From: Sedimentibacter hydroxybenzoicus DSM 7310
GTDB taxonomy: Bacteria > Bacillota > Clostridia > Tissierellales > Sedimentibacteraceae
Direction of reading: 5' to 3'
Length of the DNA stretch: 64,000 bases
Assembly (NCBI RefSeq): GCF_013403245.1
Contig: NZ_JACBNQ010000001.1
Span: 372,001 to 436,000 of the forward strand
The notes under the pieces: model-generated
Told to the model about the DNA's origin: nothing
The model's database searches: none
What the model saw: only the letters and a program-made list of their open reading frames with translations
In this document: positions 1 to 64,000 of the stretch, piece by piece
Layout of the letters: each line of letters opens with the position of its first letter
Numbering within the stretch: position 1 is the stretch's first letter
Program-made: the position numbers and the translations under genes

Positions 1-948
1 ATTTCAAAAATTGAATCAGGTAATTTGTCAATAAATATTGAACCCTTTGATTTGAAAAAGGTAATAAGCAATATATATAATACGCTTTTGATTGCAGGAA
101 ATGCAAAAGGGCTGGAAATAAGTTACTATTTAGATCCTGATATCAATTATTTTGTTTTAGGTGATGAATTGAGATTAAAACAAATACTTGCCAATCTGGC
201 CGGTAATGCAGTAAAGTTTACGGATGAAGGTTATATCTCATTCAGAACTAAGGTTATATCCGAACATGATAATAAAGTAAAAATAGAATTTCGTGTAAAA
301 GATACCGGTATAGGCATCGGTGAAGATTATAAGGATAACCTTTTTCAGTATTTTAGTCAGGATAATATATCTCAAAACAAAAAATACCATGGAGCCGGCT
401 TAGGTCTTGCTATTTCTAAACAAATTGCAGAGTTGTTAAATGGAAGTATATCTTTTGAAAGTAAAGACGGACACGGCTCAACGTTTACGTTTATCTGTGA
501 ATTTGAAAAATATATGCAGGATAATATCCCGGAAAAAGCAAGTGAAAAATCAGATATTAATGTCTATGACAATATAAATAGTAATTATACAATATTAAAC
601 GTTGAAGATAATATAATAAATCAGGAAGTTACTCATAATTTATTGACTAAAAAAGGATACAGGTGCATATCTGCATACAATGGTAATGAAGCTTTTAAAT
701 TGCTAAAAGAAAATAAAATTGATTTAATTTTAATGGATATTCAATTACCTGAACTGAATGGATTTGAAGCTACTAAAATTATGAGACAAAAATATGACAC
801 CGAGTTTAAAATTCCCATAATCGCCATTACGGCATACGCTATGTTTGAGGATAAAGAAAAATGCTTAAGTGCAGGAATGGATGATTATATACCAAAGCCT
901 TTTGAGGTGGATACCTTGTATAATATGATTGAAAAATATATAAAATAA
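1..948 (+). CDS. Hybrid sensor histidine kinase, C-terminal part (5' end outside window)
   Basis: The reading frame is open to base 1, so this is the 3' part of a larger gene. The first residues (ISKIESGNLSI) look like the end of a HisKA dimerisation helix. A HATPase_c domain follows, with N box (LKQILANLAGNAVKFTD), G1 box DTGIGIG and G2 box GAGLGLAIS. After a short linker comes a CheY-like receiver: acidic pair in VEDN, phospho-acceptor Asp in LILMDIQLPELNGFE, the Thr of IAITAYA and the Lys of IPKPF. It therefore autophosphorylates on His and relays to its own receiver. Signal and partner are not visible because the sensor region lies outside the window. No output domain follows the receiver, so a separate phosphotransfer protein or response regulator is expected. 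Confidence 0.9.
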   Translation: MSKIESGNLSINIEPFDLKKVISNIYNTLLIAGNAKGLEISYYLDPDINYFVLGDELRLKQILANLAGNAVKFTDEGYISFRTKVISEHDNKVKIEFRVKDTGIGIGEDYKDNLFQYFSQDNISQNKKYHGAGLGLAISKQIAELLNGSISFESKDGHGSTFTFICEFEKYMQDNIPEKASEKSDINVYDNINSNYTILNVEDNIINQEVTHNLLTKKGYRCISAYNGNEAFKLLKENKIDLILMDIQLPELNGFEATKIMRQKYDTEFKIPIIAITAYAMFEDKEKCLSAGMDDYIPKPFEVDTLYNMIEKYIK

Positions 949-973
949 TATAAATCGGTGCTCCGAGCACCGA
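945..973 (+). terminator. Terminator-like hairpin after histidine kinase
   Basis: A perfect self-complementary stretch (ATCGGTGCTC/GAGCACCGAT) lies just after the kinase stop codon. It has no T tract of its own, because a 122-bp repeat begins immediately after it, apparently splitting the terminator. Confidence 0.5.
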
Positions 974-974
974 T

Positions 975-1096
975 CAGGCTGCTGAAAAAGTCCCCCTGCA
1001 TCGTTGCCGTTCATCCGGTCAATCCTCACGTATGTCTAATACGCTGCGGTTGCCCGTCTTCCGGCGTCTTGCAGGATGAACTTTTTCAACAGCCTG
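975..1096 (+). repeat. 122-bp MITE-like palindromic repeat, copy A
   Basis: Starts CAGGCTGCTGAAAAAGTCC and ends GGATGAACTTTTTCAACAGCC-TG, so its ends are imperfect inverted repeats of about 30 bp. Five other full or partial copies occur in the window (5503, 13932, 21266, 40492 and 62961). It has no coding capacity. It is probably a non-autonomous mobile element or repeated hairpin. Confidence 0.85.
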
Positions 1097-1180
1097 TTTT
1101 TAAATTAAACTTTTTAATTTTAATGCCGATATAGTTATTATACGTCAACCTAACAAATGTACGGTAGGGAGCTGAAAATA

Positions 1181-1774
1181 TTGATAAATGAAACAAATGA
1201 AAATATACGACGCACATCTTTCGTATTCTTTTTAGAAAAAGGATATGAGGCAACAAACATCAGAGATATTTGCAAGGTGGTTGACATAAAACCTTCTTCC
1301 TTATATTTCTACTACAAATCTAAACAAGAATTATTTTTAAGTATATACGATGAAATATGGAAGCTGAAAATTAAGTTTTATGAAAATATTGAATTAAACG
1401 ACAGCGCCTCTGCTGAAAAAAAGTTAAAGCAGTTATTTAAAATTATTTTGAATTATCATTCGGAAAATATAGTAAATGAAAAATTTTTATTGAGGTATCA
1501 TCTGTTTCCTGCCGAAGAAATAAATATTTTAATTAAAGACAGATATATTTTTTGGAAGAACGAAGAAAACTCATTGTTGATGAAATTGGTTTATAAGTGC
1601 AAGGGTGATATTGTTCTTAAAAATGATGCGGTTATAAATGACTTCTTATACTCGTATAAAAGCTTCTTACAGCATCAGACAATAAATATGGTAACTAATA
1701 ATATTAAGCCGGCTTCTCATGAAATTGATATGAACTGGAGCAGGTTTTGGAACTCTTTTATTTTGAGTATGTAA
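1181..1774 (+). CDS. TetR/AcrR family transcriptional regulator
   Basis: The N-terminal ~50 residues form a TetR helix-turn-helix (FFLEKGYEATNIRDICKVV, then KPSSLYFYYKSKQELF). The rest is a helical, poorly conserved ligand domain. I chose the TTG at 1181 because AGGGAG ends nine bases before it; an in-frame ATG at 1157 has no ribosome site. The gene ends 10 bases before the PAS-GGDEF-EAL gene, whose ribosome site overlaps this stop codon, so the two are probably co-transcribed. Ligand and targets are unknown; it may control the cyclic-di-GMP/chemoreceptor cluster that follows. Confidence 0.85.
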   Translation: MINETNENIRRTSFVFFLEKGYEATNIRDICKVVDIKPSSLYFYYKSKQELFLSIYDEIWKLKIKFYENIELNDSASAEKKLKQLFKIILNYHSENIVNEKFLLRYHLFPAEEINILIKDRYIFWKNEENSLLMKLVYKCKGDIVLKNDAVINDFLYSYKSFLQHQTINMVTNNIKPASHEIDMNWSRFWNSFILSM

Positions 1775-1784
1775 GGAGTACGAA

Positions 1785-3476
1785 ATGGATGAGAAGAACA
1801 AATTTTATGAATATGAATTTAAAGAGCTTTTAGATGAAAGAGTAAAGCAAAAGCTTATGTTTGACCAGCTTTTGCTCGCTTCGCCTTTTGCGGTTGTTAT
1901 ATTGGATACAGATCAGAAAATTGTAAGTATAAATGATAACTTTACAAAATTGTTTCAGTATACATTTAGTGAAACAGAAGGTAAATTAATAGGCAATTTA
2001 GTATCTTCTTATGAAAGTGAAAATCAAATTGATAAAAATCTTGAAATAATATATCAGGGCCAAATTGTACAACAAGAAGTAAAAAGAAGGAGAAAGGACG
2101 GAAAGTTAGTTGACGTAGAACTTGTCGGATATCCGGTTCTTTATCGTGAAACTATTATAGGGGTATATATTATATATATTGATATATCACATAAATTAAG
2201 AGATTCCTTAACAGGTTTATATAACAGAAATTATTTTATTGAATCAGTAGATAAGCATATAAAAAACTATGCTGAAACCGATGAAATGTTTTCTGTAATT
2301 GTTATCGATATTGAGGGATTTAAGAATATCAATGATACTCTCGGTCATATTATCGGGGACAGGTTTTTAATTGAGATTAAAAAAAGGTTAAATTTTGTAC
2401 TAGATGACAGCTACATAGTATCTCGTATAGATGGGGATGAATTTGCAGTATTAATCAATAATGCAAACAGGAATTTGCTGTTAAATCTAGCTGAATTGAT
2501 TTTAAATGTTTTAAGTAAGCCATATATCATATCAAAAACTGAAATTTATCTGAATTTCAATGTTGGAATCAGCACCTTTCCTAAAGACGGCACTAATTCC
2601 GAAAATCTAATAAGATTTGCAGATGCCGCCATGCATCAGGCAAAAATGAAATCAAACGATAGAATCAGTTTCTATATAAATGAAATTTCTGAAAAAATTG
2701 AACAGAAATTTTTTCTTGCAAATTATTTGTTCAGTGCAATATCAAACAATGAATTATCCATAAAATATCAGCCTATATTTAATATCAATGATAAAAAAAT
2801 TGTCGGGGCAGAGGCATTATTAAGATGGGATAATGCTGTTTTAGGGCAAGTTCCGCCTGAAAGATTTATACCTGTTGCCGAAAAAACAGGGTTAATAATT
2901 TCTATGGGAGAATGGGTTTTAAAGGAAGTATGCAATCAAATTAAGCTATGGGAAGATAAGGGGTTTGATTTGATTCCGATATCCATTAATATTTCCGTAA
3001 AACAGTTAGAAAATATCAATTTTGCAAAAGCAGCAATCGAAATAATGAATAATAAGCATATTATTCCTGAATTTATAGAATTTGAAATAACTGAAAGTGT
3101 ATCCTCAGGTGACATTACCAGAATTGTAAAGAATATAAAAGAATTAAAAAGGTATGGTATAAAAATATCCATGGATGACTTTGGTACAGGATTTTCTTCT
3201 CTCGGGCAATTGGATTTGTTTGAGTTAGATAAATTGAAAATAGATAAAATTTTTATTGATGATTTTGTACAGGTGTATAAAAGGCAAAATTTAGTCAAAT
3301 CAATAATAGCGATGGCAAAGAGTTTAAACTTGGTAACCGTAGCCGAAGGTATTGAAACGAGTGAGCAGTTAAGCCATTTAAGAGGCTTGGGATGTCAGCT
3401 TGGTCAAGGATTTATCTTTAGTAAGCCGTTAACGGTAGAGGAAATTGAAGAATTTTTCAAAAAGGATGGTAAATAA
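1785..3476 (+). CDS. PAS-GGDEF-EAL cyclic-di-GMP signalling protein
   Basis: 563 residues without membrane segments. A PAS domain spans about residues 25-130, a GGDEF domain about 145-295 ([12 protein letters not shown], then [15 protein letters not shown]) and an EAL domain about 310-560. The cyclase signature reads RIDGDEF, with Asp in place of the first Gly of GGDEF. The EAL domain keeps its key motifs ([38 protein letters not shown]). The likely net activity is therefore cyclic-di-GMP hydrolysis, with the GGDEF domain weak or regulatory; that is inference. It follows the TetR gene by 10 bases, and the first chemoreceptor starts 11 bases after its stop, so this looks like one operon. Confidence 0.92.
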
Positions 3477-3487
3477 AGGTGAAAATA

Positions 3488-5491
3488 ATGAAGGGCTTTA
3501 ACTTAAGAAGTATAAAGTTTAAATTAATTATTTATTTTACGGTTTTAATATTAATATCTACTATAATTTTAGGAATGATAACATTAAACAGAGCTGCCGC
3601 AACAATAACCCGTGAAGCAGAAAATTCCCTTGTGTTATTGGCTAAGGATGCTTCAAAATTAACAGAAAGCAGAATCGAAACTCAACAAAAAACATTAGAC
3701 ATGATAGCAATGAGTCAGGATATTCAAACAATGGACTGGGCGATACAACGACCGATGCTCCAAAATCAAGTGCAAAGAACAAATTTCCTGGATATAGGAG
3801 TTGTCGACCTTAACGGTAATGCTAAATATTCAGATGGCTCCACCGCTCAATTAGGTGATAGGGAACATGTAAAAAAAGCATTGGCAGGTGAAGCTAATGT
3901 ATCAAACTTAATAGTAAGCAGAATAACTGATGAAATTGTTTTAACTTATGCAACACCAATTGAAAGAGATGGAAAAGTAGTTGGAGCACTTTTAGGAAGA
4001 AGAGATGGAAATTCCTTAAGCTCAATTGCAGGAGATACAGGTTATGGGCAAAGTGGTTACGGTTATATGATTGACAAAAATGGAACAATAATTGCCCATC
4101 CTGACAAAGATAAGGTGATGAATCAATTTAATCCTATTGAAGAATCATCAAGTAACAGCAGTTTAATATCGGTATCTGATTTATTTAAAAAAATATTATC
4201 TGAAAAAACAGGTGTAAACAGCTATACATTTGAAGGCAATAATTTGTATGCCGGGTATTTTCCCATAGAAGGCAGTGATTGGTTTTTCATTATAACGGCT
4301 AATCAAGATGAGGTATTATCGGCAATACCGGAATTACAGTCCCTGATGATAAAAATTATATTAATGGTTTTAGCAGTCAGCATTGTATTTGTTTTAATAA
4401 TAGGGAACTCAATTACGAACCCGGTAATAGCTGCTGCACAACATGCAAAAAAAATCGCTTCTTTAGATTTGACACAGGATGTACCGAAAAAATTTATGAA
4501 GAGGAAGGATGAAGCCGGAGATCTGGCAAATTCATTTCAAATTATAATAAATAACCTGAAGGAAATTGTAACTGAAATTATCGGTGCTTCCGCACAGGTT
4601 GCAGCGGCATCTGAGGAGTTATCATCCGCATCACAGCAATCTGCTTCGGCTTCATCTGAAATTTCGCAAACTATTGAGGAGATAGCTAAAAGTGCTGCAG
4701 ACCAAGCGCATCATACCCAGGATGGCTCAATAAATGCAAATGAATTAGGACATATCATAGAAGAAAACCATACGTATATGGGAAATCTCAATGAACAGTC
4801 AAACAGTGTGTCAAAGGTTGTTTATGATGGTTTAACTGAAATAGAAAATTTACATAAGATTACAGAAGAAAGCAATTTAGCTACTAATGAAGTAAGAAAC
4901 GTAATTATCCAAACAAATGACAGTTCAATCAAAATAGGACAAGCAAGCAATGTTATATCATCTATAGCTCAGCAAACCAACTTATTGGCATTAAATGCAT
5001 CGATTGAAGCAGCAAGGGCAGGAAGTGCGGGCAAAGGATTTGCGGTTGTTGCGGAAGAAATTAAAAACCTGGCTCAGCAATCATCCGTTTCGACAAAAGA
5101 AATAGACGAAATTGTAAGTGAATTACAGCATAATTCTGAAAATGCGGTCAAGACAATTGAAAGAGTTTCCGCTATAACGGGACAGCAATATAAGAGCGTA
5201 GGTCAAAGTAAAGATAAATACATGATTATTGCGCAGTCCATGAAAGAAACTGAAAGAGCGGTAGAGCAATTAAATGAAGCAAGCGAAAAGATGGAGTCTA
5301 TGAAAGAGCGAATACTTATAAGTATGGAAACTCTTTCGGCAGTTGCTGAAGAAAATTCTGCTGCTACTCAACAGGCAACAGCATCTATAGAGGAGCAAGC
5401 CGCGTCCGCTGAAGAGATTTCATCTACAAGTGAAGAATTATCTAACATGGCACAAGGGTTACAGAAATTAATATCAAGATTTATAATTTAG
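3488..5491 (+). CDS. Methyl-accepting chemotaxis protein (dCache type)
   Basis: 667 residues from the ATG at 3488, which has AAAGGTG just upstream. The upstream GTG at 3479 would add three residues not shared by its paralogue, which is also 667 long. Order: TM1 (~13-33), extracytoplasmic dCache-like sensor, TM2 (~285-305), HAMP, then a long coiled-coil signalling domain. The conserved hairpin tip is present ([14 protein letters not shown], then [18 protein letters not shown]). It should couple to CheA/CheW, neither of which is in the window. It lies directly after the PAS-GGDEF-EAL gene. No CheR-binding pentapeptide is seen at the C-terminus. The ligand is unknown; I do not find the RxWY motif of amino-acid-sensing dCache domains. 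Confidence 0.95.
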
Positions 5492-5502
5492 AATAATGAC
5501 TA

Positions 5503-5571
5503 CTTGAAAAAGTTCATCCTGCAAGGCGCCGGAAGCCGGGCAACGATGCAGGGGGACTTTTTATTTTTGCT
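5503..5571 (-). repeat. MITE-like repeat, copy B, internally deleted
   Basis: Reverse-oriented copy of the 122-bp family with its middle missing. The junction lies at a short GGCAAC sequence that is present on both sides of the missing segment in full copies, which points to a slippage or recombination deletion between 6-bp direct repeats. Confidence 0.75.
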
Positions 5572-5600
5572 TAAAGCATAAGCGACTGACACCAATTATA
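5569..5600 (+). repeat. Fragment of ~55-bp hairpin repeat (family 2)
   Basis: GCATAAGCGACTGACACCAA matches the left half of the repeat seen in full at 11634 and 25658. The right half is missing. Confidence 0.6.
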
Positions 5601-5625
5601 AAAAAAAGTAAAATTTTGTCGATAT
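5599..5625 (+). promoter_or_regulatory. Candidate sigma-D (sigma-28) promoter for second chemoreceptor
   Basis: TAAA, 15 bases, then GTCGATAT. The motility sigma factor of Firmicutes recognises TAAA-N14-16-GCCGATAT, so there is one mismatch and the spacing is right. It lies about 115 bases upstream of the second chemoreceptor, a typical sigma-D target. Confidence 0.6.
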
Positions 5626-5739
5626 GTGTCGAAATATAAATGAGAAGACAATGTCTTGTTAATATATTAACATTCAATGCAATTATTGAACTAAGGGGAG
5701 AATCATTAATTATATTAACTATAAAGCAGGAGGAAGACT

Positions 5740-7743
5740 ATGAGAGGATTTAAAATAAGGAGTATAAAGTTTAAATTGATTATTTACTTTACAATTTTGA
5801 TTTTAGTGGCTACGGTAGTTTTAGGAATAATTACTTTAAACAGAGCTTCTGATATAATAACTAAGGAAGCTGAAAATGCTCTTTTGTTATTAGCTGAGGA
5901 TTCATCTAAATTAACGGAAAGCAGAGTTGAGGTCCAACAAAAAACACTTGATATGATTTCATTGATTCCGGATATGAATACAATGGATTGGGAAAAGCAA
6001 AGACCTATATTGCAAAATGTATTGGGTAAAACCGATTTTTTAGCTATCGGGGTTGTGGATACCGGAGGAAACGTAAAGTATTCTGACGGAACGGTTAATC
6101 AATTAGGTGACAGAGAATACGTTAAAAAAGCATTAGCCGGAGAGCCGAATGTGTCTGACGTAATAATAAGCAGAGTAACAAATGAAGCTGTCTTAATGTA
6201 TGCAACACCTATAGAAAGAAGTGGAAGAGTGGTAGGAGCGCTTATTGCAAGGAGAGACGGTAATACCTTAAGCGTAATTACCGACGATACGGGATATGGC
6301 GATAAAGGCTACGGTTATATGATTAACAGCAAAGGAGTAATAGTTGCCCATCCGGACAGGGAAAAAGTAATGAATCAATTTAATCCCGTTGAAGAATCTT
6401 TGAATGACAGCAGCCTTACATCACTGGCTGATTTGTTTAAAAAGGTTGCAGCCGAAAAAACGGGGATTAGTGATTATTCATTTGAAAGTAAGGATCTGTA
6501 TGCCGGCTATTATCCTATAGAAGGCAGCGATTGGTTTTTTATTATAACTGCTGAAAAGGATGAAGTATTGTCCTCAATACCGGAGCTGGAAAGAATAATA
6601 TACAGAATTCTGATTATTGTTTTAGCATTAAGTATTGTCTTAGTTTATATTATTGGCAGATCTATTGCCAATCCAATTGTTTTATCCGTACAGCATTCGA
6701 AAAAAATTGCTTCCTTGGATTTGAAACAGGATGTCCCGAAAAAATTTATGAAGCGAAAGGATGAGGTTGGAGATTTAGCCAATGCTCTGCAAGTTATAAT
6801 AAACAGCTTAAAGGAAATTATAGCTGAAATCAGCAGTACTTCCGCGCAGGTTGCAGCTGCTTCGGAAGAATTGTCCTCTGCTTCGCAGCAGTCAGCCTCA
6901 GCTTCAGTTCAAATTTCACATACTATCGAGGAAATAGCCAAAGGAGCTGCCGATCAGGCTCAGCATACTCAGGAAGGCTCAATAAATGCAAATGAATTAG
7001 GACGCATAATGGAAGAAAATCATATGTACACGAAAAATCTCAGTGAACAGTCAAACAGTGTATCAAAAATTGTTTATGAAGGATTAACTGAAATAGAAGA
7101 TTTGCATAAGATTACAGAAGAAAGTAATTCTGCTACTAATGAAGTCAGAAGCGTAATTATTCAAACAAATGAAAGCTCAATTAAGATAGGTCAGGCAAGC
7201 AATGTTATATCATCTATAGCTCAGCAAACCAATCTATTGGCGTTAAATGCGGCAATAGAAGCAGCTAGGGCGGGAAGTGCAGGTAAAGGATTCGCCGTTG
7301 TTGCCGAAGAAATTAAAAATTTAGCTCAGCAGTCATCATTATCGACAAAAGAAATAGACGGAATCGTAAGTGAGTTGCAGCATAATTCCGAAAATGCGGT
7401 TAAAACAATGGAGAGAGTTTCTGTTATAACAGATCAGCAATATAAGAGCGTGGGACAAAGTAAGGATAAATACACAATAATTGCGCAGTCTATGAAAGAA
7501 ACCGAAAGGGTGGCAACTCAATTAAATGATGCAAGCGAAAAGATGGAGTCAATGAAAGATGAAATACTGTCAAGCATGGAAACTTTATCTGCAGTTGCCG
7601 AAGAAAATTCAGCAGCTACAGAACAAGCAACTGCAACTATAGGGGAACAGGCTGCATCAGCGGAAGAAATTTCATCTACAAGCCAAGAGTTGACAAATAT
7701 GGCGCAGGATTTACAGAAATTAGTATCAAAATTTATAATTTAG
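5740..7743 (+). CDS. Methyl-accepting chemotaxis protein, paralogue of the preceding gene
   Basis: 667 residues with the same architecture as the upstream receptor: TM1, dCache-like sensor, TM2, HAMP and signalling domain with tip [14 protein letters not shown]. The ATG follows a strong GGAGGAAG ribosome site. The two proteins stay similar throughout, including the sensor, so this is a fairly recent tandem duplication. Differences concentrate in the sensor and the segment after TM2, which suggests related but distinct ligands. Unlike the first copy it has its own long leader with a sigma-D-type promoter, so expression may be separate. A terminator follows. Confidence 0.95.
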
Positions 7744-7763
7744 TAAAAAATCCTAATATTAAT

Positions 7764-7810
7764 AAAACCTCCTATGAATAGTAACATTTTCATAGGAGGT
7801 TTTGTTTTTT
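7764..7810 (+). terminator. Rho-independent terminator after second chemoreceptor
   Basis: A 15-bp perfect stem (AAAACCTCCTATGAA with its complement), a 10-base loop and a T-rich tail (TTTTGTTTTTT). It ends the signalling cluster before the DegV gene. Confidence 0.9.
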
Positions 7811-7886
7811 AGTATTTCCTGTTATTGCTATTAACCTTTTTTCGTGCTAAAATTGTGTGTAGAAGTTTTATTTAAGGGGAAGTTAT

Positions 7887-8750
7887 ATGAAAATTAAAAT
7901 AATTACGGACTCATGCTGCGATTTATCTTATGATTATATTAAAGAAAATAAATTAGAAGTAATACCATTTCCATATTCAATCGACGGAAATGAATATGTA
8001 GATGATTTCGGAAAATCATTAAGCTACAGTGATTTCTATAATGAGCTCAGAAGCGGACGCATGCCTTCTACCTCTCAGATTAGCGTATATACCTTTGAGA
8101 AGATTTTTAAGCATTATGTTTCGGAAGGTTATTCGGTGATATATTTAGGCTTTTCTTCGGCATTGAGCCAGACTTTTAATAATTCAATAACTGCTCGGAA
8201 TACCATTCAAGAAGAAATACCCGGAGCTGACATAACATTGATTGATACGAAAAGTGCGTCTGTCGGGCTTGGAGCAATTGTGTTTTATGCCAATGAGTTA
8301 TTAAAGCAAGGTAAGACAAAGAATGAAATAATAAATTGGGTTGAAGAAAATAAGCTTAAATCAAATCACTGGTTTATAATCGATAGCTTAGATCATCTGA
8401 AGAGAGGCGGAAGAATATCAGCAGCAAGCGCAGCGGTGGGAACGATATTGGATGTAAAGCCTATTCTGAACCTTGATGATGAAGGCAGATTAAACGTGGT
8501 GCAAAAAGTCAGAGGCAGAAAAAAATCTATAAAAGCTTTACTGGATGTGCTTCAATACATAAAAGAACCACAGGAACAGACTTTGTTTATAAATCATGGT
8601 GATTGCATGAAGGAAGCGGAGCAGCTGAGAGAATTGGTTTTAAAAGAAGTTAATGTAAAGGATGTTGTTATTAACTATGTCGGTCCGATAATCGGCTCTC
8701 ATACTGGACCCAATATGCTTTGCATGGTTTTTATGGGAGAGAAAAGGTAA
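7887..8750 (+). CDS. DegV family fatty-acid-binding protein
   Basis: 287 residues, normal for the family. Recognisable DegV motifs are the start KIITDSCCDL, MPSTSQIS, the SALSQTFNNS loop, HLKRGGRIS, the KPIL strand and the C-terminal GPIIGSHTGPNML. DegV proteins bind a fatty acid between two domains; the FakB members present it to the kinase FakA for phosphorylation. No fakA is nearby, so the FakB role is inference. The ATG has AAGGGGAAG upstream. It appears to be a single-gene unit. Confidence 0.93.
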   Translation: MKIKIITDSCCDLSYDYIKENKLEVIPFPYSIDGNEYVDDFGKSLSYSDFYNELRSGRMPSTSQISVYTFEKIFKHYVSEGYSVIYLGFSSALSQTFNNSITARNTIQEEIPGADITLIDTKSASVGLGAIVFYANELLKQGKTKNEIINWVEENKLKSNHWFIIDSLDHLKRGGRISAASAAVGTILDVKPILNLDDEGRLNVVQKVRGRKKSIKALLDVLQYIKEPQEQTLFINHGDCMKEAEQLRELVLKEVNVKDVVINYVGPIIGSHTGPNMLCMVFMGEKR

Positions 8751-8816
8751 ATACATAGGGATTAGAACCTTATATAATGGGTATGTAAGTATAAAATATA
8801 TCATGGGGGTTGATTT

Positions 8817-10148
8817 ATGAGAGTAATAATTATAGGTGCTGTAGCAGCCGGTACTTCAGCTGCTACCGAAATCAGAAGAAATGACAAAAATGCAGAAATC
8901 ATAGTATATGAGAAGGATAAATTTATCTCATATGCAGGATGCGGCATGCCTTTTTATATAAGTAATGAATTTAATGATTTTAACGGGTTGGTGCCCAGGG
9001 ATGCCGGATTTTTTAAAACAAAAAGAAATATTGATATTTTAACAGAGCACGAGGTTTTATCCATCGATTCAAAAACAAAGACAGTAACAGTAAAAAACAT
9101 TAAAGACGGTGAAGTATTTGAAGATAATTACGACAAGCTTGTAATTGCTACCGGAGCGACATCAAAAGTTCCTGAAATAAAAGGTACCGGCAGGAACCAT
9201 GTGTTTCTTTTGAGAAATATAAATGATATGAATCGTATCAAAAGCTTCATAGAGAAAGAAGCGCCTCGAAAGGCGGTAATTATAGGAAGCGGCTTCATTG
9301 GTATGGAAATGTGCGAGGGATTTGTAAACCTCGGAATGGATGTAACTATTATTGCGAGGTCATCCTTATCAAAAGGTATAGATAAGGATATGTCTGTATT
9401 TATTGAAAGGTATTTAGAAGAAAAAGGAATAAAGGTTTATACAAATACAACCACGCAGGAAATAACTGAAAATGGCGTAATATTGGGAAATGGCAGCTTA
9501 GCAGAGGCAGATATCGTATTGCTGGCAGCAGGAATTAAGCCGAATACAGAGCTTGCTAAGCAAATAGGAGTTGAGCTTGGTATAAATGATTCAATAAAGG
9601 TTGATAAAAATATGAGAACGAATGTTGATGATGTATACAGCTGTGGTGATTGTATAGAGGTTTATAATACGATTACCGGAAAACCAATGTACAGACCTTT
9701 AGGCTCTACTGCCAATAAAACAGGAACAATTGCAGGAAGCAATATCACAGGAAGAAATGATGAGTTTATGGGTGTGTTGGGAACAGGGATTTACAGGATA
9801 TTTGATATGACGGTGGGGCAAACGGGATTATCCGAGGAAGAAGCAAAGAAGCAAGGCTTTAATGTTGTTGTGACTATAGATGAAAAAATGAACAAACCGG
9901 AGTACTTGGGAGGAAGACCCATTATAATAAAAGCTGTGGCCGATAAAGATACAAATACATTGTTAGGAGCACAGGTCATAGGCTATGAAGGTGTTGATAA
10001 AAGATTAGATGTATTAGTTACAGCCATTACATTAAAAATAAAGCCGGAAAATTTGATTCATCTCGATCTTTCTTATTCGCCGCCTTACTCTATACCGAGA
10101 GACCCTGTTTATTATACCGGAATAAAACTTAGAGATGCACTTTCATAA
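8817..10148 (+). CDS. CoA-disulfide reductase / NADH oxidase-type flavoprotein
   Basis: 443 residues of the FAD/NAD(P)H disulfide-oxidoreductase fold. The N-terminal FAD site is IIIGAVAAGTSAA, the second nucleotide-binding motif is VIIGSGFIGMEM and the FAD signature is VDDVYSCGDC. A single redox cysteine, C42 in SYAGCGMPFY, matches the position used by CoA-disulfide reductases and NADH oxidases. No rhodanese domain is fused, unlike some clostridial relatives. Probable roles are keeping CoA or low-molecular thiols reduced, or removing oxygen or peroxide. The exact substrate cannot be told from sequence. The start follows GGGGGTTG. Confidence 0.85.
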   Translation: MRVIIIGAVAAGTSAATEIRRNDKNAEIIVYEKDKFISYAGCGMPFYISNEFNDFNGLVPRDAGFFKTKRNIDILTEHEVLSIDSKTKTVTVKNIKDGEVFEDNYDKLVIATGATSKVPEIKGTGRNHVFLLRNINDMNRIKSFIEKEAPRKAVIIGSGFIGMEMCEGFVNLGMDVTIIARSSLSKGIDKDMSVFIERYLEEKGIKVYTNTTTQEITENGVILGNGSLAEADIVLLAAGIKPNTELAKQIGVELGINDSIKVDKNMRTNVDDVYSCGDCIEVYNTITGKPMYRPLGSTANKTGTIAGSNITGRNDEFMGVLGTGIYRIFDMTVGQTGLSEEEAKKQGFNVVVTIDEKMNKPEYLGGRPIIIKAVADKDTNTLLGAQVIGYEGVDKRLDVLVTAITLKIKPENLIHLDLSYSPPYSIPRDPVYYTGIKLRDALS

Positions 10149-10297
10149 AACTGAGTCCTCAGTCAACAAATTGAGGACTTTTATCGTATTATGATTGACA
10201 TTTTATTGACAAGGCATTATCTTATAATGGGGGAGCACTAAGCTTAAATGTAATAACATTGAGTATGTCACTGATTATTATAGGAAAGGAGCTTAAT

Positions 10298-11023
10298 ATG
10301 ATGACAGAATTTCAAAACATTATATCCAGTAATGATAACATCGTTTTTTTTGGAGGCGCAGGCGTTTCAACAGAAAGCGGAATTCCCGATTTCAGGAGTG
10401 TTGACGGTTTATATAATGAAAAATATAAATACCCTCCGGAAACAATAATTTCACATAGCTTTTTTATGAGACAGACTGAGGAATTTTACGATTTTTATTT
10501 AAATAAAATGATATTTTTAAATGCAAAACCTAACATGGCACATATCAAACTTGCGCAAATGGAATCTACAGGCAAACTTAAAGCCGTCATCACCCAAAAC
10601 ATTGACGGTTTACATCAAGCTGCAGGAAGTAAAAATGTTTTAGAATTACATGGGTCGGTTCATAGGAATTATTGTATGGAATGCGGCAAATTTTACAATG
10701 TAGATTATATAGTAAATTATATTGAAAATAACGGAGGTATCCCTAAGTGCACATGCAGCGGAATTATTAAACCGGATGTAGTGTTGTATGGAGAGGGTCT
10801 TGATGAAGAAGTAATAGAAAAATCCATTAGCTATATAAAAAGTGCGGATGTTCTTATTATCGGAGGAACATCGCTCGTTGTTTATCCTGCTGCAGGACTT
10901 ATAAATTATTTCAATGGAAATAAATTAATATTGATTAATAAATCCTTTACATCAATGGACAGCATAGCTGACTTGGTCATAAATGATAGCATTGGTAAGG
11001 TTTTTAAAAATATAAAGCTTTAG
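10298..11023 (+). CDS. cobB: Sir2-family NAD-dependent protein deacylase
   Basis: 241 residues from the ATG at 10298, which has AAAGGAGC upstream; the open frame extends further but lacks a better ribosome site. The sirtuin motifs are complete: GAGVSTESGIPDFRS for NAD binding, TQNIDGLHQAAGS, catalytic His in ELHGSVHR, and a zinc site of two Cys pairs (CMEC and CTC). It removes acyl groups from lysines using NAD+. The GNAT acetyltransferase gene starts 15 bases after the stop, so deacylase and acetyltransferase may be co-expressed. Confidence 0.93.
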   Translation: MMTEFQNIISSNDNIVFFGGAGVSTESGIPDFRSVDGLYNEKYKYPPETIISHSFFMRQTEEFYDFYLNKMIFLNAKPNMAHIKLAQMESTGKLKAVITQNIDGLHQAAGSKNVLELHGSVHRNYCMECGKFYNVDYIVNYIENNGGIPKCTCSGIIKPDVVLYGEGLDEEVIEKSISYIKSADVLIIGGTSLVVYPAAGLINYFNGNKLILINKSFTSMDSIADLVINDSIGKVFKNIKL

Positions 11024-11038
11024 AAATGGAGGATACTT

Positions 11039-11539
11039 ATGAACATAATAATCAGGGAAAGAGTTATCGATGATGTAAATGAATTTTACGAATTTTTAAA
11101 AAAGCTGGAACGTGAAGCCAAGTTCATATTTTTTGAATGCGGAGAAAGAAAAGTAAACAAAAAAGTAATAGCACAAAACATAGAAAAAGCAATAAAAAAT
11201 GGTGATATATGTTATGTTGTTACAGATAATAATAAGATAATAGGTTATGTTATTGCAATAAAAGGTCACTCCTCAAGCAATAATCATATAGCAACAATAA
11301 TGTCAGGATTATTGAATGAATACAGTAATCAGGGAATTGGTTATTCGTTATACCAAAATGTTATTAAATGGGCAAATGAATGCAATATAAAGAAGCTTGA
11401 ATTATCAGTAATTACCGACAATAAAGTAGCTATTTATTTATACAGAAAATTTGGATTTGAAATTGAAGGAACAAGAAAAATGGCTGCGCTGATTGACGGC
11501 AAATACTATGATGAGTATTATATGGCTAAAATATTATAA
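11039..11539 (+). CDS. GNAT family N-acetyltransferase (paralogue of 62441)
   Basis: 166 residues with a GNAT core: the acetyl-CoA-binding segment is in GLLNEYSNQGIGYSLYQNV, followed by LELSVITDNKVAIYLYRKFGF, the usual ribosomal-protein-acetyltransferase-like C-terminal motif. The ribosome site is TGGAGG. It resembles the protein at 62441-62944 along its full length, including the shared start (RE-DVNEFxEFL) and ending (YYDEYYMAKIL). The substrate is unknown. Confidence 0.88.
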   Translation: MNIIIRERVIDDVNEFYEFLKKLEREAKFIFFECGERKVNKKVIAQNIEKAIKNGDICYVVTDNNKIIGYVIAIKGHSSSNNHIATIMSGLLNEYSNQGIGYSLYQNVIKWANECNIKKLELSVITDNKVAIYLYRKFGFEIEGTRKMAALIDGKYYDEYYMAKIL

Positions 11540-11544
11540 AAAAC

Positions 11545-11583
11545 CCCGCCGGATTCATTTTATTGAAGGCGGGATTTTTTTTT
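11545..11583 (+). terminator. Rho-independent terminator
   Basis: CCCGCC and GGCGGG arms around a 17-base loop, followed by a run of T. It follows the acetyltransferase gene closely. Confidence 0.88.
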
Positions 11584-11690
11584 ACTTACAATATGGGCAA
11601 CCGATACTAAATAGGAAGATTTGGGTCATCTGCTTTCACTTACAGCATAAGCGACTGACACCAAATCAGAGATTTGGGTCATCTGCTTAA
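11581..11690 (+). repeat. Two tandem copies of the ~55-bp hairpin repeat (family 2)
   Basis: A degenerate copy (11581-11633) is followed by a good one (11634-11690) containing ACAGCATAAGCGACTGACAC and GATTTGGGTCATCTGCTTA. The core CCAAATC/GATTTGG forms a stem. The array ends a few bases before the kynureninase stop codon. Confidence 0.8.
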
Positions 11691-11692
11691 AC

Positions 11693-12973
11693 TTATGCAA
11701 CAATTCCTCTGTTGCTGTCAAAGTTTTCATATTCTTTATTATCCATGATTTTCATTATTCTTTCAACCATTTCATATACATCCTCAAAAGAAGTATATAA
11801 AGCAATAGGTGCTAATCTGATGATGTTAGGAAATCTGAAATCCGGGACTATTTTATTTTCCTTCATTGCCTTTGTGATTCTTATTGCATCATCATGCTCT
11901 AAAGCAACGTGTCCTCCTCTTCTTTCGTCAATCGTAGGATTGGAGTAGCTGAATCCGTATTTTTTTAATTTTGTATCTATTAAATACATCAAATAAGCCG
12001 TCAGCGTTAAGGATTTCTTTCTTACATTGTTTATTCCGGCCTCTTCAAACAATTTTAAGCTTCCCTCTATGGGAGCCATGCTGAGAATAGATTGAGTTCC
12101 TGTCTGCCATCCTCCTGCATATCTGGCATGTTCAAATTCCTGATTTAAATCAAACTGAGTTTCCTTGTTATTACCCTGCCATCCTGCAAGTCCGGGTTCC
12201 ATATCAAAATGCTTTTTATTTATATATAAGCCGGCAATTGATCCCGGTCCGCCGTTCAAATATTTATAAGTGCACCAAACAGCGAAGTCACAGTCAATAT
12301 CCTTGAAATCGTGAGGCACGCTTCCTATTGAATGACATAAGTCAAAGCCGATATAAATACCCTTTTCGTGAGCAGCCTTTGTCAGTTTTTTCATATCAGG
12401 CAATTGAGAGCTTCTGTACAATGCTGAAGGTAACAGTACTAGGCATACGTCATCTGTCATAGCTTCTATTACATCATCCTCATATATGAAATTACCGTCT
12501 CTGCTTTTAACTACCTTCAGGCATTCATCCGGATTGTAACCGTGAAGCTTAATCTGGCTGTATACGGCATATTTATCTGTCGGAAAATTTATATCATCCA
12601 TGATTATTTTATTTCTGCTTGCTGTCGGATGATAAAAGGTTGCAATTGCCTGGTGTATGTTTATTGTCGTACTTGCGCATAGGGTAACTTCTTCCGCATC
12701 CGCATTAATCAAAGGCGCCATCATTGAACCAAGCTTATCCTGGTATAAAAAGTAATTTGCATTTTCATCGGTCCAGATGTCAATACCGTAAGTTTTCCAA
12801 TCTTCCAATGCTTTATAAACATACTTTTCAGCATCCTTTGAACATAATCCTAAAGAATTACCATCCATATAGAGTACATCTTTTCGGATATAAAATCTTT
12901 CCTTAAAATTTTTGAGTTCATCATTGAAATCCATTTGTCTGGCAAAATCTAAGCCATCATTAAAATTGTACAT
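11693..12973 (-). CDS. kynU: Kynureninase
   Basis: 426 residues, typical length. This PLP enzyme cleaves kynurenine to anthranilate and alanine. Visible family features are YMDGNSLGL near the N-terminus, the active-site region CTYKYLNGGPGS carrying the PLP lysine, and AGWQGNNKETQFDL. The ribosome site is AAGGGTGG. It is transcribed divergently from a MerR-XRE-cupin regulator 138 bases away, the most likely controller. No other kynurenine-pathway gene is in the window; the oxygen-dependent first step would not fit an anaerobe, so the substrate is probably imported. Confidence 0.92.
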   Translation of the reverse strand: MYNFNDGLDFARQMDFNDELKNFKERFYIRKDVLYMDGNSLGLCSKDAEKYVYKALEDWKTYGIDIWTDENANYFLYQDKLGSMMAPLINADAEEVTLCASTTINIHQAIATFYHPTASRNKIIMDDINFPTDKYAVYSQIKLHGYNPDECLKVVKSRDGNFIYEDDVIEAMTDDVCLVLLPSALYRSSQLPDMKKLTKAAHEKGIYIGFDLCHSIGSVPHDFKDIDCDFAVWCTYKYLNGGPGSIAGLYINKKHFDMEPGLAGWQGNNKETQFDLNQEFEHARYAGGWQTGTQSILSMAPIEGSLKLFEEAGINNVRKKSLTLTAYLMYLIDTKLKKYGFSYSNPTIDERRGGHVALEHDDAIRITKAMKENKIVPDFRFPNIIRLAPIALYTSFEDVYEMVERIMKIMDNKEYENFDSNRGIVA

Positions 12974-13038
12974 AACGCACCACCCTTATTTTTTTAACAT
13001 TAAAATCAGTTTACAATGTTATGCAATTAATATATAAT

Positions 13039-13055
13039 AAAGATAGCATATCTTT
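13039..13055. promoter_or_regulatory. Candidate operator between kynU and its divergent regulator
   Basis: AAAGATAGCATATCTTT is a perfect 7-3-7 inverted repeat in the 138-bp divergent intergenic region. It is a plausible site for the adjacent regulator; no binding evidence. Confidence 0.4.
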
Positions 13056-13111
13056 CTTAATATGTCAATACTATTTTACAAGGATATGCAAAAACTTTTG
13101 CGAGGAAGAAT

Positions 13112-13939
13112 ATGAACGATTTAACTAATGGCAGTAACGAAGAAATTGTTTTTAATATAAGTGATGTGGCAAAAATAGTAGGGGTTGTTCCTGCTACGGT
13201 CAGAAATTGGGAAAAAGCAGGATTGATTCAGCCAAAAAGAAAGGGCAACAATTACAGGGTGTATAATTTCAATGATATTGAGATACTGAAAAAAATAAAA
13301 GAATATGCCGATGAGAAAAATATGAGCTTATCATTAATTAAGCAGTTGTTGTCAAAGGATGTTTCATACAGTAAAGAAAAATCAGTATACGACAAGGAAT
13401 TTTACCATGCTAAATTAAAAAAATACAGAGAAGATGAAGGCTATACCTTAGAAGAGGTAAGCGGTGCGGTTGGTATTTCTCCATCGTATTTAAGCCGTAT
13501 AGAGAACGGAAAAACAGGTGTAACATATGAAATACTTGACAAGTTGGCAGCCTTTTACGGTGAGAGCACACTTAGGTTTTTTGATGTAAAAAACAACGAA
13601 GAAAGTGAAGTAATCAGAAAGGGTAAAGGAAAAATATTGTTAACAGGACTGCAGGGTGTTACAATAGAGTCATTAATTAATTCGGATAACGGCTCTATTG
13701 AATCGGTGAAATTTATTGTAAAACCGCATTGTGGTGACTTTAAATCTCACAACCATCACAGCGGTGAAGAATTTATACATGTATTAAAAGGAAAGCTTAC
13801 AGTAACATTGGATAATACGACGGAATTTATAATAGAAGAAGGTGACAGCATTCATTTTAAATCAAACAGAATGCACAAATGGCACAATCCGTCTGATGAT
13901 GTTGTTGAAATACTATGGGTACATTCGTACATAGGATGA
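13112..13939 (+). CDS. MerR-HTH / XRE-HTH / cupin three-domain regulator
   Basis: 275 residues. Residues ~12-80 are a MerR-type winged helix (ISDVAKIVGVVPATVRNWEK, AGLIQPKRKGNNYRVY). Residues ~90-150 are a Cro/XRE helix-turn-helix (YTLEEVSGAVGISPSYLSRI, ENGKTG). The C-terminal ~80 residues are a cupin beta-barrel with metal/ligand-type residues (HNHHSGEEFIHVLKGKL, later MHKWHN). XRE-cupin regulators are common; carrying a MerR domain in front is unusual. Divergence from kynureninase suggests it senses kynurenine, anthranilate or a related compound. The last codons (ATA GGA TGA) fall inside a repeat element, so the natural C-terminus may have been altered. Confidence 0.88.
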   Translation: MNDLTNGSNEEIVFNISDVAKIVGVVPATVRNWEKAGLIQPKRKGNNYRVYNFNDIEILKKIKEYADEKNMSLSLIKQLLSKDVSYSKEKSVYDKEFYHAKLKKYREDEGYTLEEVSGAVGISPSYLSRIENGKTGVTYEILDKLAAFYGESTLRFFDVKNNEESEVIRKGKGKILLTGLQGVTIESLINSDNGSIESVKFIVKPHCGDFKSHNHHSGEEFIHVLKGKLTVTLDNTTEFIIEEGDSIHFKSNRMHKWHNPSDDVVEILWVHSYIG

Positions 13940-14051
13940 TGAAAAAGCCCCCGCGTCGTTGCCGTTCATCCGGTCAATCCTCACGTATGTCTAATACGCT
14001 GCGGTTGCCCGGCTTCCGGCGCCTTGCAGGATGAACTTTTTCAAAAGCCTG
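13932..14051 (+). repeat. MITE-like repeat, copy C
   Basis: A copy of the 122-bp family with a degenerate left end (TAGGATGATGAAAAAG against CAGGCTGCTGAAAAAG). It overlaps the last two codons and the stop of the regulator gene and ends at AAAAGCCTG, 26 bases before the nitroreductase start. Confidence 0.8.
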
Positions 14052-14077
14052 TTAAAAATCTATAGGAGGAAATAAAT

Positions 14078-14593
14078 ATGTTGGAAATTATTAAGAGCAG
14101 AAGGTCAATAAGAAAATTCAAAGAAGAAAAACTACCGAAGGAAATCATAGTAGAAATACTCAAAGCAGGACTGCTGGCACCTACCTCTAAAAATAAAAAA
14201 CCGGTGGAATTTGTAGTGGTGGAAGACAAAGAAACTATAGTCAAATTAAAGGAATGTAAAAATAAAGGTGGAGATGGTCTGACTACGGCAGCATGTGCCA
14301 TAGTTGTTGCTTGTGACTGTGATAAAAGCGATGTGTGGGTGGAAGATTCATCCATTGCTGCATCATATATGCAGCTGCAAATAGAAGAGCTTGGATTAGG
14401 CTCTGTCTGGATACAGATGAGGAAGAGATTTAATGATAATGGAGATGCTGAAAATCAAGTGCGGAACATTTTAAACATTCCTGACTGTTACGGAATTGTA
14501 TGTATTTTGGCAATAGGCTATAAAAATGATGATATGAGACCATATGATGAAAATGACATTGATGTATCAAAGGTTCATTACGAAAAATATTAA
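14078..14593 (+). CDS. Nitroreductase-family flavoprotein
   Basis: 171 residues. The N-terminus (IKSRRSIRKFKEE) holds the FMN phosphate-binding Ser/Arg motif, followed by LAPTSKNKKPVEFVVV and SIAASYMQLQIEELGLGSVWI, all characteristic of NAD(P)H-dependent nitroreductases. The physiological substrate is unknown. The ribosome site is AGGAGG. It is followed after 14 bases by the acetate-kinase-like gene, so it probably heads a unit reaching to 17189. Confidence 0.88.
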   Translation: MLEIIKSRRSIRKFKEEKLPKEIIVEILKAGLLAPTSKNKKPVEFVVVEDKETIVKLKECKNKGGDGLTTAACAIVVACDCDKSDVWVEDSSIAASYMQLQIEELGLGSVWIQMRKRFNDNGDAENQVRNILNIPDCYGIVCILAIGYKNDDMRPYDENDIDVSKVHYEKY

Positions 14594-14607
14594 TCAACGG
14601 AGGGTTT

Positions 14608-15798
14608 ATGAAAGTATTAATACTTAATTGCGGCAGTTCATCAATTAAATTTCAGATAGCTGATATGCCTGAATATGATGTTTTAGTAAGTGGAAGCGTT
14701 GAAAGAATAGGATATAATGATGCCGAATTCAAATACACAGTTAAAGAAAACAAACAAACCTTGGTTACTCCTGTTCTAAACCATGAGCAGGGTATTAATT
14801 TAATTCTTGAAACTATTTTTAATGATAAAGTTGCTGGGATAGGAACCGACGATATTAATGCCATAGGGCACAGGGTTGTTCAAGGCGGAGATAAACAAAA
14901 CATATCAGTAATGGTTGATGATAATGTAATTAATTATATAGAAAGTATAAAGGATTTAGCACCTTTACATAATCCAAATCATTTAGCGGGAATTTATGCC
15001 TGTAAAAAGCTTCTTACCGGTGTGCCTCAGGTGGTTGCTTTTGATAATGGGTTTCATATGACTTTACCTCAATCAGCATATACCTATGGAATTCCTTATG
15101 AATATTATGAAAAATATCGTATAAGAAGATATGGCTTTCACGGTATAGCTTTCAGAAGCATGGCAGAAGAAGCTGAAAAAATATTGAATGCTTCATACAA
15201 AAATTATAAAATTGTTAACATGATGCTTGGAAGCGGTACAACGGCGAATGCTTTGAAATACGGAGAATCGGTAGAAGTATCAACAGGATTTACCCCACAC
15301 GAAGGATTGATACAGTCAACAAGGGCAGGAGACATTGACGCTGCCGCAATACTTTATTTAATGAAAAAAGAGAACTTAACAATAGAACAGGCAGATGAAA
15401 TAATTAATAAGAAAAGCGGGTGGAAAGGACTTTCCGGTATCAGCAATGATATGAGAGAAATTTATAATGCGGCTGAGAATGGAAACGATAGGGCAAGGCT
15501 TACTATAGATGCAGTTTGTCACAGGTTTAAAAAATATATCGGTGCATACAGTGCAATAATGGAAGGCATTGATGTTCTGATATTTTCGGGAGGAGTAGGG
15601 CAGAATGCAAGCTATATAAGAGAAAAAGTCTGCAGTGGATTAAATTATATGGGAATTGAAATTGATGCTGATAAAAACTCTGAATTAAAAGGAGCGGGAA
15701 CTATCAGCTCTGATAATTCAAGAGTAAAAATAGCAGTTGTCGAAGCAAACGAAGAAAAAATAATTGCAGCCGATACATATAATTTGTGCAAGGAGTGA
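14608..15798 (+). CDS. Acetate-kinase family protein with divergent active site
   Basis: 396 residues, normal for AckA, with the acetokinase start (LILNCGSSSIKFQ), LAPLHNP, an Asp (D146) in the FDNGFH segment, RRYGFHG, and the Arg of STRAGDID. The motif usually written HLGNG reads MLGSG, so the active-site His (H180 of the archaeal enzyme) is Met206. TGFTPHEG replaces the usual GFTPLEG. It may be a kinase for another acid, or impaired. Its stop lies five bases before the MEMO-AMMECR1 start, so translation is probably coupled. No pta lies beside it; a phosphate butyryltransferase is 27 kb away. Confidence 0.85.
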   Translation: MKVLILNCGSSSIKFQIADMPEYDVLVSGSVERIGYNDAEFKYTVKENKQTLVTPVLNHEQGINLILETIFNDKVAGIGTDDINAIGHRVVQGGDKQNISVMVDDNVINYIESIKDLAPLHNPNHLAGIYACKKLLTGVPQVVAFDNGFHMTLPQSAYTYGIPYEYYEKYRIRRYGFHGIAFRSMAEEAEKILNASYKNYKIVNMMLGSGTTANALKYGESVEVSTGFTPHEGLIQSTRAGDIDAAAILYLMKKENLTIEQADEIINKKSGWKGLSGISNDMREIYNAAENGNDRARLTIDAVCHRFKKYIGAYSAIMEGIDVLIFSGGVGQNASYIREKVCSGLNYMGIEIDADKNSELKGAGTISSDNSRVKIAVVEANEEKIIAADTYNLCKE

Positions 15799-15803
15799 TT
15801 TTA

Positions 15804-17189
15804 TTGTCTATAAAAAATACTTTTATAGTTCCTCACCCACCATTGATTGTTCCGAAGGTCGGAAGAGGACAGGAAATAAAAATCGAAGAAACAGTAAAAG
15901 CTTATGATAAGATAGCCAAGAAAATAGCTGAATTAAGACCTGATACGATTGTTGTGGCTACTCCGCATTCAATCATGTACTCCGACTACATACATATATC
16001 ACCGGGAAAGGGAGCAAAGGGTGATTTCGGAGAATTTGGCGAACCGGATGTTAAATATGAGGTAGATTATGATACGGAATTTGTGCATAAGCTATCGGAG
16101 CTGGCTGAACGGCAGGATATACCTGCGGGAACGTTGGGTGAAAGAAAAAAATCATTAGATCATGGCACTATGGTACCTTTATATTTCATCAACAAGCATT
16201 ATACCGGCTATAAATTAGTACGTATAGGTATTTCAGGGCTGTCACCCATAGAACATTACGATTTTGGCAGATGCATTGCAGATGCGGCAGAGGAACTTAA
16301 CAGGAATGTTGTTTTTATTGCAAGCGGTGATTTGTCTCACATGCTTAAAGATGAAGGACCCTACGGATATTCGGATGAGGGACCTGCATTTGATAAAGAA
16401 GTTACCGAAGCCATGAGCAATGGTGATTTTATGCGTTTTCTAACATTCGACGAAGAATTTTGCGAAGCCGCAGCCGAATGCGGACTACGTTCCTTCATAA
16501 TGATGGCAGGAGCCCTGGATGGTAAGGCTGTTAACTCTCAGCTTTTGTCATACGAAGGCCCTTACGGTGTGGGCTATGCAGTCGCATCCTTTGAGGTTAC
16601 TGGAAATGATGAAAACAGGTGCTTCGGTAAGCTATACAGTATGGAAGAGGAAAAATGGTTAAGACTGCTGAGGGAAAATGAAGATGAATACGTTCGTCTG
16701 GCAAGAAGCACACTTGAAAGCTTTGTGCTTTATAAGGATAAAATTAAACGACCGGATGATTTGCCGGCAGAAATGCTTGACAACAAAGCAGGTGTGTTCG
16801 TCTCACTGAAGATGGACGGACAGCTCAGAGGATGCATAGGAACTGTTTCTTCCACAACTGAATGCATAGCGGATGAAATCATACAAAATGCCATAAGTGC
16901 AGGCTTGGAGGACCCTCGATTCAATCCGGTGACAGTAAAAGAGCTGAAAAAAATACAATATTCGGTAGATGTTTTAAAGGATGCAGAACCAATCGAATCC
17001 ATAGTCCGGCTCGATACAAAAAAATACGGTGTAATAGTAAGAAAGGGAAGAAGAAGCGGTCTGCTCTTACCAAATCTTGAAGGTGTGGATACTCCCGAAG
17101 AGCAGGTAGGCATCGCTTTAAAAAAGGCAGGAATCAAACCAGATGAAGATTATACCATGGAGAGGTTTGAAGTTGTAAGGCATAATTGA
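15804..17189 (+). CDS. MEMO1 (LigB-like) - AMMECR1 fusion protein
   Basis: 461 residues from the TTG at 15804, chosen because AAGGAGTG lies just upstream. Residues ~1-270 resemble class III extradiol dioxygenases/MEMO1 (VPHPPLIVP, TPHSIMYSDYIHI, ASGDLSHML). Residues ~285-461 are AMMECR1, with the hallmark LRGCIG and LEDPRFNPV. These are proteins B and A of the AmmeMemoRadiSam system, here in one chain. The third component, a radical SAM protein, is not adjacent; the one at 27372 belongs to another family. The biochemical function of the bacterial system is not established. Confidence 0.9.
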   Translation: MSIKNTFIVPHPPLIVPKVGRGQEIKIEETVKAYDKIAKKIAELRPDTIVVATPHSIMYSDYIHISPGKGAKGDFGEFGEPDVKYEVDYDTEFVHKLSELAERQDIPAGTLGERKKSLDHGTMVPLYFINKHYTGYKLVRIGISGLSPIEHYDFGRCIADAAEELNRNVVFIASGDLSHMLKDEGPYGYSDEGPAFDKEVTEAMSNGDFMRFLTFDEEFCEAAAECGLRSFIMMAGALDGKAVNSQLLSYEGPYGVGYAVASFEVTGNDENRCFGKLYSMEEEKWLRLLRENEDEYVRLARSTLESFVLYKDKIKRPDDLPAEMLDNKAGVFVSLKMDGQLRGCIGTVSSTTECIADEIIQNAISAGLEDPRFNPVTVKELKKIQYSVDVLKDAEPIESIVRLDTKKYGVIVRKGRRSGLLLPNLEGVDTPEEQVGIALKKAGIKPDEDYTMERFEVVRHN

Positions 17190-17278
17190 AGAAAAAAGTT
17201 TAACATTCTTAATTAGGGTATAATAAAGTTATACTTATTAACAACTTATTGGATATTAATGAGAAAGGAGATTTATAC

Positions 17279-18046
17279 ATGTCAGATTTATTTAGTTTAA
17301 AAGGAAAGGTTGCTCTTGTAACGGGAGCATCATCAGGGTTAGGTGTACAATTTGCGACAGCGCTTGCAAGAGAAGGTGCTGATGTTGCCATAGTTGCAAG
17401 GAGAGTGGAAAGGCTGAATGACGTAAAGTCTGAGCTGGAAAAGCTCGGAGTCAGAGTTCTTTCCGTTCAATGTGACGTAACGGATGTGGAGCAGGTGAAG
17501 AAAGCTGTTGAAAATGTTAAGGAGCACTTTGGGAGAATTGATATACTTGTCAATAACGCCGGAGTAGGATTTGCGGAGCCTGCCGAGCTGCAAACTGACG
17601 AACAATGGAATAAAATGATCGGACTCAACCTGAATGCTGTTTATTTCGTAGCCAGAGAAGTGGGTAAGATAATGGTTGAGCAAAAATACGGCAAAATAAT
17701 AAACATAGGTTCAATTCACAGCACGGTTGCAATGAATGCCTTCCCCGTATCGGCATACATGACGGCAAAGGGCGGAGTTATGGCTATGAGCAAGGCACTG
17801 GCGGTTGAGTGGGCAAAATACAACATTACCGTAAATACAATAGGGCCTTCATATTTTGAGAGTGAGATGACATCGGCGATTGTATCCGACCCAACATTTG
17901 AGCCGGTATTAAAAGCTTATTGCCCCATGGGCAGAGTAGGTAAAAAAGGAGAGCTTGACGGAGCAGTAGTGTACTTTGCTTCCGATGCATCAAGCTTTAC
18001 GACAGGTCAATACCTTGCGGTAGACGGAGGGTGGACAGCAATTTAG
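17279..18046 (+). CDS. SDR family NAD(P)-dependent oxidoreductase
   Basis: 255 residues from the ATG at 17279, with AAAGGAG eight bases upstream. A classical short-chain dehydrogenase: VTGASSGLG cofactor motif, NNAGVG, catalytic Ser in GSIHS and the YMTAK catalytic pair, ending VDGGWTAI. Closest in style to gluconate 5-dehydrogenase or 3-oxoacyl reductases; substrate undetermined. Ninety bases separate it from the fusion gene upstream and a strong terminator follows, so it is probably its own unit. Confidence 0.9.
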   Translation: MSDLFSLKGKVALVTGASSGLGVQFATALAREGADVAIVARRVERLNDVKSELEKLGVRVLSVQCDVTDVEQVKKAVENVKEHFGRIDILVNNAGVGFAEPAELQTDEQWNKMIGLNLNAVYFVAREVGKIMVEQKYGKIINIGSIHSTVAMNAFPVSAYMTAKGGVMAMSKALAVEWAKYNITVNTIGPSYFESEMTSAIVSDPTFEPVLKAYCPMGRVGKKGELDGAVVYFASDASSFTTGQYLAVDGGWTAI

Positions 18047-18050
18047 CGAT

Positions 18051-18098
18051 AAATGTTAAAGAAAAAAAGCACCTAGGTGCTTTTTTTCTTTAACATTT
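18051..18098. terminator. Perfect 48-bp palindrome, bidirectional terminator
   Basis: Two 24-base arms are exactly complementary with no spacer, centred on CACCTAGGTG and flanked by A and T runs, so it can terminate from either side. It lies directly after the SDR gene. Confidence 0.88.
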
Positions 18099-18159
18099 AT
18101 GCTATAATATAGTATAAGTAATAATCAGTTAATGGAGAATTCTAATTAAGGAGTGTGCC

Positions 18160-20154
18160 ATGCCATATTCAAGTGAGGATGCAGTATTAGATTTAAAACA
18201 AGAGCTTCGTTATTTAAAGCTGCTGTCAAAACAATTCCCTACAATTGCTTCCGCATGTACGGAAATTATTAATTTGCAGGCAATATTAAATCTTCCTAAA
18301 AGCACAGAGCATTTTTTATCGGATATTCATGGGGAGTACGAATCATTTAACCATGTCCTGAGAAACGGCTCGGGAAATATAAAACGTAAAATTACCGAGG
18401 TTTTCGGAGATATAATGAGTGAAAAAGAAATTAAGTCTCTCGCAACGCTCATTTATTATCCGGAGCAAAAATTAGAAATCATTCATAAACAAGAAGAAAA
18501 CATAGAAGAATGGTACAAGATTACTATTTACCGCCTTATTGAAGTCAGTAGAAAAGCAGCATTTAAATACACAAGGATGAAGGTAAGAAAAGCACTGCCT
18601 GCAGAATTTGCGTATATTATAGAAGAATTAATGCACAGAGGACCTGAAGAGTATGACAAGGAAGAATATTACAGCGAAATTATTAATTCAATTATAAGGG
18701 TTGGCAGAGCCGATGAATTTATAATTGCTATGTCAAAGCTTATTCAAAGGCTGGTTATAGACAGATTACATATTGTAGGAGATATATTTGACAGGGGACC
18801 CGGTGCGGAAAAGGTAATGGAGACGCTTTTGAATTATCACTCTGTGGATATCCAATGGGGAAATCATGATGTATTGTGGATGGCAGCTGCTGCCGGAAGC
18901 GAAGCAAGCATTGCCACAGTAATCAGAATTTGCACAAGGTATGCGAATTTAGATACGATCGAGGATGGATACGGCATCAATATGCTGCCTCTTGCGACCT
19001 TTGCCTTAGAATTTTACGGTGATGACGAGTGCGTACAGTTTAAACCAAAATTAGAAAACGGCATAGTCTGTACGGACAATGATTTAAAGCTTATAGCTAA
19101 AATGCATAAGGCAATTTCTGTTATACAATTTAAGCTGGAAGGGGAAATCATCAAAAGAAGACCTCATTTCTGCATGGAAGACAGGCTGATTTTAGAAAAA
19201 ATAAATTACGATGAGGGTACAATTGAATTAAGCGGAAAGATATATAAGCTTAATGATACAAATTTTCCAACCGTTGACCCTATGAGTCCTTATAAACTGA
19301 CTAAAGAGGAAAGGGATTTAATCGATAAATTAAAGTTTTCATTTTTAAACAGTGAAAAGCTGCAGAAGCATATCAGGTTTTTGTTGTCAAACGGAAGTAT
19401 GTATTTGAAATTCAATTCAAATCTTTTGTATCACGGATGCATTCCCGTTAATGAGGATGGAACGTTCAAGAAGGTTAAAATCGGATCTTCAGGAAAATGC
19501 TATAGCGGAAAAGCGTATTTTGACCGGCTTGATACCTTGGTGAGGGAAGGATATTTCCATGAAAATAATCCTGAAGCAAAGCTGTACGGGATGGATATAA
19601 CTTGGTATTTGTGGACGGGTCCCGATTCTCCGTTATTTGGCAAGGATAAAATGACTACCTTCGAAAGATATTTTATCGATGACAAAGAAACTCATAAAGA
19701 AAAGAAAAGTCATTATTTTAAATTAGAAGAAAGTGAAAAAATGTGCCGGATAATATTTGAAGAATTCGGATTGAATCCTGACACCTCACATATTATAAAC
19801 GGTCATGTACCCGTTAAAAGCAAAAGCGGTGAAAGTCCCATAAAAGCAAACGGAAAGCTTATAGTTATAGATGGCGGCTTTTCAAAGGCTTACCAGGGTA
19901 CAACGGGTATAGCAGGATATACCCTGACATATAATTCTTACGGCTTGCTATTGGTCTCTCACGATCCTTTTGAATCCACACAAAAAGCCATTGAGGAAGA
20001 AAAGGATATCCATTCCACAACGATGGTGCTTGAAAAGGAATTAGAAAGAAAAAGAGTGAGAGATACGGATAACGGCAAGGAGATAACCGAACAAATAAAA
20101 GATTTGGAAATGCTTTTGGATGCATACAGAATAGGCTTAATTAAAGAACAGTAA
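18160..20154 (+). CDS. fbp: Fructose-1,6-bisphosphatase, class III
   Basis: 664 residues, the length of the Firmicutes class III enzyme. Metallophosphatase motifs: [27 protein letters not shown] and NGHVPV. It hydrolyses fructose-1,6-bisphosphate to fructose-6-phosphate in gluconeogenesis. The start follows AAGGAGTG, and a TATAAT-like -10 lies near 18104. It has no operon partner visible; the sporulation pair ytrHI lies downstream behind a hairpin. Confidence 0.97.
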
Positions 20155-20165
20155 GTTTAATCATA

Positions 20166-20217
20166 AAGACATTTCATCAATCATACCATTTATAGAAGGT
20201 TGGTGATGAAATGTCTT
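20166..20217. promoter_or_regulatory. Hairpin covering the ytrH ribosome site and start
   Basis: AAGACATTTCATC upstream pairs with GATGAAATGTCTT, which contains the ytrH start codon. The hairpin may serve as the fbp terminator and could also hide the ytrH start from ribosomes in read-through transcripts. CATACCAT at 20182, 16 bases after a TCATA, vaguely resembles a sigma-E promoter, the expected sporulation factor; that match is weak. Confidence 0.4.
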
Positions 20218-20549
20218 CTTTTTATTCGAGTATTGTGCAAAATTTTTTGATAAGCTTCGGGGTTGTAATCGGTGCCAGTTTGTTTTCGGGAATTGGTGCT
20301 ATAATAACCAATCATCCTCCTTATAAAATTATGATGCAGGTTGCAAGCTCAATTAAAATCTGGGCAATAGCGGCATCCTTAGGAGGTACATTTTCTTCCT
20401 TTGCGGTTATAGAAAAAGGTATTTTTGACGGTGAAATAAAAACCTTGGCAAAACAAGCCCTTTATATATTGATATCTTTGTCGGGAGCAAATATTGGATA
20501 TGAATTTATAAGATTGCTGCAAAGGTGTGGTTACATATGGGGAAGGTAG
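20211..20549 (+). CDS. ytrH: Sporulation membrane protein YtrH
   Basis: 112 residues, hydrophobic with about three membrane spans, matching the YtrH family (start SFYSSIVQNFLISFGVVIGAS). In Bacillus subtilis ytrH belongs to the mother-cell sigma-E regulon and is needed for proper spore formation. Here it overlaps ytrI by 13 bases, the order known from B. subtilis. Family assignment is by pattern recognition and gene order. Confidence 0.82.
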   Translation: MSSFYSSIVQNFLISFGVVIGASLFSGIGAIITNHPPYKIMMQVASSIKIWAIAASLGGTFSSFAVIEKGIFDGEIKTLAKQALYILISLSGANIGYEFIRLLQRCGYIWGR

Positions 20550-21034
20550 GTACAGGATATAAGTTCTTTATATGCTTTTTAACGGGTATGCTGTGGGGCG
20601 TGATAATAGGAGCAGTAGGAATCAGTGCAATTATAAGCTATAGGATGGATGGTTTTTATGAAGAAATTGCTTATCTGGAAAATACAATAACAGATAAGGA
20701 TAAAAAGCTTGAGAAATTGGAAAACTCCATTAATCAATCAAGCATTGTTTTGAAGGATATTATTATTGATTTGGATTTTTCAAGCTTCAGCATGGAGCAA
20801 ATAGATAAGATAGACAGCATTTCCATAGAAAAGGCAATTAAGGAGAAATTTACATCATTATTGGGAAAGGAAGTAAAGAATCTGGATGCAGATATATTGA
20901 TGCAGGTAATCGACAAGAGAATTTTAAAATTTGATGCAGCAGAATATCAGCTGACAGTAAGTAAATTAATATTATCCGATGTATTGAAATTATGGGTTAA
21001 GGTTTCCGTAACGGAAGTGCATTACCCCTATTGA
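20537..21034 (+). CDS. ytrI: Sporulation membrane protein YtrI
   Basis: 165 residues from the ATG at 20537, with AAAGGTG upstream inside ytrH. One N-terminal membrane span (FFICFLTGMLWGVIIGAVGI) is followed by a coiled coil (~45-70) and a soluble tail, as expected for YtrI. The overlap with ytrH implies translational coupling. Confidence 0.75.
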   Translation: MGKVGTGYKFFICFLTGMLWGVIIGAVGISAIISYRMDGFYEEIAYLENTITDKDKKLEKLENSINQSSIVLKDIIIDLDFSSFSMEQIDKIDSISIEKAIKEKFTSLLGKEVKNLDADILMQVIDKRILKFDAAEYQLTVSKLILSDVLKLWVKVSVTEVHYPY

Positions 21035-21265
21035 GTTTACGTTTCTGTTGCAATTTAATAAATAATAAAAGTAATTTTAATTTTAAATTTTAGTGTCATG
21101 CAAATTATAAAAGCTTTGGAAAATTTAAATCAGTATCAAAAAAACCGTTCAGGTTAAAATATAAATAACTTAAAAAATAAATCGGCAAGAAAAGCGGCAA
21201 CACACATAAGTAACACGAGGCAACAACACATATCATTGCTGATAGGGAGATTTATATGGCAGACA

Positions 21266-21332
21266 ATTAGACATACGTGAGGATTGACCGGATGAACGGC
21301 AACGATGCAGGGGAGTCTTTTTCAGCAGCCTG
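21266..21332 (-). repeat. MITE-like repeat, copy D, truncated
   Basis: Reverse-oriented; only the original left half of the 122-bp element remains, ending TTTTTCAGCAGCCTG. The other half is missing at the 21266 junction. Confidence 0.78.
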
Positions 21333-21358
21333 AACGGCAGTAATCTGCCGTTTTTTTC
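21333..21358 (+). terminator. Terminator hairpin next to repeat copy D
   Basis: AACGGCAG and CTGCCGTT arms around TAAT, then a T run. It abuts the end of the repeat, as in other copies. Confidence 0.75.
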
Positions 21359-21506
21359 ATTGCGCTTATGTTGACGAAAAAACAATTGACGTTTATAATT
21401 AAACTAATATGTCTTAAATCAGGATAGAGACTTATGGATTTTTTAAAGCTTTAAAACAATATTTCCACCAAGCTTGATTGTTCACAATAAATATGGAGGA
21501 ATGGTA

Positions 21507-22442
21507 ATGGAAGAGTTTTATTATAATTCTCAGGATGGCAGAACCAAGATACGTGCTTTGAAGTGGGTTCCCGAAACGGAAATAAAAGCTGTTCTTCAAA
21601 TTTCTCACGGCATGCTGGAGCACATGGAGAGGTATGATGAATTTGCATGCTATATGGCTGATAATGGCGTATTGGTAATTGGCAATGATCATTTAGGACA
21701 CGGAAGCTCTGTTAATAATGAAGAAGACAGGGGGTTCTTCAGTGATATGGACGGATACAATGCGTTGATTGAGGACATGCATAGCTTAATGACGAAAACC
21801 AAAGAGAAATATCAAGATGTCCCGTATTTTTTGCTTGGACATAGCATGGGCTCATTTTTAACGAGATATTTTATTACCGTCTACGGAGAAAAAACAGATG
21901 GTGCAATAATAATGGGAACCGGACAGCAGTCAAATGGATTAATCAAATTTGGTCTGTTTTTAACCGGAGCCATGGCAAAAATGAAAGGGTGGAATTATAG
22001 GAGCAGATTTGTAAACTACCTTGTATTAGGTTCAAATAACAATGAATTTAAACCGACAAGAACGAAATGTGATTGGTTGACAAGGGATGATAAAATCGTA
22101 GATGAATATTTGGCTGATAAAAGAATAAATTTTATATTTACATTAAACGGTTTTAATAATTTATTTAAGATTATGATGAAAATGAATGAAAAAGAAAGAT
22201 TAAGCAATATACCTGAAGATATTTCGATATTTTTTGTTTCCGGAAAGAAGGATCCCGTAGGAGATTTTGGAAAAGGTGTAAATAAATCTTATCAAATATT
22301 TAAAGCTTTGGGAATGAAAAATGTATCGATTAAATTATATGAAGAGTACAGGCATGAAATCCTGAATGAATTAGACAGGGAGCAGGTATATGAAGATATA
22401 TTGAGCTGGATAGAGATAGTTAAAGATAATTGCATAAGATAA
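21507..22442 (+). CDS. Alpha/beta hydrolase (monoacylglycerol-lipase-like)
   Basis: 311 residues from the ATG at 21507, which sits six bases after GGAGGA. The fold is shown by the oxyanion segment QISHGMLEHMERYDEFA, the nucleophile elbow GHSMGS, the acid in SGKKDPVGDFG and the catalytic His in YRHEILNE. This resembles lysophospholipase/monoglyceride lipase-type hydrolases. There is no signal peptide, so it acts in the cytoplasm. No functional partner is visible. Confidence 0.88.
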   Translation: MEEFYYNSQDGRTKIRALKWVPETEIKAVLQISHGMLEHMERYDEFACYMADNGVLVIGNDHLGHGSSVNNEEDRGFFSDMDGYNALIEDMHSLMTKTKEKYQDVPYFLLGHSMGSFLTRYFITVYGEKTDGAIIMGTGQQSNGLIKFGLFLTGAMAKMKGWNYRSRFVNYLVLGSNNNEFKPTRTKCDWLTRDDKIVDEYLADKRINFIFTLNGFNNLFKIMMKMNEKERLSNIPEDISIFFVSGKKDPVGDFGKGVNKSYQIFKALGMKNVSIKLYEEYRHEILNELDREQVYEDILSWIEIVKDNCIR

Positions 22443-22851
22443 ATGTTTTATCAATTGCTATGAATAAACGTAAATCTGCCGCTATGTCATTCCGAACGCA
22501 AGTGAAGAATTTCATCTTTTCTTAGTTTAGGATGATTTTTTTGTGAAATAAAATTTATATTATCTAATAAATATTACATATACTTAACATTAAAAATTAA
22601 TAATATATGGTAGAAAAATGTCGAAAATCTTGCAAAAATCAACAGTTGCATAGGATAGTAACGATACATAATCTAAGAGCTAACAGAGTCGAGTAAAGTA
22701 TATTAAAAGGTTAAAAAAATATCATAATCGCCAAATAATTGGTATAATTCGGTAAAATCGCACATTGCTATTTTCAGGAGAGAAGAATATAATGTTATAA
22801 AAACGTTTGGACGAGCGTTTTTAGTCATTATATTATATTATGGAGGAAAAA
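22443..22851. other. 409-bp gene-free stretch before the AGCS symporter
   Basis: The first 80 bases contain half of a GTCATTC-type palindromic repeat (22486-22520). The rest is an AT-rich leader. A weak hairpin (AAAAACG/CGTTTTT, 22799-22822) lies just before the symporter ribosome site. I looked for a glycine riboswitch, which often precedes this transporter family, and did not find its conserved core. Confidence 0.5.
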
Positions 22852-24222
22852 ATGGAAGCAATTGCGAACTTAGTATCAACTATTGATGGATGGCTCTGGG
22901 GTTGGCCACTGATAATCCTGCTATTTGGAACTCATGTATTCTTAACTTTCCGTCTTAAATTTATTCAAAGACACATCGGCAAGGCAATCAAATTGTCAGT
23001 TACCAAGGATGATTTTGCAACAGGCGATGTGAGTCAGTTCAGTGCTCTTGCAACTGCTTTGGCAGCAACAATAGGTACAGGTAACATAGTTGGTGTTGCA
23101 ACGGCTATTGCGTTAGGTGGACCCGGTGCGGTTTTCTGGTGCTGGATGACAGGTGTTTTCGGTATTTCAACAAAATATGCAGAATCACTTCTTGCAGTAA
23201 AATACAGAGTTAAAACTGCTGACGGTACTATGGCAGGCGGACCTATGTATGTATTAGAGTATGGTATGAAAAATAAACCGTTAGCATATTCCTTTGCGTT
23301 TTTCGGCAGTGTTGCAGCATTTGGTATCGGTAATACAGTTCAGGCAAATTCAATTTCCAATATGATGTTTAATCAATTTGATTTGTCACCTCATATTACA
23401 GGTATTGCATTAGCTGTATTGACAGGTATAGTAATAATCGGTGGTGTTAAGAGAATAGCGAGCGTATGCGATAAGCTTGTTCCTTTCATGGCAGTATTTT
23501 ATGTTATAGGTTGTACTATTATATTAGTTATGACTGCTAAAACTATTCCGGCTACAATCGGATTAATTGTTTCTAACGCATTTACAGGAACTGCGGCAAC
23601 AGGCGGATTTGCAGGATCAACAATCATGCTGGCAGCAAGATTCGGAGTCGCGAGGGGGCTGTTCTCTAATGAGTCCGGTTTAGGTAGTGCTCCTATAGTT
23701 GCAGCTGCAGCCCAAACAAGAAACCCAGTTCGTCAGGCTCTCGTTGCATCTTCGGGTACATTCTGGGATACGGTTATAGTTTGTGCTATAACAGGTATTA
23801 CAATTGTTAACTCAGGAGTATGGAACTCAGGACTTAACGGCGGAGATTTAACTAATGCGGCATTTACACACATTCCTGTGGTTGGACCTATAGTTCTTAC
23901 AATCGGTTTGTTAACATTCGTATTCTCAACTATTCTTGGCTGGTCATACTACGGTGAAAAATGCTTTGAATACTTATTCCATTCAAAGAAAGCAATATTG
24001 CCTTATAGAATCGCTTATACAATAGCGGTATACTTCGGAGCGGTTATGTCATTATCGTTCGTATGGGATTTGGCAGATCTGTTCAACGGATTGATGGCTA
24101 TTCCAAACTTAATTTCATTGTTAGCACTATCGGGAGTCTTAGTAAAAGAAACAAAAGAATATTTGTGGGATGATAATCTCGATAAGATAAACGAAGAGGA
24201 GACAGTGGTATTAAACAGATAA
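22852..24222 (+). CDS. Sodium:alanine/glycine symporter (AGCS family)
   Basis: 456 residues from the ATG at 22852, five bases after GGAGG. About ten or more membrane spans. The family signature is clear: ALAATIGTGNIVGVATAIA, GGPGAVFWCWMTGVFG and GLGSAPIVAAAAQT. It imports alanine or glycine with Na+. It stands alone between a long leader and a terminator; amino-acid uptake suits a clostridial amino-acid fermenter. Confidence 0.94.
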   Translation: MEAIANLVSTIDGWLWGWPLIILLFGTHVFLTFRLKFIQRHIGKAIKLSVTKDDFATGDVSQFSALATALAATIGTGNIVGVATAIALGGPGAVFWCWMTGVFGISTKYAESLLAVKYRVKTADGTMAGGPMYVLEYGMKNKPLAYSFAFFGSVAAFGIGNTVQANSISNMMFNQFDLSPHITGIALAVLTGIVIIGGVKRIASVCDKLVPFMAVFYVIGCTIILVMTAKTIPATIGLIVSNAFTGTAATGGFAGSTIMLAARFGVARGLFSNESGLGSAPIVAAAAQTRNPVRQALVASSGTFWDTVIVCAITGITIVNSGVWNSGLNGGDLTNAAFTHIPVVGPIVLTIGLLTFVFSTILGWSYYGEKCFEYLFHSKKAILPYRIAYTIAVYFGAVMSLSFVWDLADLFNGLMAIPNLISLLALSGVLVKETKEYLWDDNLDKINEEETVVLNR

Positions 24223-24237
24223 TCAACTTAATGTTTT

Positions 24238-24276
24238 AAATAAAGCCGTGCTTTGCTTTGCAGCACGGCTTTATTT
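24238..24276. terminator. Terminator after AGCS symporter
   Basis: 15-bp perfect stem (AAATAAAGCCGTGCT and its complement) with a 9-base loop, ending in a T-rich arm. Confidence 0.9.
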
Positions 24277-24382
24277 ATGACCTAACTTAATTTGTTCAAC
24301 TGTTAGAGCAAAGAAATTTATATTGTAATTCTAACATTTTTGCTGCATAATATGAGTTATAGAGCAATTGAAAGGAAAATGC

Positions 24383-25558
24383 ATGTTAACAAAAAAGAAT
24401 ATAAAAAACGGTGATGAGCTGTCCATACTTGGATTTGGATGTATGAGGCTGCCATCAGATGAAGATGCAGCAATAAAACTGATAAGGGATGCAATAGAAA
24501 AGGGTGTAAATTATTTTGATACGGCATACATTTATAAAGCCGGCAGAAATGAAGTAGTGCTTGGAAATGCACTTTCCAGTGGTTATAGGGAAAAAGTTAA
24601 AATAGCAACAAAGCTTCCCCCTTATATGGTAAATAGCTTGGATGCAGCGAAAAGAATATTCGCAACGCAGTTATCAAGATTACAAACAAGCTATATTGAT
24701 TATTACCTGATACATATGCTGACTGATAAGCCCATGTTTGATAAAATGGTCAGTCTTGGTGTGATGGAATGGCTGGAGGAAGAAAAAGAAAAAGGAACCG
24801 TAAAAAATATTGGGTTTTCTTTTCATGGCAGCAAGCAGGATTTTGAATTGATTATTAAAGCATATCCCTGGGAATTCTGTCAGATACAATATAATTATTT
24901 AGATGAAAACAATCAGGCAACAAAGTCCGGCTTGAATCTGGCACATGCAATGGGCATTCCGGTAATTGTTATGGAGCCGCTAAGGGGTGGCAGGCTAGTA
25001 AATAATTTGCCGGATAAGGTTTTAGAAAGATTTAATTGCTACGATAAAGAAAGATCGGCCGCCGAATGGGCACTGAGGTGGATTTGGAATCATAAAGAAG
25101 TCAACGTGATTTTATCAGGAATGAATAGCTTTGAACAATTAAATGAAAATATAAAGATAGCAAATGATGCAAGACCGGATTCGTTGTCTGATGATGAGCT
25201 TAAAATTTTTGATGAAGTTAAGGACATTATAATAAATAGAACCAAGGTTTCGTGCACAGGCTGCGGGTATTGCATGCCTTGTCCTTACGGTGTCAACATA
25301 CCCGGATGCTTTTCAAGCATAAATGATAAATATTTGCTGCAGGATAAGAATTCAAAGTGGAAGTATATTCAGACATTGGGGGGATTTTCTGCCGAACCGG
25401 CATTTGCATCAAACTGTAAAGAGTGCGGTAAATGTGAAAAGCATTGTCCTCAAAATATTGAAATAAGGAAAGAATTAAAAACAGTAAAAAAGGAAATGGA
25501 AGGAGCATTTTTTAAACCTGCTGTAACAATTGCAAGAAAAATTTTAAGGATAAAATAG
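24383..25558 (+). CDS. Aldo/keto reductase with C-terminal 4Fe-4S domain
   Basis: 391 residues from the ATG at 24383 (AAAGGA upstream). The N-terminal ~270 residues are an aldo/keto reductase barrel (GFGCMRLP, FDTAYIYKAGRNE, the YLIHM strand and VMEPLRGG). The C-terminal part has two cysteine clusters, CTGCGYCMPCPYGVNIPGC and CKECGKCEKHCP, typical of the ferredoxin-type AKRs of anaerobes. It may pass electrons between iron-sulfur clusters and a carbonyl substrate, which is unknown. A terminator follows. Confidence 0.92.
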   Translation: MLTKKNIKNGDELSILGFGCMRLPSDEDAAIKLIRDAIEKGVNYFDTAYIYKAGRNEVVLGNALSSGYREKVKIATKLPPYMVNSLDAAKRIFATQLSRLQTSYIDYYLIHMLTDKPMFDKMVSLGVMEWLEEEKEKGTVKNIGFSFHGSKQDFELIIKAYPWEFCQIQYNYLDENNQATKSGLNLAHAMGIPVIVMEPLRGGRLVNNLPDKVLERFNCYDKERSAAEWALRWIWNHKEVNVILSGMNSFEQLNENIKIANDARPDSLSDDELKIFDEVKDIIINRTKVSCTGCGYCMPCPYGVNIPGCFSSINDKYLLQDKNSKWKYIQTLGGFSAEPAFASNCKECGKCEKHCPQNIEIRKELKTVKKEMEGAFFKPAVTIARKILRIK

Positions 25559-25559
25559 T

Positions 25560-25598
25560 AAAAGGGAAGTGCTTCAATAAGAAGAACTTCCCTTTTTG
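25560..25598 (+). terminator. Terminator after aldo/keto reductase
   Basis: AAAGGGAAGT and ACTTCCCTTT arms with a further partial GCTTC/GAAG pairing inside, then T residues. Confidence 0.85.
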
Positions 25599-25603
25599 GT
25601 AGT

Positions 25604-25712
25604 GCTTTCACTTACAGGATAAGCGACTGACACCAAATTAAAATTTGGGTTGTCTGCTTTCGCTTACAGCATAAGCGACTGACACCAAATCAAAGATTTG
25701 GGTCATCTGCTT
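25604..25712 (+). repeat. Two tandem copies of the ~55-bp hairpin repeat (family 2)
   Basis: Copies at 25604-25657 and 25658-25712. The inner stem is CCAAATT/AATTTGG in the first and CCAAATC/GATTTGG in the second: both positions changed so that pairing is kept. The last bases of the array form the stop codon of the CAP-domain gene on the minus strand. Confidence 0.85.
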
Positions 25713-26397
25713 AATTTGTGAACATTTGTGTCCAGTATGGAGTTCCGTTGGAATTTGTAACGTAACCTACACCGATTTTACCGAAATCAGGTGATAAAAT
25801 ATTAGATTTATGACTTTCTGAATTCATCCATGCAGTTACTACCGCTTCCGGACTTCTTTGACCTGTGGCAATATTTTCTCCCCATGCGGACCAGTTAATT
25901 CCTTGGTTTCTCATCATATCGCCGGCACTGCCGTATCTTGAAGATTGGTGAGCAAAATAGTTATTGTCTGCCATATCTTTTGACTTTAATCTTGCAACGT
26001 TAGAAATAGATCTATCAAATGTAAGAGGTTGTAATCCATTCTTTTGTCTTTCTGCATTTACTAATTGAGCGACTCTTTCTTCATAGCTCGTGTTTGAAGA
26101 GGCAGGTGCACTTGCAGTTTCCGCATTTTGCTGTGGCTGTGCGTAGTTTGTCTCTGTTTGTGGTGTTGTACGAGTTGTTCTCGCAGTATTGTCAGATCTT
26201 GAAGTCTGTGCAGGCTGAACCTCTTCCTGAGTGTTATAATCTCTTGCAGGCTGAGTGTAATTCGTATTAAATGAATTAAAGAAATTATAAAAACCATTAA
26301 AATTGTTAAATCCTGTATTCATATCTGCTGCAAAAGCAGTTGTTGTAGATAACGCTAATATAGCTGCTAAAGCTAATGAAATAATTTTGTTTTTCAT
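25711..26397 (-). CDS. Secreted CAP-domain (SCP/PR-1-like) protein
   Basis: 228 residues. An N-terminal signal peptide (KIISLALAAILALSTTTAFA) is followed by an Asn/Gln/Thr-rich low-complexity linker (~24-105) and a CAP domain (~108-228) with YFAHQSS, WGENIA and SESHKSNIL, close to the YkwD type found in many spore-formers. Exported; function unknown, with spore-coat, wall or extracellular roles all possible. Transcribed leftwards from a TTACAT-N17-TATACT promoter match. The ribosome site is AAAGGAG. Confidence 0.9.
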   Translation of the reverse strand: MKNKIISLALAAILALSTTTAFAADMNTGFNNFNGFYNFFNSFNTNYTQPARDYNTQEEVQPAQTSRSDNTARTTRTTPQTETNYAQPQQNAETASAPASSNTSYEERVAQLVNAERQKNGLQPLTFDRSISNVARLKSKDMADNNYFAHQSSRYGSAGDMMRNQGINWSAWGENIATGQRSPEAVVTAWMNSESHKSNILSPDFGKIGVGYVTNSNGTPYWTQMFTN

Positions 26398-26499
26398 AAA
26401 ACATATTCTCCTTTTGTTTTAAATTTAAAAAAAATACCCCTTACGTTAACGAAAGTAGAATTTTACGTCATTCTTGTTTCGTTGTGTATGAAGTATAGC

Positions 26500-26528
26500 A
26501 TATACAGTTATCAAATGTAACCCTCAAT
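26500..26528 (-). promoter_or_regulatory. Candidate vegetative promoter of the CAP-domain gene
   Basis: On the minus strand TTACAT, 17 bases, TATACT, about 100 bases upstream of the start codon. No other structure is evident in the 237-bp gap. Confidence 0.45.
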
Positions 26529-26634
26529 TATTTGCTGTGCTGGAAAATGTGACATAATTATTACACGATTATGAAATACAATTAATATATTACAAGTTTA
26601 TTACAAAAACAAGATTGCAAGGGGCTGGTGGTAA

Positions 26635-27363
26635 TCATTTAAACTCAGCCATATTTTTTCTGTACCTTGCGGGTACGAACTGAAACTGAAGATTGTTATT
26701 AATTCTTTCTTTAATGGCTAATTCAGTAAAATATTGCTTCCATAAGCTTTGTATAATTTTTTCATTTTGAGATGTTTCAATATTATCTATGCTGATATTT
26801 TCTTTTATTTCCCAGGAATTATCGGCATATATCAAGCCTTTTTTTCTTTTTTCATCATATATAATAAATTTTTCGTATTTATACCTGTCCGCGAAATGAT
26901 CTGCTAATAATAAAACAATATCATTGTCAGGCGAAAATTTAGAATATAAAAGTCCTCCTGCATCAGAAAATCGGAGTATACCTAAAAACCTGTGGACCTC
27001 CTTTGCCACCCTTGAATAAGCTTCGTTAAGGGGAAGGACCTTTTCATGGGTATAGAAATTCATTGTTTGCTTTCCGTATTTAAAGGCAAATATCAAAAAA
27101 TCAAGAATAATATTTTCTTTATATTTCAAATCAGATAAATAGCAATAAAAGATATAAATATATGCTTCGTTTGAAATTTTATTGATTATTGCATTTGATA
27201 CAGTTCTTGCCTCTTCAATATCCGTATCAACAGTCAAATAATTATTAAGTATGGTCTGCTGATATTCAGATAATAAATATATACCATCGGCGTTTTCTTT
27301 TTTGTAATGATAATAAATGCAAGTTAAAAGACCTTCAAAGGTACCGTCATATAAATAATCCAT
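26635..27363 (-). CDS. DUF4130-type protein, partner of DNA-linked radical SAM enzyme
   Basis: 242 residues. It matches the 'probable DNA metabolism protein' family (TIGR03915/DUF4130) by its start (YLYDGTFEGLLTCIYYHYKK), the SRVAKEVHRFLGILRF segment and the closing ARYRKNMAEF. These proteins are nearly always encoded beside the radical SAM family found here, and in some bacteria are fused to a uracil-DNA-glycosylase-like domain; none is fused here. It begins eight bases after the radical SAM stop, so the pair is one operon. Biochemical function not established. Confidence 0.85.
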   Translation of the reverse strand: MDYLYDGTFEGLLTCIYYHYKKENADGIYLLSEYQQTILNNYLTVDTDIEEARTVSNAIINKISNEAYIYIFYCYLSDLKYKENIILDFLIFAFKYGKQTMNFYTHEKVLPLNEAYSRVAKEVHRFLGILRFSDAGGLLYSKFSPDNDIVLLLADHFADRYKYEKFIIYDEKRKKGLIYADNSWEIKENISIDNIETSQNEKIIQSLWKQYFTELAIKERINNNLQFQFVPARYRKNMAEFK

Positions 27364-27371
27364 ACTTACCT

Positions 27372-28619
27372 CTATGTAAGTTCAAAAATTGAAAGTTGTT
27401 TTTGCGCTTCCCGTAATCTCAATTCTTCTCTGATTAAATTTGGTTCCATATTTATATTGCCGTAATATTTGCCTTTAACCGTAATAAAATATTTAGCTCT
27501 TTTTAATACTGTTTTCATTTTTTTCAATGAATCATATGATAATTCAGCATTTTTCCTTTCCCTGACAATTCTTTGTGCACTCGTAACACCAAGCCCCGGG
27601 ATTCTTAACAGCTCTTCGTATGATGCACTGTTGATTTCTATAGGAAATTTATCTATATTTCGCAGAGCATACATCATTTTAGGGTCAAACTCCAAATCAA
27701 GATTATGTTCTATTTCGGTAAAGAGCTCATTGCTGTGAAAATAATAAAATCGCATCAGCCAATCAGCTTGATACAATCTATGCTCTCTCAATAATGGCGG
27801 CATGGTGCTTACTGCAGGAAGATTTGGTGAAGAAATAACAGGAATATATGCTGAGAAAAAAACTCTCTTCATCCTATAGCTGTCATACAAACCCTGCGAT
27901 GCACTTAATATAGTTTTGTCACTGTCGGGGGTTGCTCCTATAATCATTTGGGTTGACTGACCTCCCGGAACAAAACGGGGAGTATTGCCGAAGTGTTTTT
28001 TGTCTTCGATAGTCCTTGTTATTTCGTTATTTATTAAAGACATGGGCCTTACTATATTTTCAATTCTTTTTTGAGGAGCCAAGAGACGCAGGCTGTCTTT
28101 TGTAGGAAGTTCAATGTTTACACTCATTCTATCTGCAAGCATTCCGGTTTTTTGAATGAGCATGTTATTTGCACCGGGAATTACCTTTACATGTACATAG
28201 CCCCAAAAATTATATTTATATCTTAACAGTTCAAGCACTCTCAAGATATTTTCCATAGTATTGTCCGGGCTTTTTTCTATTGCCGAGCTCAAAAATAAAC
28301 CTTCTATGTAATTTCTTCTGTAAAATTGTATGGTTAATTCTGCAACCTCCTCCGGTGTAAAGGATGCTCTTTTTATGGGATTGGTTACTCTGTTTAAGCA
28401 ATAATTGCAATCATAGATACAATCGTTAGTCAGCAAGATTTTCAATAATGAAATACATCTGCCGTCGGCAGACCATGCATGACAAATTCCTGCAGCAGAA
28501 GCGTTGCCGATTCCGTCTACACTGTTATTTTTTCTTTCAACACCGCTTGAAACACATGATACATCGTATTTTGCGGCATCAGATAAAATTCTTAATTTTT
28601 CGAATATACTATCGTTCAT
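27372..28619 (-). CDS. Radical SAM protein, putative DNA modification/repair type
   Basis: 415 residues. The SAM-binding cluster is C67xxxC71xxC74 (NDCIYDCNYC). A helix-hairpin-helix motif near the C-terminus (LLRIPGLGVTSAQRIVRERK) suggests nucleic-acid contact. The pairing with the DUF4130 gene identifies the TIGR03916 family, linked by context to uracil-DNA-glycosylase-like proteins. A promoter match overlapped by a LexA-type box lies upstream, so damage-inducible expression is likely. The reaction is unknown. Confidence 0.9.
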   Translation of the reverse strand: MNDSIFEKLRILSDAAKYDVSCVSSGVERKNNSVDGIGNASAAGICHAWSADGRCISLLKILLTNDCIYDCNYCLNRVTNPIKRASFTPEEVAELTIQFYRRNYIEGLFLSSAIEKSPDNTMENILRVLELLRYKYNFWGYVHVKVIPGANNMLIQKTGMLADRMSVNIELPTKDSLRLLAPQKRIENIVRPMSLINNEITRTIEDKKHFGNTPRFVPGGQSTQMIIGATPDSDKTILSASQGLYDSYRMKRVFFSAYIPVISSPNLPAVSTMPPLLREHRLYQADWLMRFYYFHSNELFTEIEHNLDLEFDPKMMYALRNIDKFPIEINSASYEELLRIPGLGVTSAQRIVRERKNAELSYDSLKKMKTVLKRAKYFITVKGKYYGNINMEPNLIREELRLREAQKQLSIFELT

Positions 28620-28650
28620 AATTCACCACAGTCATTAAAATCTTAATTGC

Positions 28651-28690
28651 ATTTTAACATAATTGTGCTATTCTGTCAAACGAATGTTCG
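28651..28690 (-). promoter_or_regulatory. Promoter with overlapping LexA (SOS) box for the radical SAM operon
   Basis: On the minus strand CGAACATTCGTTTG (28677-28690) fits the Gram-positive LexA consensus GAAC-N4-GTTY. It overlaps TTGACA (28674-28679), which is followed after exactly 17 bases by TAAAAT (28651-28656). LexA bound there would block the -35 element. Confidence 0.7.
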
Positions 28691-28831
28691 GGTAAATTTA
28701 TATTATTTTTGGCGGCTGGTTTTACTGAAGCTATTGACTGATTTAAATTACCATCATTTTGTCATATTATTGTTTTAAATGTAATTTAATGGGTACTTTT
28801 AAATTATATAAGGCAGTTGGGAGTGGGGTCA

Positions 28832-30445
28832 TTGAAGAATAACGGCAATGAGGATTTAGGTTTATTTAATGAATTAAATAACTTTATAAAAAGTAACGGT
28901 GCCTTAACCATTGTATTAAAGTATGGTGTCTTTGGTGTTCTGTGGATTATACTGTCCGACTCCTTTTTATATGTTTTGGCAGGTGATTCGGAGCAATACA
29001 GAAACATTCAAACCTTTAAGGGATGGATATATGTAGCTTTGACCATGATTATTATTTATATTCTGATAAATAACAGGGAAAAAAGAATTAAGTATGCAAT
29101 AACGGAATGTAATAAAGCGATAAATGAATGTAATTTTGCAACAAAAGAATTAGAGCACATTGCATATTATGATAAATTGACAGGTCTTCCTAACAGGACT
29201 ATGTTTTATAAGACGGTTACAAATATGGCTAACGATCCTGAAACGGAATTTGCCGTTGTATTTATAGACATAGATAATTTTAAGTTTATTAATGATACAT
29301 TGGGTCATTATGTCGGGGATGAATTTTTAAAATACATGGGAGATAAAATCTCAGAAGAATTAGTGCATCCTGATATGGTTGCCCGGGTTGGCGGAGATGA
29401 ATTTGCATTGTTGGTTATAAATTATGAATCTAAAGAAAAGCTGTTAAAAAAATTAGATAATTTAATAAGAATTTTGGGTGAAACATGGAATTACGAAGGA
29501 AGAGATTTTTTCGTTTCTGTCAGTATGGGAGTAGCGTTTTATCCGGAAGACGGCCAAAACTTTGATACACTTCTTAAACACTCAGATGTCGCTATGTATA
29601 ATGCCAAGACTGAAGGTAAAAACAAAATATCGTTTTACGAAAAAAATATCCATGAAAAATCAAATAATTTTATTCTTATGTCCAACAAAATTCAAAAAGG
29701 ATTAACCAATAAGGAATTTATACTTTTTTACCAACCGCAAATTGAACTTCGTACAGGAAAAATAACCGGTATGGAAGCACTTGTCAGATGGAATCACCTT
29801 GGAGAAGGGTTTGTTCCCCCTAATGAATTTATTCGTGTGGCTGAAGCAACGGGACAAATTTACGAGCTGGAAAACAGGATAATCAGAAATGTTTTGGCAC
29901 AAAAGAAGGAATGGGAAGAACGTGGCTTCAGTGACCTGGAGTTATCCTTTAACTTGTCGAGTAAATCTCTCATAAGAGATTCAAAATTCGAACAAATTGA
30001 AGAGTTATTATCCGAATATGACTTGGATTATACAAATATCGTTATTGAAATAACGGAGACGGCTGTAATTTCCAACATTGATTTAGCAGTCGAAAGATTA
30101 AATATTTTAAGAGAAAAAGGATTTAAAATTGCTTTAGATGATTTTGGTACAGGCTTTTCATCTTTAACTTACCTGATGATGCTCCCGATTGATATAATAA
30201 AGCTTGATAAAAGTTATGTATGTATGAAGAATATGGAAGACAAGGATATTCATATTATTAAATTTGTCGTTTCCTTAGCTCATGAGTTTGGATTTAAGGT
30301 TGTAGCGGAAGGCATAGAAACAAAGGAACAGCTTGAAAATTTAATAAGCATAGGATGTGAATACGGTCAGGGTTTTTTCCTGGGAATACCTATGGATATT
30401 GATAGTATAAACGCATTGTTACAGGTGACTGCTGCTAACCTATGA
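28832..30445 (+). CDS. Membrane-bound GGDEF-EAL protein
   Basis: About 537 residues from the TTG at 28832 (GGAG nine bases upstream); a TTG at 28817 would add five residues. Two membrane spans lie near the N-terminus (around YGVFGVLWIILSDSFLYVLA and GWIYVALTMIIIYIL). The GGDEF domain is intact (ARVGGDEFALL) and so is the EAL domain ([31 protein letters not shown]). It can in principle both make and break cyclic-di-GMP. It is transcribed away from the radical SAM operon and followed by a terminator. Confidence 0.93.
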   Translation: MKNNGNEDLGLFNELNNFIKSNGALTIVLKYGVFGVLWIILSDSFLYVLAGDSEQYRNIQTFKGWIYVALTMIIIYILINNREKRIKYAITECNKAINECNFATKELEHIAYYDKLTGLPNRTMFYKTVTNMANDPETEFAVVFIDIDNFKFINDTLGHYVGDEFLKYMGDKISEELVHPDMVARVGGDEFALLVINYESKEKLLKKLDNLIRILGETWNYEGRDFFVSVSMGVAFYPEDGQNFDTLLKHSDVAMYNAKTEGKNKISFYEKNIHEKSNNFILMSNKIQKGLTNKEFILFYQPQIELRTGKITGMEALVRWNHLGEGFVPPNEFIRVAEATGQIYELENRIIRNVLAQKKEWEERGFSDLELSFNLSSKSLIRDSKFEQIEELLSEYDLDYTNIVIEITETAVISNIDLAVERLNILREKGFKIALDDFGTGFSSLTYLMMLPIDIIKLDKSYVCMKNMEDKDIHIIKFVVSLAHEFGFKVVAEGIETKEQLENLISIGCEYGQGFFLGIPMDIDSINALLQVTAANL

Positions 30446-30460
30446 TTTTGTCATAAATCC

Positions 30461-30487
30461 GAACCTTGAATAAAGGTTCTTTTTTTG
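30461..30487 (+). terminator. Terminator after GGDEF-EAL gene
   Basis: GAACCTT/AAGGTTC stem, 5-base loop and a T run. Confidence 0.85.
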
Positions 30488-30672
30488 TTCTAAAAATTTG
30501 TTGCAACTTCCTTTGATGAGAAACAACGTGATACATATGAAACGATTTGAAACAATGTAAAACAAAATATTTATTCAATTATATTTTTTTATTTTAGATA
30601 CAAAATACATTAAAAATAAGTATAGACAGATATTGTAGGCTTTACGAAAAAATATTTCGAATATTTTTGTTG

Positions 30673-30689
30673 TTGGCATGGAACTTGCT
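30673..30689 (+). promoter_or_regulatory. Sigma-54 (-24/-12) promoter
   Basis: TTGGCATGGAACTTGCT fits the RpoN consensus TTGGCAC-G-R-N3-TTGCW with one mismatch and the exact GG-N10-GC spacing. It lies ~90 bases before the transporter gene. A sigma-54 activator gene is encoded at the end of the operon. Confidence 0.82.
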
Positions 30690-30779
30690 TTATTAAAAGT
30701 GTACGGCTTTTCGTATATTATTTTATAAAAGCGCATTTATAAAAAATTGGAATTTATTAACTAAAACGTGGAGGATTAA

Positions 30780-32222
30780 ATGGGTGAGTTTAGAGTTAGA
30801 AAAATAGGACTTATAGTAGGAATAATTTTGTGTGTTTTATTATTAATGATGCCTACTCCTGAAGGATTGACTGTCTTAGGTCAAAAAGTTCTGGCAGTAT
30901 CGGTTATGATGATAATTTTCTGGATGACGGAAGCTATACCAATTCCAATGACTGCATTGTTACCTATCTTATTATATCCGTTGCTTGGAATTACAGGATC
31001 AAAGGGACAGAATGAAATTGAGCTTTTTACGCATTATGCATATCCGACAGTGTACCTGGTACTGGGGGTTGGATTTATGGCTTCGGCAATGCAGAGATGG
31101 GGACTGCATAGAAGAATGGCGCTTGGTATTGTAAAAAAGGTAGGAAGCAAGCCAAGCAGAATTATTTTAGGTTTTATACTGGCGACAGCTTTTATATCAA
31201 TGTGGATGTCGAATACAACGGCTACAGCGATGATGCTGCCGGTTGCAATATCTATAATTGCAACAATGGGTGACCAGATAAACACCGGGTTTAAAAAAGC
31301 ACTGGTTCTTGCAATTCCTTTTGCCGCAACTCTCGGGGGTCTTTCTACCGTAATAGGTACAACCACAAATCCTACGGGTATAGGCATAATTCAGGAAACT
31401 ATCGGTGTTGAGCTAAGCTTTCTTGAGTGGATGAAGATAGGAGTTCCTTTTACGGCAATAATGCTTCCTATAGTGTGGATATATCTTCGTAAATTTTACA
31501 AGACAGACAAAATGGCAGATATAAAAATTGACGTTGTTGACAAGGAATATGAAGCGTTGGGGCCTATGAATAAAGGCGAGAAATTAACATCTGTTGTTTT
31601 TGCGGTTTCAGTCCTGCTTTGGGTTACACGTTCCTTATGGAAAGGATTTGTACCGTTTGCAACCGACGAAACAATAGCAATTGCAATAGCAATTTCAACA
31701 ATGATCATTCCGGTTGATTATAAAAAGGGAATATATCTTCTTGAAGGTAAGCAGGCATTGGCGGAAGCTCCTTGGGGTACAATGCTTCTTTTGGGAGGCT
31801 CCATGGTTATGGGAAATGCATTTACGGACGCCGGTGTGGCGCAGTGGGTTGCTTCTAACTTAGGAGCTCTGAGCAATATGCCTCCTTTAGTAATTATTAT
31901 TGCCGTAGGAGTGGTAACTGCCATACTTACGGAAGTTACGACAAATGCAGTTGTTGTTGCATCATTCCTTCCTGTTCTTGCGGGTATTGCAAAAGGTATA
32001 GGAATGGATCCTCTTCAACTGATGCTGACATGCATGGTCGCTTCAAATTTTGCATTTATGCTGCCTCCTGCAACACCACCGAATGCAATTGCTTACAGTA
32101 CAGGAGCATTTGAAATATCCGACTTGATGAAGGCAGGACTTGGATTGAAAATAATTGGCTTAATCCTATTCCCATTAATAATGTATTTTATAACATTTGG
32201 TTTATTTGGAGTAGGAATGTAG
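30780..32222 (+). CDS. SLC13/DASS-family dicarboxylate transporter
   Basis: 480 residues, about eleven membrane spans. The two signature regions of divalent-anion:Na+ symporters are present: SNTTATAMMLPVA in the first half and TEVTTNAVVVASFLPVL with FMLPPATPPNAIAYSTG in the second. It imports di- or tricarboxylates, usually with Na+. First gene after the sigma-54 promoter and followed after 54 bases by the CoA-transferase, so it probably imports that enzyme's substrate. Confidence 0.93.
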   Translation: MGEFRVRKIGLIVGIILCVLLLMMPTPEGLTVLGQKVLAVSVMMIIFWMTEAIPIPMTALLPILLYPLLGITGSKGQNEIELFTHYAYPTVYLVLGVGFMASAMQRWGLHRRMALGIVKKVGSKPSRIILGFILATAFISMWMSNTTATAMMLPVAISIIATMGDQINTGFKKALVLAIPFAATLGGLSTVIGTTTNPTGIGIIQETIGVELSFLEWMKIGVPFTAIMLPIVWIYLRKFYKTDKMADIKIDVVDKEYEALGPMNKGEKLTSVVFAVSVLLWVTRSLWKGFVPFATDETIAIAIAISTMIIPVDYKKGIYLLEGKQALAEAPWGTMLLLGGSMVMGNAFTDAGVAQWVASNLGALSNMPPLVIIIAVGVVTAILTEVTTNAVVVASFLPVLAGIAKGIGMDPLQLMLTCMVASNFAFMLPPATPPNAIAYSTGAFEISDLMKAGLGLKIIGLILFPLIMYFITFGLFGVGM

Positions 32223-32276
32223 AAAGTAAAATTTTAAGATAACTAGTATTGAAATAAAAGATATAAAGGAGAAAAA

Positions 32277-33470
32277 ATGAAAAAAGGTATATTAGACGGC
32301 ATCGTGGTTCTTGACCTTACAAGAGTTTTGGCAGGTCCCTACTGCGGAATGCTATTTGCAGATATGGGCGCTACGGTATATAAAATAGAACAACCAAAAA
32401 AAGGTGATGACAGCAGAGCTTTCGGACCGTTTATAAACGGTGAAAGCGCATACTATATGAATTTAAACAGAAATAAATTAGGGGTTACTTTAAATTTGAA
32501 AACTCCCGAAGGAAAAGAAGTTTTTAAAGAAATGATAAAAAAGGCTGATGTTGTTATTGAAAACTACAGACCCGGCACAATGGAGAAGCTTGGCTTAGGT
32601 TATGAAACATTAAAAGAAATTAATCCCGGAATTGTTTACGGTTGTGTATCAGGCTTTGGACACTACGGACCCTACAGTCAAAGAGCAGGCTATGATATAA
32701 TCGGGCAGGCAATGGGCGGCTTAATGAGTACAACAGGATGGCCGGGCGGTCAACCTACAAGAACAGGTACAGCGATGGGAGACGTTTTAGGCGGTCTTGG
32801 CTGTGCAATAGGTGTTCTTGCAGCCGTTATAAATAAAATAAAAACAGGTGAGGGGCAAAAAGTAGATGTTGCATTAGTTGATTCTGTTGTTTCTTCATTG
32901 GAAATTATAACTCAAATTTATCTTGCTACAGGAAGAATACCCGAAAAAATAGGAAACAGGTATGAATCAGCATATCCATACGATTCTTTCAAGGCAAAAG
33001 ACGGAGATGTAATAATAGGATGTGGAAATGACAAGTTATTTAAGCTTTTAGTTGACGCTATGCAGCAACCTGAATTATTAACAGATGAAAAATTTGCAAC
33101 TAATGCTCAAAGAGTAAAAAATCATGCGGAATTAAAACCGTTAATTGAAGCATGGACAATTCAATACGGTGTGGATGAAATAGTTGACAACCTGTTAGAT
33201 GTAGGAGTTCCGTCATGCCCGATAAATACAATTGACAGGGTAGTAAAGGATCCGCATATTGCAGTAGCGAGAGAAATGTTTGTTGAAGTAGAACATCCTG
33301 TTGCCGGAAAAACAACGCTTACAGGTGATCATATTAAATTCAGTGACAGAAAGGCTGAAATAAGAACTCCTGCACCAATATTAGGTCAGCATAATTTTGA
33401 TGTATATGAAGATTTTATTGGTTTAAGTAAAGAATTAATAGAAGAATATATTGAAAAAGGTGTATTCTAA
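32277..33470 (+). CDS. CaiB/BaiF family CoA-transferase (class III)
   Basis: 397 residues. It starts with the family motif VVLDLTRVLAGPYCGMLFADM and carries the catalytic aspartate as D169 in GTAMGDVLGG, the same number as in formyl-CoA transferase. These enzymes move CoA between carboxylic acids through an aspartyl thioester. Placement between a dicarboxylate transporter and an HMG-CoA-lyase homologue suggests that it activates a branched dicarboxylate (3-hydroxy-3-methylglutarate or a relative), as the human family member SUGCT does with glutarate and HMG. Substrate is inference. The ribosome site is AAAGGAG. Confidence 0.92.
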   Translation: MKKGILDGIVVLDLTRVLAGPYCGMLFADMGATVYKIEQPKKGDDSRAFGPFINGESAYYMNLNRNKLGVTLNLKTPEGKEVFKEMIKKADVVIENYRPGTMEKLGLGYETLKEINPGIVYGCVSGFGHYGPYSQRAGYDIIGQAMGGLMSTTGWPGGQPTRTGTAMGDVLGGLGCAIGVLAAVINKIKTGEGQKVDVALVDSVVSSLEIITQIYLATGRIPEKIGNRYESAYPYDSFKAKDGDVIIGCGNDKLFKLLVDAMQQPELLTDEKFATNAQRVKNHAELKPLIEAWTIQYGVDEIVDNLLDVGVPSCPINTIDRVVKDPHIAVAREMFVEVEHPVAGKTTLTGDHIKFSDRKAEIRTPAPILGQHNFDVYEDFIGLSKELIEEYIEKGVF

Positions 33471-33489
33471 TTTAAAAAGGGAGTATATT

Positions 33490-34389
33490 ATGAATAAGAT
33501 TAAAATAGTAGAAGTTGGACCAAGGGACGGGTTTCAAAATCTTAAAGATTATATACCTGTTGAGCAAAAATTAAAGGTTATAGAAGATTTAATAGACGCA
33601 GGGGTTAAGCACATACAGCATACATCCTTCGTCAGCCCGAAAGCTATACCTCAATTGAAAGATTCAGGTGAATTAACGAAAATATTATTAGAAAAATATT
33701 CTGATTTTGATTTCTTTGCATTGGTTCCGAATCTTTACGGAGCAAGAAGTGCATACGAACTGGGACTTAGAAAGGTTTCGTACGTTGTTTCGTTAAGCGT
33801 AAGTCACAATAAAGCAAATATTAACAGAACACATGATGAATCATTTGCTGAATTGAAAACAATTATGGACACATACAAGGATTTAAGCGTGTGTGTGGAT
33901 GTTGCAACAGTATTTGGCTGTCCTTTTGAAGGAAAATATTCAACAGATACAGTGTTAAAATTCTTAGACAGAGTAGCAAATATGGGTGTAAAGGAAATGT
34001 CTTTGGCGGATACTATAGGAGTAGCAAATCCGAAACAAGTGAGAGAGATTGTTTCAGCTGCAGTAAAGGAATTTCCGCAAGTAGAATTCCAGGCTCATAT
34101 TCATGACACAAGAAATATGGGTATGGTGAACACCTTGGCTGCCATAGAATCAGGCATAGCAAAAGTTCAATCAACATTGGGAGGATTGGGAGGTTGTCCG
34201 TTTGCACCGGGTGCATCAGGTAATACGGCAACTGAAGATTTGGTATATATGCTGAATGATATGGGATATGATACAGGCATAGATGTCGAAAAATTAATTG
34301 AAGCTGCAAGGTATGAAAAAAGTATAATAAACGGAAACTTTAGCGGGCATTTAGTTAATATTCAAAATGACCAGCAATGTATTAATTAA
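33490..34389 (+). CDS. Hydroxymethylglutaryl-CoA lyase family enzyme
   Basis: 299 residues from the ATG at 33490 (AAAGGGAG upstream). DRE-TIM metallolyase: VEVGPRDGFQN holds the catalytic Arg12-Asp13, H203 and H205 (AHIHDT) are the metal ligands, and GGLGGCPFAPGASGN carries the flexible-loop cysteine C236. True HMG-CoA lyases split HMG-CoA to acetoacetate and acetyl-CoA. The residue aligned with human Glu72 is Gln43 (HIQHTSF), and the usual HDTYG reads HDTRN, so the substrate may be a related hydroxyacyl-CoA. It begins 19 bases after the CoA-transferase stop. Confidence 0.88.
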   Translation: MNKIKIVEVGPRDGFQNLKDYIPVEQKLKVIEDLIDAGVKHIQHTSFVSPKAIPQLKDSGELTKILLEKYSDFDFFALVPNLYGARSAYELGLRKVSYVVSLSVSHNKANINRTHDESFAELKTIMDTYKDLSVCVDVATVFGCPFEGKYSTDTVLKFLDRVANMGVKEMSLADTIGVANPKQVREIVSAAVKEFPQVEFQAHIHDTRNMGMVNTLAAIESGIAKVQSTLGGLGGCPFAPGASGNTATEDLVYMLNDMGYDTGIDVEKLIEAARYEKSIINGNFSGHLVNIQNDQQCIN

Positions 34390-34406
34390 AGATGTATAGG
34401 AATTTT

Positions 34407-34454
34407 GGGGACGAACCTTTAGCTGAATGATTTTTCAGCGAGGTGTTCGTCCCT
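34407..34454 (+). terminator. Hairpin after the lyase gene
   Basis: Long imperfect stem: GGGACGAACCT with AGGTGTTCGTCCC outside, AGCTGA/TCAGC(G) inside. Only a weak T tail. It could be a partial terminator between the operon and its regulator. Confidence 0.5.
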
Positions 34455-34455
34455 T

Positions 34456-34512
34456 GCTTTCACTTACAGCATAAGAGACCGACACTAAATATAAAATTTT
34501 GGTTACCTGCTG
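34456..34512 (+). repeat. Degenerate copy of the ~55-bp hairpin repeat (family 2)
   Basis: GCTTTCACTTACAGCATAAG followed by a diverged core and TTGGTTACCTGCT. Confidence 0.7.
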
Positions 34513-34578
34513 ATTTGCTGGACTTAATAAATTAACTATATTATAATTTACTTATTAACGTATGAAAGGATGTTCGTT

Positions 34579-36555
34579 TTGACTGCAAAAAAAGAGAAAA
34601 AAAGCTCCAAAAAGGTTACGGAAATATCGTTGATAGCTCCTACGGAGCAGTTAGCTAAGCGAACCTTGAAAATTATTAAGCAAAGAAATGAAGATATAAA
34701 TGTCTTTGTTCCGGTTTCAAAAGAAGACGCTTTAAGTGATGCTATAAATATTGCAGGAAATTTAGTAAATAACGGTGCCGGAATATTAATAAGCAGGAAG
34801 GGTACAGCTGCTGCAATAAATGAAGCAAAACTTAATGTATCTGTTATTGCAATTAATGTTTCACTGTCCGATTATATTGACTCAATAGAAATAGCTAAAA
34901 ATGCAAATGGTGTAGTAGCTTTTTTTACTTATGGCGAAATGATCGAAGATGTAAAGAGCATATGCAGAATGCTGGATATAGATGCAAAATTTTATACGTT
35001 TAAAACAGATAAGGATTGTGAAATTCAGGTGAAAAACGCATTGAAGCACGGAGCTGTTTTAGGCATAGGCGGAGTTATGACACAAAAATATGCCGATATT
35101 TATAAATTGAAGCATATTACAATTGAGAATTCTGAAGCAGCAATAAATAATGCCATAGATACGGCAAAGCAAATTCTGCAAATTCAGAAAGAAGAATTGC
35201 AAAAGCAGAACGATTTAAAAATACAGCTTGAAAGATATAAGGCGGTTCTTAATTTTACACATGATGCTATTATAGCCATTGATGAAAACGGAACCATTGA
35301 TGTAATCAACCATATAGCTGAGAAAATAGCAAAGGTCAGCCCGGGATATGCATTAGGCAAGAATATTAAACAAATAGTGCGAAATACGGACATGATTAAT
35401 TCATTATCTTTAAAGGATAAAGAATTAAACCAGCTGATGGATATGAACGGTACATTGGTTTCAACCAATAGGATCCCTATAATAGTAAATAATGAGGTTA
35501 AAGGGGTTGTGGCAACTTTTCAGGATGTTAAAGTTATCCAGGAAAGTGAAAATAAAATAAGAAGAAGTTTGAATGAAAAGGGTTTATATGCCAAGTACAG
35601 CTTTAAAGATATTAAGGGAGAATCAAGTATATTAAATAATACTATATCAATAGCAAAAAGTTATGCTTCTTCTGATTCAACAATACTGATCAGGGGAGAA
35701 ACGGGGACAGGTAAAGAATTGTTTGCTCAAAGCATTCATAATTCAAGCAGTCGCTGTGATGGACCCTTTGTAGCGATAAACTGTGCCTCATTGTCTTCTA
35801 ATTTATTGGAATCTGAGCTTTTTGGTTATGTGGAAGGAGCATTTACCGGTGCGGTAAAGGGCGGAAAAATGGGATTGTTTGAGCTTGCCCACAAGGGAAC
35901 AATATTTTTAGACGAGATAGGCGAAATTCCTATAGAAATTCAGGCGCAGCTTCTAAGAGTTTTGCAGGAAAAGGAAATAAGAAAGGTCGGTTCAACGGTC
36001 AGATTGCCTGTTGATGTCAGGGTGATAACAGCCACCAACAAGGATTTGATTGCGGCTGTTAAGGCAAAAACATTCAGAGAAGATTTATACTATAGAATAG
36101 GTGTGCTGAATTTATCTATTCCGCCTCTGAGAGAAAGAAAAGGAGATATTATCCTTTTAAGCAGATTTTTCTTTGAAAGAAATCTAGGGAAAGATTATAT
36201 AAATTATTTAGACAGATTTTATGAAGTTATGAAAAAGGTAGAAAATTATCAATGGTATGGAAATATAAGAGAATTACAAAATTTTGTTGAAAGAATTTGT
36301 GTTATGCTTCGATATCAGGGAACCTTATATGATTTCGACCAGCTTATTGAAGATTTTCTTAATAATAACAATCAAATCAAGATAGAAGCAGAAAACGCCA
36401 CTGCCGCACAGTCTGATAAAAATCTTGAAAGATGGGAAGCGGACAGAATAGTGAATGCCTTAAAGAATAATGAATTATCAATACAAAAGGCAGCCGAGGA
36501 ATTAGGTATAAGCAGGTCTACCCTCTGGAGAAAAATGAAAAAATACAACATATAA
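34579..36555 (+). CDS. Sigma-54-dependent activator with PrpR-type sensor and PAS
   Basis: 658 residues from the TTG at 34579 (AAAGGA eight bases upstream; the ATG at 34570 overlaps that site). Residues ~15-200 form a PrpR_N-type ligand domain, ~220-330 a PAS domain, and ~345-575 the AAA+ domain with Walker A GETGTGKE and an intact GAFTGA loop for contacting sigma-54. The C-terminus is a Fis-type helix-turn-helix ([20 protein letters not shown]). PrpR_N domains bind small carboxylate-pathway metabolites. It should activate the promoter at 30673, since it directly follows that operon. Confidence 0.94.
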
Positions 36556-36562
36556 AACAAAG

Positions 36563-36588
36563 GCATTTTGGGGATGTCCCCAAAATGC
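36563..36588. terminator. Bidirectional hairpin between convergent genes
   Basis: GCATTTTGGGGA/TCCCCAAAATGC near-perfect stem between the activator gene and rsgA, which converge here. Confidence 0.75.
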
Positions 36589-36590
36589 TC

Positions 36591-37661
36591 TTACTTAATA
36601 TTTTTTTTATTTTTTATCATTTTTTTGAAACTTTTCATTCCACCGACACTTTTAAACATTTCGTTGAGCTTCTTTTGCTCTATCTGTTTAGAATTCAAGT
36701 TATCGTATCCTAATTCTTTATTAAGCTTAAAATAGCTTGCTAACCTGTCTTCCGACAAAAGTCCGTTTTCAACGGCTTGTTTTACGGCACATCCCGGTTC
36801 CTTGGTGTGAGTGCAATCATTGAATTTGCATTCCTTCGACAGTTCATCGATATCAGAGAATGCTTTTGAAAGGTCGGCGCCTTCTAAGCCAAGCTCTCTC
36901 ATACCCGGCGTATCTATTACAACACCGCCTGAAGGCAATAAAATCAACTCTCTTGATGTAGTGGTATGTCTGCCTCTGTCATCGTTTCTTAAGCCCTGTG
37001 TTTCGAAAATCTCCTCACCTATAAGCTTGTTGATGAGGGTTGTTTTCCCTACACCGGATGAACCGATAAAGGCTATTGTCTTGCCTGCTTCGATATATTT
37101 TTTTACTGATAGAATATCATCATTTAAGCTTGAGGTTACAATTATATCAACACCCAATGCAATATCTTCAAGTTCTTCAATTGCATCATCATAATTACTG
37201 CATATATCAGCCTTTGTAAGAACAATGACCGGCGTTGCGCCGCTATCCCATGCTACACCAAGATACCTTTCCAATCTTCTGCCGTTAAAATCATTATTAA
37301 GCGACATACAGATAAAGACAGTATCTATATTTGAAGCAACAATTTGTTCATTATTGGATGTACCTGCAGCTTTTCTGATAAAAGCACTTTTCCTTGTCAA
37401 GACATGATTTATTATTGCGTTGCCGCCTTCGTTTTCGTCAAACATTACAAAATCGCCTACAGCCGGATAATCTGATATACCTGCGGCATTGTAGCGAAAT
37501 TTTCCTGAAACCTGAGCTCTTAATTCTCCTTTTTCGGAAATTAATTTATATAAACCCTTGTCTTGCGAAACTATTCTTCCTATACTTTGATTTTCGTATA
37601 AAGTTGACTCATTGATAAATCTTTCGTTGAGTCCGTATTCCTTCATATTAATTTTGTTCAA
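36591..37661 (-). CDS. rsgA: Ribosome small-subunit-dependent GTPase A
   Basis: 356 residues. Order: N-terminal OB fold, circularly permuted GTPase (TKAD motif, then GSSGVGKTTLINKL and DTPGMREL), and a C-terminal zinc finger (CKFNDCTHTKEPGC). It helps 30S subunit maturation. A TTG start at 37661 is supported by AGGAGG seven bases upstream; an ATG five codons later lacks a site. A 20-codon ORF with its own ribosome site lies just upstream on the same strand. Not in the usual stp-prkC neighbourhood. Confidence 0.94.
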   Translation of the reverse strand: MNKINMKEYGLNERFINESTLYENQSIGRIVSQDKGLYKLISEKGELRAQVSGKFRYNAAGISDYPAVGDFVMFDENEGGNAIINHVLTRKSAFIRKAAGTSNNEQIVASNIDTVFICMSLNNDFNGRRLERYLGVAWDSGATPVIVLTKADICSNYDDAIEELEDIALGVDIIVTSSLNDDILSVKKYIEAGKTIAFIGSSGVGKTTLINKLIGEEIFETQGLRNDDRGRHTTTSRELILLPSGGVVIDTPGMRELGLEGADLSKAFSDIDELSKECKFNDCTHTKEPGCAVKQAVENGLLSEDRLASYFKLNKELGYDNLNSKQIEQKKLNEMFKSVGGMKSFKKMIKNKKNIK

Positions 37662-37689
37662 TTATTATCCTCCTGAAATTTTGTACTCA

Positions 37690-37752
37690 TCATTGGAGGC
37701 TTTTATTCACCTCCGGGGTTACCGCACTATACATTAATTTATTGTAATTCAT
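37690..37752 (-). CDS. Possible 20-residue leader peptide upstream of rsgA
   Basis: ATG preceded by AAAGGAGTG at proper distance, 20 codons (MNYNKLMYSAVTPEVNKSLQ), stop 28 bases before the rsgA start. The codons include GGAGG...CCTCC, which can form a small hairpin (37694-37713). It could be a translated leader that tunes rsgA expression, or a chance ORF behind a good ribosome site. Confidence 0.4.
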   Translation of the reverse strand: MNYNKLMYSAVTPEVNKSLQ

Positions 37753-38204
37753 AATACAACACTCCTTTCGGTTAATATGTACAATTATTCTACAATATTA
37801 TAAATATAAATACAATTAAAATTTTCTGTTAAATATCTGATTTGGGTTTCAGTCCGCCTCCGGAATGCCTGAATCTATTTTTGAAAAAATATTCAATATA
37901 TTAATTTTTATCAATCAAGAAGGATTCCTTGTTAAGAATTATATTAAGCATATGTAACATATGTCATAAATAAATAATGCTGCTATTGCCTTGAAGCGTT
38001 AAAAGTTCAATATTATCGCAAAGATGTATAATCAGCCTAAGTACAGCTGATTATACTTTCTTCAAATAATATCCATAAACTTGTTACATAATTAACATAG
38101 ACAAAATTCAATAATATTACTATAATATATATGGTAACATAAATTATTGGTCATAAATAATGTTTTGCAATTATCTTTTTTCATGAATCCAATAAGTATG
38201 TTTG

Positions 38205-38241
38205 CAATAAAAGCTTGGGTATTCCTCTCAAGCTTTTATTG
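38205..38241. terminator. Strong hairpin, possible terminator
   Basis: 13-bp perfect stem (CAATAAAAGCTTG and complement) with an 11-base loop. TATAAT at 38245-38250 follows at once, so the hairpin may also mark the promoter region of the Cys-rich protein gene. Confidence 0.5.
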
Positions 38242-38261
38242 TGTTATAATAAATATTATCA

Positions 38262-38340
38262 AGGATACAAAGACTTAGGCCTTTGTCCGATTATGTATTT
38301 ATTGTATCGGTGTGAAGCAAGACGATAAGCGTCTTGCACT
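38262..38340 (+). promoter_or_regulatory. Structured leader before the Cys-rich protein gene
   Basis: Two hairpins: GGA-TA-CAAAG paired with CTTTGTCC (bulged), then GCAAGACG-ATAAG-CGTCTTGC (perfect 8-bp stem). It follows a TATAAT and precedes the ribosome site. It may be an uncharacterised regulatory RNA; it matches no riboswitch I know. Confidence 0.35.
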
Positions 38341-38378
38341 TATGATAGAATATATAAAAAAATTTATAGGAGTATAAG

Positions 38379-38639
38379 TTGAGTACAGAAAATTATAAGT
38401 TTTTTCAAAATAACAAATGCGAGTATTTCCCGTGCCATAAAACAAATGACGAAGAAAATTTCAATTGCCTTTTTTGCTATTGTCCATTATACATGCTGAA
38501 GGATGAATGCGGAGGAAATTATATTAAAAATCATGGAATAAAGGATTGCTCAAATTGCTTAGTTCCTCACTCATCCGGCAGCTATGAAAGAATAATGGCC
38601 AAGATGAAGGAGGTAATTAAAAGAGGAAGCGACTTTTAA
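38379..38639 (+). CDS. Cysteine-rich small-domain protein, probable metal binder
   Basis: 86 residues with nine cysteines (C14, C19, C30, C33, C35 and further ones in KDECGG and DCSNC). It resembles the 'cysteine-rich small domain' family (start NNKCEYFPCHK), presumed to bind metal and often encoded near cobalamin genes. TTG start after TAGGAG. It overlaps the convergent TraX gene by 23 bases at the 3' end. Function unknown. Confidence 0.8.
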   Translation: MSTENYKFFQNNKCEYFPCHKTNDEENFNCLFCYCPLYMLKDECGGNYIKNHGIKDCSNCLVPHSSGSYERIMAKMKEVIKRGSDF

Positions 38640-39279
38640 TTATGTAAAATAACAACAGATGTAATGGATATGCCGCGTAAAAAGACACTTGCAGAAATCT
38701 ATTTTTCGGACCGGGTTTTCCGTTATAAAAATATACAACAGGCAACGCGAGAAGTGAAAATTGCTGAAGTATATATGCGCCCAAATTTGCTGAAGCCATA
38801 ATTAGTCCGATTAATGAAAATCTTTTTAATTTTGTATGTTTTTTTGTATAGTAAAATGATAATATATAAATAATTCCTATTATATTGTAATCTACGGCTA
38901 AGACTATTGCCAATATACAAGATACAGGTATTGCAGCATATTTGACGTATTTTAAATTGATGCTTTTATCGTCGATTATGTAAATAGTCACAAGTCCTAA
39001 AAATAATGTAAAAAATATATTTTGATGAACGAAGCCTATTTCATTAAAGAATGCCAAGTCAAAAGGAATTTCGGAAATAAAAGCAAATATTAATAATCTT
39101 AAAGCATACTTCTTAACATTGGATGTGTTGAAATAACCTTCAACCAATAAAAAGCAATAAATAGGGAAGCTTAATCTTCCTATTATTCTGTAAATATCAA
39201 TTCCGCTTTGGAAGACAGCACCATAGTGGTCAATTATCATAGTGGAAAGAGCAATAATTTTTATAACTAAAGCATTCAT
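38617..39279 (-). CDS. TraX family membrane protein
   Basis: 220 residues, about eight hydrophobic spans. Start ALVIKIIALSTMIIDHYGA and the YRIIGRLSFPIYCFLLVEGY segment are typical of TraX, a membrane family related to acyltransferases and named for F-pilin acetylation. Chromosomal clostridial copies have no known role. No conjugation genes are nearby. Confidence 0.88.
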   Translation of the reverse strand: MNALVIKIIALSTMIIDHYGAVFQSGIDIYRIIGRLSFPIYCFLLVEGYFNTSNVKKYALRLLIFAFISEIPFDLAFFNEIGFVHQNIFFTLFLGLVTIYIIDDKSINLKYVKYAAIPVSCILAIVLAVDYNIIGIIYILSFYYTKKHTKLKRFSLIGLIMASANLGAYILQQFSLLALPVVYFYNGKPGPKNRFLQVSFYAAYPLHLLLFYIIKSRFLF

Positions 39280-39394
39280 AAATTACTCCTGATAAGACAT
39301 GTAATAATTTGATAATCAATTATATAATGGAAATCGCATATCTTCAATAGCTTATATCATAATTTTATGAATATGCGAATATTGTGTGCTTTCT

Positions 39395-39465
39395 GTCATT
39401 CTGAGCGTCAGCGAAGAATCTCAGTTTTTGAAGTCCTGAGATCCATCACTATCGCTCGGGATGAC
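39395..39465. repeat. GTCATTCTGAG-type palindromic repeat (family 3)
   Basis: Begins GTCATTCTGAGCG and ends GGGATGAC, with AAGAATCTCAG and CTGAGATC inside; it can fold into a long imperfect hairpin. Translation through it would add a false N-terminus to the next gene. Confidence 0.8.
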
Positions 39466-39510
39466 AAATCGTTACGAATAGTAAAAAAGAAAAGAGAGGT
39501 AGTCAGTTAT

Positions 39511-40059
39511 ATGTTAAAGGAATTTAGAGGCAGAATGCCTGTAATAAGCGAAAAATCATACATAGCAGAGGGAGCACAGTTAGTAGGTGACGTAGTAATG
39601 GAAGAATACAGCAGTGTATGGCACAATGTAGTTGCAAGAGGAGATATTAATAAAATTCACATAGGTAAATATACAAACATTCAGGATAACTCTGTTCTGC
39701 ATGTTGAGGATAAAAAAGATGTTTTTATCGGTGACTATGTGACGGTTGGGCATGGTGCCATACTTCATGGGTGTGAAGTAGGAGATCACTGCTTGGTTGG
39801 TATGGGAGCCATTGTCTTAAGCGGAGCAAAAATAGGCAGAGGCAGTATAATTGCAGCAGGTGCATTGATAAAAGAAAATGATGTGATACCACCACATTCT
39901 TTGGTTGTTGGAATGCCGGGAAAGGTGGTAAAGCAGCTTTCGGAAGATGTCAGCAAAATGCATGCACAGGCAGTTAAATATAAGACTTTGTGGACACAAC
40001 TTTACGGTATTTTACCAAACGCCGGCGGTGAAGTATACAATAATGAAGAAATAGTATAA
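39511..40059 (+). CDS. Gamma-carbonic-anhydrase-like hexapeptide protein
   Basis: 182 residues from the ATG at 39511 (AGAGAGGT upstream). The frame is open further upstream, but that part is a repeat element. Left-handed beta-helix hexapeptide repeats run through most of it, and the three metal-ligand histidines are present (VLHVED, VGHGAILHG). Close to the YrdA/PaaY/CaiE group. It could hydrate CO2 or hydrolyse thioesters; many bacterial members lack proven activity. Confidence 0.9.
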   Translation: MLKEFRGRMPVISEKSYIAEGAQLVGDVVMEEYSSVWHNVVARGDINKIHIGKYTNIQDNSVLHVEDKKDVFIGDYVTVGHGAILHGCEVGDHCLVGMGAIVLSGAKIGRGSIIAAGALIKENDVIPPHSLVVGMPGKVVKQLSEDVSKMHAQAVKYKTLWTQLYGILPNAGGEVYNNEEIV

Positions 40060-40120
40060 TTTTTAATGAATTTGGCCTTTTCAGGCAATACTAACAGCAA
40101 TAGTATTGATGGGAGGCAGC

Positions 40121-40429
40121 ATGCAGGAATTATTTTTAAAAACAGAAGATGGGTTAATACCTTTAGATGAAGAAATTATTAAAAAATATAATTTAAAAGC
40201 AGGAAGGATTTCACCGTTCAGCAGGTTTTGGGTAGTGGATAAAAGCGGAAATATTGCGAAGGATTCATTAACGAATTTATATGAAGGAACATCAAGTCCG
40301 ACTCCGGAAGAGATGCCTAGGGGAGAAGGGTTGGAGGATGATGAAATTGTAGAATTCGAAGAAACCGGTGCAATATTATCTCAATCGGAAATAATAGATT
40401 TTTCCGGATGGATGAATTCCGGACGTTAA
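40121..40429 (+). CDS. Small acidic hypothetical protein
   Basis: 102 residues from the ATG at 40121, four bases after GGGAGG. No family recognised. No signal peptide or membrane span. An acidic, Pro/Glu-rich segment (~55-85) suggests a disordered tail. It lies 61 bases after the carbonic-anhydrase-like gene and may be co-transcribed with it. Confidence 0.6.
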   Translation: MQELFLKTEDGLIPLDEEIIKKYNLKAGRISPFSRFWVVDKSGNIAKDSLTNLYEGTSSPTPEEMPRGEGLEDDEIVEFEETGAILSQSEIIDFSGWMNSGR

Positions 40430-40470
40430 AACTCAGGTTACTGCAAAAATAAATTTCATATTCTATCATT

Positions 40471-40663
40471 CTGAGAGCACTTAGGTGCTCTCAGGCTGCT
40501 GAAAAAGTCCCCCTGCGTCGTTGCCGTTCAGTCGGTCAATCCTCACGTATGTCTAATACGCTGCGGTTGCCCGTCTTCCGGCGCCTTGCAGGATGAACTT
40601 TTTCAACAGCCTACCATCTTGATGACTTTGTCATCAATCTGAGAGCACTTAGGTGCTCTTTTT
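40471..40663 (+). repeat. Duplicated terminator hairpins flanking repeat copy E
   Basis: The 21-base sequence CTGAGAGCACTTAGGTGCTCT occurs at 40471-40491 and again at 40639-40659. Both copies fold (GAGAGCAC/GTGCTCT), but only the right one is followed by a T run and can terminate. A further hairpin (TGATGACTTTGTCATCA) lies between repeat and right copy. Confidence 0.8.
40492..40612 (+). repeat. MITE-like repeat, copy E
   Basis: Full-length copy of the 122-bp family (CAGGCTGCTGAAAAAGTCC to AACTTTTTCAACAGCCT), lying inside the duplicated terminator. Confidence 0.85.
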
Positions 40664-40699
40664 ACATTTTCAGAAATCATAATATTTTTAAAATATCTC

Positions 40700-40756
40700 T
40701 TGACAATTGAGCGCTCATTCAACTATAATCAATTTAACGATTGAACAACTGTTCAA
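40700..40756 (+). promoter_or_regulatory. Promoter and two operators of the metal-efflux cassette
   Basis: TTGACA (40700) and TATAAT (40724) with an 18-base spacer. The spacer contains TGAGCGCTCA, a perfect palindrome. A second palindrome, TTGAAC-AACT-GTTCAA (40741-40756), lies downstream of the -10. Both fit the style of ArsR/SmtB sites and should bind the regulator encoded next. Confidence 0.75.
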
Positions 40757-40775
40757 CTAATGAAAGGAGGAAAAT

Positions 40776-41132
40776 ATGGATAGAGAAGATATCATTTGTG
40801 ATTGTGATGTATTGCACTCTGATGTAGTGGAAGAAGTGAGAAAGAGGATGCCGAATGAAGATGATCTGTATGATTTAGCGGATTTTTTTAAGGTTTTAGG
40901 CGACAGCACAAGAGTCAGAATCATATGGGCATTGGATGAAAATGAAATGTGTGTATGTGATATAGCAGTTTTGTTAAATATGACAAAGTCGGCAATATCT
41001 CATCAGCTTAAGTCACTTCGGCAAGCGAATTTAGTTAAGTTCAGAAAAGAAGGCAAGGTCGTATATTACTCACTGAAGGACGATCACGTAAAGGCTATAT
41101 TTGAAACAGGTATGGAACATATTAAAGAATAA
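40776..41132 (+). CDS. ArsR/SmtB-family metal-sensing repressor (CadC-like)
   Basis: 118 residues. Winged-helix core with the alpha3 metal motif (ENEMCVCDIA), N-terminal cysteines in CDCD and a C-terminal alpha5 pattern (DDHVKAIFETGMEHIKE) carrying the Asp/His/His/Glu zinc-site residues. It thus has both Cd/Pb-type and Zn-type sites, like CadC. Metal binding should release it from the two operators and induce the efflux ATPase. The ribosome site is AAAGGAGG. Confidence 0.93.
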   Translation: MDREDIICDCDVLHSDVVEEVRKRMPNEDDLYDLADFFKVLGDSTRVRIIWALDENEMCVCDIAVLLNMTKSAISHQLKSLRQANLVKFRKEGKVVYYSLKDDHVKAIFETGMEHIKE

Positions 41133-41161
41133 ATTAAGTTTATATAAATTGGGAGGACGTT

Positions 41162-41383
41162 ATGAAAAAGAAAATTATACTTGAAGGATTAGATTGCGCA
41201 AACTGCGCAGCTAAAATTGAAAATGACATAAATAAGCTTACCGGAGTAGAGAGTGCATCAATTAATTTAATGACAACAAAATTAACCATCGAAGCAGAAG
41301 ACGATAAAATGCAGGATGTAATTGAAACTGCAAGGAAGATTGTAAATAAATACGAGCCGGATGTAATATTCAAGACCGCATAA
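41162..41383 (+). CDS. Stand-alone HMA heavy-metal-binding protein
   Basis: 73 residues with the ferredoxin-like HMA fold and the metal-binding pair in DCANCAAK. It sits where P-type metal ATPases carry their N-terminal HMA domain. It is in the same reading frame as the ATPase that follows, separated by one stop codon and nine bases. It may deliver Cd/Zn to the pump as a separate chain. Confidence 0.88.
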   Translation: MKKKIILEGLDCANCAAKIENDINKLTGVESASINLMTTKLTIEAEDDKMQDVIETARKIVNKYEPDVIFKTA

Positions 41384-41392
41384 GGGGAGAAC

Positions 41393-43225
41393 ATGAAAAA
41401 GTTAATTTATAGATTGATAATAAGCGCTCTGTTTTTTGTATCCGGCTTCATCGCAGAAGGTGAAGTGCTCAAATGGATATTGTTTTTAATAAGTTATGTT
41501 TTAGCAGGCGGAGATGTTGTAAAAAGAGCAATTCGAAATATTTTCAGAGGAAATGTATTTGACGAAAATTTCCTGATGGCAATAGCTTCAATCGGAGCAT
41601 TTTTAATAAATGAAGCTCCCGAGGGTGTGGCTGTTATGCTGTTTTATCAGGTAGGAGAAGCATTCCAGGCTTATGCTGTGGGAGAATCAAGAAAATCCAT
41701 AGCTAATTTAATGAACATTCGCCCCGATTACGCAAATGTAAAGGTGGGAGAGGAATTAGTTAAAAAAGACCCTGACGATGTTATGGTTGGTGACATTATT
41801 GTTATTAAGCCGGGGGAAAAGGTGCCTCTTGACGGTAAGGTTACAGAAGGAGTATCATTGCTGGACACATCTGCGCTGACAGGAGAATCGGTTCCGAGAG
41901 AAGTTATCGCAGGAAGTGACATTTTAAGCGGATTTATTAATGTAAATGGTTTGATAACTGTTGAGGTAACAAAGGAATTCGGAGAATCGACAGTAAGTAA
42001 AATTCTTGATTTAGTGGAGAATGCAAGCAGCAAAAAATCAAAGTCGGAGAGATTTATTACTAAGTTTGCAAGGTATTATACTCCTGCTGTCGTGATAATT
42101 GCCGCTATTCTTGCAATTGTCCCCCCTCTTATAATTGAAGGGGAAATATTTAAGGATTGGATATACAGAAGCTTATCATTTTTAGTTGTTTCCTGCCCTT
42201 GTGCATTGGTTATTTCAGTTCCTTTAAGCTTTTTCGGGGGAATTGGAGGAAGCTCTAAAAAAGGCATCTTGGTAAAGGGAAGCAATTACTTAGAAGCATT
42301 GGCGCAGGCAGAAACTGTTGTCTTTGATAAAACGGGCACTTTAACGAAGGGTGTATTCAACGTCAGAGAAGTAAATGCAAAGGATATAAGTGAGGATGAA
42401 CTTTTGAAATATGCTGCTTATGCCGAAAATTATTCGAATCACCCCATTTCATTATCATTAAAGCGTGCTTATAACAAAGAAATAGTAAATGATATAATTA
42501 AAGATGTTGAAGAAATACCCGGACATGGCGTTTCTGCCGTGGTAGGCGGCAAGAAGATTCTTGCGGGCAATGAAAAATTAATGGTTAAGGAAAATATCGG
42601 TTTTTCAAAAGAGAATATAAGCGGAACCGTTGTGCATGTAGCTATTGACGGTGATTACGCAGGATATATATTGATAGCGGATGAAGTTAAGGAAGATTCC
42701 GCAGCGGCGATTAAAAAGCTTAAAGAATTAAAAATAAAGCAAACAATTATGCTCACCGGTGACAATAAGCAAATTGGAGAAGAAACAGCTAAAGAGCTTG
42801 GAATAGATAAAGTATATACGGAGCTCCTGCCGGTTGACAAAGTGGAAAAAATTGAAGAAATAATTTATAACAACAAAGGAAAGGTTGCATACGTCGGTGA
42901 CGGCATAAATGATGCTCCGGTATTGGCAAGAGCCGATATAGGCATAGCAATGGGTGGATTAGGTTCAGACGCGGCTATAGAAGCAGCTGATATAGTTATA
43001 ATGACGGATGAGCCCTCTAAAATAGCAACAGCAATAAATATCTCAAAAAAGACGTTGAGAATCGCTACTCAAAACATTGTATTCGCAATAGGAATTAAAG
43101 CATTTATTCTTTTATTGAGCGCAGCCGGTTATGCTTCGATGTGGGCTGCGGTATTCGCGGATGTAGGCGTTACCTTTATAGCCGTATTAAATTCTTTCAG
43201 GGCATTAAATGTAAAGAACATTTAA
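41393..43225 (+). CDS. cadA: Heavy-metal (Cd/Zn/Pb) translocating P-type ATPase
   Basis: 610 residues, shorter than usual CadA because the HMA domain is encoded separately. Transmembrane CPC motif (SCPCALVIS), TGES actuator loop, phosphorylation site DKTGTLTKG and hinge GDGINDAPVLA. Exports divalent soft metals at the cost of ATP. The ribosome site GGGGAG lies in the nine bases after the HMA stop. Metal choice among Cd, Zn and Pb is inferred from the CPC motif and CadC-like regulator. Confidence 0.93.
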   Translation: MKKLIYRLIISALFFVSGFIAEGEVLKWILFLISYVLAGGDVVKRAIRNIFRGNVFDENFLMAIASIGAFLINEAPEGVAVMLFYQVGEAFQAYAVGESRKSIANLMNIRPDYANVKVGEELVKKDPDDVMVGDIIVIKPGEKVPLDGKVTEGVSLLDTSALTGESVPREVIAGSDILSGFINVNGLITVEVTKEFGESTVSKILDLVENASSKKSKSERFITKFARYYTPAVVIIAAILAIVPPLIIEGEIFKDWIYRSLSFLVVSCPCALVISVPLSFFGGIGGSSKKGILVKGSNYLEALAQAETVVFDKTGTLTKGVFNVREVNAKDISEDELLKYAAYAENYSNHPISLSLKRAYNKEIVNDIIKDVEEIPGHGVSAVVGGKKILAGNEKLMVKENIGFSKENISGTVVHVAIDGDYAGYILIADEVKEDSAAAIKKLKELKIKQTIMLTGDNKQIGEETAKELGIDKVYTELLPVDKVEKIEEIIYNNKGKVAYVGDGINDAPVLARADIGIAMGGLGSDAAIEAADIVIMTDEPSKIATAINISKKTLRIATQNIVFAIGIKAFILLLSAAGYASMWAAVFADVGVTFIAVLNSFRALNVKNI

Positions 43226-43249
43226 TTTTGCAAACCATACAAAAGTTAT

Positions 43250-43278
43250 TTGAACAATTATATAATTATTGGTATAAT
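43250..43278 (+). promoter_or_regulatory. Vegetative promoter for ptb
   Basis: TTGAAC, 17 bases, TATAAT, about 40 bases before the ptb start. Confidence 0.65.
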
Positions 43279-43316
43279 ATCATTGATTATATGAGATTAA
43301 CTATTGTGGAGGAAGT

Positions 43317-44222
43317 ATGGAATTAAAAAACTTTAAAGAATTAATTGCTAAGGTCCAAAATAACGATACAAAAAAAAGAGTTGCTGTAGCAGCAGCACAT
43401 GACGAACATACCTTAGAAGCAGTATTTAAAGCTGTAAATGATAATTTGGTTGAGCCTGTATTAATAGGCGACAAGGAAAAAATAGTAAAAATGCTTGATA
43501 ATCTTTCTGTTAATTTTGATGAGAATAAAATAATCCATACATCGGATGATACGGAAGCTGCAGAAAAAACCGTTGAATTAATAAATGAAGGCAAAGCTGA
43601 TTTCATTATGAAAGGAAAGCTGCAAACAGCGGATTTATTAAAGGCTGTTGTAAATAAAGAAAAAGGACTGAGGACAGGAAGCGTAATGTCCCATGTGGCA
43701 ATTTTAGAAATTCCTGCCTATCATAAGCTAATAGCTGTTACTGACGGCGGAATGATGATGTATCCTAATCTTGATGAAAAGAAACAAATTATTGAAAATG
43801 TAGTTAATGTATTTTTGGCGATGGGCTATGAATCGCCAAAGGTAGCGGTTTTAGCGGCAGTAGAAACAGTTAACCCCAAAATGCCTGAGGCGGTAGATGC
43901 AGACAATCTCAAAAAAATGAATCAGAACGGTGAAATTAAAAATTGCATCGTTGAAGGACCGATATCTGTTGATTTAACATTTAATAAGGAATCAGCTAAA
44001 ATAAAGGGATATGAAAGTCCTGTAACCGGAGAAGCCGACATATTAATTGCTCCGAATATTACAACAGGCAATATAATGAGCAAGGCATTGCTGGAATTTG
44101 CCAACGGTACGATGGCAGGGATGATAGTCGGTGCAAAAGTGCCTATAGTTTTAACATCAAGAGGAGCAACGACGGAAGAAAAATATTTATCCTTGGTTTT
44201 ATCTGCATCATCCGTTAAATAA
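43317..44222 (+). CDS. ptb: Phosphate butyryltransferase-type acyltransferase
   Basis: 301 residues of the phosphate acetyl/butyryltransferase family, in the shorter Ptb-like class (KADFIMKGKLQTADLLKAVV, SHVAILEIP, DGGMMMYPNL, GPISVDLTF and a C-terminal MIVGAKVPIVLTSRGA). It converts an acyl-CoA plus phosphate to acyl phosphate and CoA, the step before ATP formation by a kinase. No butyrate kinase adjoins it; the divergent acetokinase at 14608 is the only kinase of that type here. The ribosome site is GGAGG. Confidence 0.9.
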   Translation: MELKNFKELIAKVQNNDTKKRVAVAAAHDEHTLEAVFKAVNDNLVEPVLIGDKEKIVKMLDNLSVNFDENKIIHTSDDTEAAEKTVELINEGKADFIMKGKLQTADLLKAVVNKEKGLRTGSVMSHVAILEIPAYHKLIAVTDGGMMMYPNLDEKKQIIENVVNVFLAMGYESPKVAVLAAVETVNPKMPEAVDADNLKKMNQNGEIKNCIVEGPISVDLTFNKESAKIKGYESPVTGEADILIAPNITTGNIMSKALLEFANGTMAGMIVGAKVPIVLTSRGATTEEKYLSLVLSASSVK

Positions 44223-44310
44223 TATTTTATTTAATCACATAAATAAAAACCTTCTCCAATATAAATTATAGTAAAAGATATTTGCTACTGTTTATATTGG
44301 GGGGATTATT

Positions 44311-45093
44311 GTGAATGAAGATCATGAACAGATAAGTGAAACGGTTAAAAGGGTAAAAGATAAATATAATTTTATAGGTCCTCTTCATTTTACTGACTTT
44401 TCAAATTTAAATTCTATTATAAGTATTGGTTATCTTTGCAGCAGATCCTTATGCTATGCAAATAACATCGAGTTTGAAGATGTTTTAGATGAAGAGGAAA
44501 TTAATAATATTTCTGATAAGATTAAGAGATGTACACGGTTTTATTTTGTTGAGAAGAATAATTACAATATTATGAATCGACTGAATATACCCGTGTACCT
44601 TTTGTTTAATGAAGATTTAATTTATAATGACTTAGCAGTCCTTTTCAATGCAGATGCGGTCCTGGAAAATATGGAATTGTTAATTGACGAGCCTGTTCCT
44701 ATAATTAAGCTGAAAAATATAATTTTCAGATGTAATGCAGATTATAAAAGAGCATGCAATTTATTCGGTAAAAACAAATTGTATAAGGTTCAGCCTGAAA
44801 TGTTTTTTCATGACAAGAATTACATTAAGAATTACAATATTGTATACGATAGCCTGCTTCACAAAGATGTGTTTATACTGCATTTCAGCTCCAACATGCC
44901 TGTTAAAAATGACTTGAGACATGAATATAGATTATATGATTTAAATGATAATTTGTTAAGGATTGCAAAGGTGAATTTTCTCGAATCCATCAGTACGGAT
45001 TTTAACGTCGAAATAAGCAATCTGCCTGATTTCCCCGTTAAATTTAAATTTTGGTTTTATGGGATTTTAAGCATAGAAGAAATTATAGGCTGA
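44311..45093 (+). CDS. DarT-like ADP-ribosyltransferase domain protein, orphan
   Basis: 260 residues; GTG start after GGGGGG. Residues ~20-185 resemble DarT/DUF4433 ssDNA ADP-ribosyltransferases: HFTDFSNLNSIISIGYLCSR (compare HxDNL...G.L.SRN), RFYF, a VYLLFNEDLI...FNADA segment, and KVQPEMFFHD where DarT has the catalytic-Glu QAEFLV motif. The NAD-site His of the first motif is Asp here. A ~75-residue beta-rich C-terminal region follows. No DarG-like macrodomain antitoxin is next to it. The assignment rests on motif order seen by eye. Confidence 0.55.
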   Translation: MNEDHEQISETVKRVKDKYNFIGPLHFTDFSNLNSIISIGYLCSRSLCYANNIEFEDVLDEEEINNISDKIKRCTRFYFVEKNNYNIMNRLNIPVYLLFNEDLIYNDLAVLFNADAVLENMELLIDEPVPIIKLKNIIFRCNADYKRACNLFGKNKLYKVQPEMFFHDKNYIKNYNIVYDSLLHKDVFILHFSSNMPVKNDLRHEYRLYDLNDNLLRIAKVNFLESISTDFNVEISNLPDFPVKFKFWFYGILSIEEIIG

Positions 45094-45099
45094 TGAAAA

Positions 45100-45167
45100 G
45101 ATGAGATTCCTCGCTACACTCGGAATGACAGTATGAGTCGTCCTGAGAGATAGCGAGGAATCTCATC
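45100..45167. repeat. Family 3 palindrome acting as hairpin between convergent genes
   Basis: 17-bp perfect arms (GATGAGATTCCTCGCTA and complement) with a 34-base interior containing GGAATGACAG. It lies between the DarT-like gene and the molybdenum hydroxylase operon, so it may work as a bidirectional terminator. Confidence 0.75.
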
Positions 45168-45183
45168 TTTTGAATTTCATATA

Positions 45184-47469
45184 TTATGCATTTTTCAGCA
45201 TACCCATCATAACCTTTTCGCCGGTGATAGGTAAGCTTCTGATATTAACCTTCGTTGCATTATAAACAGCATTTGCTATTGCCGGAGGGGGAGTGTTTAT
45301 TACTAATTCGCCTATTGATTTAGCTCCAAAAGGACCTGATGGTTCATAGCTTGATTCAAAATCAATTCTTATATTTCCAACATCCAGCCTTGAAGGTATT
45401 TTGTATTGCATGAACGAATCGTTCAGCATCCTGCCGTTTCTGTCATAAATTATATCTTCATACATAGCCATACCCATAGCCTGTACGATTCCGCCCTCTG
45501 CCTGAACCCTCGCAAGATTAGGATTTATAACGGTTCCGCAGTCAATAACTCCTACATAATCTATTATGTCTACCTTGCCTGTAAGCTTATCAACCTCAAT
45601 TTCTACCAAACCTGCCATGAAAGGGGGCGGAGAAGTAGGAGAATAATGAGATTCACTTGCTGATAAATAATTATTTGATCCTACATAATTGTCGTTTGCT
45701 AATTGTATCAATGAAATACTTTCGTTATTTTTTATGTTACAAACTGATTTTCCGTCAAAATCTGCATACTCAACGGAACAGCCTAGTTTTTTTGCTCCTG
45801 CATCAATTATTTTATTTTTAAGGGACTCACACGCCTTAACGACAGCCATGCCGGTTATATAAGTGGTGCTTGAAGCATATGAGCCGGTGTCGTATGGAGA
45901 AAGGTCCGTATCAACACCGTGAACAACGATGCTGTCATATTCGCAGTCCATGCAATCAGCAGCCATTTGGGCAAGTATTGTATCGCAGCCTGTACCCATA
46001 TCGGTAGCACCAATCATTAAGGTGTAGAATCCGTCATCATTCAATCTTATTTCAACGGCGCCGACATCCACAGAAGAAATTCCCGAACCTTGCATAGCCA
46101 CGGCACATCCCACGGAACGAACCTTATTGTTACCCATATCTCTGCAGGGGTACTTTTCATCCCAGCTTATCATTTCCTTTGCTTTTTTTAAGCATTTATC
46201 CAGGGTGCAGCTTTTTAACTCTTCGTTATAATAGGTAGGCATTGTTTTACCGACACTGCTTTCTGTAAGCATGTTATTCATTCTTAAAACCGTAGGGTCC
46301 ATATTCAGCTTAGCAGCCAGTTCATTTACGGCAGATTCTAAAGCAAAGAATCCCTGCGTTGCTCCGTAGCCTCTGTAAGCACCTGCTCCCATGGTGTTTG
46401 AATAAACAACGTCAAAATCAAATTTATATGCATTTGCATTATATATGGTCATTGCCTTGTGTCCGGACAATCCGACTGTAGTAGGACCGTGGTCGCCGTA
46501 AGCACCGGCATTCCATAATGAATACATGTGTATTGCTTTAATAATGCCGTTTTCATCGGCACCGAGACGTATTTTTATTTCCGCTTCGTGACGGGGGCTT
46601 CCGTTTGTAAAGCTTTCCTTACGGGAATAAATCATTTTTGCCGGTTTTTTTGTTATCCATGTTACTATGGCAGGAAACAACTCGCTCACTACAGATTGCT
46701 TTGCACCGAAACCGCCGCCGATTCTTGGCTTAATAACACGTATTTGCGATTTAGGAATCTGCAGGGCATTAGAAAGTATACGTCTTACGTGGAACGGAAT
46801 CTGGGTAGAGCTTATAACATTCAGCCTTCCATACGCATCAATGCTCGTATAGGTTCTGAAAGTTTCCATCATAGTTTGATTGTTGGCCTTTGTGTGATAT
46901 GTCTCTTCTATTACATGAGCACACTTCTTCAATTCCTCTTCAACATTTCCTATATTCATGCTTTCGGAGGAGCATAAGTTTCTTTTATTATCGGCTCCGA
47001 CTTCTACCAGACTCACGAAGTTATCTTCGGGATGAATCAAAATTTCATTGTCCTTTGCCTTTCTGAAGTCAAGAAGCGGTTCAAGGAGATTGTATTTTAC
47101 TTTAATTAACGACAGCGCTTTATCAACCGATTTTTCATCCAATCCAGCAACTATGGCTACAGGATCGCCCACGCACCTTAATCTTTTATCAAGAATTAAT
47201 CTATCATAGGGGCTCGGTTCAGGATAAGATTGACCTGCGGTAGTAAATCTTGATTCGGGAACATCCTCATAAGTTAAAACACATTCTATACCCGAAACCT
47301 TTTTTGCTCTTTCTGTATTTATTTCTTCTATGAGAGCATGTGCATGAGGGCTTCTGAGTAATTTAACTACAAGGCTGCTGCCCTGCGTTATATCATCAGT
47401 ATAGACAGGTTTTCCTGTTACCAATGACATTGCGTCCTTTTTTCTTACAGGCTTATTTACGTACCTCAT
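45184..47469 (-). CDS. Molybdenum hydroxylase, molybdopterin-binding large subunit
   Basis: 761 residues of the xanthine dehydrogenase/aldehyde oxidase family. The cofactor-binding motifs are present (GGGFGAKQS, GAYRGYGATQGFFALES, GATDMGTGCDT) and so is the catalytic Glu in FGAKSIGELVINTP. It hydroxylates N-heterocycles or aldehydes at the Mo centre. It follows the 2Fe-2S subunit gene by one base. Nicotinate, purine or aromatic substrates are possible; sequence alone does not decide. No cofactor-maturation or purine genes are adjacent. Confidence 0.92.
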   Translation of the reverse strand: MRYVNKPVRKKDAMSLVTGKPVYTDDITQGSSLVVKLLRSPHAHALIEEINTERAKKVSGIECVLTYEDVPESRFTTAGQSYPEPSPYDRLILDKRLRCVGDPVAIVAGLDEKSVDKALSLIKVKYNLLEPLLDFRKAKDNEILIHPEDNFVSLVEVGADNKRNLCSSESMNIGNVEEELKKCAHVIEETYHTKANNQTMMETFRTYTSIDAYGRLNVISSTQIPFHVRRILSNALQIPKSQIRVIKPRIGGGFGAKQSVVSELFPAIVTWITKKPAKMIYSRKESFTNGSPRHEAEIKIRLGADENGIIKAIHMYSLWNAGAYGDHGPTTVGLSGHKAMTIYNANAYKFDFDVVYSNTMGAGAYRGYGATQGFFALESAVNELAAKLNMDPTVLRMNNMLTESSVGKTMPTYYNEELKSCTLDKCLKKAKEMISWDEKYPCRDMGNNKVRSVGCAVAMQGSGISSVDVGAVEIRLNDDGFYTLMIGATDMGTGCDTILAQMAADCMDCEYDSIVVHGVDTDLSPYDTGSYASSTTYITGMAVVKACESLKNKIIDAGAKKLGCSVEYADFDGKSVCNIKNNESISLIQLANDNYVGSNNYLSASESHYSPTSPPPFMAGLVEIEVDKLTGKVDIIDYVGVIDCGTVINPNLARVQAEGGIVQAMGMAMYEDIIYDRNGRMLNDSFMQYKIPSRLDVGNIRIDFESSYEPSGPFGAKSIGELVINTPPPAIANAVYNATKVNIRSLPITGEKVMMGMLKNA

Positions 47470-47470
47470 G

Positions 47471-47941
47471 TTATGCTCCTTTCTTCATATCCGAATATTT
47501 TTCCAAGTATTTTTTTACCGCTCTCAGCTGTCCCATGTATCCGGTGCAGCGGCACAAATTACCTTCGAGGTAATTCTTTATTTCATCCTCGGTAGGATTT
47601 TTCAATTCGTTTTTCATAGCAATTACGTTCATTATAAATCCGGGACTGCAAAAACCGCACTGCTCCGCACCCTCATCAGCTAAAAATCCGCCAAACTCTG
47701 ATGCTTCATCCTGTATTCCCTCTATGGTAGTGACTTTAAGACCATTTGCCCTTACTGCCAATGTTGAACATGATAAAATCGGTTTTCCCTGCAGTAATAC
47801 GGTACAAAGTCCGCAGTTGGAGGTTTCACAACCGCGCTTTACGCTGAGGCATCCCTTTGATCTTAAAAAATCAAGAAGGATTGTATCCGGCGATATATCA
47901 TCTACATACTCTTTATCGTTTATCCATAATTTAATCTGCAT
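47471..47941 (-). CDS. Molybdenum hydroxylase, 2Fe-2S subunit
   Basis: 156 residues with two 2Fe-2S clusters: the plant-ferredoxin type (GCETSNCGLCTV...C) and the second (CGFC ... CRCTG). Carries electrons between the Mo centre and FAD. Its start overlaps the end of the FAD-subunit gene by 11 bases. Confidence 0.95.
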   Translation of the reverse strand: MQIKLWINDKEYVDDISPDTILLDFLRSKGCLSVKRGCETSNCGLCTVLLQGKPILSCSTLAVRANGLKVTTIEGIQDEASEFGGFLADEGAEQCGFCSPGFIMNVIAMKNELKNPTEDEIKNYLEGNLCRCTGYMGQLRAVKKYLEKYSDMKKGA

Positions 47942-48725
47942 AATATCCTCCGTTCAAAATTTCGTCAATGTTTCTTTTTATAAGTGCGTCGGCAAGTATT
48001 TGTCTGTATTCTTTGCTGCCGCGAATGTTTGTCCCAAAAGAAATATTATCGATAATCTTTAACACTGCGTTATCTATGTCATCCTTTTCGTAATTGTTAT
48101 TTAAATTAAATGTACTTAACTTAGCTTTCATAGGTCTTGCGCCGACAACTACAAACCATTCATTTTCTTTATTTGCAACTGCACAGGTAAGAACAGGGAA
48201 ATCAGTTGCACTTATACGATGGCTGTTGCATGCAGCTTTTCTTCCGTCTTTATTTATAATTATTTTCATTAAAATATCATTGTCAAGGGGCATGTTGACA
48301 TATTCATTTAAAGGAATGATACCCCCTTTGAACAATTCAACATAGCTGTCCAAGGACAGGAGTGCTGTTAATATGTCTGAAAAACCAAAACGTGAATAAA
48401 TACTTCCGCCTATTGTAGCAAGGTTTCTCATTTGAACTCCAACAATGTGTTTTAATGATTTGTGGAAAATATTATTAAATGATTTATTAAGATTTTCGTG
48501 TGTTTCCAGATCTCTTAATGTGCACATGCATCCTATTTTGAAGCTTTCGTCATCTTCATCTATTTTATTGAGATTTAAAGCAGATAAATCAATGGCAGTC
48601 CGGATTTTTTTTCTTCCCATCCTGAGCCACAGCATTCCGCCGATTATAGCATTTCGCTTGCTTTTGTTTAATTCATATGCTTCTTCTAAGCTTTCAGCAA
48701 CAACATATTTATCTATGGTAAACAT
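47931..48725 (-). CDS. Molybdenum hydroxylase, FAD-binding subunit
   Basis: 264 residues, CO-dehydrogenase-M/XdhB-like. FAD-contact motifs are AIIGGMLWL near the N-terminus and the ATIGGSIYSRF segment. First gene of the three-gene operon. A TTGATT-N17-TACAAT promoter match lies upstream on the minus strand, near 48762-48790. The ribosome site is AAAGGGG. Confidence 0.9.
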   Translation of the reverse strand: MFTIDKYVVAESLEEAYELNKSKRNAIIGGMLWLRMGRKKIRTAIDLSALNLNKIDEDDESFKIGCMCTLRDLETHENLNKSFNNIFHKSLKHIVGVQMRNLATIGGSIYSRFGFSDILTALLSLDSYVELFKGGIIPLNEYVNMPLDNDILMKIIINKDGRKAACNSHRISATDFPVLTCAVANKENEWFVVVGARPMKAKLSTFNLNNNYEKDDIDNAVLKIIDNISFGTNIRGSKEYRQILADALIKRNIDEILNGGYYAD

Positions 48726-48891
48726 ATTTCCCCTTTCGATTTTTAATATTACAATATTTTGATTAGTTCATAAATATTGTATCTTAAAAATCGACAACAA
48801 TCAATAGCAATATTTGAAAATTATTCGTAATAAAACGAATGATTAATTGCAATTAAGGCGTGAAAATCGATAAAACAGCAGATAAATCAAA

Positions 48892-48917
48892 AAAGATAAC
48901 CCAAACGGGTTACCTTT
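48892..48917 (-). terminator. Terminator of the small gene at 48926
   Basis: GGTAACCC-GTTT-GGGTTATC followed by TTTTTT on the minus strand. Confidence 0.85.
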
Positions 48918-48925
48918 TAAGATGA

Positions 48926-49069
48926 TTAGTGGATTGAATTTTTACTTTGATTCATTGATAAAGCATTGCTTAAGGTTTTGTTATTTGCCATATTTCTTAC
49001 CACCGGAGTAACTGCGACTGCCGCAGCTGCTAAACCTACTCCGATCCAAACTCTGTTTGTCATTTTCAA
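48926..49069 (-). CDS. Small single-span hypothetical protein
   Basis: About 47 residues, starting at TTG 49069 (GAGGTGA five bases upstream) or ATG 49063. One hydrophobic span (VWIGVGLAAAAVAVTPVV) is followed by a basic/polar Asn-rich tail. No family recognised. It has its own ribosome site and terminator, so it is probably real. Confidence 0.65.
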   Translation of the reverse strand: MKMTNRVWIGVGLAAAAVAVTPVVRNMANNKTLSNALSMNQSKNSIH

Positions 49070-49168
49070 ATTAATCACCTCGAGTTTATTTTTTGCAGAA
49101 AGATTTTTTATATCCTTAAAAATTATTTCCAATAAACCGAAATGATTAAAAAATATAGTTACAACACT

Positions 49169-49243
49169 GTCATTCTGAGCGTTAGCGAAGAATCTCAGCT
49201 TTTGAAGTTATGAGATCCTTTGAGCTAAAACTCTCAGAATGAC
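49169..49243. repeat. GTCATTCTGAG-type palindromic repeat (family 3)
   Basis: GTCATTCTGAG at one end and CTCAGAATGAC at the other, with AGCGAAGAATCTCAG and TGAGATCC inside. Confidence 0.85.
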
Positions 49244-49274
49244 ATAACAGGATTTATATTTTATATTAATTTTT

Positions 49275-50207
49275 TCAGAATTTTATTTTTAAAAAAGCAT
49301 TTTTAGCATCATTAATCATATTGTTAATTATATCTTCACAGCTGTCTACAGATTTGATAACCGATAAGCTTTGTCCTGCCTGAACGAGACCCCATTCAAC
49401 ATCTCCATCTATAGGTGCTTTTCTGCTTGTTCCCGCAATTAAGTCATGCAATTGCTCATAAGGAGCATGTTCTTTTTCTAACTCTATGTATTTTTCAGTC
49501 ATTTTATTTTTTATGCCCCTTACAGAATGACCTCGCAGATAACCTGTAATCTCCGTATCGGTATCACCGGCCTCAACAATTTTATTTTTGGCATTTATAT
49601 GGGCGCTGCACTCTTTTGAAGCATAAAATCTCGTACCTGCTTGAATTCCTGATGCACCCATTATTAGTGCGGCAGCTAATCCTCTTCCGTCTGCAAAACC
49701 TCCCGCAGCAATTACAGGTATATTGATCTCAGGTACAACCTGCGTCATCAGAGATAATGTTGTAAGTTTCCCAATGTGCCCTCCTGCTTCCATACCTTCA
49801 ATAATCAGTGCATCAGCACCTTTTTCTTCAACGCGTTTAGCTAATTTTAAATTCGGCACAACGGGAATTGCTATAATTTCAGCTTCTTTTAATTTTTCAA
49901 AGTAGGGCACAGGGTTACCGGCACCTAAAGTAACAAAGGCAACTTTTTCTTTGCAGATTAAATCAATTTTATCATCCTTATCATTATCCATGAGCACTAT
50001 ATTCACACCGAAGGGTTTATCAGTCAATGATTTAGCCAAGTCTATCTGCTCCTTAACCCAGGTTAAATTTCTTCCGCCTGTAGCAATGACTCCTGCGCCG
50101 CCTGCATTTGAAACTGCTGCAGCTAAGTTCGCATCTGATACCCAGGCCATGGCCCCTTGAATTATAGGATATTTAATTTTTAAAAGCTTTGTCAATTTTG
50201 TATTCAT
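49275..50207 (-). CDS. fabK: Enoyl-ACP reductase II / nitronate monooxygenase-type FMN enzyme
   Basis: 310 residues, TIM-barrel FMN protein. Start KYPIIQGAMAWVSDANLAAAVSNAGGAG, then IIEGMEAGGHIGKLT, AAGGFADGRG and GHSVRGIKNKMT, which follow FabK closely. FabK reduces enoyl-ACP in fatty-acid elongation in many Firmicutes; nitronate monooxygenases share the fold. It stands apart from other fab genes, so a non-FAS-II role remains possible. Confidence 0.85.
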   Translation of the reverse strand: MNTKLTKLLKIKYPIIQGAMAWVSDANLAAAVSNAGGAGVIATGGRNLTWVKEQIDLAKSLTDKPFGVNIVLMDNDKDDKIDLICKEKVAFVTLGAGNPVPYFEKLKEAEIIAIPVVPNLKLAKRVEEKGADALIIEGMEAGGHIGKLTTLSLMTQVVPEINIPVIAAGGFADGRGLAAALIMGASGIQAGTRFYASKECSAHINAKNKIVEAGDTDTEITGYLRGHSVRGIKNKMTEKYIELEKEHAPYEQLHDLIAGTSRKAPIDGDVEWGLVQAGQSLSVIKSVDSCEDIINNMINDAKNAFLKIKF

Positions 50208-50300
50208 ACTTCCTCCATCATATAACTTACATGTATTTTACCCATAATAAGCAGTTTAACACATAATTCAGGATTCAAACAGCCTTATTGTCATCAAATA

Positions 50301-50846
50301 TTAATTTGCAACAAATTCCTGACCGCGAACATCCATTATCGTAAGCTCAGAAAGACGTATGGCAATAAATTCCTCTCCGTTTTCCTCTACCATTTCAATT
50401 TTACCTACTGCCTCAACCCAATCATTTTTTTCGGGAAGCTCGCCGTCGTACAATATTTCAAATCCTGCTGTTCCGTCGTATCCGCAGCATCCGGGACCGT
50501 ATCGTATAACGAATTTATATTCCTGGTTTGATACGGGATTTGTGACTTCGGTGTAAATTCCTTCCCATTTTATTGTTTTGTCCATATAATCTTCAGGGTT
50601 AAGATAAATATCATTGGTTTGTGCAATAAACAGCTTTTCCCTTATTGTAATCACACCATCCTCGGAATTTTTCATGGAATCTAACAATGCATTATCCATT
50701 ATGTGCTCAACAGCTGTTTTATAATCATTTGAACTGTCTTCAATATTTTGTTCGTTAATTGGCGGCTCTGCATCAATTGTTTTATTGCTGCTGCAGCCTG
50801 TAAATATAAAAATAGTTATAAGTGTTAAAAATATTATTTTCATTTT
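50301..50846 (-). CDS. Lipoprotein at the end of the zinc-uptake operon
   Basis: 181 residues. A lipoprotein signal with lipobox FTGCSS near residue 16 anchors it outside the membrane. The mature part has YKFVIRYGPGCCGYDG, resembling the CC-containing OB-like segment of YcgQ/DUF1980 proteins (FVItR...CCxxD). The start overlaps the ZnuB stop by seven bases, so the two are translationally coupled. Likely a periplasm-side zinc-handling accessory; function inferred from position and the Cys pair. Confidence 0.72.
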   Translation of the reverse strand, partial: KMKIIFLTLITIFIFTGCSSNKTIDAEPPINEQNIEDSSNDYKTAVEHIMDNALLDSMKNSEDGVITIREKLFIAQTNDIYLNPEDYMDKTIKWEGIYTEVTNPVSNQEYKFVIRYGPGCCGYDGTAGFEILYDGELPEKNDWVEAVGKIEMVEENGEEFIAIRLSELTIMDVRGQEFVAN

Positions 50847-51688
50847 GAATTCACTCCGATCTTTCTTATAGCCACAAAACAGGAAGCTGCAATAAATGCC
50901 AATAGATTTACAGCTACCACACTTGCTCCGGCAGGTATGTTGTATTGGAAGGAAATAACAATACCGATAAAAAAGCATATAACCGATAATATGGCGGAGG
51001 TTATTATTACACCCTTAAAGCTTCCGAATATTCTCATAGATGTCAATGAAGGAAATATAATTAAGCTGGATATAAGCAATGCACCCATCAGCCTCATTCC
51101 TATAACAATTGTAAGTGCAGTTAACAGTGCCACAAGCATATTGTATCTTCCCGCCTTGATGCCTGTCGCCTTTGCAAAGTTTTCATCAAATGTAATCGCA
51201 AATATTTTGTTGTAAAATATGCCGTATAGAATCAATACAATAACTGATAATGTTACACTTAGATAAACGTCGCTTTTTTGCATCGCAAGAATGCTGCCAA
51301 ACATGTAATTGCACACATCCGTATTCATACCCGTGGTAAGTGACGTAACAATTACACCAATTGCCAATGAACTGCTGGAAATCAATGCAATCGCGGCATC
51401 ACCTTTGATTTTACTGCTTTCGCTGATTCTCAAAAGAAAAAAAGCTGCAAGCACCACAATGGGTATTGAAACCTGAAGAGGTGCCAGATTAAAAGCCATT
51501 GCTATTGACAAGGATCCAAATCCTACATGAGACAACCCGTCACCAATCATTGAATATCTTTTTAATACCAAGCTTACACCCAGTATGGCTGCACATAGTG
51601 AAACTAAAATCCCAACCAGCAATGCGCGGGTAATAAAAGTATATGACAGCAGCTCGGCAATAATATTAATCATTTTCATTACCCCCAA
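50840..51688 (-). CDS. znuB: Zinc/manganese ABC transporter permease
   Basis: 282 residues with about eight membrane spans, ABC-3 (ZnuB/MntB) family (VSLCAAILGVSLVLKRYSMIGDGLSHV, LMGALLISSLIIFPSLTSM). Overlaps the ATPase gene by 23 bases. Forms the channel for metal delivered by ZnuA. Confidence 0.93.
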   Translation of the reverse strand: MGVMKMINIIAELLSYTFITRALLVGILVSLCAAILGVSLVLKRYSMIGDGLSHVGFGSLSIAMAFNLAPLQVSIPIVVLAAFFLLRISESSKIKGDAAIALISSSSLAIGVIVTSLTTGMNTDVCNYMFGSILAMQKSDVYLSVTLSVIVLILYGIFYNKIFAITFDENFAKATGIKAGRYNMLVALLTALTIVIGMRLMGALLISSLIIFPSLTSMRIFGSFKGVIITSAILSVICFFIGIVISFQYNIPAGASVVAVNLLAFIAASCFVAIRKIGVNSK

Positions 51689-52376
51689 TCATTCGTTTGT
51701 AAACAGCTGTTTCTTTGTACTCTGTAACGTGCCCGAAAAACAAGGAGGATGTATTCATGTGTAAAATTACATTTGAGTATTTTACAGAGCTTAAAATATC
51801 GTGAGAAATCATAATTATTGTAACTCCATAATCCTTATTCAACTTATATATAAGTTGGTACAGCTCTGAGGTTACAAGAGGGTCAAGTCCTGAAACAGGT
51901 TCGTCCAGCAACAAAAGCTTTTCCGTAGCACATAGAGCTCTTGCAAGAAGAACCCTTTGCTGCTGACCCCCTGATAAATCACGGTAGGATGCTTTTGACA
52001 AACTGCTTATCCCCAGTTTTTCCATATTTTCAGCGGCTTTTAGCTTATCCTTTCTGCTGTAAAATGGTTTTAGTCCTCTTGAGCTTAGACAACCCGACAG
52101 AATAACCTCATATACGGAAGCGGGAAAATCAAATTTTACCGGATTTTGTTGAGGAAGATAACCGATTTGGGTTTGCTTGATTTCATTGAATGAAATTTCT
52201 CCCGAGGAGGGACTCTTAAGTCCTAAGAGTCCTTTCATCAATGTGCTTTTCCCGGAGCCGTTTTCACCTACGATAGATAAATAATCACCTTCGTTAACAC
52301 AAAAACTTACATCCTTCACCGCTTGGTGCCTATCATAATAAAAATTCAAATTATCACATCTAATCAATTTTGTCAT
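51666..52376 (-). CDS. znuC: Zinc/manganese ABC transporter ATPase
   Basis: 236 residues. Walker A GENGSGKST, signature LSGGQQQRVLLARAL, Walker B LLLDEP and the H-loop histidine in MISHD. Lies seven bases after the binding-protein gene and overlaps the permease gene. Confidence 0.95.
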   Translation of the reverse strand: MTKLIRCDNLNFYYDRHQAVKDVSFCVNEGDYLSIVGENGSGKSTLMKGLLGLKSPSSGEISFNEIKQTQIGYLPQQNPVKFDFPASVYEVILSGCLSSRGLKPFYSRKDKLKAAENMEKLGISSLSKASYRDLSGGQQQRVLLARALCATEKLLLLDEPVSGLDPLVTSELYQLIYKLNKDYGVTIIMISHDILSSVKYSNVILHMNTSSLFFGHVTEYKETAVYKRMIGGNEND

Positions 52377-52383
52377 GGTTATT

Positions 52384-53466
52384 TCAGTTAAGTCCTTTCC
52401 TTAAATTTTCTGCATTTTGACTCATCAGATCCAAATAAGTTACGCCTTTATTAAAATCGTCCTTCGATACATTGTGGCACGAATGGAACAAAAGCATTTC
52501 AGCTCCGGTATCTTCACAAATACTTCTTGAAATCTTAGGATCCGTAAGCTCTTCATGATATATTACAGATATTTTATTTTCCTTCATTTCGTCAATTATT
52601 TTAGCAATATCATGGGCACTTGGTTCGGTTTCCGAGGAACAATTGTCATAGGCAGACATATATTCCAATCCGTATTCCTCCGTGAAATAGTAGAGGGCGA
52701 ATCTTCCTCCAAAATAGATTTTATTATGCTTGCCATTCTTTACTATTTCAGAAAATTCAGCATCTAGCTCATCCAGTTGTTTTTTGTAATTTTCTGCATT
52801 TTCCTTGTAATATGAAGCATTTTCAGGATCTACATAACAAAGTGAAGCAGCAATGTTATCAACCATTTTCTTTGCTATAACAGGACTGGTCCATATATGA
52901 GGGTCATATTCGTGGCTATGACCGTGTTCTTCGTTTTCGTGTTCATGGTCTTCATCTTCATGTTCATGATCAATATCTTCATGTTCATGGTCTTCATCTT
53001 CATGTTCATGATCAATATCTTCATGTTCATGGTCAGCATCTTCATGTTCATGATCCTCGTCTTCATGATCATGGTCGTGCTCTTCTTTAACAAGCGTTAT
53101 ACCGTTTGAAACATCCAAAATATTCAGCTTTTCATTTTCGATGCTTTGAATTATCCTGTCTGCCCACGGCTCCATATATTCTCCGGTATAAATAAACATA
53201 TCAGCATTACCTATAGTTATAATATCACCGGGAGTAGGTTCAAAAGAGTGACTTTCCGCTCCGGGAGGAAGCAGCAGAGCAATATCCGCCTTATCTCCTG
53301 CGATTTGACGTGCAAAATCATATTGCGGAAAAAGTGTAGTTACTATTTTTATTTTCTCATTATTATTATCATTTTCATTTAAATCAGAAGCCTTTTGATT
53401 TTGGGTACATCCAAATAGGGCTATGACCAAAAGCATAACCAAAACGACTGTTAATATTTTTTTCAT
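52384..53466 (-). CDS. znuA: Zinc ABC transporter substrate-binding lipoprotein with His/Asp/Glu loop
   Basis: 360 residues. Lipobox LFGC, then the cluster A-I binding-protein fold (VTTLFPQYDFARQIAGDKA, LLPPGAESHSFEPTPGD). A metal-binding loop (~125-185) consists of about seven DHEHED-type 7-residue repeats, the hallmark of zinc-specific ZnuA. The DNA there (52915-53080) is a set of near-identical 21-bp units, so loop length may vary by slippage. The loop is expanded compared with most homologues. Confidence 0.94.
   Translation of the reverse strand: MKKILTVVLVMLLVIALFGCTQNQKASDLNENDNNNEKIKIVTTLFPQYDFARQIAGDKADIALLLPPGAESHSFEPTPGDIITIGNADMFIYTGEYMEPWADRIIQSIENEKLNILDVSNGITLVKEEHDHDHEDEDHEHEDADHEHEDIDHEHEDEDHEHEDIDHEHEDEDHEHENEEHGHSHEYDPHIWTSPVIAKKMVDNIAASLCYVDPENASYYKENAENYKKQLDELDAEFSEIVKNGKHNKIYFGGRFALYYFTEEYGLEYMSAYDNCSSETEPSAHDIAKIIDEMKENKISVIYHEELTDPKISRSICEDTGAEMLLFHSCHNVSKDDFNKGVTYLDLMSQNAENLRKGLN
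52915..53080 (-). repeat. 21-bp tandem repeats in znuA
   Basis: Repeating units built on TTCATGTTCATG(A/G)TC, coding for the DHEHED(x) metal loop. Confidence 0.8.
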
Positions 53467-53516
53467 TGTAAACCTCCAAATTATTTAGTTATAAGCTTTG
53501 TAAATAATTTGGCGAT

Positions 53517-53822
53517 TTAATTATCAAGTCTTACCTTTAAATTTACTAATGTAGTGTGTTTGTTAATTGAGTATAAGAAAAGTATGTTACACAATAAAAT
53601 TAAAATGTGGCTGAGAGAGACTGCATAAAACGACCTGACTGACATGCCTACATATTTTAAAATCTTGTGTACAAAATTAAGATTTTCGCATATCGAGCAC
53701 ACATGCTCGGTGCAGCTATGAGATGTATGTAAATTAATATAGATTACAGAAAAGAGGAAAGCTGTAATTATGCATATAGTTAATATACCGGCAATAAATT
53801 TTTTGATCAATTGCTTTTCCAT
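53517..53822 (-). CDS. Small membrane protein with Cys/His motif, first gene of the zinc operon
   Basis: 101 residues from the ATG at 53822 (GGAGGG upstream). Two hydrophobic spans (~8-27 and ~66-85) flank HTSHSCTEHVCSICE, a Cys/His-rich external loop suited to metal binding. The znuA start is 50 bases after its stop. Not identified by family; similar short proteins of this layout are common in clostridia. A zinc role is inferred. Confidence 0.68.
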   Translation of the reverse strand: MEKQLIKKFIAGILTICIITAFLFSVIYINLHTSHSCTEHVCSICENLNFVHKILKYVGMSVRSFYAVSLSHILILLCNILFLYSINKHTTLVNLKVRLDN

Positions 53823-53879
53823 AACGCCCTCCATAACTGTAATTTAATATATCCACATTTTACTATAGTTTTTATAAAA

Positions 53880-53914
53880 AATCAATCTTGGTTATTTTAA
53901 AATCAATCTTGATT
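53880..53914. promoter_or_regulatory. Repeated operator between zinc operon and rubrerythrin
   Basis: AATCAATCTTGGTT (53880-53893) and AATCAATCTTGATT (53901-53914), the second a perfect 6-2-6 palindrome. The copies are 21 bp apart, two helical turns. They lie between divergent genes and could control one or both. Confidence 0.5.
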
Positions 53915-53986
53915 TTATTGATATTTATGTTTTAAATTTACTCAGTTGGGTATTTAATCTATAAATATTTATAAGGAGGATGTAAT

Positions 53987-54475
53987 ATGACAGTAAAATG
54001 GAACGGAGCAAATTTAATTAAAACTATAGCGGAAAACGAAGCGGGAGCGACAAAATTTTATAGAGCAATAGCTGAAGAGGCAAGAATTGGTGAAAAATTT
54101 TTTGAACTTTTGGCACAAGATGAAGAAAAACACGAAAAAATTTACAATGCATTGTTAAAAAGATTCGAGAAAAACATTGAAATTGAACTTGAGGAAAGTG
54201 ATGCTAAGTATATGGATTTATTGATTGAAGCTAATAATCCTTTTGACGATGAGCTGATTGAGAAGGCAAAGAAAATGTGGGATAAGAGTCAAATATTTGA
54301 AATTGCTGAGCAAGCTGAAAGAGATGCAGTATTATTTGTGTCAGAATTACAAAGATTGTATCCTGATATGGCTGCCGAGGAAATGGCAATTATATCAAAG
54401 GAAGAAAAGTCGCATTTACAGAAAGTTCTTGAAAGAAAAAGAGAAAGTCAACCTATGTTTGGAAGAGGAATGTAA
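53987..54475 (+). CDS. Rubrerythrin-type ferritin-like protein
   Basis: 162 residues, a four-helix diiron domain with the expected carboxylate/His ligands (ENEAGATKFY, DEEKHEKIY, EQAERDAVLF, KEEKSHL). No rubredoxin domain is attached, so it needs a separate electron donor. Probable peroxide reduction in an oxygen-sensitive cell. The ribosome site is AAGGAGG. Confidence 0.88.
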   Translation: MTVKWNGANLIKTIAENEAGATKFYRAIAEEARIGEKFFELLAQDEEKHEKIYNALLKRFEKNIEIELEESDAKYMDLLIEANNPFDDELIEKAKKMWDKSQIFEIAEQAERDAVLFVSELQRLYPDMAAEEMAIISKEEKSHLQKVLERKRESQPMFGRGM

Positions 54476-54485
54476 GAATCAAAAA

Positions 54486-54509
54486 AATCTGGGGATACCA
54501 GATTTTTTT
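54486..54509 (+). terminator. Terminator after rubrerythrin
   Basis: AATCTGG-GGATA-CCAGATT followed by T5. It overlaps the stop codon of the small convergent gene. Confidence 0.88.
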
Positions 54510-54687
54510 ATTCCGCGTTCTTTTTATTATTTGTTCGCTTTCTGTGCTTTACGCATTCGTTCAGCAAATATTCTATTTGTCCGTTGATGGAACGAAAATC
54601 ATCCTCAGCCCAAGCGGCAAGCTCTTCCCAAAGCGTAGGCGATAACCGTAAAAGTAATTGCTTTTTTTCTTTATCTTTTTTGTCCAA
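54508..54687 (-). CDS. Small Arc-like ribbon-helix-helix DNA-binding protein
   Basis: 59 residues from a TTG start. KQLLLRLSPTLWEELAAWAE has the strand of a ribbon-helix-helix protein, followed by DDFRSINGQIEYLLNECV, the typical second helix with the 'S-N-xx-I' turn. Its ribosome site (AGGG) overlaps the stop codon of the SPFH gene, 10 bases away, so the two are co-translated. It may autoregulate the pair. Confidence 0.72.
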   Translation of the reverse strand: MDKKDKEKKQLLLRLSPTLWEELAAWAEDDFRSINGQIEYLLNECVKHRKRTNNKKNAE

Positions 54688-54697
54688 AACGATAACC

Positions 54698-55723
54698 CTA
54701 GTATAAAGATCCTGAATTTACTATTGGCTGAGCATCCTTGTTTCCGCATAGAACAACCAACAGGTTGCTTACCATTGCCGCCTTTCTTTCCTCATCAAGC
54801 TGGACGATATCGTTCTTGTTTAGCTTATCCAAAGCCATTTCAACCATGCCAACTGCTCCTTCAACAATCATTTGTCTCGCATCAATTATAGCTGATGCCT
54901 GTTGTCTTTGCAGCATTGCCGCAGCAATTTCAGGAGCGTATGACAGATGGGTTATTCTTGCTTCAGTTATCTCTAAACCGGCCATTTCTACCTTTGATTG
55001 TATTTCATACTGAAGCTTCCTTGAAATTTCCTGACTGCTTCCTCTGAGTGTTTTTTCATTGTCATCTCCAAAAGTGTCATATGGATATAACCTTACTATA
55101 TTTCTTAAAGCAGAATCACATTGGATCGATAAAAATTCTGTATAATTATCTACGTTAAAAACTGCCTTTGCAGTGTTAACAACCTTCCAGACAACTACTA
55201 TACCGATGATTATAGGATTACCCAATGCATCATTTATTTTTTGTTTATCATTATTTAAAGTCATTGCTTTCAATGATATTTTTTTGTTCGGTAGCTGTAT
55301 ATTCACATCTTTCATACTTTTATCGCGTATAGAAGTGTCAACCGAGATTGCAGCGGTATTTGCCTTCGGTGAGCCGTTATTTACTGCAGATACGAAGGGA
55401 TTGACAAAATAAAATCCTTCGCCCTTTAATGTTCCGTAATACCTTCCGAATAAAGTCAGAACAAGTGCTTCATTAGGCTTTAAAATTTTAAGCCCGCCAA
55501 AAATTATGGGTCCTGCAAAAAAGGCATACAGAGCACCGATAATTAAAAAGGTGACGCCTATAAAAGTAGTTTTTTCAGGTCTGGTTAAATAAATGACACT
55601 AAAAACAAACAGAGCAATTGCTGCTATCATAAGCACTATATTAGCTATTAATACTATCATTCCGTTTTCTGATTTTGGAGTTATTTCTTCATTATGGAGA
55701 GTTTGTTTGTTTAATTCTGACAT
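54698..55723 (-). CDS. SPFH/Band-7 domain membrane protein
   Basis: 341 residues from the ATG at 55723 (GAGGTGA upstream). Two membrane spans (~20-45, ~52-75) are followed by an SPFH domain ([29 protein letters not shown]) and a helical C-terminal region rich in Ala/Gln/Glu. It probably oligomerises at membrane microdomains. A 21-bp palindromic operator lies before it. Confidence 0.9.
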
Positions 55724-55745
55724 ATTAATCACCTCAATTAAGATT

Positions 55746-55766
55746 ATGATATCAATTTGATATCAT
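55746..55766. promoter_or_regulatory. Palindromic operator before the SPFH gene
   Basis: ATGATATCAA-T-TTGATATCAT, two 10-bp perfect arms, in the gap between the divergent SPFH and sdpR genes. Confidence 0.6.
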
Positions 55767-55856
55767 ATTTATATTATATACATATTATTTTTGTTTGTCA
55801 ATTGTTTAAAATTTTATTGACAAAATTAATATTATAATGGTATTCTATATTTAGAT

Positions 55857-55876
55857 ATTTAGACAAATGTCTAAAT
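55857..55876. promoter_or_regulatory. SdpR-type operator
   Basis: ATTTAGACA-AA-TGTCTAAAT, 9-bp arms, just downstream of a TTGACA promoter region and 22 bases before sdpR. Probably an autoregulatory ArsR-family site. Confidence 0.65.
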
Positions 55877-55898
55877 GATAAGGGGCGGTGATTGATAA

Positions 55899-56171
55899 AT
55901 GAGTTTTCAAGACAGCTTTAAAGCCTTGTCAGATCCAACAAGGCGTCAGATTATAGAATTATTAAGAAACGGAAAATTAACGGCAGGTGAAATAGTTGAC
56001 AAATTTCATATGACCGGAGCATCTATTTCCCACCATTTATCTATATTAAAAAATGCAGGTCTGGTTACAGATGATAAACAGGGGAAGTATATTTATTATG
56101 AGCTGAATTTATCCGTTGTCGAAGAAATTTTGTCATGGCTGGTTTCGCTAAAGGAGGAAAGAAATGAATAA
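55899..56171 (+). CDS. sdpR: ArsR-family autorepressor, SdpR-like
   Basis: 90 residues, compact winged helix (FKALSDPTRRQIIELLRNGKL, TGASISHHLSILKNAGLV), without metal-binding cysteines. In Bacillus subtilis SdpR represses sdpRI until SdpI captures it at the membrane when the SdpC toxin is present. Overlaps sdpI by eight bases. Confidence 0.88.
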   Translation: MSFQDSFKALSDPTRRQIIELLRNGKLTAGEIVDKFHMTGASISHHLSILKNAGLVTDDKQGKYIYYELNLSVVEEILSWLVSLKEERNE

Positions 56172-56814
56172 AATATTTAATCAGAATAACTTTAAAATGT
56201 GGATAGTCTTTGTTGTATCACTTTTAATAGCGATTATTTCATACGGATATTTACCGGAGATGATACCTGTTCATTTTGATGCAGCCGGAAATGTAGATAA
56301 TTATGCAAACAGAATAAGTATTTTTTTAACACCCGCAATAAATTTAATGATGATTATTTTGGCAGAGGTCGTAAGAAACATTGATCCAAAGAAAAGCGCA
56401 TATGAAAAGTTTAATAAGCAATATTATTTATTGTTCTTTTTAGTTTCATTGCTGATGCTGGTGATAGAATTATATACCATAGCATTCAGCCTGAATATGA
56501 AAATATTCAATATCAATGCCATTATGCCGTTCGGGGTAGGTCTGTTGTTTACCGTAATAGGTAACATGATGCCTAAGTTTAAACAAAACTTCTATGCAGG
56601 TATACGCACGAGCTGGACTATTGCAGACAGTGATGTATGGTATAAAACCCACAGGCTGGGAGGAAAGCTATGGTTTGTCGGCGGTATATTGATGATGGTT
56701 TCGGCAATACTTCCGACACAGCTTAAAGTGATATTGTTTTTTACGGTGGTGACTGTGTTGGTAATAGTTCCTATGGTTTATTCATATGTGATTTACAGAA
56801 AAAAATATAATTAA
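56164..56814 (+). CDS. sdpI: SdpI-family immunity/membrane protein
   Basis: 216 residues with six to seven membrane spans. DUF1648 start (LPEMIPVHFDAAGNVDNYANR) and SdpI segment (NFYAGIRTSWTIADSDVWYKTHRLGGKLW). It gives immunity to the SDP toxin in Bacillus. No sdpABC toxin genes are here, so it probably protects against foreign toxins. Confidence 0.9.
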   Translation: MNKIFNQNNFKMWIVFVVSLLIAIISYGYLPEMIPVHFDAAGNVDNYANRISIFLTPAINLMMIILAEVVRNIDPKKSAYEKFNKQYYLLFFLVSLLMLVIELYTIAFSLNMKIFNINAIMPFGVGLLFTVIGNMMPKFKQNFYAGIRTSWTIADSDVWYKTHRLGGKLWFVGGILMMVSAILPTQLKVILFFTVVTVLVIVPMVYSYVIYRKKYN

Positions 56815-56891
56815 AATTAGTTATGGGATTGTGTAAATTTACATGGTCTCATAACTTTGTATCTACGATAATTCGGGAGATAAAGGAGGAA

Positions 56892-57377
56892 TTATTCTCC
56901 TGAAATTTCCAAAACTTTATTATACAATTTTGTATCAATATATATACCACAAATGATTAATTCATCTAATATTGGCTTTATTATAGTAACTATACCTAAT
57001 TCTTTAGCTTTTAAAATTACTCCAATAGTTCCTGTTATATTAAGCTTGTAATATCTTGCATATTTTCTGGCTAACAAATCATCTATTATACATAAGTCAG
57101 CTTCTATTTCTTTCGCTAATATCATTACCTCAACTTCACCTTTGTGAAGGCTTGCTACGAATATTTTTTTGGCTTCCTCATTTTTTATCTTAATTATTTT
57201 AATAAAGCCACTTTCTTCAATAAAATCATTAGATTCTTTTAAATTTGAATCTAATATAATCTCTTCATAAACAGCATAGGGTATTATTATTTTTCCATAT
57301 ATCTGCTTCAACAAATCTAATCTTCCAATCTTATTTAGTGCTATTATTGGGGTTGAATTAGCTATTATCTTACGCAT
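56892..57377 (-). CDS. PIN-domain toxin (DUF3368-like)
   Basis: 161 residues. PIN features: start IANSTPIIALNKIGRLDLL with the first acidic/Ser site, GEVEVMILAKE and LCIIDDLLARKYA with further acidic residues. A probable RNase toxin. Overlaps the upstream UPF0175 antitoxin gene by eight bases. Confidence 0.85.
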   Translation of the reverse strand: MRKIIANSTPIIALNKIGRLDLLKQIYGKIIIPYAVYEEIILDSNLKESNDFIEESGFIKIIKIKNEEAKKIFVASLHKGEVEVMILAKEIEADLCIIDDLLARKYARYYKLNITGTIGVILKAKELGIVTIIKPILDELIICGIYIDTKLYNKVLEISGE

Positions 57378-57627
57378 TTTTTATATCCTCTAATAATTCG
57401 TTATCATCTGTAAAGTTAAATATTGATATTTTATAAGATGCAAGCAACTGGATGAAGTCTTCCTTTGACATTTCGGCGAGCTCAGAACATTGTCCTAAAG
57501 ATAATTTTTTTTCCTTATAATATTTTACAGCTACCGTTCTTTTCATATCCTTAATGATATTTTCGCTACTTTCCCTTAATGAAAGTACTATCTCCTCCGG
57601 AAAAGATATATTTGTATTATAATTCAT
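57370..57627 (-). CDS. UPF0175-family antitoxin
   Basis: 85 residues. SFPEEIVLSLR start and VKYYKEKKLSLGQCSELAEM helix-turn-helix-like segment are typical of UPF0175, which usually pairs with DUF3368 PIN toxins as here. Confidence 0.85.
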   Translation of the reverse strand: MNYNTNISFPEEIVLSLRESSENIIKDMKRTVAVKYYKEKKLSLGQCSELAEMSKEDFIQLLASYKISIFNFTDDNELLEDIKNA

Positions 57628-57708
57628 ATATTCACTTCCTTCCTTTTGAACAATGTATTTGTTTCATAATTTATTATATAATTAAAGTGCTATAAATACA
57701 ATGAAATA

Positions 57709-57980
57709 TTATATGCAAAAGAAGTTAAGGATATGCTGTTCAAACATTTTATAAAAAATAATATAATTTTCAATAGGCAGCATACGAAAACCTAATCCGG
57801 ATATTTTTTTATCGGGTACAACAGCACCCATTTCGGGAAAGTCGAAAGCTTATCAATTTTATTCATTAACATGCTGTGCCACTTTAAAGCTCCTTCCCTG
57901 CTGTCTGAAGCAATGTATAAAATAATTTCTTCAAGGTCATACAATGCATCCTTCAGAAAAGTAATTTTATAAATTTCCAT
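57709..57980 (-). pseudogene. RelE/ParE-type toxin, frameshifted
   Basis: The first 62 codons (YKITFLKDALYDLEEIILYI, then DKLSTFPKW) are the N-terminal two thirds of a ParE/RelE toxin and stop at 57792. The next frame continues with GFRMLPIENYIIFYKM, the family's C-terminal strands, then degenerates. A frameshift near 57797 has broken the gene. It overlaps the antitoxin end by 14 bases. Confidence 0.82.
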
Positions 57981-58236
57981 CTATGAGACCCTTCAGTCTT
58001 TCATCTACTTCAGCTAAGTCACAAGTTTTTTCACCGCTTATTTTCTTCATCAATGCTTCTAAGAGTTTTTCTCTTAAATCCAATTGTTCTTCTCTGCGAG
58101 TGTAATAGTCTATACTCATTACTACCAAATCGCCTTCACCATTTTTTGTTATATAGACAGGTTGGTCCTGTTCCTTGCAATATGAGGATATGTCGTTATA
58201 TTCATTTCTTAAAGCTGTAGACGGTTTTATTTTCAC
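57967..58236 (-). CDS. Phd/YefM-family antitoxin
   Basis: 89 residues from a GTG after AGGAGATA. Start IKPSTALRNEYNDISSYCKE and VYITKNGEGDLVVMSIDYY are characteristic. It is intact although the partner toxin is broken, as expected for a decaying module in which the antitoxin outlives the toxin. Confidence 0.87.
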   Translation of the reverse strand: MKIKPSTALRNEYNDISSYCKEQDQPVYITKNGEGDLVVMSIDYYTRREEQLDLREKLLEALMKKISGEKTCDLAEVDERLKGLIDGNL

Positions 58237-58390
58237 AATTATCTCCTATCAAAATAATAGTCTTATTCTATACTTATTATATAATTAAAATGATAGAATT
58301 ACAATAAAATATTCTTTATAATTTTATAATTTTATTTTTTATTAAAATCTGATAAAATAACTATAAAGAATAAACGATTGGAGAAATACT

Positions 58391-59578
58391 TTGAAAACGA
58401 GTGAAAAAATATATAGAGAAAATTCATATCTCACATCTATGGAGTCAGAGGTTGTGAGCTGTGTTCAAAAGGATGACTATTATGAAGTGATTTTAGACAA
58501 AACGATATTTTATCCTCACATGTCCGGAGGGCAGCCAAAGGATGAGGGAACCATAAATGGTATAAAGGTAATTGATGTGCAGGAAAGGGGCGAAGAAATA
58601 ATACATGTGCTCGATGAGCCTGTAAGCGGAAGAGCTTCTCTTTCCATAGATTATGGAATCCGATTTGACTACATGCAGCAGCACACAGGACAGCACATAC
58701 TGTCATACGCCATTGCACAGTTATATGACGGAACGACAGTGGGATTTCATTTGAGCGATAACTACACAACCATAGATATAGATAAGGTACTTACTGATGA
58801 TATGGTTGTGGAAGCTGAATTGTTAAGCAACAAAATAATTTATGAAAATAAAGCCATGACAGCAGATACATACAATTATAAAGAAGCACGGGAATTAAAA
58901 TTAAGAAAACTGCCACCCGAATTAGACAATTTAAGGATAGTATCTATTGCAGATTATGATGCGGTTGCCTGTGGAGGAACACATGTTAAAAATACAGGTG
59001 AAGTGGGCATAATAAAAATAACAAAGACGGAAAAATATAAATCAGGAACAAGGATAGAGTTTTTATGCGGAAAGAGGGGCTTGGATGATTATATAAACAA
59101 GAATAATGAGTTAACAAAGCTGTCATCTATGCTTACCTGCAGAACGGATATGCTCTTGGATAATATAGAAAAAATATTGACAGAAAATAAGATGATTAAA
59201 AAGGATTACAATCTTTTAACAAATGAACTTAATGAATACAAGGCAAGAGAATTAAAAAATGAAGCAGTAATAAAAGGTAATATTAAATTTGTTTTTGCTA
59301 AATATAATAGTGATATAAAGGACTTAAGATATATTTGTTCTAAAATAACCGAAGACGAAAATTATGTGTCCGTATTGGTTTCAGAAAAAGATAACACTTG
59401 TAATTTGGTTATGGGTCAGGCAAAAAATTTAAACCTTGCTTTAAAGGAAGTATTTGAAAAATGCAAAGGCATAATTAATGCCAAGGGAGGAGGCAACAAC
59501 TACTTACTACAAGGTCAGGGAACTGCTTTAAAGGGTGAAGAATGCATAGAATCAGCTAAAAGCATCCTCTTTAACTGA
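58391..59578 (+). CDS. Alanyl-tRNA editing protein AlaX (long form)
   Basis: 395 residues with TTG start (GGAG seven bases upstream). Editing-domain motifs HTGQHILS and CGGTHV supply the zinc ligands, followed by a coiled coil (~240-290) and a DHHA1-like C-terminal domain with INAKGGGNNYLLQGQG. It hydrolyses mischarged Ser- or Gly-tRNA(Ala). Confidence 0.93.
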   Translation: MKTSEKIYRENSYLTSMESEVVSCVQKDDYYEVILDKTIFYPHMSGGQPKDEGTINGIKVIDVQERGEEIIHVLDEPVSGRASLSIDYGIRFDYMQQHTGQHILSYAIAQLYDGTTVGFHLSDNYTTIDIDKVLTDDMVVEAELLSNKIIYENKAMTADTYNYKEARELKLRKLPPELDNLRIVSIADYDAVACGGTHVKNTGEVGIIKITKTEKYKSGTRIEFLCGKRGLDDYINKNNELTKLSSMLTCRTDMLLDNIEKILTENKMIKKDYNLLTNELNEYKARELKNEAVIKGNIKFVFAKYNSDIKDLRYICSKITEDENYVSVLVSEKDNTCNLVMGQAKNLNLALKEVFEKCKGIINAKGGGNNYLLQGQGTALKGEECIESAKSILFN

Positions 59579-59583
59579 CAAAA

Positions 59584-59615
59584 GTGTCGCGGGGGACGAA
59601 GTGTCGCGGGGGACG
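59584..59615 (+). repeat. GC-rich direct repeat
   Basis: GTGTCGCGGGGGACG twice, 17 bases apart, directly after the AlaX gene. Unusual composition for this AT-rich window. Origin unknown. Confidence 0.7.
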
Positions 59616-59658
59616 GGGTTGCTGACATAAAATTTAATGATAAAAAATGGAGGTTACA

Positions 59659-59979
59659 ATGATAGTATCTACAACACCAACTTTAGAAGGAAAAAGAATT
59701 ATAGAGTACAAGGGTATAGTATTTGGAGAGGTAGTTTCAGGAGTGGATTTTGTAAAGGATTTTGCTGCAGGTCTTACAAACTTTTTCGGCGGAAGATCAA
59801 ATTCCTACGAAGGAGAGCTTATAGAGGGCAGAGAAAATGCTATCGAAGAAATGAAGCACAGAGCGATGCAGATGGGTGCCAATGCGGTTGTAGGAGTAGA
59901 CGTAGACTACGAAGTATTGGGAAGTGCCAACAACATGCTGATGATTATCGCATCCGGAACAGCAGTAGTGGTTGAATAA
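59659..59979 (+). CDS. YbjQ/UPF0145 family protein
   Basis: 106 residues from the ATG at 59659 (GGAGG six bases before). Start [20 protein letters not shown] and [14 protein letters not shown] are the UPF0145 hallmarks; it forms a pentameric beta structure in solved relatives. Function unknown, sometimes called heavy-metal-binding without proof. Confidence 0.88.
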
Positions 59980-60027
59980 AATATAAAATTATACTATAAT
60001 TGTGTTAAAGAAGGGTGGGATTAAATT

Positions 60028-60555
60028 ATGTCTGAAATTCAAGATAAAAAACATATAACAATAAATGAATTTTATAAAATTGATTTTGAAGATGGATTCA
60101 TATATGAATTGATTGACGGCATAGTTTGTATGTCAAAACCAAACATTGAGCATCAAAGAATTTCAGGCAAAATAATCAGAAAGTTTGGAGATTATTTTGA
60201 CAATACGGAATGTGAACCATTACAGGAAATTGAGGTAAAACTGAAGGAAGATATTCTTGTTCCTGATATTTCGGTAATTTGTGATGATTCTAATTTTTCG
60301 GAACAAAGATATAATGGTGCTCCGACGATTGTTTTAGAAATATTAAGCCCATCAACAACTCATACGGATTTATTCACGAAGCTTTATAAGTATGAAGTAT
60401 CCGGAGTTAATGAGTATTGGATAATTTCCCCTAAAGGGAGAACTGTCACAATACACAACTTCAAGGAAAGAACAGTAACAGTATATGATGAAACAGAAAC
60501 AGCCAAGTCCGAAATATTCGATGGATTAGAATTAAAATTAACAGACATATTTTAA
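60028..60555 (+). CDS. Uma2-family (DUF820) putative endonuclease
   Basis: 175 residues with a PD-(D/E)xK-like core: PDISVICDD, VLEILSPSTTHTDLFTKLYKY and NEYWIISP. The family is widespread in genomes and its cellular job is unknown. Own ribosome site and terminator. Confidence 0.85.
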   Translation: MSEIQDKKHITINEFYKIDFEDGFIYELIDGIVCMSKPNIEHQRISGKIIRKFGDYFDNTECEPLQEIEVKLKEDILVPDISVICDDSNFSEQRYNGAPTIVLEILSPSTTHTDLFTKLYKYEVSGVNEYWIISPKGRTVTIHNFKERTVTVYDETETAKSEIFDGLELKLTDIF

Positions 60556-60563
60556 ACAACATC

Positions 60564-60594
60564 AGCCCGTTTATGATTATGACGGGCTTTTTTT
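60564..60594 (+). terminator. Terminator after Uma2 gene
   Basis: AGCCCGT/ACGGGCT stem with 11-base loop and T run. Confidence 0.9.
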
Positions 60595-60659
60595 AAGTAA
60601 TAATCGCTGTATATACTAAACATTTATTAGTAATACAATTATAAAGAAGAAAATGCTTA

Positions 60660-61184
60660 TTAGCAGAGATCAATCCAGTAGATTTGCTGAGCCTTGCCTT
60701 CGTAAATATTTTCGCAGGTTAAAATACCACCGCAGCTAATTGCAGTTTTTATCGAAGGAATATTGTCTTTATCACATATAATCATAACTTTTGGAATCTT
60801 TAAATTATATGCTTCATTTAAAGCCAGTAAAAGCTGCTGTTTCCCATAACCTTTTCTTCGTTCCGATGGACGAATTCCATAACCAATATGCCCGCCATGC
60901 TTTTCTAATTCGGGAGTTAAAGAATGACGCAATTGAATACTTCCAATTATCTTATTATCAGTTTTTCTGACGGAAAAAAATGTGCTTGCATGGACATTTT
61001 TTCTCAGTTTATCTTTTTCAATTGAAAGAACAAGTTTGAGCCATTCATCAAAATTATCAGCTTGAGCTATGCCGCAACTTCCATTGATCTGAGTTTCACC
61101 AAAGTCAAAATATTCTTGTCGATATTCCCAAATGGCTTCTTTTAATTCATAAGAAGGTCTTATGATAATCAATTCATTTGTCAT
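60660..61184 (-). CDS. GNAT family N-acetyltransferase (RimJ/RimL-like)
   Basis: 174 residues from the ATG at 61184 (GGGGTGAG upstream). Acetyl-CoA motif HIGYGIRPSERRKGYGKQQL and the later DNIPSIKTAISCGG. Not close to the other two GNATs. Substrate unknown. Confidence 0.87.
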   Translation of the reverse strand: MTNELIIIRPSYELKEAIWEYRQEYFDFGETQINGSCGIAQADNFDEWLKLVLSIEKDKLRKNVHASTFFSVRKTDNKIIGSIQLRHSLTPELEKHGGHIGYGIRPSERRKGYGKQQLLLALNEAYNLKIPKVMIICDKDNIPSIKTAISCGGILTCENIYEGKAQQIYWIDLC

Positions 61185-61261
61185 TATCTCACCCCAAAAA
61201 ATACAAATTTTCTTCATACCCTCATTATAGCACATTATATAAATACAAGAAACTTCTAAGA

Positions 61262-61284
61262 AAAGATTTGCGTCATCTGCTTAA
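61262..61284 (+). repeat. Fragment of ~55-bp hairpin repeat (family 2)
   Basis: AAAGATTTGCGTCATCTGCTTA matches the right half of the repeat. The left half is missing. Confidence 0.55.
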
Positions 61285-61366
61285 TGAATAAAATTTGATT
61301 TTGTATTGGGAATAAGTTACAATAAAACAGTGATTAAAGTATTAAAGGTATAGATATGGGTGGGTT

Positions 61367-61619
61367 ATGAATATTTATTTATTAAGGCATGGACAAACTA
61401 ATATTAACAGAGACGGAATATTTCATGCAGATACCGACAAAGAGTTAAACGAACTCGGAAGAAAGCAAGCTGAATTATTAGGAAAGAGAATACAGAAATA
61501 TCATATAGATATTATATAATTGCAGCATTAGTATTGTAAATTATGATATCAAAAATAACAAACAAATTGTGAAGTGTGTTAATGATACCGGGCATTTGGA
61601 GGGTTTGATATATTCTTAA
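61367..61619 (+). pseudogene. Histidine phosphatase (phosphoglycerate-mutase-like), internally deleted
   Basis: The first 50 codons give NIYLLRHGQTNINRDGIFHA and DTDKELNELGRKQAELLGKR, the N-terminal catalytic motif, then stop at 61519. In another frame SISIVNYDIKNNKQIVKCVN and DTGHLEGL follow to 61619, the family's C-terminal end. About 100 central codons are missing, including the second catalytic region. Confidence 0.85.
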
Positions 61620-61671
61620 AAAATGTCACGAACAGAAGTGACAGAGATTACCTATAATAATGGAGGTACAT

Positions 61672-62361
61672 ATGTTGGATAAAGTTATTCAGGATTGGGA
61701 CAAGGCTGCTAAATTATATTCTGAATTTGAGGCTGCATCAAAATATGCTGCCTTTTGCCGCGAATTTATTACAAATTATTTTTTTGATATTAAGAATAAA
61801 AACGTACTGGATGCAGGATGCGGCAATGGTGAACACACACATATTTTGTCACAGAGGGGCGGACATGTAGTGGGGTGCGACGGTTCGGTTGAAATGCTTA
61901 AACTGGCTAAATTTAAGTATCAATCTTATAGATTTGACCATGTTAACCTTTTAAACCGGATACCATATCAAAACAATGAGTTTGACATAGTTCTATGTAA
62001 TTTAGTTTTAATGGATATTGACCCTGTAGATAATGCTATTTCGGAATTTTACAGAATTCTTAAAAATGATGGTACATTCTTTTTTTCTATTGTTCATCCT
62101 GCATTTTATCAGGCTGTCTGGGAACGAAACGAAGAAGGTGTTGCATTATCAAAAAAAGTATCAGGTTATATAACATCTAAGGCCGTGCAGCAAACTTTTT
62201 GGGGCAATACAATGCACTATCACAGACCGATATCCTATTATTTCAATAAAATTTCAGACGCAGGATTCTCATTGAAGAATATGTTCGAACCAAAGGTTTA
62301 TGAGGAAGAAAAAATTCCTGATATACCGTTGTATCTGTTTGCTGAGTTTATTAAGCGATAA
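61672..62361 (+). CDS. Class I SAM-dependent methyltransferase
   Basis: 229 residues from the ATG at 61672 (GGAGG upstream). SAM-binding motif VLDAGCGNGEHT, acidic CDGS after strand 2, and FDIVLCNLVLMDI motif IV. Substrate unknown. A GNAT gene follows after 79 bases. Confidence 0.9.
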   Translation: MLDKVIQDWDKAAKLYSEFEAASKYAAFCREFITNYFFDIKNKNVLDAGCGNGEHTHILSQRGGHVVGCDGSVEMLKLAKFKYQSYRFDHVNLLNRIPYQNNEFDIVLCNLVLMDIDPVDNAISEFYRILKNDGTFFFSIVHPAFYQAVWERNEEGVALSKKVSGYITSKAVQQTFWGNTMHYHRPISYYFNKISDAGFSLKNMFEPKVYEEEKIPDIPLYLFAEFIKR

Positions 62362-62440
62362 TTGTATATGATTATTGTTTAGTAAGTGTAAAAATGTCAA
62401 AATATATAGTAAGATAACTTTATTCAGAAAGGAAACAGTT

Positions 62441-62944
62441 ATGAAAATAGAAATCCGTGATAGAAGAAGAGAAGATGTTAATGAATTTTGTGAGTTTTTA
62501 TATAGGCTTGATAATGAAGCTGAATACATGCTTGTTGAAAAAGGCGAACGAAATATTGATGAAGAAGTAATTTCCGGTAATATTGGGGCTGTTATAGATA
62601 GCGGGGACGCATGCTATATTGCAAAGGATGATAAAAATATAGTTGGGTATGCTATTGCCGTCAGGGAGAATTTCATCAGGACAAAACATGTTGCTACAAT
62701 AGTTATAGGTATACTTGAGGATTATTGCAGCAAGGGCATCGGCTCCATGTTTTTTCGAAATATAATAAATTGGGCTGCTGAAAATAATGTAAAGAGACTG
62801 GAATTAACCGTAATAAAAGAAAATGTAAGAGCGGTGAATTTATATAAAAAAGTTGGTTTTAGTATAGAAGGAATAAGAGAAAAAGCTACATTTATGAATG
62901 GAAGATATTATGATGAACTGTATATGGCAAAAATACTAGAGTAA
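62441..62944 (+). CDS. GNAT family N-acetyltransferase (paralogue of 11039)
   Basis: 167 residues from the ATG at 62441 (AAAGGAAA upstream). The acetyl-CoA site is GILEDYCSKGIGSMFFRNI. Aligns end to end with the protein at 11039, both finishing YYDE(L/Y)YMAKIL. Confidence 0.88.
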   Translation: MKIEIRDRRREDVNEFCEFLYRLDNEAEYMLVEKGERNIDEEVISGNIGAVIDSGDACYIAKDDKNIVGYAIAVRENFIRTKHVATIVIGILEDYCSKGIGSMFFRNIINWAAENNVKRLELTVIKENVRAVNLYKKVGFSIEGIREKATFMNGRYYDELYMAKILE

Positions 62945-62960
62945 AGGTTGCAAGCAACCT
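62942..62960 (+). terminator. Truncated terminator hairpin left of repeat copy F
   Basis: AAAGGTTGC/GCAACCT stem without a T run. The same stem recurs complete at 63115. Confidence 0.6.
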
Positions 62961-63082
62961 CAGGCTGCTGAAAAAGTCCCCCTGCTTCGTTGCCGCTGCG
63001 CCGGTCAATCCTCACGTATGTCTGAATACGCTGCGGTTGCCCGTCTTCCGGCGCCTTGCAGGATGAACTTTTTGAACAGCCT
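62961..63082 (+). repeat. MITE-like repeat, copy F
   Basis: Full-length copy (CAGGCTGCTGAAAAAGTCC to TTTTTGAACAGCCT). Followed by the hairpin TCAGATTGATGAC/GTCATAAATCTGA, also seen after copy E. Confidence 0.85.
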
Positions 63083-63114
63083 ATCAGATTGATGACTTTG
63101 TCATAAATCTGAAT

Positions 63115-63134
63115 AAAAAGGTTGCAACCTTTTT
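63115..63134. terminator. Bidirectional terminator between GNAT and spore protein genes
   Basis: AAAAAGGTTGCAACCTTTTT, a perfect 20-bp palindrome. It reaches the stop codon of the minus-strand gene. Confidence 0.85.
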
Positions 63135-63345
63135 ACTCTAATATTATACGGTCTATTTTATTGTTTTTCTGCTTATCTTTATTTATATACCCGCCCACAT
63201 AGCCGTTTTGCCTTGATGTAAGATTACCGCGGTTCTCGGCTTGTGGATTTGCAATGGCTAATTCTCTTGCATATTCTGCCTTCATTTGATCTAATGCAAT
63301 TTTAGCTTCTTTAGATGGTATAACTCTTTTTTTGTTTTCCGACAT
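63133..63345 (-). CDS. Alpha/beta-type small acid-soluble spore protein
   Basis: 70 residues. ALDQMKAEYARELAI and GNLTSRQNGYVGGYI are the two conserved SASP segments that coat and protect spore DNA. The spacer between them has the unusual ANPQAENR and the tail is Lys/Asn-rich. The ribosome site is GAAGGAAGTG. It should be made in the forespore under sigma-G. Confidence 0.9.
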   Translation of the reverse strand: MSENKKRVIPSKEAKIALDQMKAEYARELAIANPQAENRGNLTSRQNGYVGGYINKDKQKNNKIDRIILE

Positions 63346-63511
63346 ATTATCACTTCCTTCTATGGGATATTATTTGATAATTTTAAATAAATAATTCAAA
63401 ATAGATAAAATTAAGATTAAATTAATATTGGAGGAAGATAATATTTAATACTGCTCAAATTTACTGCATATGATATACTTATACAAATAACAACAGACAG
63501 GATGTGATTGA

Positions 63512-64000
63512 TTGAAAAAATTGTTACCTTTTATGAGGAATTACTTATTTTACGCAATACTATGCCCAATTTTAATGATCCTGGAGGTATTGGCAGATAT
63601 TGTAATTCCATATCTGATGTCGAGGATAGTGGATGTCGGGATTGCAAACAACGATATAAATTACATAGTAAAACTAGGACTAATAATGATTTCGGCAGCG
63701 GTTTTCGGTATTATATTAGGTGTGATAAGCTCACACTTCGGTGCCAAGGCAGGTCTTGGATTTGCTGCTGAGGTCAGAAAGGAGCTTTTTAAAAAGGTTC
63801 AAGGCTTTTCCTTTGCAAACTTGGATAAGTTCTCCGTATCATCTCTCATAACGCGATTGACCAACGACTGCAACACTTTGGGGCAGGTAACGATGATGAG
63901 CTTGAGAATGGCGGTAAGAGCTCCGTTTATGATGATATTTGCACTTATTATGGCACTGAGGATAAATGCTCCATTAGCTAAGGTTTTTATGGTTGCCATA
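63512..64000 (+). CDS. ABC exporter, transmembrane domain (3' end outside window)
   Basis: 163 codons from the TTG at 63512, open to the window edge. The start (KLLPFMRNYLFYAILCPILM) and DIVIPYLMSRIVDVGI are typical of MdlA/LmrA-like half-transporters, followed by EVRKELFKKVQGFSFANLDK and SSLITRLTNDCNTLGQ, the first intracellular coupling region. The nucleotide-binding domain would lie beyond the window. A second half-transporter gene is expected after it. Confidence 0.88.
   Translation, partial: MKKLLPFMRNYLFYAILCPILMILEVLADIVIPYLMSRIVDVGIANNDINYIVKLGLIMISAAVFGIILGVISSHFGAKAGLGFAAEVRKELFKKVQGFSFANLDKFSVSSLITRLTNDCNTLGQVTMMSLRMAVRAPFMMIFALIMALRINAPLAKVFMVAI

Follow-up and report, generated by a model that had tools for sequence, protein, structure and literature searches.

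The AmmeMemoRadiSam locus in the 64-kb stretch of DNA that we analysed (hereafter the window) raises the question of where the radical SAM partner of its fused A and B proteins is encoded, and whether the two genes just upstream of the fusion, for a nitroreductase and an acetokinase, bear on what the system does. The first-pass annotation had described a MEMO-AMMECR1 fusion without its radical SAM partner, and had suggested that the neighbouring genes may hint at the substrate or the redox chemistry.

The fusion ORF is uninterrupted in the window, running from a TTG codon at 15804 to a stop codon that ends at 17189 (Table 1). An ORF list sets the start mechanically at an in-frame GTG (15786); most homologs aligned with the fusion start at the position of the TTG. 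Both NCBIfam and Pfam bear out the claim that AmmeMemoRadiSam components A and B form a single chain here: the fusion matches AmmeMemoSam_A (TIGR04335) with 124.2 bits (cut-off 99), AmmeMemoSam_B (TIGR04336) with 36.8 bits (cut-off 26) and the LigB family PF02900 with 175.6 bits (gathering score 26.3), and it passes the Memo family PF01875 marginally, with 27.8 against a gathering score of 27. A genome-wide search found it to be the sole AMMECR1 match and the sole LigB match in its own genome. The fusion is real, but "MEMO" is a loose name for an N-terminal domain that is of LigB type by Pfam and, as described below, by fold.

Table 1. Coordinates of features in the window
Feature	Position	Strand	Remarks
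LigB/MEMO-AMMECR1 fusion gene, 461 aa	15804..17189	+	TTG start; joins AmmeMemoRadiSam proteins B and A
AAGGAG, RBS-like, for the fusion	15790..15795	+	by eye; eight bases ahead of the TTG, within the last bases of the acetokinase gene
N-terminal LigB-type (PCAD-Memo superfamily) domain, residues 6-260	15819..16583	+	PF02900, 175.6 bits
C-terminal AMMECR1 domain, residues 297-458	16692..17177	+	PF01871, 150.9 bits
Acetokinase-family gene	14608..15798	+	divergent paralog, second full-length one in the genome; unconserved neighbour of the fusion
Nitroreductase-family gene, 171 aa	14078..14593	+	unconserved neighbour of the fusion
GC-rich element, copies	13933-14053, 976-1098, 40493-40612, 62962-63082
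GC-rich element, parts	21266-21331, 5504-5544

Several other features of the window were recorded. The GC-rich interspersed element listed in Table 1 is about 115 bases long, with 51% GC against 35% for the window, and has 38 matches in the genome, some of them partial; its ends can pair, and it folds weakly better than shuffled sequences (z -1.6). The copy at 13933-14053 lies directly before the nitroreductase gene. Upstream of the nitroreductase, 13112-13939 encodes a single-chain regulator that combines MerR, HTH_3 and cupin domains, and 11693-12973 encodes a kynureninase (371.4 against an NCBIfam cut-off of 246.4), in a clostridium. Promoter-like sites showed no excess (19, against 18.9 in shuffled sequences).

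The first-pass annotation had proposed locating the radical SAM gene in the genome (3.81 Mb in 71 contigs, 98.9% complete and 3.2% contaminated), and a genome search found it at G000:C13:50179-51024, where AmmeMemoSam_rS (TIGR04337) is matched with 270.8 bits (cut-off 220); three further matches in the genome score 23-25 bits, below the cut-off. The encoded protein bears a CxxxCxxC stretch (by eye), which we take to be the radical SAM motif, and its gene has neighbours different from those of the fusion, with flavodoxin-like and acetyltransferase-like genes upstream (by eye). The window lies on contig C1, and C1 and C13 are separate, unjoined contigs. A profile search gave no TIGR04337 match on C1, and tblastn gave no significant radical SAM relative or remnant in the window (best E 0.14). 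The absence of the partner is therefore true of the locus but not of the genome, in which all three AmmeMemoRadiSam models (TIGR04335, TIGR04336 and TIGR04337) are above cut-off.

Relatives suggest how this arrangement may have arisen. In a family set of 27 genomes, including that of the window (G000), 24 have a fusion match, which is partial in G013 and G017, and a partner over cut-off is present in 20. In 18 of the 24 the partner gene directly follows the fusion, overlapping it by 4 bases in 17, and in two (G000 and G010) it lies elsewhere. No partner over cut-off was found in the other four (G002, G005, G013 and G017), three of which are incomplete genomes (G005 62%, G013 74%, G017 84%). 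In G002, the partner gene behind a full-length fusion is reduced to a short 5' remnant (L045:6152-6250), with no other copy over cut-off. In a partner tree of 30 chosen sequences, which includes just 9 of the named loci introduced below and has modest branch support, the copy from our genome falls within its genus, amid operonic copies; long branches meet at G001 and at the second copy of G011. The fusion likewise falls inside the genus in a fusion tree of 22 rows. Nesting of both proteins within the genus is as expected for relocation. The partner is sister to that of G010 (SH-aLRT 83, modest support), whose fusion sits in another branch and whose genome is 7% contaminated; given these conflicting placements, the partner may have been transferred within the genus. 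Separately, G011 has, besides a normal fusion-partner pair, a second, divergent radical SAM partner by a short B-like ORF of 150 aa (L059:4020-5371).

Outside the family, we examined the best 80 of at least 582 relatives of the fusion, by their titles mostly from Bacillota. Of these named loci, 67 have the partner gene downstream of the fusion (on the opposite strand in one, on the same strand in the other 66) and four have it upstream; it was not seen in nine, four of which end within 850 bases. To count genomes across the class, we used a sample of 195 Clostridia genomes with a completeness of at least 95%, searched with the fusion at E 1e-15 and with the partner at E 1e-40. An A/B match is present in 79 of these genomes, the partner in 72 and both in 72, such that the partner never occurs alone (Fisher p 8e-46, with relatedness uncorrected and genomes, not independent events, as the units counted). 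The fusion is full-length in 73 of the 79 genomes with an A/B match, and A and B in one chain is thus the usual state in Clostridia. Among the 67 genomes with both a full-length fusion and the partner, the two genes are adjacent (less than 350 bases apart) in 57, within 3 kb in two and elsewhere in eight, including our own. These counts leave aside G144, whose fusion match is split in two although a single 462-aa frame holds both pieces, and whose partner gene is 37 bases away; its inclusion gives 74, 68 and 58 in place of 73, 67 and 57. In two of the genomes with the partner elsewhere, G100 and G170, the genome is a single contig on which over 1 Mb separates the genes, even if it is taken as circular; in G176 and G193 the separation may reflect contig breaks. 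Since seven other genomes of the 67 have the partner elsewhere, adjacency is not a strict criterion for an AmmeMemoRadiSam system, and the genome of the window conforms to the system with its partner encoded away from the fusion.

A few genomes have the fusion and no partner. Six of the 73 with a full-length fusion lack the partner at E 1e-40 (G117, G142, G185, G192, G209 and G214), and in laxer partner searches of these six no score exceeded 46 bits in five, and G209 had no hit. The dependence is therefore one-sided. The seven fusion copies of these genomes all retain H11, H55, H120, H179, E225, C226, R342, C344, D370 and R372; the second G117 copy has lost Y408, and three copies have Lys in place of R454. 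A seventh partner-free genome, G058, has a match in the AMMECR1 part only, with D370, R372 and D389 changed.

Conserved residues and predicted fold both bear on what the fusion might do. An AlphaFold2 model built with 25 sequences has a mean pLDDT of 91.2 and a pTM of 0.83. In this predicted model, the closest match given for the N-terminal domain is TK2203 (5HEE; Z 32.2), followed by aminophenol and dihydroxyphenylacetate dioxygenases with Z 27.6-28.8, against 19.7 for MEMO1. The domain is thus predicted to be nearer in structure to class III extradiol dioxygenases than to MEMO1, and "LigB-type" would therefore be its more exact name. It appears to share the fold of 2-aminophenol 1,6-dioxygenase (3VSH; Z 28.4, rmsd 3.1 over 265 residues) at only 22% identity, and has the conserved histidines H11 and H55 (fusion numbering) in common with LigB-type dioxygenases; unlike those enzymes, it has an AMMECR1 domain attached and, in every full-length protein checked, a Cys beside the acidic residue. 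Human MEMO1 (PDB 7KQ8) shares the superfamily fold (Z 19.7 in the model, with an rmsd of 3.1 over 229 residues) but is farther from the fusion than the dioxygenases are, in keeping with a PF01875 score barely above its cut-off. The C-terminal domain is predicted to fold like PH0010 (1VAJ; Z 20.5, 36% identity) and MM0484 (1ZQ7; Z 19.1, 33% identity) which, unlike the fusion, are chains of 203 and 204 residues without a LigB domain. Residues H11, H55, H120, H179 and C226 are invariant in all 25 aligned sequences, as are R342, C344, G346, R372 and D389 of the AMMECR1 domain. C226 is also kept in nine of nine further full-length proteins, and the column of E225 holds 24 Glu and one Asp in the alignment, with Gln in G100 and G170. 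An excerpt of one study gives H49, H81 and C244 as the iron ligands of MEMO1, and H12, H61 and E242 as their LigB counterparts (PMC11081632). HMMER alignments of the fusion disagree at the third position, pairing E225 with a Glu of dihydroxyphenylacetate dioxygenase and C226 with an Asp of TK2203; hence the third metal ligand beside H11 and H55 may be either E225 or C226.

The acetokinase at 14608-15798 was also compared with its own relatives. The other full-length acetokinase of the genome, on contig C16, scores 538.9 bits, against 418.1 for the gene by the fusion. In the latter, HLGNG reads MLGSG and GTSH reads GIAF, changes that are common to three orthologs from the genus and set it apart from the C16 paralog; we take both stretches to be parts of the active site. 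Judging from its sequence, an acetate-forming role for this protein is doubtful.

We considered three alternative explanations for the locus. The fusion does lie just behind the nitroreductase and acetokinase genes, as had been annotated, and the order nitroreductase, acetokinase, fusion on one strand, the genes separated by 14 and 5 bases that contain no terminator-like site, could be taken for a functional operon acting on a common substrate, such as an acyl phosphate together with a reducible aromatic compound. We regard this as extremely improbable. Recurrence in related genomes had been set beforehand as the touchstone for a meaningful neighbourhood, and we surveyed 94 other fusion loci (14 from the family set and the 80 named loci that are the best of at least 582), 75 of which have at least 1.5 kb on both sides. 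A phmmer search with the window protein found no acetokinase near the fusion in any of the 94, and only one weak nitroreductase match (E 1.3e-5), about 3.5 kb away; the radical SAM gene, by contrast, is near the fusion in 71. Other neighbours that recur, named by eye, include a DUF368-like membrane protein in 12 of the 94 loci and a transporter in nine, besides smaller sets; at the family loci these neighbours resemble shared synteny within the genus. In seven other genomes of the genus, acetokinase orthologs with 72-80% identity, one of them partial, sit in other settings, with neither a fusion nor a nitroreductase in the stretches fetched, two of which span only 3.3-3.5 kb. The two upstream genes therefore look like local accidents, and the idea that they hint at a substrate or redox chemistry finds no support in these loci.

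The second alternative is that the N-terminal domain is a true, O2-using class III extradiol dioxygenase, for which its PF02900 score, its fold matches and the alignment of E225 with a dioxygenase Glu could all be cited. Nonetheless, E225 is replaced by Gln in G100 and G170, whereas C226 is kept throughout, and the part of PMC13386939 that we consulted has AMMECR1 at the head of an anaerobe indicator list, with values of 3.38 and 50.66 that are apparently percentages of aerobes and anaerobes. Because AMMECR1 marks anaerobes, O2-independent metal chemistry is the likelier activity of this dioxygenase-fold domain, and we consider ring cleavage with O2 very unlikely. A better candidate, though still an unlikely one, is that the fusion acts alone, with the radical SAM protein an optional helper and its loss from the operon a step to independence. 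The six partner-free genomes, whose fusions retain the metal-site residues together with R342, C344, D370 and R372, are consistent with such independence, as is the full-length fusion beside a partner remnant in G002. Against it, our own genome retains the partner, as do 67 of the 73 Clostridia genomes with a full-length fusion, 57 of them in adjacent position, and a strongly diverged or substituted partner may have escaped detection in the remainder.

We consider it very probable that the gene encodes an ordinary AmmeMemoRadiSam B-A fusion, from a Sedimentibacter-type clostridium, whose partner is encoded in trans and whose nitroreductase and acetokinase neighbours are accidental, and that fusion and partner serve one pathway. 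The fusion, the separate location of its partner and the co-occurrence of the two are direct observations; from these we infer the common pathway. The usual two-gene unit consists of the fusion and the radical SAM gene; in the lineage of our genome the latter is now found at a separate locus. The short, PflA-like radical SAM protein might act on a small molecule by a radical step; further steps on the same compound could fall to the metal site of the LigB-type domain and to the AMMECR1 domain, with its invariant Arg-x-Cys, and the two domains may be joined in one chain to hand on an intermediate. From the dioxygenase-fold domain we would sooner expect O2-independent metal chemistry than O2-dependent cleavage of a ring.

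The results screened in our literature searches, a part of those returned, held no experimental function for the bacterial AmmeMemoRadiSam system. Burroughs et al. are said to have discussed, in 2019, links to nucleotide-base and isoprenoid modification. Passages of later papers mention "recently-described Memo-Ammecr1 systems" with a related radical SAM domain, crediting Burroughs et al., 2019 (PMC7159879), credit the dioxygenase-Memo superfamily to Burroughs et al., 2019, JBC (PMC7694686), and place archaeal AMMECR1 among uncharacterized proteins that deserve experiments (PMC6393860).

The acetokinase and nitroreductase are a false lead to the substrate, and can be removed from the question of the AmmeMemoRadiSam reaction; among the loci examined, with the named ones being the best 80 of at least 582, the radical SAM gene alone recurs widely beside the fusion. 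Several clostridia and G002, which we take to be Sedimentibacter acidaminivorans, have an apparently intact fusion but no partner, or only a remnant of it, such that the fusion may outlive its partner. A bolder suggestion, which we offer tentatively and think improbable, is that the fusion is a complete, O2-independent metalloenzyme of anaerobes able to do so, with a metal site that, by pairing an acidic residue with an invariant Cys at the position of the third ligand, would be intermediate between the dioxygenases and MEMO1. The interest of these results lies in the general AmmeMemoRadiSam question and in the few partner-free genomes, rather than in the locus at 15804-17189 itself; those genomes offer a natural means of testing whether the fusion can act alone.
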